From: Acrocarpospora macrocephala
Lineage (GTDB): Bacteria > Actinomycetota > Actinomycetes > Streptosporangiales > Streptosporangiaceae
Assembly (NCBI RefSeq): GCF_009687865.1
Contig: NZ_BLAE01000022.1
Span: 62,001-126,000, forward strand
Length of the DNA: 64,000 nt
Direction of reading: 5' to 3'
Shown here: piece by piece, positions 1-64,000 of the stretch
How the letters are laid out: each line of letters starts with the position of its first letter
Position numbering within the stretch: the stretch's first letter is position 1
Translations under genes and position numbers: made by a program
The notes under the pieces: model-generated
Seen by the model: only the letters and a program-made list of their open reading frames with translations
What the model was told of the DNA's origin: nothing
The model's database searches: none

Positions 1-1
1 C

Positions 2-532
2 GCCCGCGGCGTGACCGACCGGTTCCGGTCGCTGCCGATGGCCTCCTCGGCGGTGGTGACCGGCCGGGCCGCCGCCGACCTGCTCAACTCGGCGCTGGCG
101 CTGGCCGTGCTGGTCGGCTGCGGCCTGGCGGTCGGCTGGCGGGCCGAGGCCGGGCCCGGCCGGGCGGCGCTGGCGCTCGGCCTGGTGCTGCTGCTGCGGT
201 TCGCGCTGCTGTGGCTGGGCATCTGGCTCGGCCTGGTGGTCGGCAAGCCGGAGGCGCTGGTGGCGGTGCAGATCCTGGTGTGGCCGGTCGGGTTCCTGTC
301 CAGCGCGCTGGTCTCGCCCGCGACCATGCCGGGCTGGCTGGGCGCGATCGCCGAGTGGAACCCGCTGTCGGCGACCGCGGCCGCGGCCAGGGAGCTGTTC
401 GGCAATCCGGGCTGGGGCGGCGACTCGTGGGCGGCCCAGCACGCGATCACCCTCGCCGTCGCCTGGCCGCTGGTGATCGTGGCGGTGTTCTTTCCGCTCT
501 CGATCCGGGCTTTCCGGCGGCTGGGCGGCTGA
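2..532 (+). CDS. ABC-2 type permease, C-terminal part (DrrB-like), cut by the window start
   Basis: The frame is already open at base 2 and ends at a TGA at 532, so the true start lies upstream of the window. The visible part begins with a [12 protein letters not shown] segment, a common landmark in DrrB-type ABC-2 export permeases, followed by about four hydrophobic segments. It ends with the family-typical [16 protein letters not shown] stretch and a last membrane helix. Such subunits form the membrane half of drug or lipid exporters, and the ATPase partner would be expected just upstream, outside the window. The substrate cannot be told. The next gene starts 49 bp downstream and is functionally unrelated. 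Confidence 0.85.
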
Positions 533-580
533 CCCCCCGGTAGCCTGTCGGACCACGGCGCGAGAGGGGAGTCCCGCAGC

Positions 581-2851
581 GTGGCACGAGACCCCGATCG
601 GGTCGCCCTGGTCCGGGGCATGGCCGTCTTCGAACCCGCGGAGCCGCCCCGGGAGGGCCGGATCGCCTTCCACCCGCCGCCCGGCGCGCCGGGACCGGTG
701 GTGCGGATGGCGGTGGCCGAGGCGATGCCGCTGCTCAGCCTGGCCCGCCGCGAGAACGGCGCGCACCCGTCGGCCGCCTTCTGGGGGGCGGCCGTGGTGG
801 TGGCGCTGCAGATGGTGGCCCGCGGCCGGATCCTGCCCGCCGGGGACGGCTCCTGGCGGGCCGGGCCGCTGATCGGCCTGGACGTCGAACGCGTGGAGGA
901 ACTCGCCGCCACGCTCGACGGGCCGGACGGTGAAGGCCTGGTCCGGGCGTTCCTGGACGCGGTCGCCGACGGCATGCCCCGCACCGCCGCCGCCATGCAC
1001 GCCACCCGCGCCCCCGCCGCCGGCCTGAGGTCAGGTGGGCGGGGGTCCGATCCCAGGCCCGGCGCGGGGAAGCTGACCGTGCGCGCCGTCGTCGGGTCCG
1101 GCGAGCCGCCGCCCGGCGATCTGCGCGCGCTGCTGTCCGGCGGCGGCCTGCTGAGCTTCGACTGGCAGCTGGCCCTGGGCGGCGACCCGCTCACCGAAGC
1201 CGAGATGGACCTGCTGGCCGAATCCGCCCGCCCGCTGGTACGGCTGCGCGACCAGTGGGTGCACCTGGACGCCGCCACCACCCGCAGGGTCCGCAACCGG
1301 TCGATGAAACCCCTCACCCCGATCGCCGCGCTGGCGCTGGCCCTGACCGGGACGGCCGACCTCGACGGCGAGCTGGTCGAGATCGCCGCCACCCCGTGGC
1401 TGGAGGCGCTGCGGCGGCGCATCGCCGACCCGGAGGCCGCCGCGCCGATCGGGCCGCCGCCTGGGCTCGCCGCGACCCTGCGCGACTACCAGCTGCGCGG
1501 CCTGCGCTGGCTGGCCGCCATGACCTCGCTGGGGCTCGGCGGCTGCCTGGCCGACGACATGGGCCTGGGCAAGACCGTCACGCTGATCTCCCTGCACCTG
1601 CATCGGGGCGGCGGTCCCGCCCTGGTGGTCTGCCCGGCCTCGCTGCTGGGCAACTGGGAGCGCGAGATCCGCAGGTTCGCCCCCGGCGCGGCCGTGCGCC
1701 GCTACCACGGGCCCGCCCGCAGTCTGGATGGGGTGGTGGACGGGTTCGTGCTCACCACGTACCCGACGATGCGCCTGGACGCGGAGCGGCTGGCCGCGAC
1801 CGCCTGGGACCTGGTGGCCGCCGACGAGGCCCAGCACGTCAAGAATCCCCGCTCCGGCGCCGCCCGCGCCCTGCGCGCCATCCCCGCCGCAGCCAGGGTC
1901 GCGCTGACCGGCACTCCCGTCGAGAACTCCCTCACCGAACTGTGGGCGATCCTCGACTGGACCACCCCCGGCCTGCTCGGCACCCTCGGCAGCTTCCGCG
2001 CCCGCTGGGTCCGCCCCATCGAATCCGAGAAAGACCCAGAAGCGGCGGCGCGGCTGGCCGCGCTGGTGCGGCCCTTCCTGCTGCGCCGCCGCAAAACCGA
2101 TCCCGGCATCGTGCCCGAGCTGCCGCCCAAGACCGAGACCGACCAGCCGGTGCCGCTCACCCGCGAGCAGGCCGCCCTCTACGCCGCCGCCGTCCGCGAG
2201 GGCATGGCGCGGATCGCCGAAGCCGACGGCATGGCCAGGCGCGGCCTGGTGGTGAAACTCCTGACCGGGCTCAAGCAGATCTGCAACCATCCCGCCCACT
2301 ACCTGAAGGAGCCGCACGGCCGCCTGACCGGCCGCTCCGGCAAACTCCAGCTCCTGGACGAGCTGCTGGACACCATCCTCGCCGAGGACGGCGCCGCCCT
2401 GGTCTTCACCCAGTACGTCGCGATGGCCCGCCTGCTCGAACGCCACCTGGCGGCCCGCGGCGTGACCGCCCAGCTGCTGCACGGCGGCACCCCGGTCGCG
2501 CGCCGCGAGGACATGGTCCGCCGCTTCCAGGACGGCGAGGTCCCGGTCTTCCTGCTGTCACTGAAAGCCGCCGGGACCGGCCTGAACCTCACCCGGGCCG
2601 ACCATGTCGTGCACTTCGACCGCTGGTGGAACCCGGCCGTGGAGGAGCAGGCCACCGACCGCGCCCACCGGATCGGGCAGACCCGCCCCGTCCAGGTGCA
2701 CCGCCTCATCGCCGAAGGCACCGTCGAGGACCGCATCGCCGACCTGCTGCGAACCAAACGCGCCCTGGCCGACGCCGTGCTCGCCGCCGGCGAGGCCGCG
2801 CTGAGCGAGCTGCCCCTGGACGAGCTGGCCCGCCTGGTGGAACTACGCTGA
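581..2851 (+). CDS. SNF2/HepA-family DEAD-like helicase
   Basis: A 756-residue SF2 ATPase of the SNF2 group. Walker A is DDMGLGKT near residue 325, the DEAQ box near 413, and the C-terminal helicase lobe has VFTQYVAM and the diagnostic QATDRAHRIGQTRPV segment. These proteins translocate on double-stranded DNA and remodel protein-DNA or polymerase-DNA complexes. The N-terminal 290 residues correspond to the bacterial SNF2-associated region but look shorter than in typical actinobacterial homologues of about 900-1000 residues. The GTG start follows an AGAGGGGAG ribosome site. A SWIM zinc-finger partner, often adjacent in actinomycetes, is not seen here. The SRPBCC gene starts 4 bp after the stop, so the two are probably co-transcribed. 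Confidence 0.93.
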   Translation: MARDPDRVALVRGMAVFEPAEPPREGRIAFHPPPGAPGPVVRMAVAEAMPLLSLARRENGAHPSAAFWGAAVVVALQMVARGRILPAGDGSWRAGPLIGLDVERVEELAATLDGPDGEGLVRAFLDAVADGMPRTAAAMHATRAPAAGLRSGGRGSDPRPGAGKLTVRAVVGSGEPPPGDLRALLSGGGLLSFDWQLALGGDPLTEAEMDLLAESARPLVRLRDQWVHLDAATTRRVRNRSMKPLTPIAALALALTGTADLDGELVEIAATPWLEALRRRIADPEAAAPIGPPPGLAATLRDYQLRGLRWLAAMTSLGLGGCLADDMGLGKTVTLISLHLHRGGGPALVVCPASLLGNWEREIRRFAPGAAVRRYHGPARSLDGVVDGFVLTTYPTMRLDAERLAATAWDLVAADEAQHVKNPRSGAARALRAIPAAARVALTGTPVENSLTELWAILDWTTPGLLGTLGSFRARWVRPIESEKDPEAAARLAALVRPFLLRRRKTDPGIVPELPPKTETDQPVPLTREQAALYAAAVREGMARIAEADGMARRGLVVKLLTGLKQICNHPAHYLKEPHGRLTGRSGKLQLLDELLDTILAEDGAALVFTQYVAMARLLERHLAARGVTAQLLHGGTPVARREDMVRRFQDGEVPVFLLSLKAAGTGLNLTRADHVVHFDRWWNPAVEEQATDRAHRIGQTRPVQVHRLIAEGTVEDRIADLLRTKRALADAVLAAGEAALSELPLDELARLVELR

Positions 2852-2855
2852 AAAT

Positions 2856-3593
2856 ATGCCGCGAGAATTCGAGGTGCGCGAGGAGATCGCCCTGGACGCC
2901 ACGCCCGAGCAGGTGTGGGCGGCGATCGCCACCGGTCCCGGGGTCGACTCCTGGTTCATGGGCCGCAACGAGATCGAACCCCGCGAAGGCGGCGCGGGCC
3001 GGCAGACCGTCCTGGGCGTCACCGGCGAGTCCACGGTCACCGCGTGGGAGCCCGGCGTGCGCTTCGCCACCCGGACGCATGCGTCGCCGGAGGGCACGTT
3101 CATGGCGTTCGAATACCTGCTGGAGAGCCGGGACGGCGGCAGCACGCTCCTGCGGCTGGTCCACAGCGGCTTCCTGGAGGAGGACTGGGAGTCCGAATAC
3201 GAGGCGCTGCGCGTCGGCGACGGCATGTACCTGCGCAAGCTCGCCGCCTACCTGCGCTGCTTCCCCGGCCGCACCTCCGTCTACGACCTGTTCCTCGCCG
3301 GCTCCTCGGTCACCACCCGCGAGGACGCCTGGGCCCGCTTCGCGGCGGCCTTCGGCCTGGCCGGCTGGCCCGTCACGCCCGGCCGTCCCATGGTCCTGTC
3401 CGTGCCCGGCCTCCCCGCCGAAACGGGGACGGTGCTGTTCGCCTCGTACGGATTCCTCGGCGCGGTCACCGCGAGCTCCCTCTACACCCTGGTCCACGGC
3501 CACCACGGCCTGATGGTCGCCCAGCAGCACTGCTTCACCGGCGAACCCGCGCGCGAGCGCGCCCAGGCGGCGTGGCAGGCCTGGCTCGGGTGA
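2856..3593 (+). CDS. SRPBCC (AHSA1-like) domain protein
   Basis: A 245-residue soluble protein. Its first 150 residues fit the START/SRPBCC fold of the AHSA1 type: the opening strand EFEVREEIALDATPEQVWAAI, a WFMG loop and a later helix ending the domain. This fold makes a deep hydrophobic pocket and binds small lipophilic ligands; no catalytic function can be assigned. The remaining 95 residues form a second alpha/beta portion I cannot name, possibly a half SRPBCC repeat. It lies 4 bp after the helicase stop, so it probably shares its transcript. The start is the ATG of MPREFEV; an internal ATG at codon 32 would cut the fold. Confidence 0.82.
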   Translation: MPREFEVREEIALDATPEQVWAAIATGPGVDSWFMGRNEIEPREGGAGRQTVLGVTGESTVTAWEPGVRFATRTHASPEGTFMAFEYLLESRDGGSTLLRLVHSGFLEEDWESEYEALRVGDGMYLRKLAAYLRCFPGRTSVYDLFLAGSSVTTREDAWARFAAAFGLAGWPVTPGRPMVLSVPGLPAETGTVLFASYGFLGAVTASSLYTLVHGHHGLMVAQQHCFTGEPARERAQAAWQAWLG

Positions 3594-3618
3594 ACGCGCC
3601 TTCGCTCGGGTGGCACGG

Positions 3619-3650
3619 CCCCGCGCGGACGGGGGGATTTCCGCGCGGGG
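3619..3650 (+). terminator. Rho-independent-like hairpin after the SRPBCC gene
   Basis: Arms of 11 bp (CCCCGCGCGGA and its complement) with a 10-nt loop lie 25 bp after the stop at 3593. There is no clear T-run, as is common in high-GC actinomycetes. A second, weaker pair (CCATACC / GGTATGG) follows near 3680-3720, between the convergent genes. Confidence 0.6.
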
Positions 3651-3769
3651 CCGGGGGAAGCTGCCCGGCCGGTGGACGGCCGCCATACCGCTAGGGGGAT
3701 GGGCCAGGTATGGCGCGTGTCCGCGGGCGCAGCGTTACCCGGTGGCCGGGCAGCCGGCTCTGATCGGTG

Positions 3770-4453
3770 TCAGGCGGGCAGCTGGTCGGCGTAGACGGGG
3801 TAGCCGTAGCCGACGACCTCGGCGGTGGGGCGGGTGCGGATCTCCACCTTGCCGTTGCCGGTGTTGCCCTCGACGGTCTTGATGGTGCCGTCGCCGTTGT
3901 CCTTGATGACGAAGCCGACGTGGTCGATGTTGTGGAGGTCCTTGCCGCCGTCCCAGCCGAAGAAGACGACCGCGCCGGGGGCCGGGCGGGTGCCCCAGCG
4001 CTTGTTCTGCTTGAACCAGTCGGCGTGGGAGACGGTGTAGGCGTCCCAGCCCATGGTGGGGCGGATGCCGAGCTGGTCGCCGACCCAGGAGACGAACATG
4101 TCGCACCAGGCCGCGTTGCGGTAGGCGTACACCGACCCGCCGTCGCGGGCGACGGTCTGCTGGGCGCGGGGGGAGTTCATGTACCACTGGTGGAACTTGG
4201 TGCCGCCGCCGTAGTAGTTCTCGCTGACGCCGACCTGGCTCTGCGCCAGGCGAAGCACCTGCTCGGAGCTGACCCTGGGCAGCTTCTGGGCGATCTTGAG
4301 CAGCGGGCTGGCGTCCGGGTGGAAGTCGGCGGCGTCCGCCGCGCGAGTGTCGGCGTGGGCCGTGCCCATGGCCGCGGTGCTTCCGGTCAGCACCAGGCCG
4401 GCGAGGAGAGTGGTGGCCAGGGTGACGCGCACGTGAGAATTGGGGGCTCGCAT
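3770..4453 (-). CDS. Secreted CHAP-domain protein (cysteine amidase/endopeptidase type)
   Basis: 227 residues beginning with a Sec signal peptide: a basic start, then TLATTLLAGLVLTGSTAAMG, with likely cleavage at AHA-D around residue 34. The C-terminal half is a CHAP domain with the catalytic cysteine in AAWCDMFVSW (about Cys117), the histidine in IDHVGFV (about His178) and a following VEGN. CHAP enzymes cut peptidoglycan stem peptides or cross-bridges, so a role in cell-wall remodelling or lysis outside the membrane is likely. Residues 40-105 form a short helical linker and no binding domain is seen. It stands alone, convergent with the SRPBCC gene. Confidence 0.88.
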   Translation of the reverse strand: MRAPNSHVRVTLATTLLAGLVLTGSTAAMGTAHADTRAADAADFHPDASPLLKIAQKLPRVSSEQVLRLAQSQVGVSENYYGGGTKFHQWYMNSPRAQQTVARDGGSVYAYRNAAWCDMFVSWVGDQLGIRPTMGWDAYTVSHADWFKQNKRWGTRPAPGAVVFFGWDGGKDLHNIDHVGFVIKDNGDGTIKTVEGNTGNGKVEIRTRPTAEVVGYGYPVYADQLPA

Positions 4454-4788
4454 GTGGGGTCTTGCTCCCTTGCTTCCATGCCGCCTACCGGGTTAGCTGA
4501 CGGATTCGGGCGTGGAAGTCGCCCTACGGCCTGCGGGTACAGGCCGATTCACCCCGGGAGGGCTGGGATTTGGTGCTTTCGTGTCGGGAGAGTGATCCCG
4601 GCCCTCGATGGTTCCCCGGCTCCGCGTGAGCGGACTCGACGGTCGGGCCGTCCCAGGAGCGGAACGGCCGTTCGATTGTGTGGTGGGGCAGCCTTGACCT
4701 GTTTGACGTCCCGGTGCCCCGGATTCCATCGAAGGTAGACGAATCACCCAAAAGGGTCAAATGCCGACAAGTGGGTACATGTGGGGAG
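4454..4788. other. Intergenic region upstream of the CHAP gene
   Basis: About 335 bp without a credible gene. It should contain the promoter and leader of the minus-strand CHAP gene. An AGGGAGCAAG stretch just upstream of 4453 on the minus strand is a plausible ribosome site. The open frames here have no family-like features and poor actinomycete codon bias. A locally AT-richer stretch at 4740-4800 is the best promoter location. Confidence 0.4.
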
Positions 4789-5060
4789 TCATGGGATTTC
4801 AGGGCTGTTAACGCCCTCGGCAGGGGCTCTGGTGACGGCCGCCGCGGCGAAGGCGCGGACGACGGGATACGGGATTTTCTCGGCCAATCCGGGCTGGAAC
4901 AGGGAGAGCGGGAAGAACGGATGATCATCCATTTCGGCCACCCGGACCGCGCCCTGAGCGTCGTGCCCGGTAAAGCGCAGACCGTGCACTTCCAAGGTGG
5001 CCTGATGGGCCTGCCCGCCAGGCGGGTGACGGGCAGGCGATCTACTCTGGGTGACTAATT
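4789..5060 (-). pseudogene. Remnant of a CTP-synthase C-terminal-like (class I glutamine amidotransferase) protein
   Basis: The minus-strand reading gives about 68-85 residues containing LRFTGHDAQGAVRVAEM, HPFFPLSLFQPGLAE and PVVRAFAAAAV. This pattern matches the very end of the actinobacterial 'CTP synthase C-terminal region-related' amidotransferase family, where HPFF..TLFQPEL precedes an RAF.AAA helix. The nucleophile-elbow part is absent: upstream the frame runs through a hairpin into the neighbouring gene's 3' side without family-like residues. The only start is a TTG at 4995. I read it as a truncated fossil. A short functional peptide is possible but less likely. Confidence 0.55.
5010..5037 (-). 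terminator. Hairpin downstream of the coiled-coil gene
   Basis: CCTGCCCG and CGGGCAGG arms with a 12-nt GC-rich middle lie about 28 bp past the minus-strand stop at 5065. It is probably the transcription end of that gene. Confidence 0.5.
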
Positions 5061-5064
5061 CCGG

Positions 5065-5583
5065 TCACTTGTTCCGGATCTCATCGAGGATCGTCTGCAG
5101 CATCTTGTTGGCCGCGATCTGGTTACCTTCGACCCGTTCCAGACGCGAAGTGTGGTCCTTCTGCGTCTCTTCGACCCGTCCGAGCCGTTCGCCGTGCTTC
5201 TCCTGCACAGTCTCGATGCGTCCGAGGCGTTCGCCGTGCTTCTCCTGGACGGTTTCGATGCGTCCGAGGCGTGCGGTGTGGTCCCGCTGCGCCTCCTCGA
5301 TCTCGCCGAGGCGGTCGCTGTGCTGGTTGAGCTTGTTCTCGGACTCACCGAACAGCCAGGCGAGAGTGTCCATCCTGGAGGCGGCCTTGCCGAACTGGTC
5401 GTTCATCTCATGATGCATCTTCTTCAGACGCGCATATGCCTCGTCCAGGCTGGCGTGCGCCGCCGCCGAGCTCCGGTTGGCGAGATCGGCGACGGCGTGG
5501 GTCTCCTCCGCCTGTGGTTCCTTCTCGCGCATCTTCCGTACCTCCTCTTCGAGAACGGTCACACGGTCTTCGAGGGTGGGCAC
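5065..5583 (-). CDS. Coiled-coil protein with 14-residue tandem repeats
   Basis: 172 residues, almost entirely charged and helical. The N-terminus (LEDRVTVLEEEVRKMRE) reads as a clean heptad coiled coil. From about residue 88 there are consecutive 14-residue units of the type RLGRIETVQEKHGE, two of them identical and two or three diverged. No membrane segment or signal peptide is present. Start is GTG at 5583, preceded by AGGAGG about 8 nt upstream. The function is unknown; such proteins usually act as oligomeric scaffolds or spacers. It is a single gene: the next gene upstream on the same strand ends 80 bp away. Confidence 0.75.
   Translation of the reverse strand: MPTLEDRVTVLEEEVRKMREKEPQAEETHAVADLANRSSAAAHASLDEAYARLKKMHHEMNDQFGKAASRMDTLAWLFGESENKLNQHSDRLGEIEEAQRDHTARLGRIETVQEKHGERLGRIETVQEKHGERLGRVEETQKDHTSRLERVEGNQIAANKMLQTILDEIRNK
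5195..5310 (-). repeat. 42-bp tandem repeat inside the coiled-coil gene
   Basis: Near-identical 42-bp units (14 codons) follow each other within the gene, each including GATGCGTCCGAGGCG or a close variant on the plus strand. The unit length keeps the reading frame, so copy number can change without frameshift. Confidence 0.75.
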
Positions 5584-5663
5584 TTCGACCTCCTGCTTGG
5601 GGGGGTTTTCGACGCCCCAAACCTATCGGCCGCTGCGCTCCGCGAGCGACCAAACACAAACGG

Positions 5664-7004
5664 TCATCGCCACCCTTCGGGGTCCACACCTCCAGGAATC
5701 GGGGCAGATTGATCGTAGGGTTCGCGGCTGAAGATGAACGTGTTGAGGGAAATATGCACACCCCCGGGATGATGTTCTACCCGCAGCGTCTCACCCGCGT
5801 AATACCCGTCCAGCCCGAGCCAGGTCCCGTCCGCCTGGGCGGCGAACCGGGACGCCCGACCGACCGCCCCGAGCGGGGTCAGGGACAGGCCGCGCCGGGG
5901 GAGCAGGCGCAGCGCGTACGCGGTCGGCCCCCAGTACCAGGGCCCCGTCAGGGCGAGCAGGTCCGCGTCGGCGGCGGCCGGTTGCCATTCGGCGGGCAGC
6001 GGCGGCTCGTGCTCGGCCAGGATGTCCAGCAGGTCGAACAGCAGCCGCCCGCGCACGCCTGAGGTGGTGTTGGCCAGGAACAGCACGCCGACCCCGTCGG
6101 CCGGGTCGGTCCACACCGTGGCCAGGAAGCCGGGCATCGACCCGGTGTGCCCGGCCAGCATCCGGCCCCCGTGGCGGGCCAGCTGCAGGCCCAGGCCGTA
6201 CCCGCGTTCCCAGGAGGGGCCGTCCTCCACGGCGGCCGGCTCGCGCATCTCGGCCAGGGTGCTCGCCCGCAGCACGCCGCCGCCGTCTCCGGCCAGGAAG
6301 GCCGCCCACCGGGCCAGGTCGGCGGCCCCGCTCCACAGCTGCCCGGCGGGGGCCATCCCGCCGGCGTCGTGCTCGGGTTCGGGCAGCAGCACGTCCGCCC
6401 ACGGGTGCACGGCGAACCCCTGCGCGTGCGGCGGTTCGGCGCGCTCGGTCACCGCCCCCATCCCGAGCGGCTCCAGGATCTCCTCGCGGACGGCCTGCGC
6501 CCACCCCATGCCGCGTTTGCGGGCCACCAGCTCGCCCAGCAGCCCGTACCCGACATTGGAGTAGTGGAAGCGCCGCCCGGGACGGTGGCGGGCGATCTCG
6601 GGACCGAGATCGCCGAGCAGACCGGCGGCGGGCGCGCCGGGGGTGCGCTCCCACCACTCGCCGGGCGGCTCGGCGGTCAGCCCGCCGGTGTGGGACAGCA
6701 GCTGCGCCAGCGTGAGGTCCCCGACCGGCGTGCCGGGAAGGTGCTTGTCCAGGGGGTCGAGCAGGTCCAGCTCGCCCTCGTCGCGCAGCCGCAGCACCAG
6801 CACCGCCACCATGCTCTTGGTGATCGACCCCAGCCGGTACCGCGTCCCGGGCGTCGGCGGCGCGCCGGAGACGCGGCCACGCGCCCCGAACCACACGGTC
6901 TCGCCTCCCCGGACCAGGGCGGCGACCAGCGAGGGAACCCGGCACTCGGCCTGTTCCGCGGCCAGCCGGTGGAGCAGGGCGCGGCCCGTGCTTTCGAGAA
7001 CCAT
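5664..7004 (-). CDS. Serine hydrolase of the beta-lactamase class C / esterase family
   Basis: 446 residues. The active-site SxxK motif is S60-I-T-K63 in the RLGSITKSM segment, the second motif is Y148-S-N150 in HYSNVGYGLLG, and the third, H-T-G, is in AGHTGSMPGF. This is the classical layout of class C beta-lactamases, D-aminopeptidases and EstB-type esterases. No signal peptide is visible (the N-terminus is MVLESTGRALLHRL), so a cytoplasmic esterase or peptidase is more likely than a resistance enzyme. The last 110 residues form a beta-rich tail (WYWGPTAYAL onward) seen in esterase-like members. The upstream amine-oxidase-like gene ends 10 bp away on the same strand, so they may be co-transcribed. 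Confidence 0.88.
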   Translation of the reverse strand: MVLESTGRALLHRLAAEQAECRVPSLVAALVRGGETVWFGARGRVSGAPPTPGTRYRLGSITKSMVAVLVLRLRDEGELDLLDPLDKHLPGTPVGDLTLAQLLSHTGGLTAEPPGEWWERTPGAPAAGLLGDLGPEIARHRPGRRFHYSNVGYGLLGELVARKRGMGWAQAVREEILEPLGMGAVTERAEPPHAQGFAVHPWADVLLPEPEHDAGGMAPAGQLWSGAADLARWAAFLAGDGGGVLRASTLAEMREPAAVEDGPSWERGYGLGLQLARHGGRMLAGHTGSMPGFLATVWTDPADGVGVLFLANTTSGVRGRLLFDLLDILAEHEPPLPAEWQPAAADADLLALTGPWYWGPTAYALRLLPRRGLSLTPLGAVGRASRFAAQADGTWLGLDGYYAGETLRVEHHPGGVHISLNTFIFSREPYDQSAPIPGGVDPEGWR

Positions 7005-7014
7005 GGGCGACAGG

Positions 7015-8565
7015 CTAGTCCTCCCGCACCGGGATCAGGTCAGGCCCCACGATGTGTCCCTGATGGGGTTCCGGCGCGGCCTGGTCGTGCAGGAAATGAC
7101 CCGCGTACCAGACGACCAGGTTGGCGCCGTCGATGTCCTCCCCGTCCAGGAATTTGTTGAGATGGGTCTTGCTGTCGGAGGGGCGCCCCATGTGGCCGCC
7201 GTCGTGCAGTTCGGTGGCGCGGTGGCGCAGGAACCAGGCGTCGGCGACGCCGTAGGAGTCGGAGCTGGAGTCGTGCTCGCCCGGCCAGATCTGGTAGCCG
7301 CGCCGGGTCTTCTTGTCCAGCACCTGCCAGCCCTTGATCGTGCCGCGCCGCCGCCGCGCGGTCTCCCGCTTGATGGGGACGCTGTCCAGGACGATGCCGC
7401 CGCCGTCCTGCAGCTGCTCGACGGTGTCGTTGGCGGCCCCGTCCAGGTCGAAGTCGAGCCGCCAGTACGCGTGGTGCTGGTGCCGGTTGCACGTCATCGG
7501 GTCCTTGGTGCCGGCGAAGCCGAACCGGGGGCGGATGGTGCCGTCGTCGGCCAGCCGCCAGTCCGACACGTACCGGTACCAGCCGGCCTGCAGCTCGCTG
7601 ACGATGCGCAGCTCCTCCCCGTCGTGGTGGAACGCGACGCCCTGGAAGTTGCCGCGGTCGTCGTCGGGGCGTTCCAGGATGGTCTGCGGCGGCGCGGAGC
7701 ACAGCCGCCAGCCCCAGCCGGCCGGGTCCTCACCGGTGGCCTTGAACACCGTCTCCTGGTTGGCCCAGTCGCGGAAGTTGGTCTCGCCGTCGCCGTACAG
7801 GACGTTCAGGACCGGCATGTGCGCCTGCCGCAGGACCAGCTTGCCCCGGTAGCGGACGTTCAGCAGCTCGACGCCGGCGCCGTCGGGGGCGGGCTGGGAG
7901 GCGCGCGGGCGCACCACCACCAGGTTCCATAACTCGACGCCGTCACGGACCACGCGGACCCGCACCTGGTCGGGGCCGCCCCGGTCGACGAGCGAGCCGA
8001 CCCCTTCGGGCAGGTGCTTCTCGCAGTCGTCGTCGGTGTGGGCGGCCACGTCGGCCGGATGCCAGTCCACCTCGTGGGCGGCCAGGTCGACGGCGACGAT
8101 CTGGTGGCGGGGCCCGCCCGCCGGGTTGTAGACGCCCAGCGTGGGCCGCCGCACCAGGCTCCCGTCGGGCCGTTCCAGATCGGCCAGCGGCGGCATCGGC
8201 TCGTAGATGACCACATCCTCGCCGGACGGGAAGCGATGGTCGCCGCGCAGGATCTCCGCCGCGGCCGCGAGCTCGCCGGGCTGCGGGCGGGGCCGGACCG
8301 CGCTGGGCCGCACCTCGACCTCGTCGAGCCGGTCCAGGGTGCCGCGCAGCTCCACGGCGCGGTTGCCGACCGGGTCGAAGACGTGCGCCCGGAAGGCCGC
8401 GCCGGGCCCCGGGTCGTGGCCGAGGGCCGCCGCGTCGCCGGCGATCAGCTCCTCGACCTGCTCCAGGTGCCCCCGCACCTGCGCGTGGCCGCGCGCCAGC
8501 TCGCGCACCTGCTCGGCCCGCAGCCCGGGCCGTCGTACCGGTTCGATGGTCACTTTCACGCTCAT
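7015..8565 (-). CDS. Divergent copper amine oxidase-like protein
   Basis: 516 residues. The second half resembles the catalytic domain of copper amine oxidases. NVLYGDGETNFRDW occupies residues 254-267. AGWYRYVSDWRLADDGTI aligns with the topaquinone segment, putting Tyr330 at the cofactor tyrosine. RHQHHAYWRLDFDLDG supplies His362 and His364 as the HxH copper pair, and VVWYAGHFLHD supplies the third histidine (His490 or His493). The usual N-Y-D/E-Y around the cofactor tyrosine is W-Y-R-Y here, so topaquinone biogenesis and amine oxidation are uncertain. No signal peptide is seen. The start ATG is preceded by GGGGAG. The gene is divergent from recD2. The fold call is inferred from motifs. Confidence 0.65.
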   Translation of the reverse strand: MSVKVTIEPVRRPGLRAEQVRELARGHAQVRGHLEQVEELIAGDAAALGHDPGPGAAFRAHVFDPVGNRAVELRGTLDRLDEVEVRPSAVRPRPQPGELAAAAEILRGDHRFPSGEDVVIYEPMPPLADLERPDGSLVRRPTLGVYNPAGGPRHQIVAVDLAAHEVDWHPADVAAHTDDDCEKHLPEGVGSLVDRGGPDQVRVRVVRDGVELWNLVVVRPRASQPAPDGAGVELLNVRYRGKLVLRQAHMPVLNVLYGDGETNFRDWANQETVFKATGEDPAGWGWRLCSAPPQTILERPDDDRGNFQGVAFHHDGEELRIVSELQAGWYRYVSDWRLADDGTIRPRFGFAGTKDPMTCNRHQHHAYWRLDFDLDGAANDTVEQLQDGGGIVLDSVPIKRETARRRRGTIKGWQVLDKKTRRGYQIWPGEHDSSSDSYGVADAWFLRHRATELHDGGHMGRPSDSKTHLNKFLDGEDIDGANLVVWYAGHFLHDQAAPEPHQGHIVGPDLIPVRED

Positions 8566-8673
8566 ATCGGCTCCCCGTCGTTGGTGCCTCCGTCGTACAC
8601 CGTCGCGCCCGCCCCCGCCAGCCGATCACGAAGAAACCGCTACGCTCGCAGCCACGACCAGAAGGGAGAAGCG

Positions 8674-10863
8674 GTGGAGGGCGCCAGCCTCGACGCGGTG
8701 CTGGAACGTGTCACTTATGCCAACGAGGAGACCGGCTACACCATCGCCAGGGTCGCCACCGAACGTTCCGGCGCCGAGCTGCTCACCGTGGTCGGGCCGC
8801 TGCTCGGCGCGCAGCCGGGGGAGTCGCTGCGCCTGACCGGCCGCTGGATCTCCCACCCCCGCTACGGCCGCCAGTTCGAGGTGTGGTCCTACACCACCGT
8901 GCTGCCCGCCACCGTCCAGGGCATCCAGCGCTACCTCGGCTCCGGCCTGATCAAGGGCATCGGCCCGAAAATGGCCGAACGCATCGTCGGCCACTTCGGC
9001 GCCGACACCCTGCGCGTCATCGAGGAGGAACCCGCGCGCCTGGTCGAGGTCCCGGGCCTGGGCCCCAAACGCACCAAGATGATCGGCGCCGCCTGGGAGG
9101 AACAGAAGATCATCAAAGAGGTGATGATCTTCCTGCAGGGCGTCGGCGTCTCCACCTCCATCGCCGTGCGCATCTTCAAGCAGTACGGCGAGCAGTCCAT
9201 CACCGTCGTCCGCGCCGAGCCCTACCGGCTGGCCGACGAGGTCTGGGGGATCGGCTTCAAGACCGCCGACACCATCGCCCAGGCCGTCGGCATCCCGCAC
9301 GACAGCCCGCAGCGCGTCAAAGCCGGCCTGCGCTACACCCTCTCCCAGGCCGCCGACGACGGCCACTGCTTCCTGCCCGCCCCCAACCTCGTCGCCGACG
9401 CCGTCAAGATCCTCGACGTGCCCGCCGACCTGGTCGCCACCTGCCTGGAAGAGCTCGCGGCCGCCGAAGGCGTCGTCCGCGAGGACGTCCCCGCCGGGGA
9501 CGGCACCGTCCCGGCCGTCTACCTGGTGCCCTTCCACCGCGCCGAGCAGTCCCTCACCGCCACCCTGCGCGGCCTGCTCACCACCTCGGGCGACCGCCTC
9601 CGCGCCTTCGCCGACGTCGACTGGCCGGCCGCCCTGGCCTGGCTCAAAACCCGCACCGGCGCCGCCCTGGCCGCCGAGCAGGACCAGGCCGTACGGCTGG
9701 CGCTCACCGAGAAGGTCGCCGTCCTCACCGGCGGCCCCGGCTGCGGCAAGAGCTTCACCGTCCGCTCCATCGTCGAACTGGCCCGCGCCAAACGCGCCAA
9801 GGTCATCCTGGCCGCCCCCACCGGCCGGGCCGCCAAACGCCTGTCCGAGCTGACCGGCCACGAGGCCACCACCGTGCACCGGCTGCTGCAGCTGCGCCCC
9901 GGCGGCGAGGCCACCTTCGACCGCGACAACCCCCTCGACGCCGACCTGGTCGTCGTCGACGAGGCCTCCATGCTCGACCTGCTGCTGGCCAACAAGCTCG
10001 CCAAGGCCGTCGCCCCCGGCGCGCACCTGCTGTTCGTCGGCGACGTCGACCAGCTCCCCTCCGTCGGCGCCGGCGAGGTCCTGCGCGACCTGCTCGCCGC
10101 CCCCGGCGTGCCCCGGGTGCGGCTCACCCAGATCTTCCGCCAGGCCGCCGAGTCCGGCGTCGTGGTCAACGCCCACCGCGTCAACAACGGCCAGTCCCCC
10201 CTGGTCCGCGAGTTCCGCGACTTCTTCCTGTTCCCCTGCGAGGAGCCGGAGGAGATCGCCGCAATGACCGTGGACGTGGCCGCCCGCCGCATCCCCGCCA
10301 AGTTCGGCCTCAACCCGCGCCGCGACGTCCAGGTCCTGGCCCCCATGCACCGCGGCGCCGCCGGCGCGGGCGCCCTCAACCTGGCCCTGCAGGAAGCCCT
10401 CACCCCCGCCCGCGAGGGCATGCCGGAACGCCGCTACGGCGGCCGGGTCTTCCGGATCGGCGACAAGGTCACCCAGCTGCGCAACAACTACGACAAGGGC
10501 GCGGCCGGGGTCTTCAACGGCACCGTCGGCGTCGTCACCGGCATCACCCCCGAGGAGAACCGGCTCACCGTCCTGACCGACGAGGACGAGAACGTCGACT
10601 ACGCCTTCGACGAGCTCGACGAGCTGGCCCACGCCTACGCCGTCTCCATCCACCGCTCCCAGGGCAGCGAATATCCCGCCGTGGTCATCCCGCTGGCCAC
10701 CAGCGCCTGGATGATGCTGCAGCGCAATCTCCTCTACACCGCCATCACCCGCGCCAAACGCCTGGTCGTCATCGTCGGCTCGCGCCGCGCCCTCGGTCAG
10801 GCCGTACGCACCCGCGGCGCCGGCCGCCGCCACACCGGCCTCACTCACCGCCTGGATCTCTAG
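8674..10863 (+). CDS. recD2: RecD2-type (YrrC) SF1B DNA helicase
   Basis: 729 residues. After the N-terminal OB-like region come helix-hairpin-helix segments (GLIKGIGPKMAERI and EVPGLGPKRTKMI), then the SF1 motor: Walker A GGPGCGKS near residue 353, the DEAS Walker B box near 429, and a QLPSVGAGEVL motif III. The C-terminus ends with SIHRSQGSEYPAVVIP and LLYTAITRAKRL. RecD2 proteins are RecBC-independent 5'-3' helicases involved in recombination and mismatch repair. The frame is open far upstream, but the GTG at 8674 sits 6 nt after AAGGGAGA and begins the conserved N-terminus (EGASLDAVLERVTY), so I start there. It is a stand-alone gene, divergent from the amine-oxidase-like gene. Confidence 0.94.
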   Translation: MEGASLDAVLERVTYANEETGYTIARVATERSGAELLTVVGPLLGAQPGESLRLTGRWISHPRYGRQFEVWSYTTVLPATVQGIQRYLGSGLIKGIGPKMAERIVGHFGADTLRVIEEEPARLVEVPGLGPKRTKMIGAAWEEQKIIKEVMIFLQGVGVSTSIAVRIFKQYGEQSITVVRAEPYRLADEVWGIGFKTADTIAQAVGIPHDSPQRVKAGLRYTLSQAADDGHCFLPAPNLVADAVKILDVPADLVATCLEELAAAEGVVREDVPAGDGTVPAVYLVPFHRAEQSLTATLRGLLTTSGDRLRAFADVDWPAALAWLKTRTGAALAAEQDQAVRLALTEKVAVLTGGPGCGKSFTVRSIVELARAKRAKVILAAPTGRAAKRLSELTGHEATTVHRLLQLRPGGEATFDRDNPLDADLVVVDEASMLDLLLANKLAKAVAPGAHLLFVGDVDQLPSVGAGEVLRDLLAAPGVPRVRLTQIFRQAAESGVVVNAHRVNNGQSPLVREFRDFFLFPCEEPEEIAAMTVDVAARRIPAKFGLNPRRDVQVLAPMHRGAAGAGALNLALQEALTPAREGMPERRYGGRVFRIGDKVTQLRNNYDKGAAGVFNGTVGVVTGITPEENRLTVLTDEDENVDYAFDELDELAHAYAVSIHRSQGSEYPAVVIPLATSAWMMLQRNLLYTAITRAKRLVVIVGSRRALGQAVRTRGAGRRHTGLTHRLDL

Positions 10864-11028
10864 GTCAAGCGGGAATCAAAACGGCAGGCGCGGACTTTAC
10901 TCTTCAGGGCGCCGATTTGGCCTGGTTTCGCTACCAAAATGTGAGCTAACTCTCCAGAAAGATGCGGACACATGCGGCCAGCCCTAATAGTGTCTTTGGG
11001 TGCACTTTGCCACCGTGGGGGAGAGGTT

Positions 11029-12264
11029 GTGCTGAACAGCAAGACGCGCGGCACCTGGCCGGCCGGCGTGATCGCCACGATCGCCGTTACGATGACGGTG
11101 CTGCTTTCGGCATGCACCAGCGGGTCCGGCGGCGGCCTGCTCGGCGGTGGCAGCGCACCCCAGGCGACCGAGAAGCCACCGATCCCCGCGCCGGCGATCA
11201 CGATCGTCCCCGCCGAGGGCACCAACCGGGTCAGACCCGATAAGAACGTCGTCGTGACCTCCGAAGGCGGTTCGCTGGAGGAAGTCCTCGTCGAATCGGA
11301 CGGCGAACACGTCGAGGGCGAATTCGACGCCGACCGAACGAAGTGGACCTCCAACAAGCCGTTGCGGCCCTCCAGCACCTACACCGTGTCGGCCAAGGCC
11401 ACCGGCGAAGGCGGCCCCACCACCGCGACCAGCGAGTTCACCACCCTCAAGCCCAAAGCCGAGCTGGCCGTCGCCGACGTGACCCCCGGCATCAAGGGCG
11501 AGACCGTCGGCGTCGGCATGCCCATCATGGTCACCTTCAACCAGGCCGTCACCAACAAGGCCGCCGTCGAGGCCGCCCTCAAGGTCGACGCGGAGAAGCC
11601 CGCCGAGGGCGCCTGGCGGTGGATCAGCGACCGCCTGGTCATCTACCGGCCCGCCAAGTACTGGCCCGCCCACCAGAAGGTCACCTTCACCGCCGACCTC
11701 ACCGGCATCCGCGGCGGCCCCGACATGTACGGCACCAAGTCCTTCACCCACACCATCAAGATCGGCGCCCGCCTGGTCAGCGTGGTCAACACCAAGACCC
11801 ACATGATGGTCGTCAAGAAGGACGGCAAGGTCGTCCAGACCATGAAGATCAGCGCCGGCAAGGCCACCACCCGCGAATACACCACCACCAGCGGCGTGCA
11901 CCTGACCATGTCCAAGCACAACCCCGAGACCATGATCTCCCCGGGCAAGAAGGAAGGCGATCCCGGCTACTACAAGGAGATCGTCAACCACGCCGTCCGC
12001 ATCTCCAACAGCGGCGAGTACGTGCACTCCGCCCCCTGGTCGGTCGGCTCCCAGGGCCGCGCCAACGTCAGCCACGGCTGCGTCAACGCCTCCCCCACCC
12101 AGGCCAAGTGGTTCTACGACAACTTCCACCGCGGCGACGTGGTCACCGTCGTGGGCACCGACCGGGAGCTGGAGTGGAACAACGGGTGGGGCTTCTGGCA
12201 GATGTCGTACGCCAAATGGAAGAGCGGCAGCGCCCTGAAGGGCGAGGACTCCTCGGAGTCCTGA
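11029..12264 (+). CDS. L,D-transpeptidase lipoprotein (YkuD domain with Ig-like domains)
   Basis: 411 residues. The N-terminus is a lipoprotein signal with a lipobox ending LLSAC near residue 24, so the mature protein is anchored outside the cell. Two Ig-like domains follow (about 50-130 and 130-250), as in mycobacterial LdtMt2. Then comes a YkuD catalytic domain containing HSAPWSVGSQG and the active-site SHGCVN motif with Cys near residue 350. These enzymes make 3-3 cross-links in peptidoglycan. The start is the GTG at 11029 after GGGGGAGAGG; an upstream in-frame ATG at 10972 would add residues before the signal peptide and is rejected. It converges with the S9 peptidase gene, whose stop is 16 bp away. 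Confidence 0.93.
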   Translation: MLNSKTRGTWPAGVIATIAVTMTVLLSACTSGSGGGLLGGGSAPQATEKPPIPAPAITIVPAEGTNRVRPDKNVVVTSEGGSLEEVLVESDGEHVEGEFDADRTKWTSNKPLRPSSTYTVSAKATGEGGPTTATSEFTTLKPKAELAVADVTPGIKGETVGVGMPIMVTFNQAVTNKAAVEAALKVDAEKPAEGAWRWISDRLVIYRPAKYWPAHQKVTFTADLTGIRGGPDMYGTKSFTHTIKIGARLVSVVNTKTHMMVVKKDGKVVQTMKISAGKATTREYTTTSGVHLTMSKHNPETMISPGKKEGDPGYYKEIVNHAVRISNSGEYVHSAPWSVGSQGRANVSHGCVNASPTQAKWFYDNFHRGDVVTVVGTDRELEWNNGWGFWQMSYAKWKSGSALKGEDSSES

Positions 12265-12280
12265 GCCTTAGAGAGCGTAA

Positions 12281-14263
12281 TCAGGCCGTCGGGGGCATGT
12301 GGGTGGAAAACCAGGAGAGAACGCGGGTCAGCAAGTCGGTGATCGCCGGGTAGGAGCGGACCCCGTGCCCTTCCTGAGGGTAGATCGCCAGAACCGACTC
12401 CACGCCGTGGGCCAGCAGCGCCTGGTGGAATTCGCGTGCCTGGCCCGGAGGGGTGCAGTGATCACCGGCTCCCGCGACGCTGAGGCAGGGCGTGCGGACG
12501 TTGCCGGCCCGCAGCACCGGGCTGCGGGTGTGGGCCATCGTGCCCGGCTCTTGGGGGTCGCAGCGCAGAAAGGCGTTCCCCCAGCCGGCGATGTTGCTGG
12601 TGAAGGACTGGCTGTACCAGTCGGTGATAGGCGCGATCGGCACCGCGGCCGCGAACCGCTGATCCTGGGTGACCAGCCATGCCGTCATGAACCCTCCGTA
12701 GCTCGTCCCGATCAGGCCGATCCGTGCGGGGTCGGCCAGCCCCTTGCCCACGAGCGTGTCGACGCCGGCCAGGATGTCGAGGGCGTCGCCACCGCCCATG
12801 TCGCCGACCACGTGCGCGGCGAAGTCCCGGCCGCGGCCCCCGCTGCCACGGGGGTTGGGGTTGAGCACCGCGTATCCCCGGGACACCAGCAGCGGCACCA
12901 GGGGCGACTTCATGGACCACGCGTCGCGGAAGGCCCAGACCGGTCCGCCGTGGATATTGACCACCAGCGGAAAGGGCCCCTTCCCCGCCGGGCGGCACAG
13001 CAGCCCTTCGATCACCTGGCCGTCCGGCGCCAGCCAGGTGATCGCCTCGGCGGAACCCGCGACCGACAGCAGGTAGTCGCATCCGGCATGCCGCGTGGAT
13101 GCCGCCACCCCGGCGGCGCCGGGGCCGAGCACGGCGACCTGGGGCGGCAGGCCGTAAGCCGATTCGGCGACCACGACCCTGCCGTCGCGGGTGAAGGCTC
13201 CGTCGGGATACAGGCCGCCGCAGGAATTGGAGGTGGAGAACAGCTCGGTGACCTCGCCGGTGCGCACGTCCACGACTCCCGCGACGGAGTCCAGGTGACG
13301 CTGTCCCAGGTAGCCCAGCCGGTCGGTGTCGATCCACTGCAGGCAGCTCACGTCGGTGCCCGCGGTGTCGATGCCGGAGGTGGTCCCCGAGGCCGGGTCG
13401 ATGAGGGTCAGGTCGCCGGCCACGATCCACCTGTCGCTGCAGACGGCCTGGACGACCGCCACGTACCGGCCGTCCGGCGACCCGGCCGGTAGGCCGAGCT
13501 GGAATCGGCCGCGCAGCAGTTCCCGGGTCGTGCCCGTACCGGTGTCGATGGACATGAGGCGGGAGGTGTACCAGGCGTCCTCGTCGGGCGTGTCGGACGC
13601 CACCGTCACCACGGTGGACAGACCGCACCAGGCCGCCTCCCAGCAGTTCATGCCCCCAGCCGAGACCTGTGTCAGGTCGCCGTCGTCGAGGCTGTAGAGC
13701 CACAGGGTGCGCCAGGCCGACTCGGTAGCGCCGTCCTCGATCAGCGGATGCCAGTCCGGCAGTCCGGCGTCGACGGTGGTGTTGGCCACGGCGCCCTGGG
13801 TCGCGGCCAGGTCGGCGCCCAAGCCGGCCACGCCGAGCAGAATCCGCCGCCCGTCCGGCGACCAGTGGGCGTATTCCACCGATCCCGGTACGGACGGCGC
13901 CGGGGCCGCCTCACCCGGGGAGCCGGCGCCGAGCAGGTAGAGCTGGAACACGCCGGGCCGGGCGCGGTCGGACAGGAAGGCGAGCCGGGCACCGTCCGGC
14001 GAGAACCGCCCCCACCGGGCCGAGCCGGCGGCGGTGGTCACCGCCGATAGCGCGCCGCCTTCGACGGTGTACAGCCCGGTACGAGGTCTGCCGATCAGTT
14101 CGTCGAAGACCGAGCCGGTGACCACGACGCGGGCGCCGTCGGCGGTGACGTGCGGTTCGGCCAGATCGTGCGGCCGGCCGAACGCCGGCTCGTGCAGGCG
14201 CCGGACGTGCTCCGCCACGGCCGCGAACTCCGCGGTGTCCCGAAGGTCGCCACGCATGATCAC
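12281..14263 (-). CDS. S9-family peptidase (acylaminoacyl-peptidase/DPP-like)
   Basis: 660 residues. The first 400 form a WD/TolB-like beta-propeller (repeated SPDG signatures such as RFSPDGARLAFLSD). The last 250 form an alpha/beta hydrolase with nucleophile Ser521 in GTSYGGFM, Asp601 in SVAGAGDHCTPP and His633 in EGHGV. Such enzymes cut short peptides or remove N-acyl amino acids in the cytoplasm. It is the last gene of the seven-gene minus-strand peptide operon, 37 bp after the amidohydrolase, so it probably processes the imported substrate. The start is the GTG at 14263 after AAAGGA; the ATG two codons in is an alternative. No signal peptide is seen. Confidence 0.9.
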   Translation of the reverse strand: MIMRGDLRDTAEFAAVAEHVRRLHEPAFGRPHDLAEPHVTADGARVVVTGSVFDELIGRPRTGLYTVEGGALSAVTTAAGSARWGRFSPDGARLAFLSDRARPGVFQLYLLGAGSPGEAAPAPSVPGSVEYAHWSPDGRRILLGVAGLGADLAATQGAVANTTVDAGLPDWHPLIEDGATESAWRTLWLYSLDDGDLTQVSAGGMNCWEAAWCGLSTVVTVASDTPDEDAWYTSRLMSIDTGTGTTRELLRGRFQLGLPAGSPDGRYVAVVQAVCSDRWIVAGDLTLIDPASGTTSGIDTAGTDVSCLQWIDTDRLGYLGQRHLDSVAGVVDVRTGEVTELFSTSNSCGGLYPDGAFTRDGRVVVAESAYGLPPQVAVLGPGAAGVAASTRHAGCDYLLSVAGSAEAITWLAPDGQVIEGLLCRPAGKGPFPLVVNIHGGPVWAFRDAWSMKSPLVPLLVSRGYAVLNPNPRGSGGRGRDFAAHVVGDMGGGDALDILAGVDTLVGKGLADPARIGLIGTSYGGFMTAWLVTQDQRFAAAVPIAPITDWYSQSFTSNIAGWGNAFLRCDPQEPGTMAHTRSPVLRAGNVRTPCLSVAGAGDHCTPPGQAREFHQALLAHGVESVLAIYPQEGHGVRSYPAITDLLTRVLSWFSTHMPPTA

Positions 14264-14300
14264 ACATCCTTTCCCCGGCGGCGGATACTCAAGACGGCGG

Positions 14301-15668
14301 TCACCGGGTCAGGACCGGGTGCTCGGGCAGGCGGTCGCGGTCGACGAGCTCGCCGTCCTTCACCACGTGCGCGATGCGGGCGTAGTTGTCCGGATCGGCC
14401 AGCGGGTCGGCGTCCAGGATGAGCAGGTCGGCCCGCTTGCCCGGCTCGACGGTGCCGAGTTCGTCCAGCCTGCCGTACGCCTGGGCGATGTTGCTGGTCG
14501 TGGCGAGCAGCGCGTCCATCGGCGCCATGTCGCGTTCGATGGCGGCGCGTAGCCAGAAGATGTGCGAGCGGCCCAGGTGCGTGGGCACGTCGGGAATGCC
14601 GGATTGGAATGGCCCCCACATGGGGCTCGTCTCGGCGGTCGGCCCATAGACGCCCATGTCGTTGCCCAGCAGCAGCATGGCGCCGGCCTTGACGAGCTTG
14701 CGGTCGTTGAGGTCCTTGACCATCATGACCTCGCCCCAGGCGTCGTTGCCGTGCCATTGGGGCTTGCGCTCCAGGAAGGCGGTGGTGTGCCGCTGGGTGT
14801 ACAGGAACGCCACGCACGGCAGCCGCCGTTCGACGATGCGGTCGAGGGTCTCCTCCGGCATCGGGTGCAGGCCGGTGACGTCGCCATGCTGGAGCAGGTC
14901 GACGCCCGCGTCGATGGCGGCCTTGAGCGCCTCGGGCGACTGCGTGCACGCCTGCACGGTCATCCCGGCCGCGTGCGCCTCCTCCACGATCGCCCGCTGG
15001 GAGTCGGGGGACAGGGCCAGGAACCGGCTGTGGGCGTGGGAACTGGAGGCGTACTTGACGAAGTCGATGTCACTGGTGGCGATGTACTCGCGCACCGCCA
15101 CGCGTACGTCCGCGGCCGGCATCCAGGTCAGCGCGGCTCCGACCCCCTGCTCCCAGTGCCGGTTGATCGCTTCCACCACCGACGAGCTCAGGCCCGCGCC
15201 GAGGTTGGGGAAGAAGTCGGCCGAGTAGGGCCCGCCGTTGCCGATGATGTTGCCGGCGCAGAAGACCCGGCTGCCGATCGCCTGCCCGGCGTTGATCCGG
15301 TCCCGGACGCGGCGCAGCGACTCAAGCGGCCCCCAGGTGTCGAAGACCGTCGTGACGCCGGCGCGCAGCGCTATCTGGGCGGCCTCCAGCACCAGCTCGT
15401 CGTAGCAGCCGGGGGCGTACCTGAGCAATACGTCGGGGTCCACATGGATGAGCAGGTGGACGTTGGCGTCCAGCAGGCCGGGGATCATGTACTTGCCACC
15501 GGTGTCGACGATACGCAGGTCCGGGGCGTGCTCCAGGTCGGCGCGCGCCCCCACCCAGGTGATGCGCCCGTCGCCGACCACCACCGCCGTGTCGGCGACG
15601 GGCAGCGCTCCGGTGCCGTCGATCAGGGTCGCGCCGACGAAGGCGGTGCGGGTCGCCTGTGCTGTCAT
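14301..15668 (-). CDS. Amidohydrolase-superfamily protein with unusual metal-ligand set
   Basis: 455 residues with the amidohydrolase layout. A small beta domain (TLIDGTGALPVADTAVVV) leads into a barrel opening at GLLDANVHL, where the usual HxH reads N69-V-H71. Lys205 (DFVKYASS) is at the position of the carbamylated lysine, His261 lies in LQHGD and Asp337 in GNDMG. The strand that normally offers a histidine reads VQACTQS near 238-244. The imidazolonepropionase/prolidase-like branch hydrolyses C-N bonds in cyclic amides or dipeptides. The start ATG overlaps the ATPase stop (ATGA), so translation is coupled to the transporter. No secretion signal is present. Activity may be altered given the missing ligands. 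Confidence 0.85.
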   Translation of the reverse strand: MTAQATRTAFVGATLIDGTGALPVADTAVVVGDGRITWVGARADLEHAPDLRIVDTGGKYMIPGLLDANVHLLIHVDPDVLLRYAPGCYDELVLEAAQIALRAGVTTVFDTWGPLESLRRVRDRINAGQAIGSRVFCAGNIIGNGGPYSADFFPNLGAGLSSSVVEAINRHWEQGVGAALTWMPAADVRVAVREYIATSDIDFVKYASSSHAHSRFLALSPDSQRAIVEEAHAAGMTVQACTQSPEALKAAIDAGVDLLQHGDVTGLHPMPEETLDRIVERRLPCVAFLYTQRHTTAFLERKPQWHGNDAWGEVMMVKDLNDRKLVKAGAMLLLGNDMGVYGPTAETSPMWGPFQSGIPDVPTHLGRSHIFWLRAAIERDMAPMDALLATTSNIAQAYGRLDELGTVEPGKRADLLILDADPLADPDNYARIAHVVKDGELVDRDRLPEHPVLTR

Positions 15669-16552
15669 GGCAGGTCGTCCTTCTCTCGCCGGCTCACCGG
15701 CCGGGTCGTTTGCATGGTGCTGGTGGGCTTGGTGATGGTGGGCATGGCGCCGATGAGCCGCCGGGTGTAGGGGTGCTCGGCCCGGTCGTAGAACCGCTCG
15801 ACCGGGCCGCTTTCCACGATCTGGCCGTGGTAGGTCACGGCCAGGCCGTGGGATACGTAGCGGACGGCCGCGATGTCGTGGGAGATGAACAGGGCGGCGA
15901 AGCCTCGCTCGGCCTGCAGGTCGCGGATGAGGTTGAGGACCTGGGTCTGGACCGAGACGTCCAGGGCGGTGACCGCCTCGTCGAAGACGATCAGATCCGG
16001 CCGGGTGATCATGGCTCGGGCGATGGCGACGCGTTGTCGCTGACCGCCGGAGAGCTGGTGGGGGTGCCGGTCGGCCAACGCCGGGTCCAGGCCGACCAGG
16101 ACGAGCATGTCGGCGACGGCTTCGCGGCGGGCGCGCCGCGCGGTCCGGCCGGTCACGGCGAGCGGTTCGGCGACCGATCGCCACACGTGCAGCGTGGGGT
16201 TGAGCGACCAGTCGGGGTTCTGCAGCACGACCTGCAGCCGCCCGCGCAGCCGCCGGGCGGTGCCCCGGCCGGTCACCGGCAGGCCATCGAACAGGACCTG
16301 ACCGCTGGTGGGCCGGACCAGGCCGAGCAGCACCCGGCCCAAGGTGGTCTTGCCCGAGCCGGACTCGCCGACCACGCCGAGGGTCTGGCCCGGCATGATG
16401 TCCAGCGACACGCCCTTGAGGGCGTGCACCTGCTCCGCGCGACGGCCATGGCCGGTCCGGTAGGCGACGACGACGTCCCGCGCCGAGACCACCGGGGGTC
16501 GGCCGGGCTCGACCGGAGCCGGGTCGACCGGGCCGTGGTCGAGGACGCTCAT
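15665..16552 (-). CDS. Peptide ABC transporter ATP-binding subunit (DppF/OppF type)
   Basis: 295 residues. Walker A is VVGESGSGKTTLG, the signature LSGGQRQRVAIARA, and Walker B VFDEAVTALD; the C-terminus has the oligopeptide-family tail (AEHPYTRRLIGAMP). It forms the cytoplasmic motor with the preceding ATPase. The ATG at 16552 overlaps the TGA of that gene (ATGA); the frame is open further upstream, but this is the family start. At its own end it overlaps the amidohydrolase start by 4 bp. The uncommon alanine in DEAVTALD (usually DEPTSALD) may be tolerated, as the catalytic glutamate is kept. Confidence 0.93.
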   Translation of the reverse strand: MSVLDHGPVDPAPVEPGRPPVVSARDVVVAYRTGHGRRAEQVHALKGVSLDIMPGQTLGVVGESGSGKTTLGRVLLGLVRPTSGQVLFDGLPVTGRGTARRLRGRLQVVLQNPDWSLNPTLHVWRSVAEPLAVTGRTARRARREAVADMLVLVGLDPALADRHPHQLSGGQRQRVAIARAMITRPDLIVFDEAVTALDVSVQTQVLNLIRDLQAERGFAALFISHDIAAVRYVSHGLAVTYHGQIVESGPVERFYDRAEHPYTRRLIGAMPTITKPTSTMQTTRPVSRREKDDLP

Positions 16553-17631
16553 CTGGCCGCCTCCTGTTCCTTGTCCAGGTGACGCCGCCCGGCCTCGGTG
16601 GCACGTGGGCGGCCGGCGTCGTTCGGCGCCGCAGACGGGTCGCCGATCTCGCCGGGATGCAGGTGGCAGGTGAGCGTCCGCCCGGCGACGGCCGCGTCCG
16701 CGGGGCGCACGTCCCGGCAGTTTGGCAGGGCGTCGGGGCAGCGCGGGGCGAAGGCGCAACCCGGGCAGCCGGCGTGCAGCACCGGCGGCACGCCACCGAT
16801 CGCCTCCAGCCGCCGGCCGGGCCGCTCCTCGCCCGGCAGCGCGGCGACCAAAGCGCGGGTGTAGGGGTGCATCGGGCGGCCGAGCACCTCGGCGGTGGGG
16901 CCGTGCTCGACCATCCGGCCGCCGTACATCACCGCGATCTGCTCGGTGTGCTGCGCCACCGCGTGCAGGTCGTGGGTCAGCAGCAGTAGCGCACACCCCT
17001 GGTCGCGGCACTGCGACACCAGCAGGTTCAGGATCTGGGCCCGAAGCGTCGCGTCCACGGCCGCGGTCGGCTCGTCGGCGATCAGCAGCCGGGGACGGCG
17101 GCGCAGCGCCATCGCGATGCCGACCCGCTGGGCCATTCCGCCGGACAGCTCGTGCGGGTAAGACCGCAGCACCCGCGGCACGTCGGTCAGCCCGACCTCG
17201 CCCAGCGCCTCGGCCGCCGACGACCCATCCCGGGCCTCGCGCCCGGCGGGACCGGCCAACTCCATCTGCCGGCGAATCCGCATGGTGGGATTCAGCGCGG
17301 CGACCGGGTTCTGGAACACGAACGCCAGAACCTCGCGCCGCAACGCCCGTAGCCCTTCGCCGCCCTGGGCGCCGGGGCCGTACACCGGGCGGCCGGCCAC
17401 CGACAGCAGCCCGCCGGCGTACACCGCGTTCGAGGCCAGGAGCCGGCCGGTCGCCATGCCCAGCGTGCTCTTACCCGACCCCGACTCCCCGACCAGCGCC
17501 ACGATCTGCCCTGATCCCACGGTGAGCGTGGCCTGGTCCAGGGAGCGAATGGGGCCGTTCCGGGTGCTGTACTCGATCACCAGGTCGGTGGCGGCCAGCA
17601 CCGGGGCGGCCGAGCCCGTTTCGGCGCTCAT
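16549..17631 (-). CDS. Peptide ABC transporter ATP-binding subunit (DppD/OppD type)
   Basis: 360 residues with Walker A ALVGESGSGKSTLG, signature LSGGMAQRVGIAMA and Walker B LIADEPTAAVD. A cysteine-rich C-terminal segment (CPGCAFAPRCPDALPNC) is typical of Dpp/Opp ATPases, where related cysteines bind an iron-sulfur cluster. It pairs with the next ATPase to drive import. The start ATG at 17631 overlaps the permease stop (ATGA), the same tight coupling seen through this operon. The frame stays open upstream, but those residues show no family features. Confidence 0.93.
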   Translation of the reverse strand: MSAETGSAAPVLAATDLVIEYSTRNGPIRSLDQATLTVGSGQIVALVGESGSGKSTLGMATGRLLASNAVYAGGLLSVAGRPVYGPGAQGGEGLRALRREVLAFVFQNPVAALNPTMRIRRQMELAGPAGREARDGSSAAEALGEVGLTDVPRVLRSYPHELSGGMAQRVGIAMALRRRPRLLIADEPTAAVDATLRAQILNLLVSQCRDQGCALLLLTHDLHAVAQHTEQIAVMYGGRMVEHGPTAEVLGRPMHPYTRALVAALPGEERPGRRLEAIGGVPPVLHAGCPGCAFAPRCPDALPNCRDVRPADAAVAGRTLTCHLHPGEIGDPSAAPNDAGRPRATEAGRRHLDKEQEAAR

Positions 17632-18518
17632 CGGCGCACCTCCACACCGCGTACGTCCAGCGCGTCGCGCAACCCGTCGCCGACCAGGTTGACCGCCATG
17701 ATGGCCAGAGTGAGCAGCGTGCCGGGGATCAGCACCAGCCACGGCGCGATGGGCAGGTAGACCGCGCCCTCGTGCACCAGCGAGCCCAGTGAGGCGCTTG
17801 GCGGCTGCAGGCCGAGGCCGAGGAAGCTCAGCCCGCTTTCGAGCAACATGCCGACCGACAGCGCGTACGTCGCCTGCACCACCGCCGGGCCCGCGATGTT
17901 GGGCAGCAGGTGCACCAGCAGGATCCGTCCCGGACCGGCGCCGCCGACCCGGGCGGCCACCACGAAGTCCCGGTCGACCACCGACAACGACGCGGCGCGT
18001 ACCACGCGTACCATCAGCGGGCTGCAGATCAGCACGATGCTGATCAGCGCTCCCGGCGCGCCCGGGCCGACGATCGCCGCCAGCAGGATCGCCAGCAGCA
18101 GTGCGGGAAAGGCGAACAGCACATCCGCGCCGCGGGTGATCAGCTCGGCGACCAGGCCCCGGTAGTAGGCGGCCATCATGCCCAGCAGCACGCTGACCGC
18201 GGCGGTGACCATCACCGCGGTGCCGGCCAGCAGGAACGTGGTGCGGATCCCTTCGACCAGCCGGGGCAGCACCGAGCGTCCCAGGCTGTCGGTGCCCGCC
18301 CATAGCCGCCCCGAGGGCGCCGCCAGCCGGGGTCCGGCGTTGACCGCCTCCGGATCGCCTAGCGGCAGCCAGGCACCGAACACCGCTACCAGCAGGAAGC
18401 CGATCAGCAGGAGCAGGCCCAGCCGGGACAGGGCGTCGCCGTGGAAGGGCAGGTGCCGCCGCGGCGCCGCCGCAGGCGGCGGGCCGGTCGAAGCAGGTGA
18501 GGCGGTAATGGCACTCAT
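17628..18518 (-). CDS. Peptide ABC transporter permease (DppC type)
   Basis: 296 residues. A proline-rich cytoplasmic N-terminus leads into the first helix (LGLLLLIGFLLVAVFGAWL) and a DppC-type periplasmic loop (AGTDSLGRSVLPRLVEGIRTTF). Four or five more helices and the inner-membrane EAA-like loop around ARVGGAGPGRILLVHLLPN follow. It forms the heteromeric channel with the DppB-type subunit 42 bp upstream. The stop overlaps the next ATPase start by 4 bp. Confidence 0.92.
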   Translation of the reverse strand: MSAITASPASTGPPPAAAPRRHLPFHGDALSRLGLLLLIGFLLVAVFGAWLPLGDPEAVNAGPRLAAPSGRLWAGTDSLGRSVLPRLVEGIRTTFLLAGTAVMVTAAVSVLLGMMAAYYRGLVAELITRGADVLFAFPALLLAILLAAIVGPGAPGALISIVLICSPLMVRVVRAASLSVVDRDFVVAARVGGAGPGRILLVHLLPNIAGPAVVQATYALSVGMLLESGLSFLGLGLQPPSASLGSLVHEGAVYLPIAPWLVLIPGTLLTLAIMAVNLVGDGLRDALDVRGVEVRR

Positions 18519-18560
18519 GGGGTCACCGTCCCTGGGGATGCGTGGTGGTGGTCGGGGTCG

Positions 18561-19529
18561 TCATCCGCGGTGACCGGCCCGGATTCGGGGATCGACCACG
18601 CCGTAGGCGAAGTCGGCCAGCAGGTTGATTGCGATGAACACCGCCGCCGCGACCAGGACCAGGCCCTGCACCGTCGCGTAGTCCCGGCCGTTGATCGCGT
18701 TCAGCACGGCTTGGGCCACTCCTGGCAGGGAGAACAGGTTCTCGACGATCACCGCGCCGCCCATGAGATAACCGGCGTAGGTGGCCAGCACGGTCAGCAC
18801 CGGGATGGCGGCGTTGCGCAGGACGTGGTGGCGGGTCACCTGGCCGATGCGCTCGCCGCGGGCCAGGGCGGCGGCGATGTGCGGGGAGCTGAAGGTCGCG
18901 GCCACCGCGTCGCGCCCGGTCCGCACCACCAGCGCCAGGCCGAACACGCTCAGCGTCAGCGCCGGCAGGGCCATGGAGCGCAGGTTGGCCACCGGGTCCT
19001 CTGCCAGCGGCACGTAGCCGCCGACCGGCAGGCCGAGGGAGAACCGCGAGAACAGGAACACCAGCAGGCTGCCCAGCACGAAGTCCGGGACGCTCATCGC
19101 CGAGGACCCCACCAGCCGGCTCAGCCCGCGGCCGAACCGCCCGCGCGACAGCCCGGCCAGCAGCGCCAGCGGCACCCCGGCCAGCACGGTCAGGGCCAGC
19201 GACAGCCCCGCCAGTTCGGCGGTCACCGGCAGGCGCCGCATGAGCTGCGCGGACACCGGCTCACCGGTGCCCAGTGAGGTGCCCAGGTCGCCGGTGAGCA
19301 CGTGGCGTACCCATTCCAGGTACTGCAGCACCAGCGGCCGGTCCAGGCCGAACTCGGCCCGCAGCGCCTCGCGTACCTGCGGAGAGGAGGCCGGCCCCAG
19401 GACGATGTCGGGGTAACCGCCGGGCACCAGGTGCACGGCGGAGAACACCAGCACGGAGACCACCCACAAGGTCACCGCGCCGGTGACCAGGCGACCGGCG
19501 AAGTAGCGCAGGCCGCCGGACGGCGCCAT
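18561..19529 (-). CDS. Peptide ABC transporter permease (DppB type)
   Basis: 322 residues. The first helix (LVTGAVTLWVVSVLVFSAVHLVPG) and the following DppB hallmark region (LRAEFGLDRPLVLQYLEWV, then GDLGTSLGTGEPV) place it in the binding-protein-dependent permease family. An ALARGERIGQVTRHHVLRNA segment is the EAA coupling loop. The start ATG at 19529 shares one base with the stop of the binding-protein gene (TGATG), implying reinitiation. Partner of the DppC-type subunit. Confidence 0.92.
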   Translation of the reverse strand: MAPSGGLRYFAGRLVTGAVTLWVVSVLVFSAVHLVPGGYPDIVLGPASSPQVREALRAEFGLDRPLVLQYLEWVRHVLTGDLGTSLGTGEPVSAQLMRRLPVTAELAGLSLALTVLAGVPLALLAGLSRGRFGRGLSRLVGSSAMSVPDFVLGSLLVFLFSRFSLGLPVGGYVPLAEDPVANLRSMALPALTLSVFGLALVVRTGRDAVAATFSSPHIAAALARGERIGQVTRHHVLRNAAIPVLTVLATYAGYLMGGAVIVENLFSLPGVAQAVLNAINGRDYATVQGLVLVAAAVFIAINLLADFAYGVVDPRIRAGHRG

Positions 19530-21127
19530 CACTTGGCCTCGAACTCGGCCAGCTGCCGCAGCGGCAGGGCGTACCCTTCCACCGGCAGGATGCTGACCGA
19601 GGTCGTGTCCGACCGGTACGCGACGATCGCATCCTTGGTCACGACGGGGATGATGTTGGCGTTCTGCGCGATGCGCTCGCAGGCGTCGCGGAACAGCTTG
19701 GTGCGCCGGTCGCCGGGCTCGGTGGCCAGCCCGTCCAAGATCAGCGAGTGCAGTCGCGGGTCGGGCTTGACAAAGCCCTTGTTGAAGCCGACGAGTTCGG
19801 GGTCGTACCAGGCGAGGTCCATGGCCGGATCGGCATAGCCGGCCGACCAGCTCACCACCAGGTCGAAGTCGGCGTCCTTGCCGCTGTAGGCGCGCTTCAT
19901 CACCGCACCGATGTCCAGCGCGGCGATGCGCACGCGCAGGCCGGCGTCCTGCAGGTTCTGCTGGATGACCTGGGCGATCGGGGAGGACATCGGGACCAGG
20001 GAGATGGTGCTGATCTCCACGGTCTTGCCGGTGGCGCCCGCGGCGGCCACCAGTTGCCGGGCGCGCTGGGCGTCGGGCTTGCCGAAGGGGACGGTCGCCG
20101 GATCGCATACCCCGGCGAAGGCGGGTGGCACGGCCGCCGACGCGCGGCCCACGCCGCCCAGCGCGACGTTCTTGATCTTCTCCCGGTCGATCGACAGGGC
20201 CAGCGCCTCGCGCAGCCGGTCGTCGCGGAAGATGGAGGAGGTGGCGTTGACGTCCACCCGGTAGTAGTCGGTCGTCGACTGCACCACCGTCTTGACGTTG
20301 GCCTGCCCTTCCAGCAGGCGGATGGAGTCGGGCACCTCGAAGGTGGTGAAATCCACGCTGCCGTCGCGCAGTGCCGCCGCCCGTGCCGCGTCGTCGGGCA
20401 TGATGCGCACCGTGAGCTTGTCGACCGCCGGCACTCCGGTGCGCCAGTGGTACGGGTTGCGCTCGAAGGTCCACGACTCGCCCTGGGAGTGGGCCACGGC
20501 CTTGAACGGGCCGGTGCCCAGAAGCTGCTTCTTGGGGTCGAACGTGCCGGCCTTGAGCTCCTTCATCGGCAGCACGGCCGCCGGACTGCCGGCCAGTGCC
20601 GCCACGAACGGCGTCTTGGGCTTGAGCAACTTCACCCGCACCCGCGTGTCCCCGTCGGCGCCGACGCTCGCGATCCCGAGTTGGCCGGCCCAGATCGAGG
20701 CCGTCGCGGGGTCGATAAGGCGCTGCAGGCTGCCGACGACGTCGTCGGCGGTCAACTCGCGCCCGTTGGCGAACTTCACCCCTTTACGCAGGTGGAAGAG
20801 GTACTCGGTCGGGGAGATCTGATCCCAGGAGGTCGCCAGCTCCGGCACGACCTTCAGGCCGTCGTCAAGGCCGACAAGGTTCTCGTACGTGAGGTCCAGA
20901 AGCTCCCAGGACGTGGCGTTCCCGGCGGCCGGCGGGTCCAGCACATCGGCGTCGGCCGACTTGCCCCAGACCAGTTGCGCGCCGCTCGGGCCCTTCGCCG
21001 GGGAACCGCCGCCTGCGGCGGCGCACGAGACGCTGGCGGCAAGGGTCGCGACGGCGACCGCGATCTCGGCTCTGCGCGCAGATTTTCTACGGGTGGACGA
21101 CTTGAACAGTGGCCATGCTCGCGCCAT
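19529..21127 (-). CDS. Extracellular solute-binding protein, family 5 (peptide binding)
   Basis: 532 residues. The N-terminus has a twin-arginine-like basic region (SSTRRKSARR), a hydrophobic core and a cysteine in ASVSCAAAGG near residue 36, so it is probably a lipoprotein although the lipobox (S-V-S-C) is imperfect. The body has SBP_bac_5 landmarks: EYLFHLRKGVKFANGRELTADDVV, RDDRLREALALSIDREKI and a late SAGYADPAMDLAWYD region. It would capture a short peptide or modified amino acid outside the cell and hand it to the two permeases. The ATG at 21127 is preceded by AGGAGAG at about 7 nt; a longer frame to 21229 is rejected because it would precede the signal. First gene of the operon. Confidence 0.92.
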   Translation of the reverse strand: MARAWPLFKSSTRRKSARRAEIAVAVATLAASVSCAAAGGGSPAKGPSGAQLVWGKSADADVLDPPAAGNATSWELLDLTYENLVGLDDGLKVVPELATSWDQISPTEYLFHLRKGVKFANGRELTADDVVGSLQRLIDPATASIWAGQLGIASVGADGDTRVRVKLLKPKTPFVAALAGSPAAVLPMKELKAGTFDPKKQLLGTGPFKAVAHSQGESWTFERNPYHWRTGVPAVDKLTVRIMPDDAARAAALRDGSVDFTTFEVPDSIRLLEGQANVKTVVQSTTDYYRVDVNATSSIFRDDRLREALALSIDREKIKNVALGGVGRASAAVPPAFAGVCDPATVPFGKPDAQRARQLVAAAGATGKTVEISTISLVPMSSPIAQVIQQNLQDAGLRVRIAALDIGAVMKRAYSGKDADFDLVVSWSAGYADPAMDLAWYDPELVGFNKGFVKPDPRLHSLILDGLATEPGDRRTKLFRDACERIAQNANIIPVVTKDAIVAYRSDTTSVSILPVEGYALPLRQLAEFEAK

Positions 21128-21277
21128 CTGTCTCTCCTGTTCCACGGTGGCCGTTCCGCAAAGCCGTCCGGGACGTTCAGCCCGGGGCACCCCGAGAACC
21201 CACGTTGGGCCATGAACGCCGACGATCACGAAAGCACCACTGTTTTACGTGCCGGAATGCTATGTGTTCCCATGCGA

Positions 21278-21309
21278 ACACACAATAGAAATCTTGTACT
21301 GTTGCAAGT
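21278..21309. promoter_or_regulatory. Operator-like repeat R1
   Basis: A 32-bp unit, 27 of 32 bases identical to R2 at 21449-21480. Its dyad core at 21281-21298 is CACAAT-AGAAAT-CTTGTA, and the unit continues with CTGTTGCAA. A separate TGTGTTC/GAACACA dyad overlaps its left edge. Confidence 0.65.
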
Positions 21310-21448
21310 TGACGGGTCAGGCTCCGCGGCCTGGGGACCCGTCCTAGGCGCTGACGAACGCCATGGCCAGGGCGGTCTGGGGTGTGAAGGTCCGCACCAC
21401 TCCGCCTCCCTCCTCGATGGTTCACGTACCGTATCCCCTCCATTGTCC

Positions 21449-21480
21449 ACACACAAGAGCAATCTTGTGCTGTTACAAAT
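21449..21480. promoter_or_regulatory. Operator-like repeat R2
   Basis: The second 32-bp unit. Its core at 21452-21469 is a perfect dyad, CACAAG-AGCAAT-CTTGTG, followed by CTGTTACAA, which adds a further TTGT...ACAA pairing. It lies in direct orientation with R1, 171 bp away. Confidence 0.7.
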
Positions 21481-21523
21481 CATCGCCCCAATTGCGCCTT
21501 TTACCTGTTCAGGAATGTGACAG

Positions 21524-21541
21524 CACAAAAATATTCTTGTG
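21524..21541. promoter_or_regulatory. Operator-like repeat R3
   Basis: CACAAA-AATATT-CTTGTG: the same CACAA-N8-TTGTG core as R1 and R2, 72 bp after the R2 core and about 78 bp before the proposed C45 start. An ATG at 21517 would place this site inside the gene, which is one reason to prefer the downstream start. Confidence 0.65.
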
Positions 21542-21618
21542 TACCAATGATGTGTCACTTATGTTTCGGAGGGATGTGCCCCGCCTTGAAGCCGGATGAC
21601 CGCAAGGAACGAGCCGCC

Positions 21619-22782
21619 GTGATGAGTGCCACCCCCGAAGATCCCGCCCACCCGCCCGCCGCCCCGGGACCGTCCGATTCCCCGGGTAACGGGCTTTGCG
21701 GCAGGCTGATCGACATGTCCGGCGACGGGGCATCGCGCGGCGCCGCGCACGGCGAGGAGCTACGGGACCTGATCGCTGACAGTCTGGACCGCTGGCGGGC
21801 CGACATCGGCCGGCGCACCGGCGATGGCCCGCGAGCCTACGTGCGGGCGTTCCTGGCCTCCACCGGCTTCGTCAAGACGATCGCATCGGCCAGCCCCGAC
21901 CTCTACCAGGAGGTGCTGGCGATCGCCGCGGCCAGCAACCAGCCGGCCGACGACATGCTGGTCTACAACATGATGGACGAGCAGTGGCGGTTCGACCGCA
22001 AGAGCAACACCGGGTGCAGCGTCATCGGCACTGCCGTCCGTAACGGCCCGGACTTCGTGCTGGGCCAGAACATGGACCTGCCGCTGTCGATGGACGGCTC
22101 CCAGGCCGTGCTGCGCATAGCCGGCGACGGCCGGCGGCCCGACCAACTCGTCCTGACCGCCGCCGGGCTGATCGGGCTCCTCGGCGTCAACGCCGCCGGC
22201 CTGGCGTGCTGCGTGAACACCCTGGGCATACTGCCGGCCGCCGCCACCGGGATGCCGGTGGCGTTCATCGTCCGCGAGGTGCTCGGGCACCGCGACGCCG
22301 TTACGGCCGCCGGTTACCTGACCTCCGTGCCGCACGCCTCCGGCCAGCACTACGCCATCGCCGACCGGCATGGCCTGCACAGCTATGAGTGCTCCGCGCG
22401 CGGATGGGCGGCCGGGCCGCGGCGAGACGAACTCGTGCACACCAACCATCCACTGTGGTGGCCCGACGAGTCCATCGCCGGCGACGTCGCCGCCGTCCGC
22501 CAGATATCCCCGACGACCTACCAACGGCTGCAGGCCCTGAGAGCCGGTCTTGACCGGGTACGCGCGTCCGGCGACCTCGAGACGCTGCTCAGCTCGTCGT
22601 CGGACGGGGTGTGCGTGCTACCCACTCCCGAGCGGGCCAGTGCGACGTTCTGCAGCGCGGAGTTCACTTTGACCTCGCCCCCGGCCGTGCGCGTCGCCCT
22701 GGGCCGACCGGACCGCACCGTCTGGACGAACCTCGGCTGGACGAACTCCGGCCCGGCCGGCGCCGCGCCCCCACCGCCGTGA
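21619..22782 (+). CDS. C45-family Ntn hydrolase (acyl-CoA:6-aminopenicillanate acyltransferase-like)
   Basis: 387 residues from the GTG at 21619 (AAGGAA lies 9 nt upstream; the ATG directly after is equivalent). The AT/C45 signature is visible: helical pro-region, then SNTGCSVIG with the autocatalytic nucleophile at about Cys133, followed by GQNMDLPL, GLIGLLGVNAAGLACCVNTL and HTNHPLW. These proteins mature by self-cleavage before the cysteine and hydrolyse or transfer amide-linked acyl groups (penicillin acyltransferase and N-acyl amino-acid amidases are relatives). It is divergent from the peptide importer operon and shares its control region, so it probably acts on the imported compound. 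No clear signal peptide: cytoplasmic. Confidence 0.85.
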   Translation: MMSATPEDPAHPPAAPGPSDSPGNGLCGRLIDMSGDGASRGAAHGEELRDLIADSLDRWRADIGRRTGDGPRAYVRAFLASTGFVKTIASASPDLYQEVLAIAAASNQPADDMLVYNMMDEQWRFDRKSNTGCSVIGTAVRNGPDFVLGQNMDLPLSMDGSQAVLRIAGDGRRPDQLVLTAAGLIGLLGVNAAGLACCVNTLGILPAAATGMPVAFIVREVLGHRDAVTAAGYLTSVPHASGQHYAIADRHGLHSYECSARGWAAGPRRDELVHTNHPLWWPDESIAGDVAAVRQISPTTYQRLQALRAGLDRVRASGDLETLLSSSSDGVCVLPTPERASATFCSAEFTLTSPPAVRVALGRPDRTVWTNLGWTNSGPAGAAPPPP

Positions 22783-22802
22783 CGACCCGTCCGCGACGAC
22801 GA

Positions 22803-22824
22803 TGTACCGCCACATGGCAGTACA
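22803..22824. promoter_or_regulatory. TGTAC-N12-GTACA dyad before the MocR-type gene
   Basis: Inverted pentamers separated by 12 bp lie 26 bp before the proposed regulator start. A TACATT sequence at 22838-22843 could be the -10 box, making the transcript leaderless or nearly so. An ATG at 22802 would include this dyad in the gene. Confidence 0.5.
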
Positions 22825-22849
22825 AACCGAAAAACGATACATTACAGTA

Positions 22850-24190
22850 ATGATCGAAGCGGTAAAGGCGGAGCTGACCGAGCTCAGCGCCCGTGGCCTG
22901 GCCGACGCGTTCAGCCGTGCCGTACGAGCCGGTGCGGTCGTCCCGGGGGAGAGACTGCCATCCATACGCGCCGTCGCCCGGGAACTCAGCCTCTCCCCGA
23001 CGACGGTGAGCGCGGCCTGGCGCCTGCTGGCGCGGGCCAACCTCATCCACGCCGACGGCGCCCGCGGCACCGTCGTCGCCGACGGCGCCGGGCAGGGACC
23101 GGTCCGGCACCGCCGCGCCCTGCAATACGAGGGACGCTTCGAGATCGACCTGTCCACCGGGCTGCCCGACCCGGCGTTGCTGCCCGACCTGGGGCCGTCG
23201 CTGCAGCGCGTCCCGCGCGGCGGAACGTTGGAAAGCTTCCTGGCCGAACCCATCGTGCCACAGCTTCGCGACCACCTGATGGCGGACTGGCCCTCGCCCG
23301 CCGAGATCATCACCATGGCCGACGGGGCCACCGACGCACTCGACCTGATCACCATGACCTGCCTGCAGTTCGGTGACCGCGTCGCGGTCGAGCACCCCAG
23401 CTACCCCCCGCTGCTGGACCTGCTGGAGGCCACGGGCGCACGGATCGTCCCCCTCGAACTCGATGAGGCCGGCCCGGTCCCCTCCTCCCTCCGCGACGCG
23501 CTCGACGCCGGTGTGCGTGCGGTGTTCCTGCAACCACGCGCGCACAGCCCGACCGGTATGTGCCTGGCCCCCGAGCGAGCCACCGAGCTGGCCGCGGTCC
23601 TACGGGGCCAAGATGTCCTGCTGGTGGAGTTCGACCTGTGCGCCGGCATCGCCGCCACGCCGTTGGTCACCGTCGGCGAACACGTGCCGGATCTGGCTGT
23701 GCACATCCGCGCCTATTCCGAGTCGCACGGCCCCGATCTGCGCCTTGCCGCGGTGGGCGGGTCGGCCGCGTTGATGGACCCGCTGATCAGGCGCCGCCAT
23801 CTGGGTCAGGGCTGGACCAGTCGGCTACTGCAGTGGCTGCTGCTGGACCTGCTCACCCACGCCGAGCCCGAACAGCAGGTACAGCAGGCCCGCCGTCAGT
23901 ACGCCCGGCGGCGCACGGCCCTGGTCGACGCGCTAGCCGACCAGGGCGTACAGGTCGGCGGCCAGGACGGCATCGTGGTGTGGGTGCCGGTGGAGAACGA
24001 GGCCGCCGCCCTGATGCTGCTCAGCAGCCACGGCATCGGCTGCGCCCCGGGCACTCCATACCAGATCCGCCCGCAGGCCGCCCCGCACCTTGCCGTGACC
24101 GCCGCTCTCCTCCCCGAGACCCAGGCCCCCCAGATCGCCACCGTCCTCGCGCAGGCCGCCCGCCCCTCCCTGCCCGGCTCCATCCACTGA
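22850..24190 (+). CDS. MocR/GntR-type regulator with aminotransferase-like domain lacking the PLP lysine
   Basis: 446 residues. Residues 10-75 are a GntR winged helix (PGERLPSIRAVARELSLSPTTV), joined to a fold type I aminotransferase-like domain (ADGATDALDLI, HPSYPPLL, HSPTG at 232-236). MocR regulators sense PLP-amine adducts through a Schiff-base lysine, normally in an S-x-S-K segment. Here the aligned stretch is AYSESHGPDLRLA with Glu291 at the lysine position, so PLP cannot bind in the usual covalent way. It could sense a different ligand, perhaps the peptide-derived product. It starts 67 bp after the C45 gene on the same strand. The ATG at 22850 is favoured over 22802 because the latter spans the dyad. 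Confidence 0.85.
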   Translation: MIEAVKAELTELSARGLADAFSRAVRAGAVVPGERLPSIRAVARELSLSPTTVSAAWRLLARANLIHADGARGTVVADGAGQGPVRHRRALQYEGRFEIDLSTGLPDPALLPDLGPSLQRVPRGGTLESFLAEPIVPQLRDHLMADWPSPAEIITMADGATDALDLITMTCLQFGDRVAVEHPSYPPLLDLLEATGARIVPLELDEAGPVPSSLRDALDAGVRAVFLQPRAHSPTGMCLAPERATELAAVLRGQDVLLVEFDLCAGIAATPLVTVGEHVPDLAVHIRAYSESHGPDLRLAAVGGSAALMDPLIRRRHLGQGWTSRLLQWLLLDLLTHAEPEQQVQQARRQYARRRTALVDALADQGVQVGGQDGIVVWVPVENEAAALMLLSSHGIGCAPGTPYQIRPQAAPHLAVTAALLPETQAPQIATVLAQAARPSLPGSIH

Positions 24191-24270
24191 GCGGTGCTGC
24201 GAAGCTGAGTGGCACCGGCAGGCGGATCCAGGCCGAGTCCGGCACCGGGCTCGTCTCACGCAACGCCCTC

Positions 24271-24450
24271 TTAGTGCACGCCCAGTCGCATCAGCAGGAA
24301 CGCGCCGATGAACTTCACCACCACCAGGCCGATCACGATCAGGAAGACGATGAGGGCGGGCTTGTGCTCGAAGTGCTTGCCCTCCTTCAGCGGCGGCCGC
24401 TTGGCGACCCGATCGGCGATACGCTCCTCGATGGGCTTACGGTTGAACAT
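24271..24450 (-). CDS. Small single-pass membrane protein (59 aa)
   Basis: A 59-residue protein reading MFNRKPIEERIADRV at its start, with a basic, soluble first 30 residues and then one hydrophobic helix (PALIVFLIVIGLVVVKFIG), ending in LLMRLGVH. It is a single-pass protein with an N-in basic segment, probably N-in/C-out. Codon use is typical of the organism, supporting a real gene. I cannot assign a function. It lies between the MocR-type gene (convergent) and the radical SAM gene, whose stop is 50 bp upstream of its start, so the two may share a transcript. Confidence 0.75.
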   Translation of the reverse strand: MFNRKPIEERIADRVAKRPPLKEGKHFEHKPALIVFLIVIGLVVVKFIGAFLLMRLGVH

Positions 24451-24499
24451 GCTTTAACCGTACAGGGCGGGGCTTGAGGGCCCGCCACGAGCCCGGGGC

Positions 24500-25504
24500 T
24501 CACACCAGCGACAGCTGGCGGGCGGGGGAGCGGCGCCGCTTCCACCCGCGGGCGGAACGCCCGATTCCGTACGTCTCCGCCAGCACCGCCACCTGCGCCG
24601 CGATGCCCGCCCGATACTCCGGCGGCGCGGCGGGCGACTTGCCGTACAGGGCGGCGTAGCGGGGGACCAGGCCGGGATGCTCGCGCTCCAGCCACGCCAT
24701 GAACCACTCCCGCGCCCCCGGCGGCAGCCGCAGCACCACCGGCGTGACCGCGACCGCCCCGGCCTCGGCCGCCCGCCGGACCGTGGCCCGCAGATGGTCG
24801 GCCGAATCGGTGATCAACGGCAGGATCGGCGCCATCAGCACCTCGCACGGCACGCCGCCGTCGTTGAGCGCCGCGCACACCTCCAGCCGCCGCTGCGCCC
24901 CCGCCGCGCCCGGCTCCAGACCGCGCCGGATCTTCTCGTCCACGAAACCGACCGACACCGCCGCCCGCGCCCGGGTGAGCTTGCCCGCCTCCCGCAGCTC
25001 CGGCGCGTCCCGCAGGATGAGCGGGCTCTTGGTCAGCACCGTGAACGGATTGCCCGCCTCGGCCAGCGCCCGGATGATCTGCGGCATCAGCCGGTAGGTC
25101 TCCTCCGCGGGCTGGTAGCAGTCCCCGGTCAGGCCCAAGGCCACCGGCTCGCCCTGCCAGCGCGGCGAGGCCAGCTCCCGGCGCAGCCGGTCGGCCAGAT
25201 TCGTCTTCACCACGACCCGCGAGTCGAAATCGTCGCCCGCGTCCAGGCCGAGATAGCGGTGCCCGCGCCGGCCCGCACAGTACCGGCACCCCGCCTGGCA
25301 GCCCCGGTAGGGGCTGGCCGCCCACCCGAACGGCAGTTCCGCCGCCGCGGGAATCCGCTCCAGCGCCACCCGCGCCGCCACCTCGTAGCAGGTCAGACCG
25401 CCGAACTCCCGGGTCACCGCCTGCCGCTCGATCCGCGGCCGCTGCGGGCCCCCGTCCAGCAGGGGGAGAGCATCCCATGGCATAGAGATCAGTAGAACAC
25501 GCAT
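24500..25504 (-). CDS. Radical SAM protein of the Rv2578c family
   Basis: 334 residues. The cluster motif CxxxCxxC is in YRGCQAGCRYCAGR (near residues 79-86). Other conserved family stretches are REFGGLTCYEVAAR, DFDSRVVVKTNL, LGLTGDCYQPAEETYRLMPQII, VSVGFVDEKIRRGLEPG and PPGAREWFMAWLEREHPGLVPRY. This family is related to spore photoproduct lyase-like proteins; its reaction is not established. The start at 25504 is tentative since no strong ribosome site is seen; the ATG of MPWDAL (25483) is an alternative that resembles the MRWD start of homologues. The frame stays open far upstream without family features. Confidence 0.9.
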   Translation of the reverse strand: MRVLLISMPWDALPLLDGGPQRPRIERQAVTREFGGLTCYEVAARVALERIPAAAELPFGWAASPYRGCQAGCRYCAGRRGHRYLGLDAGDDFDSRVVVKTNLADRLRRELASPRWQGEPVALGLTGDCYQPAEETYRLMPQIIRALAEAGNPFTVLTKSPLILRDAPELREAGKLTRARAAVSVGFVDEKIRRGLEPGAAGAQRRLEVCAALNDGGVPCEVLMAPILPLITDSADHLRATVRRAAEAGAVAVTPVVLRLPPGAREWFMAWLEREHPGLVPRYAALYGKSPAAPPEYRAGIAAQVAVLAETYGIGRSARGWKRRRSPARQLSLV

Positions 25505-25635
25505 TCGACCGCGTCCGCCACCTGTTCCCGCAACCCCGGGTGGAACGGGATGGAACGCCCCTGCTCGCGAAGGCCGCTCCTCGATTGGCCGCGTCCTGGC
25601 CGGCTTCGCGCCGCTACGGTGAAACGCTTCCGCGT

Positions 25636-26778
25636 TTACCGGCGCCGGGGAGCGAAGGGGTGGTCGCGGGAGGCGGCGACCGCTTCGAAGGCGTAGGCGA
25701 ACATCTCTCGTTCGTACCGCGCCACCGCCGCGGCCAGGCCGCCGGGGCGCGCGGCCGTGATCTCGGCGGCCAGCAGGGCGGCGTCCTTCAACGCGATGTT
25801 CGCGCCCTCGCCGCGGCCCGGCGACATCGTGTGCGCGGCGTCGCCGAGCAGGGTCACGCCCGGGGCCTGCCACGGCGGGAACGGGAGCGCTGAGCGCAGG
25901 CGCACCGCGAACGTGGCCGCCACGTCGGCTTCGGCCACGACGCGGCGTGCCGCCGGGTGCCAGCCGCCGACCATCTCGGCGGCCAGCCGGTGCAGTTCCT
26001 CGGGACGGGCGCCGGTGGGCGGTCCGTCCGGCCAGCCGTCGACCGTCCAGGCCAGATAATCGGGAATGCCGGTCAGGCCGGGGCCCGCGGCGGGGGTGTG
26101 GCGGCGGCAGGTGGCCACCGACATCGCGCCCACCGGGCCGGTGACCCGGTTGAAGCTGTCCAGCAGCACCTCGGGCAGCCAGGCGAGCAGGCCGGGGGTG
26201 ATCGTGGTCCGGCCGTACACGAAACCGCCGAGATCCTCCAGTTCCGCGTGCGGCGCGATGATCCGCCGCACGGCCGAGCCGGTGCCGTCGGCGCCCACCA
26301 GGAGATCCCCGGTGGCGGTGGAGCCGTCGGCGAAGCGGGCCAGGACGCGGCCGTCGGCGGTGCGGTCGAAGGACTCGAAGGCGGCGCCGAAGCGCACGTC
26401 GCCGCCGAGGCCGGACAGCAGGATCTCGCGCAGGGTCAGCCGGTTGACGCCCAGGTGTTCCTCGGGCGGCAGCGCCGGGATGGGTTTGCTGAACCGGGGT
26501 GTCAGCCGCTCGTCGGTGAAGGTCATCGTGGTGGCCGGGCGGATCGAGGTGGCCAGGCACAGCGCGTACAGCTCGGGGGGTAGGCAGGAGCGCAGGGCCT
26601 GCACGCCCGCGGACTTGAGGGTGATCCGGTGGCCCTGGCCGCGGCAGGCGGGGGACGGGTCGGCTTCGAAGACGGTCACGCCGACCCCGGCCCGGCGCAG
26701 GCCCTGAGCCAGGCACAGGCCGCCGATCCCGGCACCGGCCACCAGTACGCGGGAGTCGACGTGGGGGGCATCGTTCAT
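25636..26778 (-). CDS. FAD-dependent aromatic-ring-type monooxygenase
   Basis: 380 residues. GAGIGGLCLAQGLRRAG near residue 15 is the FAD-binding Rossmann motif, LVGADGTGSAVRR is the DG motif, and GDAAHTMSPGRGEGANIALKD the second FAD/ribityl motif. This is the PHBH/UbiH-like group that hydroxylates aromatic or polyketide substrates with NAD(P)H; TetX-type enzymes belong here too. The start ATG at 26778 is preferred to an upstream TTG/ATG at 26814, which lies across the operator palindrome. It is divergent from the MarR gene, which most likely represses it. Confidence 0.88.
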   Translation of the reverse strand: MNDAPHVDSRVLVAGAGIGGLCLAQGLRRAGVGVTVFEADPSPACRGQGHRITLKSAGVQALRSCLPPELYALCLATSIRPATTMTFTDERLTPRFSKPIPALPPEEHLGVNRLTLREILLSGLGGDVRFGAAFESFDRTADGRVLARFADGSTATGDLLVGADGTGSAVRRIIAPHAELEDLGGFVYGRTTITPGLLAWLPEVLLDSFNRVTGPVGAMSVATCRRHTPAAGPGLTGIPDYLAWTVDGWPDGPPTGARPEELHRLAAEMVGGWHPAARRVVAEADVAATFAVRLRSALPFPPWQAPGVTLLGDAAHTMSPGRGEGANIALKDAALLAAEITAARPGGLAAAVARYEREMFAYAFEAVAASRDHPFAPRRR

Positions 26779-26798
26779 GGCCGCGAAGCTAGCACTTA

Positions 26799-26812
26799 GC
26801 TGTCGCGACAGC
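26799..26812. promoter_or_regulatory. Perfect 14-bp palindrome between monooxygenase and MarR genes
   Basis: GCTGTCGCGACAGC, flanked by TTA and AAA, is centred in the 68-bp divergent intergenic space. Position and symmetry fit a MarR operator controlling both genes. Confidence 0.7.
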
Positions 26813-26846
26813 AAATGCCGGAGCAGTTAATTCGGGGGCAGCTACC

Positions 26847-27296
26847 ATGACGACCATGGACGCCACCCCTGACCCCGCACCCCCGTTCGACCTCGTCCTC
26901 GCGGGCGGCGCCCAGCTCACCCAGGTCGCCCGCGACCTGCGCACCGCCCTCGACGACGACCTCGCCCCCTTCGACGTCACCTCCCAGCAGGCCGCCCTCC
27001 TCATGCACGCCGCCGGCAACACCCCCAACCGCCTCGCCGCCCTCCTCGGCACCGACACCGCCGGCATGACCCGCCTCCTGGACCGCCTCGAAGCCAAGAA
27101 CCTCATCCGCCGCCAGCGCAACCCCGCCGACCGCCGCTCCATCGTCATCGAACTCACCGCGGCAGGCCGCGCCCTCCTCCCCAAGATCGCCCCCAGCTTC
27201 GGCCGCGCCAACACCCGCCTGCTCCGCGGCTTCACCACCACCGAGATCACCCAACTCCTCGCCATGCTCAACCGCATGCGCGACAACCTCGCTTGA
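26847..27296 (+). CDS. MarR-family transcriptional regulator
   Basis: 149 residues with the MarR winged helix: FDVTSQQAALLMHAAG, NRLAALLGTDTAGMTRLLDRLEAKNLI as the recognition region, and the wing RQRNPADRRSIVIELTAAGRALL. MarR dimers usually repress a neighbouring gene and release DNA on binding an aromatic ligand; the divergent monooxygenase is the obvious target. ATG at 26847 after GGGGGCAG. Its stop codon lies inside the dyad that controls the following HEAT/MerR pair. Confidence 0.92.
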   Translation: MTTMDATPDPAPPFDLVLAGGAQLTQVARDLRTALDDDLAPFDVTSQQAALLMHAAGNTPNRLAALLGTDTAGMTRLLDRLEAKNLIRRQRNPADRRSIVIELTAAGRALLPKIAPSFGRANTRLLRGFTTTEITQLLAMLNRMRDNLA

Positions 27297-27317
27297 CCTT
27301 GACACGGTGACAAGGTC
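27295..27317. promoter_or_regulatory. MerR-type dyad and promoter for the HEAT/MerR pair
   Basis: GACCTTG and CAAGGTC arms with a 9-bp middle, 20 of 23 positions symmetric. A TTGACA -35-like hexamer lies inside (27299-27304). It overlaps the TGA of the MarR gene and stands 28 bp before the HEAT gene start. The pattern fits autoregulation by the HEAT-MerR protein. Confidence 0.65.
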
Positions 27318-27344
27318 TTCACTGTTGCCGAGGAGGTGGTCCCG

Positions 27345-28013
27345 ATGGCCATGCCGAAACAGGACACGGATACGATTCAAGCTCTCCAAGGGCTGGAGGA
27401 CAGCAGCTCGTCGGTGCGGCTGCGAGCGGCCCTGGCGGCCGGCACGACCCCTGACCCGCGGTTCATCGACAAGCTCATCGAACGATCCGCGATCGAGCCC
27501 GAATTCTATGTGCGCGACATGCTGACGTGGGCACTCACCCGCCACTCGGCGTCGATGACGGTCCCAGAGCTGCTCAAGGAAGTCCGCTCGGAGCGTGCGC
27601 AGGCGCGAAGCCAGGCATTGCACACGCTGTCCAAGATCGGGGATCGGCAGGCGTGGCCGGCGATCACCCGGGCGCTGCTGTCCGACGCCGACGATGAGGT
27701 GGCGCGGAGCGCTTGGCGGGCAGCGGTCGTGCTCGTGCCCGCAGGTGAAGAGCCCGGGTTGGCCGAAGTGTTGTCGACACAGCTCGGGCGCGGCGGACGC
27801 GAGATGCAGCTGAGCCTCAGCCGGGCGCTGATCGCGCTCGGCGAGGTGATCGTGCCGACGCTGCGCGCCGCGATGACGGACCTCGACCCGCGGGTGCGCG
27901 CGCACGCGATCGCCACGGAACGGCTGTTGCGCGACCCGGATGCCGCGTTCGGGTTCGCGATCGAGGAGGCGAAGCGCGTCGTGGCCCTCGGCGGCACCGG
28001 CAAGGAGGAGTGA
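27345..28013 (+). CDS. HEAT-repeat protein
   Basis: 222 residues of paired helices typical of HEAT/PBS-lyase repeats, for example ALHTLSKIGDRQAWPAITRALLSDADDEVARSAWRAA (in pieces: SKIGDRQAW, DADDEVARSAWRAA) and LIALGEVIVPTLRAAM with DLDPRVRAHA. No catalytic motif, signal or membrane helix. A strong GAGGAGG site precedes the ATG at 27345. The next gene, 7 bp later, is a MerR regulator that itself carries HEAT repeats, so the two proteins may bind each other or share a ligand. Its role is otherwise unknown. Confidence 0.85.
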   Translation: MAMPKQDTDTIQALQGLEDSSSSVRLRAALAAGTTPDPRFIDKLIERSAIEPEFYVRDMLTWALTRHSASMTVPELLKEVRSERAQARSQALHTLSKIGDRQAWPAITRALLSDADDEVARSAWRAAVVLVPAGEEPGLAEVLSTQLGRGGREMQLSLSRALIALGEVIVPTLRAAMTDLDPRVRAHAIATERLLRDPDAAFGFAIEEAKRVVALGGTGKEE

Positions 28014-28020
28014 CGGGGCA

Positions 28021-29025
28021 GTGTTGATCGGTGAGGTGGCACGTCGGGCCGGGGTCAGCGCCCGCATGCTCAGGCATTACGACTCGCTCGGCCTGGTACG
28101 GCCAACGGGTCGCAGCGATGCCGGCTATCGCGAGTACTCCAGCGAGGACATCCGGCGGATCTTCCATATCGAGAGCCTGCGGTCATTGGGGCTGTCGCTG
28201 CGTGAAGTCAGGCGCGCGTTCGATGATCCGGACTTCACGCCCTCGGAGCTCGTCGACGACCTCATCCGCCAGACGCGAGAACGCATCGCCGCTGAGACGG
28301 AGCTGCTCACGCGACTGCGCCGGATCGGCGCCGCGGAACCCGCAGGCTGGGAGGACGTCCTCCAGATCGTCGCGCTCCTCCAGGCGCTGGGGTCGAAGAG
28401 CGCCGGCAAGCGCCAGCGCGCGGCCTTGTCCTCGGTCGAAGAGGTTCCGGTGCCAGTGGAAGCACTCGTCGAGGCAGCGCTGAGCGAGACGGACCCCAAC
28501 GTCGCCGGAGCCCTTCGATGGGCTCTGGCGCAATCGGGCGATGACGCCTTGGCGCTGCTGGCGGAGGGCCTCGGCTCACCGGTGGCCGAGGTGCGCAAAC
28601 GTGCCGTCCAGTCCATCGCCGAGATTCCGGACGGTGAGGCGACCGCGCTGCTGCGGGACGCCCTCACGAGCCCCGACATCGTGGTCCGCAGGTATGCGGC
28701 GCTGGCACTCGGGGCACGTGGAGTGGCCGACGCGGTCCCGACGCTCATCGACATGGTCGTCGAGGGGACGAATGACGTCGATGCGGCCGATGCGCTGAAC
28801 GCGCTGGCGAGTCCTCCCGCGTTGGCGGATCAGATCGCCACCAGGCTCGTTGATCGCCTCGCCCACGGCGCCGTTGAATCGTCCGCCCGTCGACGGCTGA
28901 CCCAGGCGCTCGCGGACATCCCGGGAACCACAGCGTCACGAGCCCTCGCGGATCTGTCACATGACGAGGACCGTGCCGTCGCGCTTACTGCGGCATACAT
29001 TCTCGGGATACGCGACGCACGATAA
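28021..29025 (+). CDS. MerR-family regulator with C-terminal HEAT repeats
   Basis: 334 residues from a GTG 7 bp after the HEAT gene. Residues 1-70 are a MerR winged helix (LIGEVARRAGVSARMLRHYD, then GYREYSSEDIRRI and LRSLGLSLREVRRAF), residues 75-110 the dimerisation helix. In place of a classical effector domain it has about four HEAT repeats, such as GSPVAEVRKRAVQSIAEI and SPDIVVRRYAALALGARG. MerR proteins twist promoters with long spacers, and the dyad at 27295-27317 is the likely site. The HEAT array suggests that a protein rather than a small molecule is sensed (inference). Confidence 0.9.
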   Translation: MLIGEVARRAGVSARMLRHYDSLGLVRPTGRSDAGYREYSSEDIRRIFHIESLRSLGLSLREVRRAFDDPDFTPSELVDDLIRQTRERIAAETELLTRLRRIGAAEPAGWEDVLQIVALLQALGSKSAGKRQRAALSSVEEVPVPVEALVEAALSETDPNVAGALRWALAQSGDDALALLAEGLGSPVAEVRKRAVQSIAEIPDGEATALLRDALTSPDIVVRRYAALALGARGVADAVPTLIDMVVEGTNDVDAADALNALASPPALADQIATRLVDRLAHGAVESSARRRLTQALADIPGTTASRALADLSHDEDRAVALTAAYILGIRDAR

Positions 29026-29150
29026 CGGATCTTTCCTTGGGTGCTGTGTGCCCTGGCAAGGGGGCCTGTCTGCTCGTCATGGGCTTTCGTGATCGGCGTA
29101 TCCGGGCGGTCGGCTAAACTGGGACAAGCGTACCGTTTTGAGGAGATGTC

Positions 29151-29474
29151 ATGGCGTGGATCCTGCTGGGCTGCGCGATCGTATCCGAGGTCTTGGCCAC
29201 CACCGCGCTCAAGCTCAGTGACGGATTCGCCCACAAGGGCTGGGCTGTGCTTGTTGTCATCGGCTACGTCGCCTCTTTCGTCCTGCTGTCGCAGGCGCTC
29301 AAGCTGCAGATGCCTGTCGGCGTCGCGTACGCGGTCTGGGCGGGCATCGGCACGGCCGCCGTCGCCGCGATCGGCACGCTGTTCCTCGATGAATCCATGA
29401 ACCTCGCCAAAGCCGGTGGAATCTTGCTCATCATCGGCGGCGTCGTGCTCATCAACCTCACCGGATCCCATTGA
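29151..29474 (+). CDS. Small multidrug resistance (SMR) transporter, QacE/EmrE-like
   Basis: 107 residues and four membrane helices. The essential membrane glutamate is in CAIVSEVLATTALKLS (Glu13), and the GVAYAVWAGIGTAAVA helix is conserved. SMR dimers exchange cationic drugs or guanidinium compounds for protons. GAGGAGAT precedes the ATG. Its TGA overlaps the TTG start of the TetR gene, which most likely regulates it. Confidence 0.93.
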   Translation: MAWILLGCAIVSEVLATTALKLSDGFAHKGWAVLVVIGYVASFVLLSQALKLQMPVGVAYAVWAGIGTAAVAAIGTLFLDESMNLAKAGGILLIIGGVVLINLTGSH

Positions 29475-30172
29475 CCAGCCACCCACAACCCAGCCCTTTC
29501 CAGGCCGGCACCCCTCAGCCTGGCCATGGGCATTCCGTACCTGCGGGAGAGGGGCCCGACGAGCCTGCCACCGGTGCCCGCCACGCGTCCGGAAAGGCCA
29601 CTCAGAAGCGTGCCCAGGCACGGCGCGACGCTCTGCTGGACGCCGCCGTCGCCCTTCTGGAAGACGGCGGATTTCCCGCCGTCACCCATCGCGCGGTCGC
29701 CCACCAGGCCGGTGTTCCCCTCGCCGCCACCACCTACTACTTCGACTCCCGCGACCAGCTCGTCGCCCACGCCTTCACCCGGCTCGTCGAACGTGAACTC
29801 GCCGCCACCGGCGCCATCCTCGACGGTCCCGGCTCGCTCGTAGACCGGCTCACCGCCCTGGTCGGACAGGACCGGGCCCGCCAGCTCGGCCTGTGGGAGC
29901 TCTACGTCCACGCCGGGCGCGACCCCGTCCTCCAGGCCATCGCCCGCACCTGGACCGACGGCTGCGACGCCGCCCTCGCCACCGCCCTGCGCCGCGACCG
30001 CTACCCGCACACCCCCGCCGACGTCCGCTTCCTGGCCACCCTGCTGTCCGGCCTCTGGATCGAAACCACCGTCGAAGCCCGCCCGGGAACAGCCGCCCAC
30101 GACACCCTCACCCGAGCCCTCAACACCCTCCGCGCCGCCAAGGATGTCAGTGGGCGGCTCCGAGCTCGATGA
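29471..30172 (+). CDS. TetR-family regulator
   Basis: 233 residues with a 45-residue unstructured N-terminus, then the TetR HTH (RRDALLDAAVALLEDGGF, THRAVAHQAGVPLAATTYYF). The C-terminal ligand/dimer domain is helical. The TTG start overlaps the SMR stop (ATTGA), implying translational coupling, so it is likely co-regulated with that exporter. A later start inside the disordered N-terminus cannot be excluded. Its 3' end overlaps by 26 bp the convergent SMR gene. Confidence 0.87.
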   Translation: MTSHPQPSPFQAGTPQPGHGHSVPAGEGPDEPATGARHASGKATQKRAQARRDALLDAAVALLEDGGFPAVTHRAVAHQAGVPLAATTYYFDSRDQLVAHAFTRLVERELAATGAILDGPGSLVDRLTALVGQDRARQLGLWELYVHAGRDPVLQAIARTWTDGCDAALATALRRDRYPHTPADVRFLATLLSGLWIETTVEARPGTAAHDTLTRALNTLRAAKDVSGRLRAR

Positions 30173-30473
30173 GCAGGACGCCGGTGACAATGAGGCCGAT
30201 GCCGAGACCCATGACCTTGGTGAGAGGTTCGTGGAACAGGATCCGGGAGGCGAGCGCGGTCAGGGCGACGCCGGAGGCGGCCCAGATGCCGTAGGCGATG
30301 CCCAGGGCCAGTCCGCCGTCCAGGGCGAGGGTGAGGAAGACGAAGGCGGCCAGATAGCCGGCGGCCACCACGATGAACCACTTCTTCGTGCCCCCGCCCT
30401 GCGCGGCCATCCGCAGCGCCAAGGTGGCGCCGACCTCGGAAAGAATCGCGCCCGCCAGAAAGACCAAGGTCAT
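30147..30473 (-). CDS. SMR transporter subunit
   Basis: 108 residues, four helices, membrane glutamate in GAILSEVGATLALRMA and the conserved GIAYGIWAASGVALTALAS helix. The ATG at 30473 overlaps the stop of the upstream SMR gene (ATGA). The two adjacent, different SMR genes suggest a heterodimeric pump like EbrAB/YkkCD. The frame stays open upstream, but translation from this ATG gives the exact SMR length. Confidence 0.92.
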   Translation of the reverse strand: MTLVFLAGAILSEVGATLALRMAAQGGGTKKWFIVVAAGYLAAFVFLTLALDGGLALGIAYGIWAASGVALTALASRILFHEPLTKVMGLGIGLIVTGVLLIELGAAH

Positions 30474-30820
30474 GAGGTGACTCCATCCTTGCGGGCGTGC
30501 GCGACCTGGGAGCCGAGTTCGACGCACAGGACGCCGCCGATGACCAGGGCGATGCCGAGGCCCGTCGTCGCGGTGAGCGGGTCGCCGAAGATGACCGTCG
30601 CCAGGACGGCGGTGAGGGCGACTCCGGAGGCGCCCCAGATGCCGTACGCGACGCCGATGCCCATCCCCAGGCGCAGCAGGAAGGACAGAGCGGCGAACGC
30701 GGCGATGTAGCCGATCGCCACGACGGCGAACCAGGCCGCGTGGTCGAGGGCCGCGCGCAGCGAGAGCGTGGCGGTGACTTCGAGCAGGATCGCGGCGAGC
30801 AGCAGCAGCCATTTCCTCAT
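30470..30820 (-). CDS. SMR transporter subunit (partner)
   Basis: 116 residues with the SMR pattern: LLLAAILLEVTATLSLRAA (Glu14), GVAYGIWGASGVALTAVLA, and a slightly longer charged C-terminal tail (AHARKDGV). The start overlaps the stop of the TetR gene and its stop overlaps the next SMR start, forming a three-gene coupled operon. The longer tail could fix membrane orientation opposite to its partner, as in known paired SMR pumps (inference). Confidence 0.92.
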   Translation of the reverse strand: MRKWLLLLAAILLEVTATLSLRAALDHAAWFAVVAIGYIAAFAALSFLLRLGMGIGVAYGIWGASGVALTAVLATVIFGDPLTATTGLGIALVIGGVLCVELGSQVAHARKDGVTS

Positions 30821-31365
30821 GAGGCGGTCTCGGCTTTCAGGAGTTCTTCGGTAACCGCCAGCAGGTGTGCGCGGTCTTGTGCCGGGACGGGGAAGACGTC
30901 GGTGGCGGCGGCCATCCAGTAGCCGTCGGCCAGGAGCCGCGCGGCCGTGAGCCTGCCCCTGGCCTGCCCGGGCAGGTCGTCGGGCAGATCCAGCCACGGC
31001 TCGAAGTGGCGCACCCAGGCCGCGGTGAGGGCATCGCGATACAGGGCGTCGAAAAAGATGGCGAAGTCCGCGCGATCGAACTGCCCGGTCAGCGCCACCT
31101 CGACGTAGGCCCGGATCCGCTGGTACGGCGATGCCGTCTCCACCGGCTGCCCCAACCGGTCGAGCATGAGCTCCTCCCACCGGGCGGCCACATGGTCGAC
31201 GACGGCGAGCATCAGCGCGTCCTTCGTCGGAAAGTGGTACATCAGCCCGGGCTTGGTCAGCCCGACCTGCTTGGCCGCGGCATCCAAAGTGATCGACCCG
31301 CCCCCTTCCGCGCGGAGCAGATCGAGCGCGCCGTCCAGAACCCGCCGCTTCGTGTCTGTTGCCAT
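30817..31365 (-). CDS. TetR-family regulator of the paired SMR operon
   Basis: 182 residues. The N-terminal HTH is KRRVLDGALDLLRAEGG, then TLDAAAKQVGLTKPGLMYHF; the rest is an all-helical ligand domain. It is the first gene of the TetR-SMR-SMR operon and lies directly behind a long inverted repeat, so it probably represses its own operon and is relieved by pump substrates. Confidence 0.92.
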   Translation of the reverse strand: MATDTKRRVLDGALDLLRAEGGGSITLDAAAKQVGLTKPGLMYHFPTKDALMLAVVDHVAARWEELMLDRLGQPVETASPYQRIRAYVEVALTGQFDRADFAIFFDALYRDALTAAWVRHFEPWLDLPDDLPGQARGRLTAARLLADGYWMAAATDVFPVPAQDRAHLLAVTEELLKAETAS

Positions 31366-31368
31366 GAC

Positions 31369-31398
31369 CGAACTTTACCATCCGGTTGGTAAAGTTCG
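31369..31398. promoter_or_regulatory. TetR operator upstream of the SMR operon
   Basis: A perfect inverted repeat with 11-bp arms (CGAACTTTACC and GGTAAAGTTCG) around ATCCGGTT, starting 3 bp upstream of the TetR start codon. Any transcript from it must have a very short leader, so bound repressor would block the promoter. Confidence 0.8.
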
Positions 31399-31485
31399 AA
31401 CGCCGGGTCCCCAGGAGGGAGCGGCGCTCCATCGTTTGGCATGTGCTCGTTCCCGGGCCGCATCCGCTCCGGCTAAGCAATCTAG

Positions 31486-31510
31486 GTTGACTATTTCCTT
31501 CTTAGTCAAC
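31486..31510. promoter_or_regulatory. Inverted repeat before the HTH/Clp-N pair
   Basis: GTTGACTA and TAGTCAAC arms separated by 9 bp, ending 13 bp before the ATG at 31524. The local AT-richness (TTTCCTT, TTATATG) suggests the promoter overlaps it. It is probably an operator of the small HTH protein encoded next. Confidence 0.6.
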
Positions 31511-31523
31511 TACGGTTGCTTAT

Positions 31524-31757
31524 ATGTCGGCGGAAGACGTACCCGTTCCCAACGACCCCAGCGATGCGCTGGCGGCGGTGGTGGCGCTGCGGCGCCTGGC
31601 CGATCAGCTGGAGGACGCTGCCGTGGAGCAGGCCATGCGGTCGGGTTGGAGTTGGCCGGAGGTCGCCGAAGCGCTCGGCGTCACCCGGCAGGCGGTCCAC
31701 AAGAAGCACGCCAAGCGGCTCATCGCCGGGGGCGTCGCGCTGAGGAGACGACAGTGA
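31524..31757 (+). CDS. Small helix-turn-helix protein
   Basis: 77 residues. An acidic N-terminus, then LRRLADQLEDAAVEQAM and a helix-turn-helix SWPEVAEALGVTRQAVHKKHAKRL, similar to sigma-70 region 4-like or Xre-like HTH folds, with a basic end (ALRRRQ). No ligand domain. Its TGA overlaps the GTG of the Clp-N gene (GTGA), so the two products are made together. It probably binds the inverted repeat 13 bp upstream, with the Clp-N protein as partner or effector (inference). Confidence 0.85.
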   Translation: MSAEDVPVPNDPSDALAAVVALRRLADQLEDAAVEQAMRSGWSWPEVAEALGVTRQAVHKKHAKRLIAGGVALRRRQ

Positions 31758-32236
31758 GCGCAATCGATCACTACATCAACGCGGTCATCGTGCGGGGAAC
31801 GGCCGAGGCGCAGGAGGACGGCTCCGCGGCGGTGGAGGCCCACCATCTCCTGCTGGCGATCGCCTCTCTCGACGACACGGCCGCACACCGCGTCCTGACC
31901 TCGGCGAGCCTCGGCCGCCAGACCATCAGGGAGGCGCTGGGCCGGGAGTTCGAGCACAGCCTGAACGCGGTCGGGGTGTCCCTTGCCTCCTTCGACCTCC
32001 CTACGCCCAGCCGCGATCCCAAGCACTCGCCGAAGATCGGCCCCTCGGCCAGGCTCGCGCTCGAACGCGGCTTCGCCGCCGCCACCGGCAAGAAGGACCT
32101 GCGGCCCGCGCATCTGCTGCTCGGCGTCCTGAACACCGAGATCGGCACCGTACCCCGCGCGCTCGCCTTGGCCGGGGTCGACCGGGTGGGCCTGATGGCA
32201 CGCGCCCGCGAGACGCTCGCCAGCGAGAGCTGGTAA
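31754..32236 (+). CDS. Clp N-terminal (double repeat) domain protein without ATPase
   Basis: 160 residues matching the Clp R/N domain found at the front of ClpA/ClpC. The first repeat is INAVIVRGTAEAQEDGSAAVEAHHLLLAIA and the second SARLALERGFAAATGKKDLRPAHLLLGVL (given as parts AEAHHLLLAIA-like and LRPAHLLLGVL). No AAA module follows, so it cannot unfold proteins itself; such stand-alone copies may bind adaptors, substrates or damaged proteins. The start is a GTG that overlaps the HTH gene's stop. Confidence 0.88.
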   Translation: MSAIDHYINAVIVRGTAEAQEDGSAAVEAHHLLLAIASLDDTAAHRVLTSASLGRQTIREALGREFEHSLNAVGVSLASFDLPTPSRDPKHSPKIGPSARLALERGFAAATGKKDLRPAHLLLGVLNTEIGTVPRALALAGVDRVGLMARARETLASESW

Positions 32237-32477
32237 TCCGTCCCACCGATTCACTCTCCCGCACGTCCTGGCCGCCCTGGCAGACATGCCGTCCGGTTTC
32301 TCCTCCTAAGCGCGGCCAGACGACCTTTGAGCCGCCTGATTACCCATCCCTTGCCGCGGCCGCCCACCCCGCGATGCGGTCCTGCCGATTCGGGCGGTGA
32401 TGCGTCATGCCCTCACGACGAGTCCTGCCGCATGCGTTTTGGCGCGAGGGTGTCCGCTCACAAAGAGAGGTCATTTC

Positions 32478-33380
32478 ATGACGACGAGCGAGAAGGTCGT
32501 GCTCCACGTCGACGGGCTGCGCATGCGCTACGGCTCGGTCGACGTCCTGCACGACGTCACATTCGAGGCCCGCACCGGCGAGGTGCTGGCCCTGCTGGGC
32601 CCGAACGGCGCAGGCAAGACGACCACGATCGAGATCCTGGAGGGCTTCCGCACCCGCTCTCAGGGCCGGGTCGAGGTACTCGGCGCCGACCCCGCGCACG
32701 GCGACGAGCGATGGCGGGCCCGGCTCGGGATCGTCCTGCAGTCCTGGCGCGACCACGGCAAATGGCGCGTCCGCGAGTTCCTGGCCCACCTCGGCACCTA
32801 CTACGCCGCTTACTCCACCCCCGAGATCCAGCGGCCCTGGGACCCCGACGAGCTGCTCGATGCGGTCGGCCTGACCGAGCACGCCGACAAGAAGATCAGG
32901 ACACTGTCGGGCGGCCAGCGGCGCAGGCTGGACGTGGCGATCGGCCTCACGGGCCGACCCGAGCTGCTGTTCCTCGACGAGCCGACCGCGGCCTTCGACC
33001 CGCACGCCAGGCACGAGTTCCACGACCTCGTACGGGCCATGGCCGCCGCCGGCGAGACCACCATCCTGCTCACCACCCACGACCTGGACGAGGCCGAGAA
33101 GCTCGCCGACCGCATCCTGGTCCTGAACGGCGGACGGATCATCGCCGACGGCACCGCGGCCGAGCTGGCGCGGCGCATCGCCGGCGAGGACGAGGTGCGC
33201 TGGCTGCGCGATGGACAGCGCTTCGTCGAGAGGACCGCCGACTCGACCACATTCGCCCGCCACCTGTTCGCCCGCTACGGCGACGACATCTATGAGCTCG
33301 AGGTCCACCGGGCCTCGCTGGAGCAGACCTACCTCGCCCTGGTACGCCAGGCCGAATCGACCCCGGAGGTCACCCGATGA
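32478..33380 (+). CDS. ABC transporter ATP-binding protein
   Basis: 300 residues: Walker A GPNGAGKTTT near residue 41, signature LSGGQRRRLDVAIGL, Walker B LFLDEPTAAFDP and the switch histidine in LLTTHDLDEAEKLADR. The group is the DrrA/CcmA-like export ATPases. ATG at 32478 after AGAGAGG. Its stop overlaps the start of the permease (ATGA), so they form one exporter. The substrate is unknown; antibiotics, lipids or peptides are typical. Confidence 0.94.
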   Translation: MTTSEKVVLHVDGLRMRYGSVDVLHDVTFEARTGEVLALLGPNGAGKTTTIEILEGFRTRSQGRVEVLGADPAHGDERWRARLGIVLQSWRDHGKWRVREFLAHLGTYYAAYSTPEIQRPWDPDELLDAVGLTEHADKKIRTLSGGQRRRLDVAIGLTGRPELLFLDEPTAAFDPHARHEFHDLVRAMAAAGETTILLTTHDLDEAEKLADRILVLNGGRIIADGTAAELARRIAGEDEVRWLRDGQRFVERTADSTTFARHLFARYGDDIYELEVHRASLEQTYLALVRQAESTPEVTR

Positions 33381-34222
33381 ACCCCGCCACGATCGCGCTG
33401 CGCGCGGGCTGGTCCCGCGGCCTGATCGAGCTACGGCAGTCGTTCACCAACGGCGCCGAGCTGTTCTCACACTTCCTGTGGCCCGGGCTGATGGTGGCCG
33501 CCATGTTCTTCATCCGGAACACGTCGTTCGGATCCAGCGGCCTCCTGCTGGGCACCCTGGCCCTGCCGAGCATCCTCGGCATGAACGCCTCGGTCGGCGT
33601 GATCAGCATGAGCCAGCAGCTCACCGCCGACCGCGAGGACGGCACCCTGCTGCGGGCCAAGGCGACCCCGCACGGGATGCCCGCCTACCTCATCGGCAAG
33701 GTGATCTCGATCTCCGGCGGCCTGCTGGCCGACCTGGTGATCTTCCTCGTGCCCGCCATGCTTCTCGTCGACGGACTGGAGGTCGGCCCGGGATCCTGGC
33801 CGACCCTGGCCTGGGTGCTGGCACTGGGCCTGGTCGCGACCCTGCCCATCGGCGCGGTCCTGGGCTCGGTCTTCACCAGCGCACGCGCCCAAGGATTGGT
33901 CCAGCTGCCGTACCTCGCCCTGATCGGGATCTCCGGCATCTTCTACCCGATCACCGCGCTGCCCGAATGGCTGCAGGGGATCGCCCAGATCTTCCCGATC
34001 TACTGGATGGGACTCGGCATGCGCTCGGCCCTCCTGCCGGACTCGGCGGTCGCCATCGAGATCGGCGAGTCCTGGCGGCACCTGGAGACCGTCGGCGTCC
34101 TGGGCACCTGGGCGGTGCTCGGCCTGCTCGTGGCGCCGGTCGTGCTACGGCGGATGGCACGCGGCGAATCGGGCTCCAGCGTGACCGCGCGCCGCGAGCG
34201 CGCCATGCAGCGGATCGGATGA
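33377..34222 (+). CDS. ABC-2 type permease
   Basis: 281 residues and six membrane helices, with the ABC-2 hallmarks: ELRQSFTNGAELFSHFLWPG near the start, LTADREDGTLLRAKATPHG in the middle loop, and ISGIFYPITALPEWLQ before the last helices. Partner of the overlapping ATPase gene. No third gene of the exporter is present downstream. Confidence 0.93.
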   Translation: MNPATIALRAGWSRGLIELRQSFTNGAELFSHFLWPGLMVAAMFFIRNTSFGSSGLLLGTLALPSILGMNASVGVISMSQQLTADREDGTLLRAKATPHGMPAYLIGKVISISGGLLADLVIFLVPAMLLVDGLEVGPGSWPTLAWVLALGLVATLPIGAVLGSVFTSARAQGLVQLPYLALIGISGIFYPITALPEWLQGIAQIFPIYWMGLGMRSALLPDSAVAIEIGESWRHLETVGVLGTWAVLGLLVAPVVLRRMARGESGSSVTARRERAMQRIG

Positions 34223-34398
34223 CCTCACGACACCGACCGGCCGGTCGCCGACGCGCGGCCTCATGCTGAGGACTGATCTTGGCTCGTAATGGCACCGGAA
34301 TCGGGCGGTCCCGCGGGTCGGCATGCCCAAGCAGGGTCAGGGGCAGGTCAGGGACTTCCCCGATGCGACGAAAGCGAGCGGACAAACAGGCTGAAGGC

Positions 34399-34848
34399 AT
34401 GAACGAACCCACACGACGCGAGGAGACATTGCTGGCGGGTGCCGCGCTTCGCGGCGCTCCCTGGAAGACCGCGGCCGTGGCCGGGGGAGCCGTCACGACG
34501 ACCAGCCTGCTGCTGGGGCTGGCCATCGGGTCGGTCGACCTGAGCGGGGCGCTCTACGTGGGCATCACCCTGTTCTCGCTGATCTCGGGGATCGGGGCGA
34601 TCTCCAAGCCGGACCGGGGGGACCAGGTCACCCAGCAGACCCGGCGCTGGTCACTCCAGCACCCGTGGCGCTTCGCGCTCTACCCGGCCGCAGGTTCGAC
34701 CTTCCTGATGTACCCGGTGCAGCTCATCCTTGCCCGCGAAGGCGCCTTCGAGGCTGCCTGGGACGCGGCCTGGGGCGGCGCCATGATCTACCTGATCACC
34801 GCACTACTCGCCCTCTCCATGCGCGGCCGCGCCTTGAAGGGCCACTAG
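34399..34848 (+). CDS. Predicted four-helix membrane protein
   Basis: 149 residues. After a short charged start (MNEPTRREETLLAG) come two adjacent hydrophobic segments (TAAVAGGAVTTTSLLLGLAI and LYVGITLFSLISGIGAI), a basic loop (RRWSLQHPWRF) and two more (LYPAAGSTFLMYPVQLIL and MIYLITALLALSMRG). I recognise no family. A longer frame to 34279 is open, but its first 40 residues are arginine/serine-rich and non-coding in style. It could be an accessory of the exporter upstream (176-bp gap) or independent. Confidence 0.65.
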   Translation: MNEPTRREETLLAGAALRGAPWKTAAVAGGAVTTTSLLLGLAIGSVDLSGALYVGITLFSLISGIGAISKPDRGDQVTQQTRRWSLQHPWRFALYPAAGSTFLMYPVQLILAREGAFEAAWDAAWGGAMIYLITALLALSMRGRALKGH

Positions 34849-34925
34849 ACATAAACGTCCCCTGGTACGGCGCGAGCAGCCCCTCCGTCAATTCGCACCG
34901 CGGACCGCACGCTAAAGTCCACGCC

Positions 34926-35243
34926 ATGATTCTCCACCTGGCCCTCGCCTCCGACTGGGCCCACGCTCAGGCCAGCGGCCACTACCGTGTCTCCACCCTC
35001 GGCCGCACCCTCGAACAGGAAGGCTTCATCCACGCCTCCGCCGATCTCGCCCAAGCCCGAGGCGTCGCCGCCCGCTACTACACGACCGTCACCGAACCCC
35101 TGCTCCTCCTCCACATCCAGGAAGACCTCCTCGGCTGCCCCGTGAAACACGAAACCCCCACCGGCAGCGACGAAACCTTCCCGCACATCTACGGCCCCAT
35201 CCCCGTCACCGCGGTCACCGCCGTCACCCCATTCCAGCCCTGA
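34926..35243 (+). CDS. DUF952-family protein
   Basis: 105 residues. ILHLALASDWAHAQASGHY at the start and EGFIHASADLAQARGVAARYY next are the marks of DUF952, a small cytoplasmic fold related to glutathione-S-transferase-associated proteins. FPHIYGPIPVTAV near the end is the conserved tail. The ATG at 34926 directly begins the family motif. Function unproven; often found as a single gene, as here. Confidence 0.9.
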   Translation: MILHLALASDWAHAQASGHYRVSTLGRTLEQEGFIHASADLAQARGVAARYYTTVTEPLLLLHIQEDLLGCPVKHETPTGSDETFPHIYGPIPVTAVTAVTPFQP

Positions 35244-35418
35244 CCCCTCGTTTCGGTCACCGCCGCGCCTTCCCATGGAGCTGACGGGCCGACACCGGAT
35301 GCCTTCGGCCAGCGAATAAGTCGCGACCGACATGCGCTTCGCAGCTGAGCCGGGGTGGGGACGCACGTCGACGTCAATAGGCTGGGGGAGGAGCGCGGGG
35401 TTCGCCGGGATGCCCTGA

Positions 35419-36159
35419 TCACGCGGTATCCGGACCGATCAACCCCGCCGGCCGCTGGGAACCCACACGCGGGGCCTCCAAATCCGCTTGGTCGCCCGCG
35501 GCCCGCCCGTCCTCCCAGCCCGACCAATCCCGTAACCGCCGCCGCGCCCCACGCCGCACCCGCGGGAACATCTCCTCATAAACCCGGCTCACCTGCGCCC
35601 GCCGATCCACCAGAACCAGCTCCGCCGACCGGCCGCCCGCCGTGCTCGCCGCGCTGTCGGCGGCCGCCCGGCGCTCCGCCTCACCCAGCCGTTCACACAC
35701 CCGATGCACGAACCCCGCCATCCAGCTCTTCCGGAAACTCACCGTCGCCAGCCCCTCCGGCGCCCGCACCCGCAACACCCCCGACCCCATCTGCAGGCAC
35801 AGCGACGTGAACAGCAGTTCCACCACCGCCAGATCCGACCCGAACCCCACCACCCGCACCACCGACTCCCGCCCCGACCGCCAGTAGATCGCCCGGCACC
35901 GCAACGCCGCCGCCACCCCCGCCAGCAGCGCCCGCCGATCCGCCTGATAGGGATTACCGACCGTGACCGTCAGCTGTCCCACCTCATCGGCCACCATCCC
36001 GGCGTCGGCCAGCATCGCCTGCTCGATGCCATACGCGGCCATCACCGCATACGCCTTCTCCAGATACACCGCCGCCTCGGTCGGATCCGTGCCCGGATGC
36101 TCGGCCACCGCGAGCAGCTTCCGCACCAACTCCAGCTTCCGCTCCGGAATGCCCGTCAC
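35419..36159 (-). CDS. DUF2786-domain protein
   Basis: 246 residues. The N-terminal 40 residues (LVRKLLAVAEHPGTDPTEAA, then AYAVMAAYGIEQAML) match DUF2786, a short helical domain found in actinobacteria and phages. The middle (SLCLQMGSGVLRVRAPEG, RKSWMAGFVHRVCERL) is family-typical and the end is a basic, low-complexity tail. The GTG at 36159 follows GGAGGAGGTG by 6 nt, far better than the ATG at 36186. DUF2786 proteins are of unknown function. Divergent from the phosphotransferase. Confidence 0.85.
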   Translation of the reverse strand: MTGIPERKLELVRKLLAVAEHPGTDPTEAAVYLEKAYAVMAAYGIEQAMLADAGMVADEVGQLTVTVGNPYQADRRALLAGVAAALRCRAIYWRSGRESVVRVVGFGSDLAVVELLFTSLCLQMGSGVLRVRAPEGLATVSFRKSWMAGFVHRVCERLGEAERRAAADSAASTAGGRSAELVLVDRRAQVSRVYEEMFPRVRRGARRRLRDWSGWEDGRAAGDQADLEAPRVGSQRPAGLIGPDTA

Positions 36160-36236
36160 CCCGCACCTCCTCCCGCCGACGACCATAGACTACGAACAGT
36201 GACTGACAATCCGCTCCCGCTGCCCTGGCCCCCACC

Positions 36237-37241
36237 TTGTACGACACCCTCGGCACCCCCGCCAACCCCCAGCGGCTCGGCAGCAGCCCACGCTCCCGCG
36301 TCTGGCGCATCGAACTCCACGGCCAGCCCGCCATCGTCAAACAGATCATCGGCGGCCCCGAGCCTGGCCTCGACAACATGGACGCGGGGGAGCGGCACAC
36401 CCGCGAGGCCACCGCCCTGCGCCTGGCCGCCCGCGCCCACCCCCCGGTCGCCCCGGCTCTGATCGCCAGCGATCCCGCCCACCGCCTCCTCGTCCTGGAA
36501 CAGCTGCCCAACCGGCGCACCGGCGCCTGGCCCATCCGCTACGCCGAGACCCTGGCCCGCCTGCACGCCGTCACCACCCCGGCCGACACCGGCACCCTCC
36601 CGCCCTGGCACGGCCCCACCCCGGCCGACGCGGACGCCTTCCTCGCCCTGGCCGCCGCCCTCGGCATCGCCGTACGCGCCGACGCCGAAACCGAACTCGC
36701 CGACCTGCTGGACCGGCTCGACCCCACCGGCCACCACGACCTCATCCACGGCGACCCCTGCCCCGGCAACGACCGCCACACCCCGACCGGCACCCGCCTG
36801 CTCGACTTCGAAGCCGCCGCCCTCGGCAACGGCCTGGCCGAACTCGCCTACCTCCGCATCGGGCTGCCCACCTGCTGGAACGCCACCGCCCTGCCCAACA
36901 CACTCGTCGACGAAGCCGAAACCGCCTACCTGACCGCACGCGGCCTGACCGGCGGCAGGGAAGCCCTGCTGGACGCCTGCGCCGGATGGCTCATCCGCGG
37001 CGACGCCCTCGTCGAACGCGCCCACCGCGGCCAGGCCGACCACCTCGCCCGGCTCACCGGCGAAGACTGGCACTGGGGCGCCGTCTCCGCCCGCGACCGA
37101 CTCACCCACCGGCTCACCGTGGCCGCCGCCTTCGAACACATGCCCGCCTTCGCCCGCCTCTGCCAGAAGATGCACCAGCACGCCACCACGCTCTGGCCGA
37201 GCCTGCGCCCCCTCCCGTCCCGGCTGATCACCTGGGTGTGA
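36237..37241 (+). CDS. Aminoglycoside-phosphotransferase-fold kinase
   Basis: 334 residues with the APH/choline-kinase fold: the lysine-bearing strand QPAIVKQIIG, LLVLEQLPNRR at the hinge, the Brenner motif HHDLIHGDPCPGN (Asp and Asn of the catalytic loop), and LLDFEAAALG, where the metal-binding DFD reads DFE. It likely phosphorylates a small hydroxylated metabolite; resistance is not implied. The only in-frame start is a TTG at 36237, since a stop lies at 36204. Arginine/proline-rich codon use is normal for the region. Confidence 0.85.
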   Translation: MYDTLGTPANPQRLGSSPRSRVWRIELHGQPAIVKQIIGGPEPGLDNMDAGERHTREATALRLAARAHPPVAPALIASDPAHRLLVLEQLPNRRTGAWPIRYAETLARLHAVTTPADTGTLPPWHGPTPADADAFLALAAALGIAVRADAETELADLLDRLDPTGHHDLIHGDPCPGNDRHTPTGTRLLDFEAAALGNGLAELAYLRIGLPTCWNATALPNTLVDEAETAYLTARGLTGGREALLDACAGWLIRGDALVERAHRGQADHLARLTGEDWHWGAVSARDRLTHRLTVAAAFEHMPAFARLCQKMHQHATTLWPSLRPLPSRLITWV

Positions 37242-37360
37242 GGGCCGTACGGAAGAAACAACCACCAACGGCGCGAACGGCACACCGGCCCTGGCCTTAG
37301 CGGGGGAGTAGGTCCCGATACCTGACAGGAAGTGGCAGTCACCTCTGCCACGCTGAGCGC

Positions 37361-37756
37361 ATGCACGCAACCGGAAGCTTCGAGATCACCTCCTGGGAAA
37401 CCCTCGCCACCGACGAGCGTGAGGGCGCCAGCATCGGCCGCAACCGCCTTACCAAGACCTTCCACGGGGACATCACCGGCACCAGCGTCACCGAACTGCT
37501 CACGGTCGGGACCGCGGCCGGGCCCGCCGCGTACACCGGAATCGAGCACCTCGAAGGCGTCCTCAACGGCCGGAAAGGCACCTTCGTCCTGCGACACAAC
37601 GGCGGTGCCGACGGCGAACGGCCCTGGCTCACCTGGATCATCGTCGACACCTCCGGGACCGGAGAGCTCACCGGCATCCACGGGCAAGGCCAGATCGCCG
37701 TCGACGAGCAGGGCAAGCACACCTTCACCCTCGATTACCAGCTGCCCGGCACGTGA
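37361..37756 (+). CDS. DUF3224-family protein
   Basis: 131 residues. The family pattern is plain: ATGSFEITSWE at the start, GRNRLTKTFHGDITGTS, EHLEGVLNGRKGTFVLRHNG, and SGTGELTGIHGQGQI with a final beta strand. DUF3224 proteins adopt a small barrel related to allene oxide cyclase and lack a known activity. Single gene, weak ribosome site. Confidence 0.92.
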   Translation: MHATGSFEITSWETLATDEREGASIGRNRLTKTFHGDITGTSVTELLTVGTAAGPAAYTGIEHLEGVLNGRKGTFVLRHNGGADGERPWLTWIIVDTSGTGELTGIHGQGQIAVDEQGKHTFTLDYQLPGT

Positions 37757-37876
37757 CCGGGGGAGCGGCCCCAATCCTTGATCAACAATCACCCAAACGG
37801 CGGCCCGCCGCCGGGCCTCCCGCCGCGATCGGAACAACGCTGACCACAGCAATCCCGATCAACGCGAAGGTTCACG

Positions 37877-38215
37877 ATGAAACACACGCTCCTCGCCCTG
37901 TCGGTCGCCGTCTGCACCGCACTACCCGCCACCGCGCACGCCGCGGCCATCCCGCCGCCACCACCCATCCCGGCCGTGAAAGCGCCTCCGGCCCCCGTTC
38001 CGGGCATCGCCGCGATCCCCAAGCCCAAACCGCCGGTGCCGCCGACATCAGTACTGCCGCCGCCCAAGCCGATCCTGCCCGCCGCCGACCAGGAGGAGCC
38101 CGACGCGCTCGAGATCCTGATCGCCGACGTCATCAGGGAACTCAGCAAAGCCGTCAAGGCCAAGATCGCCGAGAAACTCACCGAGCTCAAAGACAAGCTC
38201 GTCCTCGTCCCATAA
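37877..38215 (+). CDS. Small secreted proline-rich protein
   Basis: 112 residues. A signal peptide (MKHTLLALSVAVCTALPATAH, cleavage around AHAA-A) is followed by 45 residues rich in proline and alanine (IPPPPPIPAVKAPPAPVP and similar) and then an amphipathic helical tail (IADVIRELSKAVKAKIAEKL, LKDKLVLV). The proline part could span the wall and the helix bind a partner or membrane. No family recognised. Confidence 0.7.
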   Translation: MKHTLLALSVAVCTALPATAHAAAIPPPPPIPAVKAPPAPVPGIAAIPKPKPPVPPTSVLPPPKPILPAADQEEPDALEILIADVIRELSKAVKAKIAEKLTELKDKLVLVP

Positions 38216-38264
38216 CCAGCGCCCGCCAAGCACGCCCGGCTCCTCCCCGATCCGCACCCGCGGG

Positions 38265-38287
38265 ACCGGAGGAGGAGCTCCTCCGGT
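38265..38287 (+). terminator. Hairpin after the proline-rich protein gene
   Basis: ACCGGAGGAG and CTCCTCCGGT arms with a 3-nt loop, 50 bp after the stop at 38215. Strong stem, no T-tract. Confidence 0.55.
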
Positions 38288-38400
38288 CGGCGGGCCCGGC
38301 GGATGATCGTTTCCGCGACCAACTCAGGCATCGGCTCCGGCTGTTTCGGCGCTCGCGAGACCGGGGGAGTAGCCCCGGGCATCCGATCAGAGCGACCACA

Positions 38401-38694
38401 GCCCGGGGTTTAGAACGCGGGGATCGCCGTGGATGCGGTCGTGGTGGGCGGTGGGTCGAGCTCTAGTCGAGGCGCTGGCCGCCATCGCCAGGCAGGCCCT
38501 CGGCGGCCGCGGGCCGGCTGACCGGCGCGCCCGCCTGGCGCGAGTTGTGCGCCGGTGGCGTCGAGTGCCACGGCGATGGCGGGGTCGGGCGGGAGCCCGA
38601 GGACAAACCAAAGGGAGGGCGGGCGGGAGATCCACGGTCCCGCGAGGCACGGTCGCGGGCATCCACGGCGATCCCCGCGTTCTAAACCCCGGGC
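38401..38694. mobile_element. 294-bp element bounded by perfect 36-bp inverted repeats (MITE-like)
   Basis: Bases 38401-38436 and 38659-38694 are exact reverse complements over all 36 positions, beginning GCCCGGGGTTTAGAACGCGG at the left end. The 222 bp between them hold no convincing gene. Pairing stops exactly at both ends. I find no obvious target-site duplication (flanks ACCACA and GCTCGC), so mobility is inferred from shape alone. It lies in a 579-bp gene-free stretch. Confidence 0.65.
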
Positions 38695-38742
38695 GCTCGC
38701 CAACCTGAGAGCCCTTCCACCCCAAAAGGGTTGCTACTTGAC

Positions 38743-38756
38743 ATAATGTTCATTAT
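38743..38756. promoter_or_regulatory. Dyad in the promoter region of the L7/L12-like membrane protein gene
   Basis: ATAATG-TT-CATTAT, directly after a TTGACA (38738-38743) and 38 bp before the start at 38795. TACGAT at 38783-38788 may be a second -10 for a near-leaderless transcript. The AT-rich island contrasts with the GC-rich surroundings. Confidence 0.5.
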
Positions 38757-38794
38757 CGAGCAACTGGTGAACGCGGAAATACTACGATCAAGGC

Positions 38795-39244
38795 ATGTTT
38801 GGCATCGGAATCACCGAGCTCGTCGTCATTCTCGTCGTCATCGTCGTGATCGTGATCATCGCCGGTGTCATCGTCCTTGCCGTCCGCGCCGGAGGCCGCC
38901 CCAGCGCCACCCTCGCATGGCGCACACCCGGATTCCTCCCGCCCGTACCCGAACACATCCAAGGCCGCATCCGCGAACTCGCCGCCGAAGGCCGCAAAAT
39001 CGACGCCATCCGCCTCCTCCGCCAGGAAACCGGCCTCCGCCTCAAGGAGGCCAAAACCATCACCGAAGCCATCGCCGCAGGCCGCTTCGTGCCCACACCA
39101 CCCGACCGCCCCGGCGCCGCCGACCTCGCCACCCGCGTCCTCGAACTCAAAGCCGCCGGCAACACCGAACAAGCCATCCATCTCGTACGCGGCGAAACCG
39201 GCATGAGCCACGAACAAGCCGAAGCCTTCGTCTCCCTCATCTGA
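38795..39244 (+). CDS. Membrane-anchored protein with two ribosomal-L7/L12-C-terminal-like motifs
   Basis: 149 residues. An N-terminal membrane helix (ITELVVILVVIVVIVIIAG) is followed by a linker and two helix pairs resembling the L7/L12 C-terminal domain: KIDAIRLLRQETGLRLKEAK and EQAIHLVRGETGMSHEQAE. In L7/L12 this motif (VREITGLGLKEAK) contacts translation GTPases. Here it would face the cytoplasm if the anchor is N-out. Function unknown. ATG at 38795; no classical ribosome site, consistent with a short leader. Confidence 0.75.
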   Translation: MFGIGITELVVILVVIVVIVIIAGVIVLAVRAGGRPSATLAWRTPGFLPPVPEHIQGRIRELAAEGRKIDAIRLLRQETGLRLKEAKTITEAIAAGRFVPTPPDRPGAADLATRVLELKAAGNTEQAIHLVRGETGMSHEQAEAFVSLI

Positions 39245-39361
39245 ACGCAGCCGGTCCGACCTCACATCACCCGCTCCCGCCACTCGGCCAGCATCGACCG
39301 CCAAGCCATCCGCCGCAGCGAACCATCCCGTGACACCCGAACGCAGAGGAGCCGGCCCGCC

Positions 39362-39757
39362 ATGACCAAGTACGTGATCGGTCCTGACGTGGCCCTTCAC
39401 CTGGCCCGCGACGAGGCCGTGATCCCCGACGAGCACCAGCTCCTGGCTCCGACACTTCTTCGCTCGCAGATGCTCTCCCTGCTCTACCAAGCGGTACGCC
39501 ACGGTGAGATGACCAAGAAGGACGCCGATCGCCAGCTCAATTACGTGCGCGCGCTACGGATTCGGCTCCTCGGAGACCGCGTCCTTCAGAACGTCGCCTG
39601 GAAGATCGCCGACGAACTCGGATGGCCCGACACGCTCGACGCCGAGTACGTCGCACTGACCCGGCTCCAGGCCGACGCGCTCATCACCCTCGACGCGACG
39701 TTCGCCCACGCCGTGAAGCACCTAGTGACAATCGCGCCCATCGAAGCGCTGTCCTGA
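39362..39757 (+). CDS. PIN-domain protein, VapC-like, without visible antitoxin
   Basis: 131 residues. KYVIGPDVALHLA carries the first acidic residue (Asp9), DAEYVALTRLQADALITLD the later acidic pair, matching the PIN nuclease fold of VapC toxins. GAGGAG lies before the ATG. The 117 bp upstream do not encode an antitoxin-like protein, and nothing follows for 380 bp, so it is an orphan or acts in another role. Codon use is somewhat less GC-biased than neighbours. Confidence 0.8.
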   Translation: MTKYVIGPDVALHLARDEAVIPDEHQLLAPTLLRSQMLSLLYQAVRHGEMTKKDADRQLNYVRALRIRLLGDRVLQNVAWKIADELGWPDTLDAEYVALTRLQADALITLDATFAHAVKHLVTIAPIEALS

Positions 39758-40105
39758 GACAGACACGTGTCCTGTTTCAGCGACCTGCTCACCGCTTGAA
39801 GCGCTGACCTGGGCTGATAGCAGATCAGATGAGCCGTTCCGACTCGTCGGTCTCACTTGACCTGCTCGCTCAGGCAGGTTCGCTGAGCGGCGTCTCACTT
39901 AATCTGCTCCGTGAGGCCGTTTTCCGCGGCTCTGGTCCCACCTCAGGAGCTGACTCCTCGTGTGAGGCGCCCTCCGGGCGGCCCAGCAGCTGACAGGGTC
40001 GTGCTTGAGGCTGTCCATGGTGTCCCCGACTCCGCGCGAGACCGAGACGCGCGCCAGAGCCCGTTCCCGCCGCCGGGCGACGACATCCGAAAAACGGGTT
40101 TGAGC
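39758..40105. other. Gene-free stretch between the PIN and DUF2268 genes
   Basis: About 350 bp without a credible gene. It contains two imperfect 17-bp direct repeats (TCTCACTTGACCTGCTC at 39851 and a 14/17 match at 39893), 42 bp apart, and a CAGGAGCTGACTCC dyad around 39943. The repeats might be binding sites or the remnant of a duplicated sequence; nothing more can be said. Confidence 0.4.
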
Positions 40106-40120
40106 CTCACGTAACGTGAG
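40106..40120. promoter_or_regulatory. MerR-type operator before the DUF2268 gene
   Basis: The 15-bp dyad CTCACGT-A-ACGTGAG lies between TTGAGC (40100-40105) and TAGCGT (40125-40130), giving a 19-bp spacer, the hallmark of MerR-activated promoters. The same 15-mer with one mismatch lies upstream of the MerR gene at 42128-42142. Confidence 0.75.
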
Positions 40121-40137
40121 TCCGTAGCGTCGCCGGC

Positions 40138-41028
40138 ATGAAACTCATCGTGCACGACACCGCCGCGACGATCGGCGGCATCCTGGCCCGGCCGCTCCCC
40201 GAGCGCGCCGAGGCCCTGTCCGGGCTTATCGGCCCGATGCTGGCCGCGATGCCCTTCCTCGGCACCGGCGACCTGGCCGCCTTCCATCACCGGGGCAGCG
40301 GCTTCCGGGTCGACCGCGACGACGACCGGTACCCGGCGGCGCTGCACCGCCTGCGCGCGGCCGGCGTCTGGGAGCGCGTCGAGGCCGAGGTCACCCGGGC
40401 CTGGGAGCACCAGCGGGCGGCCGTGCCCGGCATCCGGGCGGCCGAGGAGGTCAACGTCGTCCTGGTCCTGGGCGACCCGGACGACGACTGGCTGATCGGC
40501 CACAACCGAGGGCTGTTCGGCATGGGCGCCATCCCCGGCTGGATCCACCTGACCGTCTGGCCGACTGACGACAACATCGACCTGATCGCGCATTGCGCGG
40601 TCCACGAGTTCAACCACAATGTCCGCTACGCCAACGTGGTGTGGAATCCGGCCACGGTGGAGCTGGGCGAGCAGATCGTCTCGGAGGGCCTGGCCGACGC
40701 GTTCGTCCGGGAACTGTCCGGGGAGAGCGCGCTGGGCCCGTGGGCGACCGCGCTCCGGCCGGAGGACTTCGACCACGCGTACCGGACGATCACAGCCGCG
40801 CTCGGGCTGACCGGGATGGCGAACTTCTCCGCGTACGTGCACGGGGACACCTCGGCCCGCCGGATGGGCGCCGAGCCGGTCGGCCTGCCGGACATGGCCG
40901 GCTACCCGGTGGGCCTGGCAATCGTGGACGCGCATCTGAAGGCCACCGGCCTGACCGCGGCGGCCAGCACCGCCCTGCCCAGCAAGGAGATCATCGCCAA
41001 CGCGGGACTCCTCCCCGGCTCCAGGTAG
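40138..41028 (+). CDS. DUF2268-family putative zinc metallopeptidase
   Basis: 296 residues with the HExxH zinc motif H156-E-F-N-H160 in AHCAVHEFNHNVRY and a downstream glutamate candidate in IVSEGLADAFVRELSG, the usual DUF2268 arrangement. GWIHLTVWPTDDN precedes the active-site helix. No signal peptide, so a cytoplasmic peptidase. Its promoter carries the MerR-type dyad described separately; the MerR gene is convergent 300 bp downstream. The last bases overlap a decayed phosphotransferase fragment on the other strand. Confidence 0.88.
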   Translation: MKLIVHDTAATIGGILARPLPERAEALSGLIGPMLAAMPFLGTGDLAAFHHRGSGFRVDRDDDRYPAALHRLRAAGVWERVEAEVTRAWEHQRAAVPGIRAAEEVNVVLVLGDPDDDWLIGHNRGLFGMGAIPGWIHLTVWPTDDNIDLIAHCAVHEFNHNVRYANVVWNPATVELGEQIVSEGLADAFVRELSGESALGPWATALRPEDFDHAYRTITAALGLTGMANFSAYVHGDTSARRMGAEPVGLPDMAGYPVGLAIVDAHLKATGLTAAASTALPSKEIIANAGLLPGSR

Positions 41029-41275
41029 CTCCGCAGGATGGCCCAGTTCTCCGCGTCGTCGCCGTGCGGGGCGCGGAGACGGGCGGCGGTGCACACCGTG
41101 ATGTCGTTGAGCCGCCACCGGAGCCGGTACAGGTCCAGGGTCGGCGTGTCGGATGACGCCGGTGGCGTCGGCGTACGCCGTCAGGACGGAGCCGTCGCCA
41201 GGATCCAGGGCCCACAGGTCGCGTTCCGGCTGGGCCGGTAGGGCTGTCTCCCAGTCGATGCTGCCATCCTGGGTA
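41000..41275 (-). pseudogene. Frameshifted 3' fragment of an APH-fold phosphotransferase
   Basis: On the minus strand one frame reads WETALPAQPERDLWALDPGD and GSVLTAYADATGV. The continuation moves to another frame with LDLYRLRWRLNDITVCTAAR, LRAPHGDDAENWAILRSYLE. Together they match the C-terminal half of APH-family kinases (..RDLW.LDPGDGSVL.AY..ATG.....LYRLRW.L.DI....FRAPH...). The kinase N-terminal half and catalytic loop are missing, and the two parts need a frameshift near 41130. A dead fragment. Confidence 0.7.
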
Positions 41276-41326
41276 ACGCCTATTACAGCGGGGTTTCCGG
41301 TTTCACAGACCGGAAACCCCGCAGGT
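41261..41326 (-). repeat. Copy 1 of a hairpin-plus-leader repeat
   Basis: Read on the minus strand: a GTTTCC...GGAAAC hairpin, then CTGTAATAGGC and GTTACCCAGGATGGCAG. The copy at 55261-55318 has the same order and the same 17-base end. Here it precedes the APH fragment. Confidence 0.65.
41288..41322. terminator. Strong bidirectional hairpin between DUF2268 and MerR genes
   Basis: A perfect 14-bp stem (GCGGGGTTTCCGGT and complement) with a 7-nt loop, 4 bp beyond the MerR stop on the minus strand. It serves the convergent pair as terminator, and it is also part of a ~60-bp sequence repeated at 55261-55318. Confidence 0.7.
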
Positions 41327-42087
41327 CAGGCCTGCCTACGGGCGGCGTTGGTGTGAATGGCTTCACGAATGTACGCCGCCATGCCGGGCGCGATCGTGTC
41401 GTAGTTGGCGGTGAAGCGGGGGTCGTTGACGTACAGGTCGCCGAGGCCGCGGTGGATGTCGTGGCCGCAGTCGTAGAACCAGCGGCTGATGTGCAGCCGA
41501 TGTTCCTCGGCCAGATCGGCGGCCCGTTCCCCGCTCGCGGGCGTGCCCTCGCTGTAGGCGGCGGCGAAGGCGTGGACGATCTCCCCGGCCTCCTGTTTGA
41601 TCTTCACCCAGTCGGCTTTGGTGTAAGCGGCGGTGCGGCGGCGGCTCTGCTCGAACGTGGCGGTGCCGCCCCAGCGTTCCTCCGCCTCCTGCTCGTGGTC
41701 CTCGGGGCGGAAGCCGCCGAAAACCTCGAAACGCTCCTCCGGAGTGAGGGATATGCCCATCGTGTGTGCCTCCATCGCGGTCTCTACGGCGGCCAGCATG
41801 CCGGCCAGCCGGTCCATCCGGGTGCGCAGCAGCCGATGCTGGCGGCGCAGGTGGGTCAGGGGGTCGACGGCCGGGTCGTCGAGGATGACCGTGATCTCCT
41901 CCAGCGGGAAGCCCAACTCCCGGTAGAACAGGATGCGCTGCAGCCGGTCCAAGTCCGCCTCGGTATAACGCCGGTACCCGCCCCGGGTGCGCTCACTCGG
42001 CGTCAGCAGGCCGATCTCGTCGTAGTGGTGCAAGGTGCGTACGGTGACCGCCGCGAACGCGGCCACCTGCCCCACCGAATAACTCAT
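41326..42087 (-). CDS. MerR-family regulator with TipAS-type ligand domain
   Basis: 253 residues. HTH: SYSVGQVAAFAAVTVRTLHH, then GYRRYTEADLDRLQRILFYR and the dimer helix. The C-terminal half (EERFEVFGGFRPEDHEQEAEERWG and YNDP-like end DLYVNDPRFTANYDTIAPGM) is the TipAS/TipAL antibiotic-recognition fold. TipAL-type proteins bind thiopeptides or other ligands and activate promoters with 19-bp spacers, including their own. A matching dyad precedes this gene and also the DUF2268 gene. Confidence 0.92.
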   Translation of the reverse strand: MSYSVGQVAAFAAVTVRTLHHYDEIGLLTPSERTRGGYRRYTEADLDRLQRILFYRELGFPLEEITVILDDPAVDPLTHLRRQHRLLRTRMDRLAGMLAAVETAMEAHTMGISLTPEERFEVFGGFRPEDHEQEAEERWGGTATFEQSRRRTAAYTKADWVKIKQEAGEIVHAFAAAYSEGTPASGERAADLAEEHRLHISRWFYDCGHDIHRGLGDLYVNDPRFTANYDTIAPGMAAYIREAIHTNAARRQA

Positions 42088-42127
42088 CCCGACCCTCTTC
42101 CCCTTTTCGTCCCTTCCAGGGTGCGGG

Positions 42128-42142
42128 CTCCCGTTACGTGAG
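42128..42142. promoter_or_regulatory. MerR autoregulatory operator
   Basis: On the minus strand CTCACGTAACGGGAG, 14 of 15 bases identical to the DUF2268 operator, directly behind a TTGACC -35 box (42148-42143). A 19-bp spacer puts the -10 near 42123-42118. Confidence 0.7.
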
Positions 42143-42238
42143 GGTCAACTTGTGGCCGAACCCGGCGATGTCCATCCGCCTGCGCGCCTCCTGCCGACAG
42201 AGGCGCTGTACTGAATGCGCGAATAGGCACAAAACTAG

Positions 42239-42274
42239 CGATACCAGACAGAAGGTGAATTCTGTCTGGTATCG
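42239..42274. promoter_or_regulatory. 36-bp inverted repeat before the GNAT gene
   Basis: Perfect 15-bp arms (CGATACCAGACAGAA and complement) with a 6-bp middle. It lies about 100 bp before the acetyltransferase start in an AT-richer island. It could be an operator, a hairpin in a leader, or the remnant of an insertion end. Confidence 0.55.
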
Positions 42275-42376
42275 GAAAGGGGTTCTCAACGGCTGATCAA
42301 CGGCCGCCTGTCCTGTTGTCCCGCCTCAAACGACCCGCTCGGCGTCTCACGCGGCACCCCTATGGAAAGGAATCCG

Positions 42377-42961
42377 GTGAACCACCAACGCCTCCCGCCA
42401 GCACCCACTAAGAGACTGGCGTTCCGCGAGATGACGGTTGACGATCTCGACGACATGGCGGCGCTCTTGGCTGACCCCAAGGTCATGCGGTATTACCCGA
42501 AACCGATGAATCGCGATGAGGCACGGGGCTGGATCGAATGGAGCCAGCATCTCTACCGCGAGCACGGTCACGGATTGTGGCTGATCACGCTCCAAGACAC
42601 CGGCGAGTTCGTCGGCAACTGCGGCTTGCCCGTACAGAACGTCGAGGGATCCGTCCAGGTCGAGATCGGCTACCTTGTCCGAACCGACCTCCAGGGCAAC
42701 GGCTACGCTACCGAGGCCGCGACCGCCTGCCGCGACCATGCTCGCGACATCCTTGAGGCCAAAACGCTCAATTCGTCCGTGAGGTGCTTGGTCGATCTGG
42801 TTCTGACGGATGACGCCGTTGTTCTCGACTCCTTGCCGTCGAAGCTTGAAAGCGCGCTTATTACTCCGCTCAGCATCCTCGCAAGCGTCTACGAGGAGGG
42901 CAGGTACCTGGATGGCGCCCCAGACGAGGTCGCGGAACTGATCCGTGCGCTCCCGAGCTGA
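42377..42961 (+). CDS. GNAT acetyltransferase with replaced C-terminus (chimeric)
   Basis: 194 residues. The first 125 are a RimJ/RimL-type GNAT: LAFREMTVDDLDDMAALLAD, EARGWIEWSQ, GNCGLPVQ, VEIGYLVRTDLQGNGYATEA with the Q/R-x-x-G-x-A acetyl-CoA loop. After CRDHARDIL the expected last strands are missing, and the protein continues VRCLVDLVLTDDAVVLDSLP and ASVYEEGRYLDGAPDEVAEL, unlike GNATs. Base composition drops at the junction near 42750. A deletion or insertion seems to have joined two genes, and activity is doubtful. GTG at 42377 follows GAAAGGA; an ATG at 42362 is possible. Confidence 0.7.
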   Translation: MNHQRLPPAPTKRLAFREMTVDDLDDMAALLADPKVMRYYPKPMNRDEARGWIEWSQHLYREHGHGLWLITLQDTGEFVGNCGLPVQNVEGSVQVEIGYLVRTDLQGNGYATEAATACRDHARDILEAKTLNSSVRCLVDLVLTDDAVVLDSLPSKLESALITPLSILASVYEEGRYLDGAPDEVAELIRALPS

Positions 42962-43037
42962 GGGCTGCTTGACGGCTGGACTGAAGTTGATCTCGCGACC
43001 ACTCCCCTGGTTCGGACTGATAGTCCGGAAAGGGTGG

Positions 43038-43071
43038 GGCGGGGAAGGGCGCTGAACGGCCCTCCCCCGCC
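43038..43071 (-). terminator. Hairpin after the sugar dehydrogenase gene
   Basis: A GGCGGGGAAGGGC arm pairs with GCCCTCCCCCGCC (12 of 13), 8-nt loop, 6 bp beyond the minus-strand stop at 43077. Confidence 0.6.
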
Positions 43072-43076
43072 GTCGG

Positions 43077-46000
43077 TTACAAGTTCAACTGGTCGATCAG
43101 GGCCTGGGCATCCCTGGCCAGTGCCGCGCGCACCTCCGCGTTGTTGACGTTGTCGCGCTTGGACAGGTCCTCGATGAACCGCACGAGTTCGTCCCTGGCC
43201 GCTCGTGGCTTGTTCTTGCTCAGGCTGTACTGGGCGTCCTCAAGATGACGGACCAGCTTCTTGGCGCCGTTCACGGTGATGATTCCGCTGTCTCTGAAGC
43301 GGTTGACCAGCGTGGTGAGGTCGGCGTAGGACGTGGTGGTGGTGAAGGACACCGATTGTGTGGTGGTCTTGCCCGCCTTGTCCTTAGCTGTGGCGGTCAA
43401 GGTGTGCGCGCCCAGCGGCAGCTTCCACAACGGCACCGCGGTGCCGGAGGTGGCCGGCTGGCCGTCGATGGTGAGCGTGACGGTGTCCACGCCTGACGTC
43501 GCGTCGGTCGCCGTGGCCACGGGGGTGATGGAGGCCGAGTCGCCGTAGGTGGTGTCGGCCACGCCGCTGACTGTCAGGACGGGGGCGGTCTTGTCGATTT
43601 TCACGGTGAGGGTGCCGACCGGCGAGATGTTGCCGCCGGTGTCGGTGGCCCGGTAGCTGACCTCGTGGGTGCCCTCCGCGCTCAGCGTCACCGGGTTGTT
43701 GGCGTTCAGCCAGGTGGTGCCGCCGTTGAGGGAGTACTGACGGCTGGCGACCGCGCCGTTGTCGGTCGCGTTCACCGTCACGGTGACGTTGTCGGTGTAC
43801 CAGCCGTTGGCGCCGTTCGGCGTCGCCGGGTTGGTGGTGGCGGTCACGGTCGGCGGCGTCTTGTCGCCCACGCCGTTGCCCGAGAAGGTGAAGGAGTCCA
43901 CCTCGACGCCACCGCTGGAGGTGACGAACAGCTTGCCGCTGCCTGTGGGGGCGCCGGCCAGCGAGGTGGTGACCGTCTGCCAGCCCGAGCCGGCGGGGAT
44001 CGTGACGGTGGCGAACGGATTTGCGGTGGCGGAGTTCCAGCGCAGCGAGAGCGTGCCCGCGCCGGAGGCCTTGGTCTGGACCGAGTTCACGCCGACGAAG
44101 TTGACCGGGTCGTACGCGATCGAGTCGCCCGGGTCGAGCGAGGTGATCTTGCCCTTGCCCGAGGCGGTGTCGTCGTCGGTGTCGGTGACGCCGGTGAGCT
44201 GGTCGGCGTGCTCGGCTTCCAGGAGCTTGGGGTTGAGGATGAGGCTGGCCTCGCCCAGCGCGCCGGGGATGCCGTTGGCGCCGTTGTCGCGGTACTGCAC
44301 CACGACGACGCCGAAGATGTTCTCGGTCTCGCCGTGGTCGGTGGCGTTGGCGGGGGTCGGCCAGGTGCCCGAGCAGCCGGTGCCGAGCGTCTCCGGGTGG
44401 GCGTGGGTGTCGTGTCCGAGCCCGAAGGTCCACTGCACCCGCGAGCAGACCGGCGTGTTGCCGTCCTCGGCGTCGGCGACCGTGATCTGGTACGGAATCG
44501 CGTTGCCCCAGTCGAAGAACGCGCCGGTCGGCGGCGTGGTCACGGTCACCACGGGCGCGGTGTTGCCCACGGTGATCTCGATCGAGGTGAGCCCGGCCCG
44601 GCCGCCGGAGTCGGTGACGCGCAGCCGTGCGGTGTACTGGCCTTGGGTGGCGTAGGTGTGGCTGGTGGTGGCCCCGGTGGCGTCGAAGTCGCCGTCGCCG
44701 TCGAGGTCCCACTCGTAGGTGAGGGCGCCCGGCTCGGTGTCGGTCGACCCGGAGCCGTCGAACTGCACGGTCAGCGGCGGCGCGCTGGCCGAGGCCTTGT
44801 CGACCGTGATCCTCGCCTGCGGCGTCTTGTTGTCGGGGGAATAGTCGATCCGGTAGAGGCCGGCGTCGGGGTTGGCGCGGAAGAAGCCGTCGCCGTAGTC
44901 GAGCACGTACAGTGAGCCGTCCGGGCCGAACTCGATGTCCATCGGGCTGTCGGTGAGCGGCTGGGCGGCGATGCGCAGCGCGCTGTTGGGCAGGAATTGT
45001 TCCAGCTTGGTGACCGGCCCGTCCGGGTGTGTCACGGTGAACGCCGCGAGGTAGTCCTGCGAGAACTCGGCGAAGAACGCCTTGCTGTCCCAGTACTCGG
45101 GGAACTTCGACGTCGAGGGATTGGCCGCGTCGTAGTGGTAGATCGGGCCACCCATCGGGCCCTGGCCGCCTGCGGCTTCGAAGTCGACCAGTCCGGCCCA
45201 TTCCGCGGGCTGATGGGTGTTGTTGTCGCCGTAGTAGAGGTCAGCGGGGGTCGCGGGGGGCAGCTGTGCGAGCCCGGTGTTGTAGCGGGAGGTGTTCGTC
45301 GGTCCCGCCGCGCAGTCGAACCATTCGCGCGGCTGGGAGGTCGCGAAGTCCCAGTTGTTGTAGTTGAAGTTGTCGCCCGTGCAGTACGGCCAGCCGCTGT
45401 TCATCGGCTTGGTGATCGGGGTGATGTTCCACTCGACGTAGCCGAGCGGGCCGCGGGTCGGGCTGGCGGTTCCGGCGTCAGGCCCGTAGTCGCCCCATGA
45501 GACGGTGCCGGTCTGCGCGTCCACGTCCATCCGGAACGGGTTGCGCACGCCGGTGACGAAGACCTCAGGGCGGGTCTTCTCGGTGCCCGGCGGCCACAGG
45601 TTGCCGGCCGGGATGGTGTACGTCCCGTCCGACTGCACCTTGATGCGGAGGATCTTGCCGCGCAGGTCGTTGCTGTTGCCGGCGCCGCGGCGGTCGTCGA
45701 AGCCGGGGTTCATGCCGGGCGCGTCGTTGTTGGGCGCGTAGCCGCTGGCGCCGGGCGCGCTGGCGGGGGTGTTGTCGCCGGTGGCGAGGTAGAGGTTGCC
45801 GTCGGCGTCCCAGTCCATGTCGCCCGCGACGTGGCAGCACTGCCCGCGCTGGGTCTCGACCTTGATGATGACCTGCTCGGTGGCGAGGTCGAGGGCCGAA
45901 CCGGTCCACTTGAACCGGGAGAGCTGGTTGTAGCCCTTCCACTGGTTCCAGTAGGTCTCGTCCTGGCCCGCCGGGAGCGAGTTGGGCGCCGAGCCGGTCG

Positions 46001-46391
46001 GGGTGGTCTCCGGGTAGGGCGCGGTCAGGGTGCGGGGGGCGTAGTAGACGTACACCCACTGGTTGGCCGCGAAGTCCGGGTCGAGGGCGATGGTCTGGAG
46101 GCCGTCCTCGGAGTTGGCGTAGACCGGGATGGTGTTGATGACCTTGGTGACGCCGGTGGCGGGGTCGGTCAGCCGGATGTCGCCGTTGCGGGCGGTGTGC
46201 AGGACCCGGAGGTCCGGCAGCACGGCCAGGTCGATCGGCTCGCCGACGTTCTTGGTGAGGGTGATCTTCTCGTAGTTCGACCAGGTGGTCGCGGGTTCGG
46301 CGGCGGCGGCCGGGGCCGGCACCGCGAGCAGGCTTAACGGGAGCGCCAGAGCTGTCACCAGGACGGCCAGCGCTTTTTGGGTACGCTGCAT
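43077..46391 (-). CDS. Secreted PQQ-type sugar dehydrogenase with PKD, carbohydrate-binding and Ig-like domains
   Basis: 1104 residues. Signal peptide: QRTQKALAVLVTALALPLSL, cleaving near APAAAAEP. About 30-490 is a glucose/sorbosone dehydrogenase six-bladed propeller (ANSEDGLQTIALDPDF, HVAGDMDWDADGNLYLATGDN, FVTGVRNPFRMDVDAQTG, DIEFGPDGSLYVLDYGDG). Then come a PKD domain (FDGSGSTDTEPGALTYEWDL), a CBM6-like domain (GDSIAYDPVNFVGVNSV), an Ig/OmpL47-like repeat region and a helical C-terminal segment that resembles FIVAR-type modules. It oxidises a sugar at the cell surface and binds carbohydrate. ATG at 46391 after AGGAGAAG; the longer frame is rejected. Confidence 0.9.
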   Translation of the reverse strand: MQRTQKALAVLVTALALPLSLLAVPAPAAAAEPATTWSNYEKITLTKNVGEPIDLAVLPDLRVLHTARNGDIRLTDPATGVTKVINTIPVYANSEDGLQTIALDPDFAANQWVYVYYAPRTLTAPYPETTPTGSAPNSLPAGQDETYWNQWKGYNQLSRFKWTGSALDLATEQVIIKVETQRGQCCHVAGDMDWDADGNLYLATGDNTPASAPGASGYAPNNDAPGMNPGFDDRRGAGNSNDLRGKILRIKVQSDGTYTIPAGNLWPPGTEKTRPEVFVTGVRNPFRMDVDAQTGTVSWGDYGPDAGTASPTRGPLGYVEWNITPITKPMNSGWPYCTGDNFNYNNWDFATSQPREWFDCAAGPTNTSRYNTGLAQLPPATPADLYYGDNNTHQPAEWAGLVDFEAAGGQGPMGGPIYHYDAANPSTSKFPEYWDSKAFFAEFSQDYLAAFTVTHPDGPVTKLEQFLPNSALRIAAQPLTDSPMDIEFGPDGSLYVLDYGDGFFRANPDAGLYRIDYSPDNKTPQARITVDKASASAPPLTVQFDGSGSTDTEPGALTYEWDLDGDGDFDATGATTSHTYATQGQYTARLRVTDSGGRAGLTSIEITVGNTAPVVTVTTPPTGAFFDWGNAIPYQITVADAEDGNTPVCSRVQWTFGLGHDTHAHPETLGTGCSGTWPTPANATDHGETENIFGVVVVQYRDNGANGIPGALGEASLILNPKLLEAEHADQLTGVTDTDDDTASGKGKITSLDPGDSIAYDPVNFVGVNSVQTKASGAGTLSLRWNSATANPFATVTIPAGSGWQTVTTSLAGAPTGSGKLFVTSSGGVEVDSFTFSGNGVGDKTPPTVTATTNPATPNGANGWYTDNVTVTVNATDNGAVASRQYSLNGGTTWLNANNPVTLSAEGTHEVSYRATDTGGNISPVGTLTVKIDKTAPVLTVSGVADTTYGDSASITPVATATDATSGVDTVTLTIDGQPATSGTAVPLWKLPLGAHTLTATAKDKAGKTTTQSVSFTTTTSYADLTTLVNRFRDSGIITVNGAKKLVRHLEDAQYSLSKNKPRAARDELVRFIEDLSKRDNVNNAEVRAALARDAQALIDQLNL

Positions 46392-46425
46392 GAAGGTACT
46401 TCTCCTAGGACGAGGAGTATCAGGA

Positions 46426-46475
46426 CCGGACCGCCACGCCCGCCGGGGCAACGGCGGATGCGCATGGCGGTCCGG
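46426..46475 (-). terminator. Long-loop hairpin between isomerase and dehydrogenase genes
   Basis: CCGGACCGCCA and TGGCGGTCCGG arms flank a 28-bp loop, 25 bp after the isomerase stop. It may be an attenuating or mRNA-stabilising structure that sets the ratio of the two gene products. Confidence 0.45.
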
Positions 46476-46499
46476 CATTAAAGGCGACTGGTGACGCGC

Positions 46500-47651
46500 T
46501 TACTCGTAGAAGCGGTCTTCCTTCATAGCTGCCCAGTTCTCGTAGCTCAGCCGGGCGTAATCCAGGGACTGCGCCGGGTTGGCGGTTCCGCCGGGGGCGT
46601 TGTCCTGCTCGTACATCGGGTGGTGCTTGTCCCGGATCTTGACCCGGTTGAAGAATTCCTTGTAGCCGATGTCACCCGTGCCGAGCGGCACCATGTCGTA
46701 GCCGTTGGAGGTGGCCGGGTTGAGCTTGCCGTCCTTGATGTGGAAGAGCGGGTAGCGCTTCTGGTTGTCGCGGACGAGCGTGAACGGATCGAAGATGTCG
46801 GTCTGGACCGATCCGTCCGGTGCGGTGAAGAGGGTGTGCTTGTACTGCGCGACGTGCGCCCAGAACAGGTCCATCTCCAGGAAGACGAAGTGCTTGTCGG
46901 TCTGGCTGAGGAAGTACTCCAGCTTCCGGATGCCGGAGGAGCGGGTCGGCCGGCCCAGCGTGTCCAGCGGGCCGCTGTCCAGCAGGAAGTTGTAGGCGGC
47001 GTCGTGGTTGTGGGTGTACAGCTTGAGCCCGGCCGCCTGGGCCAGCTGGCCGAGACCGTGCCACTTCTCGATGGCGAGGTCCCAGTCGGCCTTGAAGTTG
47101 CTGCTGGTCGGGTCGTTGCCGGTGCCGACGTGCTGCATGCCGATGATGTTGGCGATCTCCAGGGTTCGCTGGAACCGGTCCAGGTCGGCGGGGCTGAGCG
47201 GCCACGAGCCGGGGATGAAGCCGTGGTTGCCCTGGGCCTTGAGGCCGTTGTCGTCCAGCCAGGTACGGAGTAACTGGGCGCCCTGGACGGTCTCGAGGTT
47301 GGCGCCGCCTTCGGAGTTGGCGTTCTGGGTGTAGCCGGCGAACTCGACCTGGGCGTACCCGATCGCGGAGAGCGCCTCGAACACCTTGCGGAAGCCGGAC
47401 GGGAGCGGGCTGGTCAGCGGGTTGCGGCTGATGGCGTCACGGACGGTGTAGAGGATGATGCCCCGCTGGGACGCGGGCACCAGGGCGTGCCGCTCGTCGC
47501 GTACGGGAGCGGGGTCGGCCTGGGCCGCGCCGGGCAGGGCAAGCGGGATGGCCGCTGCGGCGGCCATGCCGGTGGTGGCGGCCATGAACTGCCGTCGGTT
47601 GAGTCCGAGGCTACGGCGGAGCGAGTCTTCTCGGGCATGCGTGTCGCTCAC
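46500..47651 (-). CDS. Tat-exported sugar phosphate isomerase/epimerase-like TIM-barrel protein
   Basis: 383 residues. A twin-arginine signal (SLRRSLGLNRRQFMAATTG, then AAAAAIPLALPGAAQA) exports the folded protein. The body is a xylose-isomerase-like TIM barrel: GIILYTVRDAI, IGYAQVEFAGY, KLYTHNHDAAY, VFLEMDLFWAHV and LFHIKDGKLNPAT with metal ligands of the hydroxypyruvate isomerase/IolE type. GTG start after AAGGGAG. It lies 108 bp before the secreted sugar dehydrogenase on the same strand, so the pair likely modifies sugars outside the cytoplasm. Confidence 0.9.
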   Translation of the reverse strand: MSDTHAREDSLRRSLGLNRRQFMAATTGMAAAAAIPLALPGAAQADPAPVRDERHALVPASQRGIILYTVRDAISRNPLTSPLPSGFRKVFEALSAIGYAQVEFAGYTQNANSEGGANLETVQGAQLLRTWLDDNGLKAQGNHGFIPGSWPLSPADLDRFQRTLEIANIIGMQHVGTGNDPTSSNFKADWDLAIEKWHGLGQLAQAAGLKLYTHNHDAAYNFLLDSGPLDTLGRPTRSSGIRKLEYFLSQTDKHFVFLEMDLFWAHVAQYKHTLFTAPDGSVQTDIFDPFTLVRDNQKRYPLFHIKDGKLNPATSNGYDMVPLGTGDIGYKEFFNRVKIRDKHHPMYEQDNAPGGTANPAQSLDYARLSYENWAAMKEDRFYE

Positions 47652-48355
47652 GCTTACTCCCTTTCGATCGAGGGACGCGTGCGCCGATCACGTCACTGTG
47701 ATTCGTGTCAAGCCCGCGAGCATGCCACCGCTGTTGAGCCGAGCGATCACATTGTTACTACGCGACCAGAACGGGGTCAATGGTTCCGTCACCCTTACCC
47801 GATCGGTACGCAGGGGAATATTCATGTCACTCTGCGTTAAATCCGCAGTACAACGTCACATAGGGCGGATTTTGGTCACGAATCGGCAGACTTCTGTTGA
47901 CAAAAATCAAAAGTGGTATCTATTGTCACGAAATGTGTAGGACATGTGCGGTTACGCCAACAAAACATCCGATGTATCCGTGGTGAAGGAACGCACCTCG
48001 ATCATGTCCCCGTCTTCTGGAAGGTTCGGTCCGGTCCCTTCCACCGTCGCGCCGAGACGGTGGGCACGAGGGAATGCCACCCCGGTCCGAGTTTTCCGGA
48101 TGACTCGTCTCCGGTCCTCTCGCGTCCGGGCGCGGTGGGTTCCTCCATCGCGTCCGGACGCGGATACGACACGATCGCCGCTGGTTCCCGGTCAGGAATC
48201 CGGATCGCGGTCCGGCCAGGTAACCCGTCGCTCAATCTCCCGAAGACAGTCCCTCCCCCGCTCACGACCGCCCGTTTCGCGGCGTTCCGCCGGCCCGAGG
48301 AGTGCCCGCGTCAGCCCGAAGGCCATAGCCAGGTGCCGCATGAATCCTCCCCCGT
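47652..48355. other. 704-bp gene-free region between the sugar operon and the amidase gene
   Basis: Locally AT-rich (47820-47960) compared with the rest. On the minus strand TTGACA (47711-47706) could be the -35 for the isomerase gene. On the plus strand TTGACA at 47897 is followed by TATCTATTG, a good-looking promoter with no clear downstream gene: the frame from 47944 (MCGYANKTSDV) has no recognisable domain. It may be the front of a lost regulator. Confidence 0.4.
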
Positions 48356-49768
48356 TCAGACGTGGGCGAGCTGCTCGGCCGGCCGCGGCGCGATCGGCGT
48401 GAACGTGCCGAACCGATCCTCCAGGACCTGCGCCGCCTGCAGGCAGACGTCCTCCCGGTACCGCGGCCCGATGAGCTGAACCGCCTGCGGCAGCCCCCCG
48501 GACACCCCCACGGGCGTGACGACGGCCGGCAGGTCGAGGAAGTTCACCAGGATGACCAGCAGGGACTGGTCGATGAGCGCGGAGACCGCGCCGCTCCCCC
48601 GCGTGTCGGTCCCGACCGGGAACGGCGGGTGGGTGTTGCCCGGCGCGAGGATGATCGGATACCGCTCCTGCAGGTGCGCCCACGCCCGCGCGGTGGCGAG
48701 CCGGTCGGACAGGGCGCGGACGTAGGAGTCGAGGGTGAGCACGCCGGTGGCCTCGGTGAAGTCCTCGACGAACCGGCGCTGGCCGGGGCTGAGACTCTCG
48801 TGCCAGAACGGCGGGCTGAGCCGGATCTCGGTGGCGGCCAGGGCGGCGAAGGCCCGGGCCGCCGATTCCACGTCGGGCGGGTCGATGCGGTCGACGGCGT
48901 ACCCGGCGTCGGCGAGGGTGTCGGCGGCGCGCTGGACGGCTTCGGCGGCGTGCGGGGAGACGCCGGTGCCGGCCGGGTCGAAGGTGACGGCGGCGCGGCG
49001 GGGCAGTTCGGGTCCCGTGAGCGGGGCACTGACGGTCCAGGGGTCGGCAGCGTGCTGGCCGGCGATGATCTGGAGGGCTGCTCTGAGGTCGGCGACACGG
49101 CGGGCGATGGGGCCGTTGGTGGCGCACATCTGAAGGGTGAAGGGCAGTTCGGCGGGCGCGGCGGAGTGGTAGGGGACGCGGGTTCTGGTCGGGCGCAGGC
49201 CGGTCACGCCGCAGGCCTGGGCGGGCCACCGGATCGAGCCGCCGTAGTCGTTGCCCAGGGCGAGCGGGGTGATGCCCGTGGCGACCGCGGCGGCGTCGCC
49301 ACCGCTGGAGCCGCCGGGGGTCCGGGTGGGGTCCCAGGGGTTGAGCGTGGGTCCGTAGAGGCTGCTGTCGGTGTGCCAGCGGAAGCCGAAGTTGGGCATG
49401 TTGGTACGGCCGAGCGGGACGGCTCCGGCCTCGCGGAGCCGGGCGACGTGCGGGGAGTCGGCGGCGGCGACGGCGTGCTGCAGGGCGGGGACGCCGTGGG
49501 TGGTGGCCGATCCGGCGAGGTCGATGTTGGTCTTGAGGGTGAACGGGACGCCGTGCAGGCGGCTGGTGGGGTGGCCGTCGCGGATGGCCTGGTCGGCCTG
49601 GCCGGCGGCGTGGAGGGCTTGTTCGGTGCGGGTTTCGACGACGGCGTTGATGTGGGGGTTCACGTCGGCGAGGCGGTCGAGGTGGGCTTGGACGACTTCG
49701 CGGCTGGTGGTACGGCGCTGCCGGATGAGCTGTCCGAGTTCGACTGCTCCCATCTGCCAGAGTTCCAT
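48356..49768 (-). CDS. Amidase-signature family hydrolase
   Basis: 470 residues. The amidase signature is intact: the catalytic lysine in LHGVPFTLKTNIDLAG, and GSSGGDAAAVATGITPLALG with the cis-serine and GNDYGGSIRWPA with the nucleophile serine. The family hydrolyses amides, from small nitrile-derived amides to aryl-acyl amides. ATG at 49768 follows GGAG by 6 nt. Divergent from a TetR gene with paired palindromes between, so likely substrate-induced. Cytoplasmic. Confidence 0.93.
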   Translation of the reverse strand: MELWQMGAVELGQLIRQRRTTSREVVQAHLDRLADVNPHINAVVETRTEQALHAAGQADQAIRDGHPTSRLHGVPFTLKTNIDLAGSATTHGVPALQHAVAAADSPHVARLREAGAVPLGRTNMPNFGFRWHTDSSLYGPTLNPWDPTRTPGGSSGGDAAAVATGITPLALGNDYGGSIRWPAQACGVTGLRPTRTRVPYHSAAPAELPFTLQMCATNGPIARRVADLRAALQIIAGQHAADPWTVSAPLTGPELPRRAAVTFDPAGTGVSPHAAEAVQRAADTLADAGYAVDRIDPPDVESAARAFAALAATEIRLSPPFWHESLSPGQRRFVEDFTEATGVLTLDSYVRALSDRLATARAWAHLQERYPIILAPGNTHPPFPVGTDTRGSGAVSALIDQSLLVILVNFLDLPAVVTPVGVSGGLPQAVQLIGPRYREDVCLQAAQVLEDRFGTFTPIAPRPAEQLAHV

Positions 49769-49790
49769 GACGATCTCCAAATCAGTGGAT

Positions 49791-49830
49791 GTCTACTCTA
49801 CTCAGTAGATCTGCACTCTACTGAGTAGAC
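49791..49830. promoter_or_regulatory. Paired palindromic operator between amidase and TetR genes
   Basis: CTACTCAGTAG (49798-49808) and CTACTGAGTAG (49818-49828) are complementary 11-mers, each nearly palindromic, 20 bp apart. Outer GTCTACT and AGTAGAC extend the symmetry. Two helical turns between centres fits two TetR dimers. Confidence 0.8.
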
Positions 49831-49852
49831 TTATGCTACATTAAGTGCTCTC

Positions 49853-50455
49853 ATGACCGAGCACAAGCCCTCCCGCCGCCAGATCCAGGCCGCCGCCACC
49901 CGCGCCGAGATCATCTCCGCCGCCCGCCGCCTGTTCGCCGGCCAGGGCTACGTGGCCACGCCCATCTCGGAGATCGCCAAGGAGGCGGGCGTCGCCGTCC
50001 AGACCGTCTACAAGGTGTTCGGCACCAAGGACGCGATCCTGCTGGCCCTGCTGGACGTGTTCGAGGCCGAGGCCCGCGAGATCAGCAGCGTCTTCGACTT
50101 CGCCGCGCCCGCCGATCCGGCCGAGCAGCTGCGCCTGGTCGCCGCCTACCATCGCGCGCTGTTCGACCGGGGCCAGGACATCCTGGACGTGTTCCGCGCG
50201 GCCGCGCACGGCGAGCTCGCGGCCTTGTGGGAGGAGGGCGGCCGGCGCCGCCGCCAGGCGCAGGCCCCGCTGGCGGAGGGCTGGCGGGATCGGCTGCCCG
50301 AGGGCCTGTCCCCCGCCCGCGCCGCCGACATTTTGTGGGCGCTGACCAGCCCGGAGGTCTACACCCTGCTGGTAGTGGAGTCAGGCTGGTCAGGCGACGC
50401 CTACCAGGAGTGGCTGGCAGCCACGCTCACCCGCCAGCTGCTGGGATCGCCGTAG
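49853..50455 (+). CDS. TetR-family regulator of the amidase gene
   Basis: 200 residues with [23 protein letters not shown] and [19 protein letters not shown] and a helical ligand domain. It lies 84 bp from the amidase start in the opposite direction, with the paired palindrome in between; repression of both genes is the simplest model. ATG start, weak ribosome site, likely a short leader. Confidence 0.92.
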
Positions 50456-50581
50456 GCCGGGCATGCCTGCGCCAGGCGCTGGAGCGAGCCTTCGACGGCT
50501 CTGCGCACGTAGTCGGGGCGTCCGTTGACGCCCACCCGGGAGCCTTCGGGGAGGTGTTCGATGCCGAACTTCGTGGCACAC
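50452..50581 (-). pseudogene. Fragment of an aldo/keto reductase gene
   Basis: A minus-strand frame reads [20 protein letters not shown] and [17 protein letters not shown], the characteristic aldo/keto reductase segment (..TKFG......G..GRP.YVR.A...SL.RLG). Neither the cofactor-binding nor the catalytic start is present: about 43 residues survive, running into the antisense of the TetR gene. Confidence 0.6.
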
Positions 50582-50609
50582 CCCTAGCCCGGTGGCCAGA
50601 AGGAACCGG

Positions 50610-51098
50610 TCAGATCCAGAAGGTGTCGTGGCGGAAGTAGAACTCGGTGAGTTCTTCCTCGCTGGGGCGGCCGGTGGCGGCGAATTCGGCGAGGCCTTCG
50701 AAATAGCCTTCGCGGGGCGCGCCGGGGGCGAAGTGCAGCAGCATGGAGGCGGGTGCGCCGGATTCGTTGCGGAAGCCGTGGATTCCGCCTTCGGGGACGT
50801 GGACGTAGTCGCCGGGGCCGGTGTCGATCCAGCGGGTGCCGTCGAAGATGCGTACGGTGCCGGTGAGGATGTAGAAGGATTCGCTGATCGAGCGGTGGAA
50901 GTGCGGCGCGGGGCCGGTCGGATGGGGGCCCATCTCCCACCGGTAGAGGCCGAACTTGCCGTTGGTGGTGGCGCCGGTGGCGAGGTAGTGGGCGGCGCTG
51001 CCGGAGCCGTAGTCGATGTCGGGCCGCTGCCCGTCGGGGCGGTAGGTGGCGCTGATCTCGCCGCCGTCGCCGAGGTACACCGGGTCCGGATAGGTCAC
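50610..51098 (-). CDS. Cupin-domain protein
   Basis: 162 residues forming one cupin barrel: motif 1 is PHFHRSISESFYILTGTVRI (metal ligands His, His, Glu) and motif 2 PGDYVHVPEGGIHGFRNES (His). Close to the quercetinase/isomerase-type small cupins; substrate unknown. GTG start after GGGGGA. Single gene. Confidence 0.9.
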   Translation of the reverse strand: MTYPDPVYLGDGGEISATYRPDGQRPDIDYGSGSAAHYLATGATTNGKFGLYRWEMGPHPTGPAPHFHRSISESFYILTGTVRIFDGTRWIDTGPGDYVHVPEGGIHGFRNESGAPASMLLHFAPGAPREGYFEGLAEFAATGRPSEEELTEFYFRHDTFWI

Positions 51099-51206
51099 GA
51101 CTTATCCCCCTTTGTGTCGATCTTCTCCATTGTGCCTGGACGCCCGCGGGCCGGGTGGCGGCGGGCGGCCGGGAAATGTCGGTGGGGGTCGCTATCGTCT
51201 CGGGTC

Positions 51207-52307
51207 ATGCGCCCGGGTGAAGTGAATCGGCTGACCGTTGAGGAGGCCGCGGACCGTTATGTGGAGCTGGTCCGCGCCAAGATGGTGACCGGCGCCCTGT
51301 CCGCGGGCACCGGCGAGGTGTACGCGCGGGATGTGGCCACATTCGTGCGGCTCTCCGGCCCGGGCAGGATCCTGGACGATCTGTCGGGCGAGGACGTGGA
51401 CGCGATCCTGCTGGCCTTCGCCCGCAAACCCGACGAACGCCGGTCGGCCGCCGGCGCGGAGGCGGCGCAGAGCGCGTCGTCGCAGGCGAGGTTCCGGCGG
51501 TCGGTGTCGGCGATGTTCAAGCACGCGGCGCTGGCGGGCTGGGTGCAGCTGAATCCGATGCCGTCGGCGACGGTGGTGGCGCGCGAGCGGGGCGGGCTGC
51601 GTCCCGAACGGCGGGCCCTCACCAAGGAGCAGGCCGAGGGTCTGATCGGGGCGGCCCGCTCCCCCGCCGCGCCGGCCCGGCCGCGCCGCCGCGACCAGCG
51701 GACCGACCTGCGTGACGCGCTCATCGTGCTGCTCCTGACGACGCTGGGGCCGCGGGTGTCGGAGCTGGTGCGCGCCAATGTCGAGGACTTCTACACCAAC
51801 GACGGCGTCCGCTACTGGCGCATCTTCGGCAAGGGCGGCCGGACCCGCGACGTGCCGCTCCCCCGCGACGTCGCCACCGCCCTGGCGGCCTACCTGCACG
51901 CGCGCCCGCCCGTGCCCGACAAGGCGCTGCTGCTGTCCTGGCGCGGGAAACGCCTGGCCAGGGGCGACGTCCAGGCGGTCATCGATCGGGTGCAGGAGCG
52001 GGTGGACCCCGACCGCCGCCGTACGGTCACCCCGCACGGGCTCCGCCACACCACCGCCACCCACCTGCTGGCCGACGGCACGGACATGGACGCGGTCCGC
52101 CGCGTCCTGGGGCACAGCGACCTCAGCACCCTCGGCCGCTACCGCGACGAACTGCCGGGCGAGCTGGAGGTGGCGATGCGCGCGCACCCGCTGCTACGTC
52201 CCGCCCGCCCAGGCTCGCCTGACGGCCTGCCGGGACGGCCGTCCGCCGGTCCGGCTGATCTCGCGGGCCGGGAGGATGCGCCCGGCTCCCGCCGCGACCA
52301 GGGCTGA
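51207..52307 (+). CDS. Tyrosine recombinase / integrase, complete
   Basis: 366 residues. The N-terminal SAM-like DNA-binding domain covers about 10-130 and the catalytic domain 150-330. All catalytic residues can be placed: Arg182 (GPRVSELV), Lys209 (GKGGRTRDV), His277 and Arg280 (HGLRH), His302 (LGHSD) and Tyr311 (LGRYRDEL). It differs from chromosome-dimer XerC/XerD by a 35-residue proline/glycine-rich tail. The ATG at 51207 is preferred over the very long open frame upstream, which runs antisense to the cupin gene. A 61-bp copy of the purB 5' end lies 77 bp beyond its stop, suggesting an attachment site. Confidence 0.88.
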   Translation: MRPGEVNRLTVEEAADRYVELVRAKMVTGALSAGTGEVYARDVATFVRLSGPGRILDDLSGEDVDAILLAFARKPDERRSAAGAEAAQSASSQARFRRSVSAMFKHAALAGWVQLNPMPSATVVARERGGLRPERRALTKEQAEGLIGAARSPAAPARPRRRDQRTDLRDALIVLLLTTLGPRVSELVRANVEDFYTNDGVRYWRIFGKGGRTRDVPLPRDVATALAAYLHARPPVPDKALLLSWRGKRLARGDVQAVIDRVQERVDPDRRRTVTPHGLRHTTATHLLADGTDMDAVRRVLGHSDLSTLGRYRDELPGELEVAMRAHPLLRPARPGSPDGLPGRPSAGPADLAGREDAPGSRRDQG

Positions 52308-52383
52308 CGACACGCCGGTCCCTCGTGATCGCCCACCGGCGAATCCACGCTCAGCCCCCTGCCCGGGCCGGCCGCCGCCGAGC

Positions 52384-52444
52384 CCACAACCGAGCCAGGT
52401 CGGCGGCGGCGTAACGAGCGGCCAGGACATTGGGAATACGCGGC
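52384..52444. repeat. 61-bp direct repeat of the purB 5' end (putative att site), copy 1
   Basis: 60 of 61 bases match 60442-60502, which encodes the start of purB (codons 3-22) on the minus strand. This copy has no lyase body. It lies in the same orientation as the purB copy, directly behind the integrase gene and 38 bp outside the Tn3 element. Confidence 0.75.
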
Positions 52445-52514
52445 GAAAGATCCGTGGTCTCCCGGACGGTCGGCGGCCCGGGCATAGGGGTGTCGGTAAG
52501 ACTCGTGCAGCCAG

Positions 52515-52895
52515 GTACCTGAACGCGATCCGCAAGGTCGGCCTCCCGGACGACCTGTTCGCCGACGTCGCCCCGAAGGTTCTGGCCTCCTGGCGGGCCC
52601 GCGTCGCCGCTGAAGCGCCCTCCCACCTGCGGTTCCACCCGCACGACATCAAGGTGACGCTTCTGGCGGCCTACCTGTACTGCCGGTCCCGTGAGATCAC
52701 CGACACCTTCTGTTCAAGATGACCGAGGCCGCTCTCGGGTCACCCGAGTCGCGGGTGGAGGACGTCATCTACCCGGCGGTGCCGGGCGGCTACAGGACGC
52801 TGGTCCAGTTGCTGCAAGAGCACAAGGCGAAGGGCACCTCTTACCGGCAGCACAAGCAGCGAGTGTTCAAGGCCTCCTACACCAACTGCGTAACG
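52515..52895 (+). pseudogene. Internal fragment of a Tn3-family transposase gene
   Basis: One frame gives IRKVGLPDDLFADVAPKVLA, SWRARVAAEAPSHLRFHPHD and LLAAYLYCRSREITDT, and after a shift near 52715 another frame gives ESRVEDVIYPAVPGGYRTLV and QLLQEHKAKGTSYRQHKQRV then FKASYTN. These match consecutive parts of the DUF4158/N-terminal half of Tn3 transposases, with about 40 residues missing at the join. The catalytic DDE half is gone. Confidence 0.7.
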
Positions 52896-52978
52896 CCGGA
52901 CGCTCGCCCGTTCCGGCGGCAGCGCGGCTGGACCATCCCGGCGCGCGATGCCGGCGGGGCGTCGGCGATACTGTGGGC

Positions 52979-53818
52979 GTGGAGTACGTGTCCAGAGTGC
53001 CGCGACCGCCGCTGGACGGGCTGATCGACGACCTTTACTACCTGGAGGGTGCGCCGCCGTACGCCCGGCTGATGCTGCCGCCGAGTCCGTCGGCGTTGCT
53101 CATCGTCAACCTCGGGGCGCCGTTCCGCATCCGCGCCGGCACCGACATCGAGACGGCCGAGTACGCCGACGGCTGCGTGGTCACCATGCCCACCCGCGCC
53201 TTCGAGTTCGGCTATCCGCCGGGGACCCGGTCCGTCGGCGTGCACGTCAAGCCGTGGGGGCTGGCGCCGTTCCTGCCGATGCCCGCGGCCGAGCTGTGCG
53301 ACCGGCCGGTGACGGTGGAGCAGGTTTGGGGCCGGCCCGCCATTGCCGAGCTGCGGGACCGGCTGGCCACGGCGGCCGGGCCGCAGGAGATGCTGACGCT
53401 GCTCGAGGAGGAGCTGATGCGACGGCTGTGCGAGACCGCCGGTCTGGGGCTGGTCCGCCATACGAGCAGCGTCATCGCGGCGGCCAGCGGGGCGGTGGCG
53501 ATCGGCGACCTGAGCGTGGCAGCCGGTGTCAGCAGCACTCATCTGGCACAGCGGTTCAAGGAGCTCATCGGCGTCACGCCGAAGCGGCTGGCCCGCACCT
53601 ACCGCTTCACCGCCACCGTGTTCGCGATCAACCCCGCCGGACCGATCGACTGGGGCGACCTCGCCGGTGGCGCAGGCTACTTCGACCAGGCCCACTTCGG
53701 CCACGAGTTCCGGGCGTTCACCGGGCTCACGCCGACCCGGTACGTCGAAGTCCGGCGGCGGTTCCTGCGCGAACATCCCGGCCACGCGCTGGACGGCTGG
53801 CCGCTGCCGGCCGATTGA
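52979..53818 (+). CDS. AraC-family regulator inside the Tn3 element
   Basis: 279 residues. The N-terminal 180 residues form a ligand domain (LPPSPSALLIVNLGAPFRI, MPTRAFEFGYPPGTRSVGVH), the C-terminal 90 the two AraC helix-turn-helices (IGDLSVAAGVSSTHLAQRFK and YFDQAHFGHEFRAFTGLTP). GTG at 52979 is chosen since GATACT at 52966-52971 would make a leaderless promoter; a GTG two codons earlier is equivalent. Its neighbour, 66 bp downstream, is the DHFR-like gene it may control. Carried as cargo by the element. Confidence 0.87.
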   Translation: MEYVSRVPRPPLDGLIDDLYYLEGAPPYARLMLPPSPSALLIVNLGAPFRIRAGTDIETAEYADGCVVTMPTRAFEFGYPPGTRSVGVHVKPWGLAPFLPMPAAELCDRPVTVEQVWGRPAIAELRDRLATAAGPQEMLTLLEEELMRRLCETAGLGLVRHTSSVIAAASGAVAIGDLSVAAGVSSTHLAQRFKELIGVTPKRLARTYRFTATVFAINPAGPIDWGDLAGGAGYFDQAHFGHEFRAFTGLTPTRYVEVRRRFLREHPGHALDGWPLPAD

Positions 53819-53852
53819 TTTCTTACAAGAGCGACAGCTCACGACACGCTAA

Positions 53853-53869
53853 TTTGGGGGCACCCCAAA
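53853..53869. promoter_or_regulatory. Short dyad before the DHFR-like gene
   Basis: TTTGGGG-GCA-CCCCAAA, 16 bp before the GTG start, between AraC and DHFR-like genes. Could be an AraC site or a weak hairpin. Confidence 0.4.
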
Positions 53870-53884
53870 GCAGAGGAGAGCCCC

Positions 53885-54466
53885 GTGGGCAAGGTGGTCA
53901 TGTACAGCTCGGTGTCGGTGGACGGCTTCGTCGCGGACGAGAATGATCAGCCCGGACCGCTGTTCGACTGGTTGTCCAGCGGTGACGTCCCGTTGGACGA
54001 GAGCGGCGAGCTGAAGGTGTCGCAGACGTCCTACGACTACACCCGGGCGTACTGGGACCAGATCGGGGTGACGATCGCCGGCCGCCACGTCTTCGACCTG
54101 ACGGACGGCTGGGACGGGAAGCCTCCGAGCGGGATCGACCACGTGGTCGTCGTAACGCACCGGCCGATGCCCGAGGGCTGGGACCCCGAGGCGCCGTTTC
54201 ACTTCGTCGACGGCGTCGAGGCAGCCGTGGCCAAGGCGCAGGAGCTTGCGGGTGACCGCTTGGTCGAGGTCGCCGCTGGCGACGTCGGTGGCCAGGTGCT
54301 TGCCGCGGGTCTGGTCGACGAGGTGCGCATGGACGTCGTACCCGTCGTGTTCGGGTCCGGCAAGCGCTACTTCGGGTCGGTCGACGCGCAGCACCTGTTG
54401 GAGGATCCTGACGTGGTGATTCAGGGCAACCGGGTGCTTCACCTGCGCTATCGGGTGCGCCGTTGA
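53885..54466 (+). CDS. Dihydrofolate reductase family protein (RibD C-terminal domain type)
   Basis: 193 residues of the DHFR/RibD-C fold: KVVMYSSVSVDGFVADENDQ at the start, IAGRHVFDLTDGW, and VEVAAGDVGGQVLAAGLVDE with LVDEVRMDVVPVVFGSGKRY, the family-specific end. Such proteins reduce pyrimidine-like or unknown substrates with NADPH; they are not usually true folate enzymes. GTG after GAGGAGAG. Second cargo gene of the Tn3 element, downstream of the AraC regulator. Confidence 0.9.
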   Translation: MGKVVMYSSVSVDGFVADENDQPGPLFDWLSSGDVPLDESGELKVSQTSYDYTRAYWDQIGVTIAGRHVFDLTDGWDGKPPSGIDHVVVVTHRPMPEGWDPEAPFHFVDGVEAAVAKAQELAGDRLVEVAAGDVGGQVLAAGLVDEVRMDVVPVVFGSGKRYFGSVDAQHLLEDPDVVIQGNRVLHLRYRVRR

Positions 54467-54471
54467 CCGAT

Positions 54472-54862
54472 CTGAGCGGGTACGCGAAGAAGTCCACTGC
54501 GAATGGACGGCACCGCGCGGACCTCCATCACCGAGTGGCGCACCGACCGCGCCTCCTGGCCCGGCGCCGATACCCCGGCGCTGTTCCTCAATCGCCGCGG
54601 CGGGCGTCTGTCGGCCCGGGCGGTCGACCAGCTCATGGACGAACTCGCCGCTGACGCCGACATCCTCGACGACGCGGGCGCCCTCGCCCTTTCCCACATC
54701 CTGCGGCACACCTTGGCGACCAACCTCCTGCGCGCGGGCGTCGACATCGTCGTCGTCGCCGAACTCCTCGGCCACACCCGCCTCGACACCACCCGCCGCT
54801 ACACCCTGCCTACCCACGCCGACCTCGAAGACGCCGTCAGCCATCTTCCCACCGATCAGTAG
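54472..54862 (+). pseudogene. C-terminal fragment of a tyrosine recombinase
   Basis: The frame from 54503 gives SITEWRTDRASWPGADTPAL, FLNRRGGRLSARAVDQLMDE, then LSHILRHTLATNLLRAG and LLGHTRLDTTRRYTLP: the second half of a recombinase catalytic domain with His, Arg, His and Tyr but without the first Arg and the Lys. A few bases upstream in another frame (GYAKKSTANG) may belong to it. It is likely the relic of the element's TnpI-type resolvase. Confidence 0.75.
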
Positions 54863-54927
54863 GGCCACCGCTGATCTGGGCGAACTTGATCGCGTGTACC
54901 TGGCTGCACGAGTCTTACCGACACCCC

Positions 54928-55260
54928 GCATAGCGGCTGATGTGGCTGTCTAGCGTGGGCGCAATACGAGGCTATAGCGATGAGGGCCGTCCGTCTGGGC
55001 CTGTGTCTGGGAGTGGTCAGGGGCGGGGCCAGAGGGGTCGAGGCCGGGGTGGCGTTTGATGAGCGCTGGGCGGCCAGGTCGTCGACGCGTACGCCGGACA
55101 GTCCGCCGCGGTTGCGGCCGAAGGGGGTGCGCACGGCGTCGAGGATGTACGGTTCCACGGGCTCCTCCACGAAAACTATCCTGACTTCGCGTACAGCAGC
55201 TGGATTTGAGATTCCCCCGGGAAACCTGACCGCCGGCCCTGACCAGCCGGCAAACGGCAG
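54928..55260. other. Gap after the Tn3 element holding a thiolase fragment
   Basis: Outside the Tn3 target duplication the sequence contains a decayed thiolase start (see next entry) and otherwise no gene. GC content and codon patterns resemble old coding DNA. Confidence 0.45.
55020..55170 (-). pseudogene. 5' fragment of an acetyl-CoA acyltransferase (thiolase) gene
   Basis: From a GTG at 55170 on the minus strand: VEPYILDAVRTPFGRNRGGL and SGVRVDDLAAQ, a textbook thiolase N-terminus (Y..DAVRTPFGR..G.L..V..DDLAA). A one-base shift then gives ALIKRHPGLDP, the next thiolase helix. The remaining 350 residues, including the catalytic cysteine region, are absent. Confidence 0.7.
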
Positions 55261-55318
55261 AGTTTCCGGTTTCACATCGCGGAAACTCCCCTGTAACAGC
55301 AGTTACCCAGGATGGCAG
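55261..55318 (+). repeat. Copy 2 of the hairpin-plus-leader repeat
   Basis: AGTTTCCGGT...CGCGGAAACT hairpin, CTGTAACAGCA and GTTACCCAGGATGGCAG, ending over the start of the HAD gene. It matches 41261-41326 (minus strand) in order and sequence, with the loop most diverged. Confidence 0.65.
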
Positions 55319-55320
55319 AC

Positions 55321-56040
55321 ATGATCAGGGCCATCCTCTTCGACCTGGACGAGACCCTCTTCGACCACCGCACGGCCGTCGCCGCCGCGGTGACCTCGTG
55401 GACGGCGGAGCTCTCCCCCTGCCACCCGCTCCTCGCCGAAGGCCCCGCCCTGTGGCTGCGCCTGGAGGACAAGCACCTGCCCGCCTGGCACCAGGGCGAA
55501 TGCTCCTTCGGCGAGCAGCGCCGCCGGCGCCTGCGCGACTACTGCGACCAGCTCGGCCTGCCCGTCCCCGCCGACCTCGACGAGGCCTACGGCCGGTTCC
55601 TGCTCCGCTACGAAGCCGCCTGGCAGGCCTTCCCCGACGCCTACCCCGTCATGGACGCCCTGTCCGGCACCGGGCTGACCCTCGGCGTGCTCACCAACGG
55701 CCAGCCCGTCCAGCAGGAGGCCAAACTCCGGCGGCTCGGCCTGCTCGACCGCCTCGACCCGGTCCTGACCCCCGACTCCCTCGGCGGCCACTTCAAACCC
55801 TCCCCCCGCTGCTACCTGGCCGCCGCCGCCAAACTCGGCCTCGACCCCCACCAGGTCGCCCTGGTCGGCGACAACCTCAACCTCGACGCCGTCGGCCCCA
55901 CCCGGGTCGGCATGCACGGCATCTGGCTCGACCGGTACGGCACCAGCCCGCCCCCGCCCGGCATCCCCGCCATCCGCACCCTCACCGACCTGCCCGCCCT
56001 GCTCACCCCTGCTGATTTCGCAGTGGCACATCACGGATGA
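55321..56040 (+). CDS. HAD-superfamily hydrolase
   Basis: 239 residues. Motif I is ILFDLDETLFDH (nucleophile Asp), motif II LGVLTNGQPV, motif III lysine in GGHFKPSPRCY and motif IV VALVGDNLNLDAVG. It is the phosphoglycolate-phosphatase/haloacid subgroup with a helical cap (QRRRRLRDYCDQLGL). Substrate: a small phosphate ester. The ATG at 55321 with CCCAGG upstream is preferred; an ATG three codons earlier lies in the repeated leader. The 3' end overlaps the convergent permease by 38 bp. Confidence 0.92.
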   Translation: MIRAILFDLDETLFDHRTAVAAAVTSWTAELSPCHPLLAEGPALWLRLEDKHLPAWHQGECSFGEQRRRRLRDYCDQLGLPVPADLDEAYGRFLLRYEAAWQAFPDAYPVMDALSGTGLTLGVLTNGQPVQQEAKLRRLGLLDRLDPVLTPDSLGGHFKPSPRCYLAAAAKLGLDPHQVALVGDNLNLDAVGPTRVGMHGIWLDRYGTSPPPPGIPAIRTLTDLPALLTPADFAVAHHG

Positions 56041-56713
56041 TCGGCCACGTCAGCGCCAGCCCGAGCAGGAACACCCCCAGCCCGACCCCCAGCGTCACCG
56101 GCAGGCCCGGCGGCAGATCCACATCGAAGCCGAACAGGCGGGACACGACCGGGATCCGCAGCTCGGAGCCGGTCGCCCCCGCGGCCACCAGCACCAGCGC
56201 CACCCCCACCGGGATCGTCAGCAGCCCGCCGCCCTGCCAGCGGTAGAAGCCCGCGCCGATCAGCGCGCCCGCCGCCGCCCACGCCAGGTACTCGACCGTG
56301 TACTCGGTGAAGATCAGCCCGGCCTGGGAGGTGGACGCGAACAGATGGGGCCGGTTGAGCCCCTGCGGCCAGCCCGCCAGCGCGTGCAGGCCGTTTTCCA
56401 GCAGATAACCGGCCGTCATCAGCGCCGCCACGCACGGCGCGAACAGCGCGATCGTGATCGCCGCCTGGCCGCCGAACTGGCGGCGCGTCTGCCCGTGCGC
56501 GATGTACATCGGCAGGTACTCGCGCACCAGCGTCACCCCGGTGAACAGCACATACCAGCGGGGCAGCTGGCTGGCCGGCTCCCAGACGCTGCCGCTCACC
56601 TCGCCGAAGACAGAGATGCCCAGCGTGATCAGCGCGACCACGACGAGATAGCCCGCCCACAGCAGGGCGGCGAACAGCAGGTTGGCCGCGAGCAGCCGGG
56701 TCGGGAACCTCAT
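56003..56713 (-). CDS. Membrane subunit of a YtrA-type ABC system
   Basis: 236 residues and six hydrophobic segments (LLAANLLFAALLWAGYLVVV at the start, LTLGVGLGVFLLGLALTWPI at the end, here in two parts). Its ATG overlaps the ATPase stop (ATGA), marking it as the membrane partner. No family beyond ABC-2-like is clear. In YtrABCDEF-like operons such pairs respond to cell-wall antibiotics. Confidence 0.85.
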   Translation of the reverse strand: MRFPTRLLAANLLFAALLWAGYLVVVALITLGISVFGEVSGSVWEPASQLPRWYVLFTGVTLVREYLPMYIAHGQTRRQFGGQAAITIALFAPCVAALMTAGYLLENGLHALAGWPQGLNRPHLFASTSQAGLIFTEYTVEYLAWAAAGALIGAGFYRWQGGGLLTIPVGVALVLVAAGATGSELRIPVVSRLFGFDVDLPPGLPVTLGVGLGVFLLGLALTWPIIRDVPLRNQQG

Positions 56714-57576
56714 CGGGGGCCTCCGGTCAGGTGGACGAACAGGTCCTGCATGGCGATCGGGCCCAGCTCCAGGCCCGCCGCCGCGGCCTCACGCCGCCGC
56801 GCGTCGTCGAGCACGCCGTACACCATCGCCGATTTCGTCGCCCCCAGCTGACGGCTGCCGAGCACGGTCAGCCCCGCCGTGAACGCGTCCACCGGCGCGG
56901 CCGCGCCGGTCACGGCGGTGCCGCGCGACAGCAGCGCCTGCGCCTCCTCGTGCACCACCACCCGGCCCGCGTCGATGATCACGACCTGCTCGAACAGCGG
57001 GCTCACCTCCTCGATGAGGTGGCTGGACATGATGATCGTCCGCGGCCGGGCCATGTAGTCGGCCAGCAGCACGTCGTAGAACGCCTGCCGGGACGGCGCG
57101 TCCATGCCCAGATACGACTCGTCGAACATGGTCAGCGGCGCCCGCCCGGCCAGCCCGATGATCACCCCAAGCGCCGACCGCTGGCCCTTGGACATGGTCT
57201 TCACCGTCATCTTGCGGGTCAGCGCGAACCGCTCCAGCAGCTGGTCGGCGAACTCGCCGTCCCAGTCGCGGCGCAGCCACTCGGCGAAGAACAGCGCGTC
57301 CTCGACCGTGCCGATGTCGGTGGTCTCCCCCGCGTCCCGGATCAGGCTGATCCGGGAGGTGACCGGCGCGTGCTCGAAGACCGGCGCCCCGTCCACCCGG
57401 ACCACGCCCTCGGACTCGCGGCGGAAGCCCGCCAGCACCGACAGCAGGCTCGTCTTGCCTGACCCGTTGCGGCCCAGCAGGCCGTAGATCTTGTGCTCGC
57501 CCAGGGACAGGGTGATGCCGTCCAGCGCGGTCGTCTCGCCGTAACGCAGGACCAGATCCCGCACCTCGACCCTCAT
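56710..57576 (-). CDS. ABC transporter ATP-binding protein of the GntR operon
   Basis: 288 residues. Walker A GRNGSGKTSLL (about 36-46), signature MSKGQRSALGVIIGLAG in place of the usual LSGGQ, Walker B LTMFDESYLGMDAPS where D-E is followed by S rather than P, and SSHLIEEV with the switch histidine. The altered signature (KGQ) is typical of YtrB-like ATPases. Start overlaps the GntR stop. Forms an exporter with the membrane protein downstream. Confidence 0.92.
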   Translation of the reverse strand: MRVEVRDLVLRYGETTALDGITLSLGEHKIYGLLGRNGSGKTSLLSVLAGFRRESEGVVRVDGAPVFEHAPVTSRISLIRDAGETTDIGTVEDALFFAEWLRRDWDGEFADQLLERFALTRKMTVKTMSKGQRSALGVIIGLAGRAPLTMFDESYLGMDAPSRQAFYDVLLADYMARPRTIIMSSHLIEEVSPLFEQVVIIDAGRVVVHEEAQALLSRGTAVTGAAAPVDAFTAGLTVLGSRQLGATKSAMVYGVLDDARRREAAAAGLELGPIAMQDLFVHLTGGPR

Positions 57577-57932
57577 CGCGACCCCAGTTCGTTGATCCGG
57601 CCCACGACCTCGCCGAGCGGGATGCCGATCGCCTTGGCCTCGGCCACCATCGGATCCACCACCTCCGCGAAGAAACTCTCCCGGCGGGCGGCCCGCAGGC
57701 TCTCCCGGGCGTCCGGGCTGACGAACATGCCGATACCTCGCTTCTTGTACAGGACGCCTTCGTCCACGAGCTGCTGGAACGCCTTGGCCGCGGTGGCCGG
57801 ATTGATCCGGTAGAAGGCCGCGTACTGGTTGGTGGACATGACCTGCTCGTCGCCCTTCAGCGTCTCGCTCAGCACATCGGCCTTGATGCGGTCGGCGATC
57901 TGCCGGTAGATCGGGCTCCGGTCATCGAACAC
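57573..57932 (-). CDS. GntR-family regulator, YtrA subfamily
   Basis: 119 residues: GntR winged helix SPIYRQIADRIKADVLSE, QYAAFYRINPATAAKAFQQLVDEG (in parts) and a short C-terminal dimer helix (ESFFAEVVDPMVAEAKAIG). YtrA repressors sit in front of an ABC operon they control, as here with three overlapping genes. GTG start. The symmetrical site upstream is its probable operator. Confidence 0.92.
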   Translation of the reverse strand: MFDDRSPIYRQIADRIKADVLSETLKGDEQVMSTNQYAAFYRINPATAAKAFQQLVDEGVLYKKRGIGMFVSPDARESLRAARRESFFAEVVDPMVAEAKAIGIPLGEVVGRINELGSR

Positions 57933-57951
57933 GCTGGATCGCCCGCCTCAT

Positions 57952-57977
57952 TGGTTCATTACTATACTAACGAACCA
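57952..57977. promoter_or_regulatory. Operator of the YtrA-type operon
   Basis: TGGTTC and GAACCA arms around ATTACTATACTAAC, 20 bp before the GntR start. On the minus strand TATAGT within it may be the -10 box, so repressor would cover the promoter. Confidence 0.7.
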
Positions 57978-57999
57978 TAGAAGTCATGCCGGACCGCTG

Positions 58000-59028
58000 T
58001 CAACGCACCGCCGCCGCCAGCGAACGCGCCCGATCCGAGCGCGTCAGCGCGTCCGTGCTGTCCGCGAACTGATCCACCGTCCCCACCAGCGGCAACTCCC
58101 GCACCCGCGGATCCGACACCGCCCCCATCAGCGCCTCGGCGAACCGCATCCCCCCGATCACCCGGAACGGCCGCGCGAAGAACGGCCGCACCGACCCCTC
58201 CACCGGCTCCGCCAGCCCCAGCCGGTTCTGCACCGACGCCACCCGCCGGTACGCCACGCACAGATGCTCCTCCCGCGCCCGCCAATCCCCCGCCCGCAAC
58301 GCCGCGCTCAGCGCCTCCCCCAGCTCCGCCGACCCGCTCAACCGTTTGAACGCGCTCCCCAGCCACTTCCCGTACGGCGGATACCTGCGCCGCATCAGCA
58401 GCGACAACCGCATCAGATCCCGCACCAGCCGGCCCGCCGCCAGCAACGACCCCAGCTCATCCCCCACCTCGGCCGCCCGCCCCGGGAACGCCTCCTCCTG
58501 CGCGATCCGCACCCACTGACACGCCAGCACATACCGCCACACATCCGGCGGATACCAGCGCAACCCCGCCCGCGCCGCCGCCAGCTCCCCCAGGCCGTCA
58601 TGAAAGACCTCACCCGAGGTCAGCTCCGCCAGGCGCTGCCACGGCGCCGACCGCCAATCCTCCACCGTGATCTCACCCCGCGGGTCGAAGCCCAGCTGGC
58701 AACGCGCCCACGGCCCGAACTCCGCCACCTCCACGCCGGGCCGTACCGGATGGCGATCGGAACCGAACGCCGTCGGATACCCACCGAACTCCGCCGGAAG
58801 CCGGGACCACACCTGCTCCCGCACGCCCTCCACCATCCCCGGCGCCACGAACACCAGCACCCGGGGACCCCAATCATGATCAGCCGACCGGGCCGTGTCG
58901 AAACCCAGCACCTCCGAACCCGGCCCGATCAGCGCCGCCCCATGCGCCACCCCGCCCAGCAGCGGCCCCACGACCTCGCGATAGAACGCCCTCGACAACT
59001 CAAGACCCGGAACGAAACTGGACATCAT
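58000..59028 (-). CDS. DUF4037-domain protein (nucleotidyltransferase-like)
   Basis: 342 residues. EVLGFDTARSADHDWGPRVL near residue 40 is the mark of DUF4037, a nucleotidyltransferase-fold domain (S-x-D-x-D-W metal site). YPPDVWRYVLACQWVRIAQE and RRRYPPYGKWLGSAFKRL follow in family order. These proteins resemble kanamycin-type nucleotidyltransferases, but their substrate is unknown. ATG at 59028; a second ATG follows at once. Stop is close to the GntR operator. Confidence 0.9.
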   Translation of the reverse strand: MMSSFVPGLELSRAFYREVVGPLLGGVAHGAALIGPGSEVLGFDTARSADHDWGPRVLVFVAPGMVEGVREQVWSRLPAEFGGYPTAFGSDRHPVRPGVEVAEFGPWARCQLGFDPRGEITVEDWRSAPWQRLAELTSGEVFHDGLGELAAARAGLRWYPPDVWRYVLACQWVRIAQEEAFPGRAAEVGDELGSLLAAGRLVRDLMRLSLLMRRRYPPYGKWLGSAFKRLSGSAELGEALSAALRAGDWRAREEHLCVAYRRVASVQNRLGLAEPVEGSVRPFFARPFRVIGGMRFAEALMGAVSDPRVRELPLVGTVDQFADSTDALTRSDRARSLAAAVR

Positions 59029-59088
59029 GCACCAACTGTGCCTCGTCCCCTTCGCCCGCTCACCTGGTTTTCCCCGGGCGTGAACCGG

Positions 59089-60510
59089 TCAGAGAATCGC
59101 CGACGGCGTGTAAGCGGCCGCCTCCGGACGCGCCGCGACGACCGCCTCGACCCGGGCCACCACCGCCGCCACCTGCGCCTCGGCCGCACCCGTGAACGAC
59201 AGCCGGTCAGCCAGCAACGCCTCCAGCGCCGCCCGGTCCAGCGGGAACCGCGGATCACCCGCCAGCCGGTCCAGGACGTCGTTGCCCGCACCGTCCACCC
59301 GCATCGCCAGCGCCGCCGCCACCGCGTGCTCCTTGATCAGCTCATGCGCCGACTCCCGGCCCAGACCCGCCCGAACCGCCGCCATCAACATCTTCGTCGT
59401 CGCCAGGAACGGCAGATACCGGTCCAGCTCCGCCTCGATCACCGCCGGGAAAGCCCCGAAATCATCCAAGATCGTCAACATCGTCTCGACCAGGCCGTCG
59501 AACGCGAAGAACGCGTCCGGCAACGCCACCCGGCGCACCACCGAACACGACACATCCCCCTCGTTCCACTGATCCCCCGCCAGCTCCCCGGCCATCGACG
59601 CGTACCCCCGCAAGACCACCATCAGGCCGTTCACCCGCTCGCTGGAGCGCGTGTTCATCTTGTGCGGCATCGCCGACGAACCGACCTGGCCCTCCCGGAA
59701 CCCCTCCGTCACCAGCTCGTGCCCGGCCATCAACCGGATCGTCTTCGCCAGCGACGACGGCGCCGCCGCCAGCTGCACCAGCGCCGTCAGCACCTCATAG
59801 TCCAGCGAACGCGGATACACCTGGCCCACGCTCACGAACCGCTCCGCGAACCCCAGATGCGCCGCCACCCGATCCTCCAGCTCGGCCAGCCGATCCGCGC
59901 CCAGCAGATCCAGCATGTCCTGCGCCGTCCCGACCGGGCCCTTCACCCCGCGCAGCGGATAGCGGGCGATCAGCTCCTCCAGCCGCGCGTACGCCACCAG
60001 CAGCTCGTCGGCCGCCGACGCGAAACGTTTGCCCAGCGTCGTCGCCTGCGCCGCCACATTGTGCGAGCGGCCCGCCATGACCACGCCCGCGTACCCGGCC
60101 GACAGCCGGCCCAGCCGGGCCAGCATCGCCACCATCCGGTCCCGCACCAGCAGCAGGCTGTCGCGGATCTGCAACTGCTCCACGTTCTCGGTCAGATCCC
60201 GCGACGTCATGCCCTTGTGCACCTGCTCGTGCCCCGCCAGCGCGCTGAACTCCTCGATCCGCGCCTTCACATCGTGCAGGGTCACCCGCTCCCGCGCGGC
60301 GATCGACGCCAGATCCACCTGATCGACGACCTTCTCGTACGCGGCGATCGCGTCGGCCGGCACCGCCACCCCGAGATCGGCCTGCGCCTTCAGCACGGCC
60401 ACCCACAGGCGGCGCTCCAGCACCACCTTGTGTTCGGGAGACCACAACCGAGCCAGGTCGGCGGAGGCGTAACGAGCGGCCAGGACATTGGGAATACGCG
60501 GCTTGGTCAC
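59089..60510 (-). CDS. purB: Adenylosuccinate lyase
   Basis: 473 residues. The fumarase/ASL signature is GSSAMPHKMNTRSSE around 275-289; AGRSHNVAAQATTLGKRFAS is the other catalytic histidine region, and TSRDLTENVEQLQIRDSL the substrate helix. It performs two steps in purine synthesis (SAICAR to AICAR and adenylosuccinate to AMP). It is an essential housekeeping gene. GTG at 60510. Its first 20 codons are duplicated at 52384-52444. Confidence 0.95.
   Translation of the reverse strand: MTKPRIPNVLAARYASADLARLWSPEHKVVLERRLWVAVLKAQADLGVAVPADAIAAYEKVVDQVDLASIAARERVTLHDVKARIEEFSALAGHEQVHKGMTSRDLTENVEQLQIRDSLLLVRDRMVAMLARLGRLSAGYAGVVMAGRSHNVAAQATTLGKRFASAADELLVAYARLEELIARYPLRGVKGPVGTAQDMLDLLGADRLAELEDRVAAHLGFAERFVSVGQVYPRSLDYEVLTALVQLAAAPSSLAKTIRLMAGHELVTEGFREGQVGSSAMPHKMNTRSSERVNGLMVVLRGYASMAGELAGDQWNEGDVSCSVVRRVALPDAFFAFDGLVETMLTILDDFGAFPAVIEAELDRYLPFLATTKMLMAAVRAGLGRESAHELIKEHAVAAALAMRVDGAGNDVLDRLAGDPRFPLDRAALEALLADRLSFTGAAEAQVAAVVARVEAVVAARPEAAAYTPSAIL
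60442..60502. repeat. 61-bp direct repeat, copy 2, inside purB
   Basis: The chromosomal counterpart of 52384-52444, covering the beginning of the intact purB gene. One base differs (position 24 of the repeat). Confidence 0.75.
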
Positions 60511-60639
60511 GTTGCCCCAGCCTATCGCCGCTCCCCGCGACCCGCATCGCCGCCTCGTCCTAGCTGAGGGTTTTGCCTGCTGGGCTGCGATTTTTCACCC
60601 AGCCGCCTGCTTTACAAAGTAGATCAATAGAGCAGATCA

Positions 60640-60672
60640 GAAGGCCGCGCGACCATCGGTCGCGCGGCCTTC
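60640..60672 (-). terminator. Terminator of the RND exporter gene
   Basis: A perfect 15-bp stem (GAAGGCCGCGCGACC and complement) with 3-nt loop, 9 bp after the minus-strand stop at 60681. Confidence 0.75.
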
Positions 60673-60680
60673 TTCCAGGG

Positions 60681-63600
60681 TCAGCGGGAGGGGGTGAGCG
60701 CCTCCTCCTCGTACACCTTCACGTCCTCGATCTCATGCTTGCCGCCCGGCTTGCGCCGCAACCGCTCCTTCGTCCGCTCGACCATCGTGTACAGGGTCGG
60801 CACCAGGACCAGCGTCAGCAGCGTCGAGGAGACCAGACCGCCGATCACCACGATCGCCAGCGCCTGCGAGATGAACCCGCCCGAACCGGTCAGACCGATC
60901 GCCATCGGCGTCAGCGCGCCGATGGTCGCCAGCGCGGTCATCAGGATCGGGCGAACCCGGCGGCGGCCGCCCTCCATGACCGCCTCGACCACGCCCAGTC
61001 CCTGCTCGCGGTACTGGTTGATCAGGTCGATCAGGACGATCGCGTTCGTCACCACGATGCCGATCAGCATCAGCATGCCGATCAGCGCCGGCACGCCGAG
61101 CGCGGTGTCGGTGGCCAGCAGCAGCCCGATCGCGCCGGTCGCCGCGAACGGGATCGACACCAGCAGGATCAGCGGCTGCACGAAGCTGCGGAACGTCGCC
61201 ACCATGATCATGAAGACGATGGCGATCGCCAGCACCATGGCCAGCCCGAGGTCGGCGAAGGCCTCCTCCTGGTCGGCGCTCGCCCCGCCGATCTGGTAGC
61301 TCACCCCGGCGGGCAGCTTGACGCCCTTCATCTTCTCCGTGACCGTCGCCGTGATCGCGCCCAGGTCGCTGGCCTCGGCGGTGCCCGAGACGGTCGCGGT
61401 GCGCTCGCCGTCCAGACGGCTGATCTGGGTCGGGCCGCCGGCCTTCTCGACCTCGGCCACCGACGACAGCTTCACCGGCCCGGCCGCGGTGGGCAGCGTG
61501 AGGTCCCGCACCTCGGCCAGCGTCGCCGGAGCGTCACCCGTGCGCAGCACGATGTCGCTGGACCGGCCGTCCACGTCGATCGACCCGACCGGCGCGCCCC
61601 GGAACGCCTGCGCCACCAGCTGGCCGATCCCGGCCTCGGTGAGACCGCGGGACGCGGCCTTCTCCCGGTCCACGTGCACTTCGATCCGCTCGGCGGAATC
61701 CTCCAGGTTGGAGGCGACATCCCGCAGCCCGGGCGTGCCCGCCAGCGCACCGGCCACCGTGGTCGCCGCGGTCTTCAGCTCGGCGTTGTCGGCGCCCTGC
61801 AGGATGACCTGCAGCTGATCGGAGCTGAACCCGCCGCCGCCCCCGCCGATCACGACCTCACCGGCGCCCAGCGCCGACAGCCGCTCCCGCAGCTTCTCCT
61901 CCAGCACCGGGGTGTCGACGTCGTCGGCCAGCGTCACCGAATACGACGCCCGGTCCGCGCTGCCGCCCGCGCCGCCCATGAACTGGCCGCCGCCGCCCAC
62001 GTTCACCTGGTAGGAGGCGATCTCCGGCGTCGCCGCCAGGACGGCCTCCACCTTGGCGGCGGCCGCGTCGGTGGTCTCCAGGTTGGTGCCGACCGGCATG
62101 CGCTGGGTGATCTGGATGGTGTCCTGGCCGGAAGAGTCCAGGAAGTTCGTCCTCAGGTTGGGCGCCAGCGCCATCGTTCCGGCGAACACCGCGAACCCGA
62201 TCAGCAGCGTGATCCACCGCCGCCGGGTCGCGAACCGCAGCACCGGCAGGTACATGCGCTGCAGCGGCGAGCGCAGCTCCTTGCGCTCGGCCTCCTCCCG
62301 CACGGCCTGCGCCTGTTCCGGCGAGATCTTGGGCGCCTTCAGGAACCAGTAGGCCAGCACCGGGATCACCGTCAGCGACACCAGCAGCGAGGCCAGCAGC
62401 GCCACCGTGACCGTGATCGCGAACGGGCTGAACAGCTGCCCGACCATGCCGCCCACGAACGCGATCGGCAGGAACACCGCCACCGTGGTCAGCGTCGAGG
62501 CCGTCACCGCCCCGGCGACCTCGCGCACCGAGGAGAGAATCGCCGACCGCTTCTCCTCGCCGTACCCGAGATGGCGCTTGATGTTCTCCAGGACGACGAT
62601 CGAGTCGTCCACCACCCGGCCGACCGCGATCGTCAGCGCGCCCAGGGTCAGCAGGTTCAGCGAGTAGTCCCCCACCCACAGGGCGATCAGCGCGATCACC
62701 ACCGACAGCGGGATCGACACGGCGGTCACGATCGTCGACCGGATCGACAGCAGGAACACCAGGATGATCAGAACCGCGAACGTCAGGCCCAGCAGGCCCT
62801 CCGTGGTCAGGTCCTCGATCGAGCGCTCCACGTACGGCGCCTGGTCGAACACCACGGTCAGCTCCGCGACGTCACCCAGATCCCTGACCAGCTTCGGCAT
62901 CAGCGCCCGCACGTCATGCGAGATCTGCACCGCGTTGCCGTCCGGCGTCATCGTGATCGACACGCCCAGGCTCGGCTTGCCGTTGGTCCGCGTGAGCGTC
63001 GAGGCGTCCCCGTCCTTGACCTCGATGTCGGCGACCGAGCCCAGCGTGACCGGCTTGGGCGGCTTGGGCACCGCCACCGGCCGTGCCCCGGCCGCACCCG
63101 GCCGCGCCTGCGCCGGCTGCCCGGCAGCCGCCTGGGCCGGTACGGCGGGAGCCAGATACAGCCCCTTCAGATCCGCCACGCCCTCGATCCGGTCCCCGAT
63201 CTGGACGGTGAGGTTCTTGCCCTCCTCGACCAGCGCCCCGGCCGGAATCGCGACACCGTTGGCGCGCAGCAGATCCGGGATCACCGCCGGGGACAGCCCC
63301 AGCTTGGCCAGCTCCTTGCTGTCCGGGGTGATCACGACCTGCTTCTCGCGGGCCCCGGTGACCTCGGCCTCCCGCACCCCCACCACGCCCTGCACGGCCG
63401 GGACCATGATCCGCTCCAGCCGGTCCAGGGTGCCCTGCTGGTCGCCGCCGTCGCTGACCGCGATGACCATGACCGGGATGTCGTCGGTGCTGCCCGCCAG
63501 CACCTGCGGATCCACGTTCGCCGGGAGCTGCGCCTCGATCCGGGAGATCGACTGCTGCATCTTGCCGATGGCCTCGTCGATGTCGGTGCCGTACTCGAAG

Positions 63601-63884
63601 GCGACCTGGATCTGGGCCATGCCCTCCCGGGACGTCGAGGTGATCTCGGTGACGCCCGCGACGCCCTGGAAGCTGTCCTCGACCGGCTTGGTCACCTGCT
63701 CCTCGACGATGTCGGGAGAGGCACCCGGGTAGGCGGCGATGACGAACGCCCCCGGGAACTCCAGGGAGGGGAAAAGCTGTTGTTTCAGCGACGGGATGGC
63801 GAACGCGCCAAAAGCACTCAGCACCACCGCAATCATGATGACGAGACTGCGGTTGGCGAGGCTCAGCCTGGCCAGGGACGTCAT
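60681..63884 (-). CDS. RND-family efflux transporter (AcrB/SwrC-like)
   Basis: 1067 residues with 12 membrane helices in the RND layout. The first helix is LANRSLVIMIAVVLSAFGAF, LFPSLEFPGAFVIAAYPGAS opens the first large external loop, and the proton-relay pair is in VGRVVDDSIVVLENI. The second half repeats the fold (VATFRSFVQPLILLVSIPFA). A glycine-rich patch (VNVGGGGQFMGGAGG) and an alanine/proline insert (AAGQPAQARPGAAGARP) are in the extracellular parts. As in other Gram-positive members no membrane-fusion or outer-membrane partner is encoded. Start ATG 63884 after AGGAG; longer frame rejected. Substrates unknown. Confidence 0.93.
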   Translation of the reverse strand: MTSLARLSLANRSLVIMIAVVLSAFGAFAIPSLKQQLFPSLEFPGAFVIAAYPGASPDIVEEQVTKPVEDSFQGVAGVTEITSTSREGMAQIQVAFEYGTDIDEAIGKMQQSISRIEAQLPANVDPQVLAGSTDDIPVMVIAVSDGGDQQGTLDRLERIMVPAVQGVVGVREAEVTGAREKQVVITPDSKELAKLGLSPAVIPDLLRANGVAIPAGALVEEGKNLTVQIGDRIEGVADLKGLYLAPAVPAQAAAGQPAQARPGAAGARPVAVPKPPKPVTLGSVADIEVKDGDASTLTRTNGKPSLGVSITMTPDGNAVQISHDVRALMPKLVRDLGDVAELTVVFDQAPYVERSIEDLTTEGLLGLTFAVLIILVFLLSIRSTIVTAVSIPLSVVIALIALWVGDYSLNLLTLGALTIAVGRVVDDSIVVLENIKRHLGYGEEKRSAILSSVREVAGAVTASTLTTVAVFLPIAFVGGMVGQLFSPFAITVTVALLASLLVSLTVIPVLAYWFLKAPKISPEQAQAVREEAERKELRSPLQRMYLPVLRFATRRRWITLLIGFAVFAGTMALAPNLRTNFLDSSGQDTIQITQRMPVGTNLETTDAAAAKVEAVLAATPEIASYQVNVGGGGQFMGGAGGSADRASYSVTLADDVDTPVLEEKLRERLSALGAGEVVIGGGGGGFSSDQLQVILQGADNAELKTAATTVAGALAGTPGLRDVASNLEDSAERIEVHVDREKAASRGLTEAGIGQLVAQAFRGAPVGSIDVDGRSSDIVLRTGDAPATLAEVRDLTLPTAAGPVKLSSVAEVEKAGGPTQISRLDGERTATVSGTAEASDLGAITATVTEKMKGVKLPAGVSYQIGGASADQEEAFADLGLAMVLAIAIVFMIMVATFRSFVQPLILLVSIPFAATGAIGLLLATDTALGVPALIGMLMLIGIVVTNAIVLIDLINQYREQGLGVVEAVMEGGRRRVRPILMTALATIGALTPMAIGLTGSGGFISQALAIVVIGGLVSSTLLTLVLVPTLYTMVERTKERLRRKPGGKHEIEDVKVYEEEALTPSR

Positions 63885-64000
63885 GGGGGCGGGACTCCTC
63901 AGGATGACGCGGAAATGTTCGCCCAACCCTAACACTTCGCCTTGCACGAATATTTAACGTCGCCTTGCTTTCCTGATAACCTTCTCAGGTTGCGAGAGGT
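63885..64000. other. Upstream region of the RND gene, cut by the window end
   Basis: Contains the AGGAG ribosome site and a more AT-rich stretch (63930-63985), the likely promoter of the minus-strand exporter gene. No gene visible. Confidence 0.4.

Follow-up and report, generated by a model that had tools for sequence, protein, structure and literature searches.

The convergent DUF2268 and MerR genes of Acrocarpospora macrocephala, located in the 64,000-nucleotide stretch of DNA analyzed here (the window), very probably form an extended TipA system in which drug-bound TipA would activate both tipA and the gene for a cytosolic HExxH metallopeptidase with a leaderless mRNA. A first-pass annotation of the window had proposed that one TipAS-type MerR regulator likely controls a DUF2268 peptidase, and a conserved TipA-DUF2268 regulon is supported by a shared operator, a known binding motif, in-trans footprints, and gene co-occurrence, which also extend the original interpretation. 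The regulator type stands and can be refined to TipA itself; the adjacency of the two genes appears to be derived, leaving the operator as the conserved link between them.

TipA, a textbook antibiotic sensor, is also the source of a widely used expression promoter. A conserved second target would give this sensor an effector enzyme and would assign both a regulator and a probable class of inducers to an uncharacterized peptidase family. The TipA-DUF2268 wiring recurs across dozens of soil bacteria and points to an antibiotic-inducible enzyme; should that enzyme destroy thiopeptide-like drugs, it would represent a new form of intrinsic resistance among soil bacteria that make antibiotics.

Promoters and operators of the convergent pair

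The sequence upstream of the DUF2268 gene reads TTGAGC-CTCACGTAACGTGAG-TCCG-TAGCGT-CGCCGGC-ATG, with the -10 box 7 bp from the ATG at 40138, while that upstream of the MerR gene reads TTGACC-CTCACGTAACGGGAG-CCCG-CACCCT, with a weak -10 box and the dyad (42142-42128, minus strand) 40 bp from the ATG at 42087 (Table 1). The two 15-mers share 14 of 15 bases and the same spacing, and both spacers measure 19 bp, the length required by MerR-type activators. Both dyads and their geometry are exactly as first annotated, as is the convergence of the genes (40138-41028 on the plus strand versus 42087-41326 on the minus strand). Since the DUF2268 promoter stops 7 bp short of the ATG, the mRNA is predicted to be leaderless, and the hairpin between the genes is a probable terminator. 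Elsewhere in the window, a perfect 14-bp inverted repeat (GATACCAGACAGAA-GGTGAA-TTCTGTCTGGTATC, 42239-42272) lies upstream of a GNAT acetyltransferase gene (42362-42961) and, having no T run after it, is perhaps an operator.

Table 1. Coordinates of promoter, operator, and gene features at the window locus
Feature	Position	Strand	Details
Putative DUF2268 promoter	40100..40130	+	TTGAGC(40100-40105)-N19-TAGCGT(40125-40130)
Putative TipA-type operator, perfect dyad CTCACGTAACGTGAG	40106..40120	+	Within DUF2268 promoter spacer
DUF2268 ORF, P0001 (296 aa), predicted zinc metallopeptidase	40138..41028	+	Pfam PF10026
Strong hairpin, 16-bp stem, between convergent genes, beside tipA end	41288..41322	.	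Fold -36.6 kcal/mol, z = -6.7
tipA ortholog, P0002 (253 aa), TipAL form: MerR HTH plus TipAS domain	41326..42087	-	Pfam, phmmer
Probable short TipAS form, internal ATG at 41760	41326..41760	-	GGAGGCACACACGATG
Putative tipA promoter, TTGACC(42148-42143)-N19-CACCCT(42123-42118)	42118..42148	-	
Putative autoregulatory operator CTCACGTAACGGGAG, imperfect right half	42128..42142	-	tipA promoter spacer

By sequence, the window MerR is an ortholog of TipA itself rather than merely a TipAS-type protein. P0002 matches the Pfam MerR_1 domain at its N-terminal HTH (E value of 6.6e-18) and TipAS at its C terminus (E value of 1.1e-39), its best PDB matches by phmmer are Streptomyces lividans TipA chains (HTH, 2vz4, E value of 5e-47; TipAS, 2mbz, E value of 2e-47), and it is ∼60% identical to S. 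lividans TipAL. An internal GGAGG is followed by an ATG at codon 110, with M110 aligning to residue 1 of S. lividans TipAS, making this a probable start for the short form. The residues I112, F123, and F126, identified as TipA switch residues (PMC7762955), are all conserved. The system thus resembles S. lividans TipA in its orthologous regulator, 19-bp spacer, autoregulation, probable internal start, and switch residues. TipA captures thiopeptides covalently through a cysteine, and the window protein differs in one of the two TipAS cysteines: aligned with the S. lividans protein, P0002 retains C207 and has glycine in place of C214. Since Cys214 is not conserved, thiostrepton itself may not be the ligand, and the ligand or binding mode may differ.

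Drug-dependent binding to this DNA motif has been demonstrated for S. lividans TipA, with TipAL binding a 26-bp stretch of tipA promoter DNA (TTGCACCTCACGTCACGTGAGGAGGC) in vitro at ∼30 nM in the presence of thiostrepton (PMC7762955). The DUF2268 dyad CTCACGTAACGTGAG matches the operator used in that assay at 14 of 15 positions, and since only the centre base departs from the assayed 15-mer, binding of TipA to the DUF2268 dyad is expected, the match being the strongest direct ground for that expectation. The window TipA is probably drug responsive as well. TipA-type control of both promoters through the MerR spacer mechanism is well supported, and we infer that the in vivo regulator of both sites is TipA.

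A published account presents S. lividans TipA as a minimal system of one autoregulated gene (PMC7762955), whereas the system described here has DUF2268 as a conserved second target, with stand-alone TipAS genes as a third in one genus. Further TipA targets were already suspected, since the accessible part of a review mentions that TipA activates, besides itself, other unnamed proteins needed for thiostrepton resistance (PMC9909328). The thiostrepton-uptake genes of Planobispora described in the literature were set aside, the genes being different.

The close convergent pair is probably the product of a rearrangement, since window segments 40023-41010 (DUF2268), 41020-41260, and 41261-42090 (tipA and the hairpin) match three separate places on a contig from the same genus (G079:C44), on which DUF2268 and tipA are ∼27 kb apart. 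Window positions 41020-41325 constitute the junction, in which pieces lying kilobases apart in G079:C44 are joined between the two genes.

Operator specificity and footprint in related genomes

The genome scan for the 15-mer suggested by the first-pass annotation recovered CTCACGTNACGTGAG with at most one mismatch at 3 sites in the 12.1-Mb genome, and the two already noted, in the DUF2268 and tipA promoters, are the only ones embedded in a promoter. The third, on contig C14 (CTCACGGGACGTGAG), lacks a -35 and -10 and was rejected. Sites with 2 mismatches, apart from one on contig C71, were likewise dismissed as background because those inspected lack a promoter and a reversed-pattern control gave a comparable count (16 versus 18). 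The promoter-embedded pattern TTGNNNCTCACGNNNCGNGAG is expected ∼0.14 times per genome from base composition and was observed twice, and when the promoter-plus-dyad pattern was relaxed, with the -10 set to TAnnnT, it picked out from the whole genome only the DUF2268 promoter and a single MerR gene on contig C71. The two sites are short and separated by just 2 kb, so that a chance match or a product of gene order alone could be imagined, but such an origin is extremely improbable given the expected number of embedded sites and the retention of the footprint in 55 of 59 upstream regions and in trans between genera, and we reject it on the strength of the genome scans and in-trans footprints.

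In a family sample of 297 genomes, DUF2268 homologs were present in 104, and the close form (clade A) was present in 62. The 62 clade-A genomes contained 84 promoter-embedded dyads, compared with 1 for the reversed-pattern control, and these preceded DUF2268 (42), TipA-type MerR genes (20), stand-alone TipAS genes (16), or other sequences (6). As read from translations, the last group comprises 2 DUF5946-like genes, 1 VOC/glyoxalase-type gene, 1 other MerR gene, and 2 background-looking sites. The TipA-type dyads upstream of DUF5946-like genes (L083 and L084) are from two genomes of one genus, g4, and the VOC/glyoxalase-type gene (L085) encodes a possible drug-binding protein.

Within these 62 relatives, distances of 15 kb to megabases usually separate TipA from DUF2268, or the two occupy separate contigs, so it is the shared operator, not adjacency, that connects them. 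A dyad promoter with a TTG-type -35 precedes 41 of 42 tipA orthologs; its -10 is usually CAnnnT, versus TA in DUF2268 promoters, and the right half of its dyad is usually imperfect. These two features suggest that tipA and DUF2268 promoters differ in strength. TipA orthologs were found in 54 of the 62 genomes with clade-A DUF2268 versus 22 of the 235 without it (Fisher P value of 1e-32, uncorrected for phylogeny). At least 4 (G003, G200, G266, and G271) of the 8 clade-A genomes lacking a close TipA ortholog retain a TipA-type operator, and for this reason either another regulator is possibly involved or the assemblies are incomplete.

A second MerR gene of the A. macrocephala genome, on contig C71 (L051; G000:C71:7500-10800, gene at 1354-2130 on the minus strand), encodes a protein with a weak TipAS match. 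Its promoter carries the dyad CTCACGCGACGTCAG within TTGCAC-N19-TACCGT, and the start codon directly follows the -10, giving it a leaderless appearance. Control of DUF2268, wholly or partly, by a different MerR such as this one, with the dyads alike simply through the general similarity of MerR operators, would be compatible with the nearly identical HTH helix of the C71 protein (LTVRTLHHYDQIGLL), with the dyad in its own promoter, and with the absence of TipA from some DUF2268 genomes. We nevertheless consider this unlikely: the right half of the C71 dyad is CGTCAG versus CGTGAG or CGGGAG, CTCAC...GAG-type sites precede tipA, TipAS, and DUF2268 and hardly anything else, and TipA and DUF2268 co-occur strongly. 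A possible role for the C71 MerR is that of a co-regulator of DUF2268 next to TipA.

The stand-alone TipAS genes preceded by a dyad are ∼130 to 150 aa in length and confined to genus g4 (L053, L054, L055, L066, L067, L079, and L082). They lack an HTH, and most have the promoter-embedded dyad with a TAGCGT -10, that of L067 being a one-base variant (CTTACGTCGCGTGAG). From its sequence, each looks like a dedicated drug-trapping gene that has joined the TipA regulon. A link between these genes and loss of the internal TipAS start was considered and dropped, as it was inconsistent across the sequences compared. In genus g37, a near-identical site recurs (TTGCGTCTCACGCCGCGTGAG); in G252 it lies in a stretch lacking a -10 box, and it is probably conserved coding sequence and not a promoter.

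The predicted DUF2268 metallopeptidase and its potential substrate

P0001, the product of the single DUF2268 gene in the A. macrocephala genome, matches PF10026 with an E value of 3.5e-36 (125 bits versus a gathering cutoff of 23.6), placing it in the DUF2268/COG5504 family of predicted Zn-dependent proteases, which thereby gains an assigned regulator class. The HExxH motif (H156-E157-x-x-H160) and the downstream E183, a candidate third zinc ligand, are invariant in all 60 aligned homologs, and the predicted catalytic site is therefore intact. A sequence search of the PDB with P0001 returned no match, and an AlphaFold model built from a three-sequence alignment was of low confidence (mean pLDDT of 57), with no significant PDB match in a fold search. 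In the partially covered literature on DUF2268, YjaZ, and COG5504, we found incidental mentions and no function, regulator, or inducer for the family; a literature search of likewise partial coverage found no link between DUF2268 and MerR.

We hypothesize that a peptide-like antibiotic binds TipA and releases its autoinhibition, upon which TipA would bind the 15-bp dyad that lies in the over-long (19-bp) spacer of both promoters and untwist them for RNA polymerase. Activation of the tipA promoter would yield more TipAL along with the drug-trapping TipAS form, and activation of the DUF2268 promoter would yield a leaderless mRNA for the cytosolic metallopeptidase, which would aid survival, most likely by hydrolyzing the peptide antibiotic that acts as inducer, whether free or bound by TipAS. 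The placement of an activator on a dyad within an over-long spacer of 19 to 20 bp is shared with the MerR regulons of CueR, ZntR, BmrR, and Mta, which differ in that their targets are transporters or detoxifying enzymes and in their effector domains, though Mta does have a domain of the TipAS class.

Degradation of the inducing antibiotic is favored as the role of the peptidase because the sensor class recognizes peptide drugs and because cleavage of albicidin by the endopeptidase AlbD is known (PMC6078987); clearance of drug-damaged proteins is nearly as plausible. Thiostrepton and similar TipA inducers inhibit the ribosome. It is quite possible that the regulation is real and the drug is not the substrate, with the peptidase instead clearing or processing faulty proteins that result from a translation block or, in a stress response, cleaving a protein of the host. 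A highly modified macrocycle would be hard to cleave, and the family is widespread, occurring also in Bacillota and Deinococcota, where the inducers probably differ. Against this, TipAS-type sensors are associated with drug neutralization, and albicidin is cleaved by another endopeptidase, AlbD (PMC6078987). The likeness to AlbD is one of principle, the destruction of a peptide antibiotic by an endopeptidase. The albicidin-binding protein AlbA, with its tandem TipAS-like domains, is, like TipA, a drug-binding MerR protein; AlbA and AlbD are from different organisms and, in the accessible part of the source, are not described as one regulon (PMC6078987).

Operator divergence across Actinomycetes and plasmids

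Among 59 distinct DUF2268 upstream sequences from across Actinomycetes, 55 contain, within a 19-bp spacer, a dyad that begins 31 to 33 bp ahead of the start codon, and in 52 of these 55, 6 or all 7 of the dyad pairs are present. The dyads stay palindromic as they vary, with half-site pairs that include CTCACGT/ACGTGAG, CTCCCGT/ACGGGAG, CTCCTGT/ACAGGAG, CTCCAGT/ACTGGAG, CTGACGC/GCGTCAG, and TTGACGC/GCGTCAA. Copies of DUF2268 on Priestia and Deinococcus plasmids are also preceded by dyads in 19-bp spacers, located more distantly upstream. Outside the window genome, DUF2268 in some cases has a MerR or TipAS gene as its neighbor, arranged either in tandem or convergently, and divergent dyads are accompanied by different regulators: Streptomyces sp. 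NBC_00984 and KN37 have a tandem MerR, Clavibacter has a convergent TipAS gene, and G252 has a diverged TipA-like gene. In these few examples, operator and regulator change together. Because the dyads diverge and the associated regulators differ too, the wiring of a TipAS-type MerR to DUF2268 would predate any single operator sequence.

We tentatively propose, as a broader reading that is possible and still rather doubtful, that DUF2268 is a drug-inducible family that inactivates peptide antibiotics sensed by TipAS domains, forming part of a module to sense, trap, and destroy such drugs throughout Actinomycetes and perhaps in further phyla; within this module, operator and regulator would have codiverged while the wiring was kept. 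In a second DUF2268 clade (clade B, ∼42 to 45% identical), the gene is paired in tandem with a TipAS-type MerR of its own (G291:C1:2843005-2844637, G141:C12:414417-416049, and similar loci), and clade-B promoters at other loci (L111, L114, L116, and L121) carry the operator TTGACGCTGCGTCAA.
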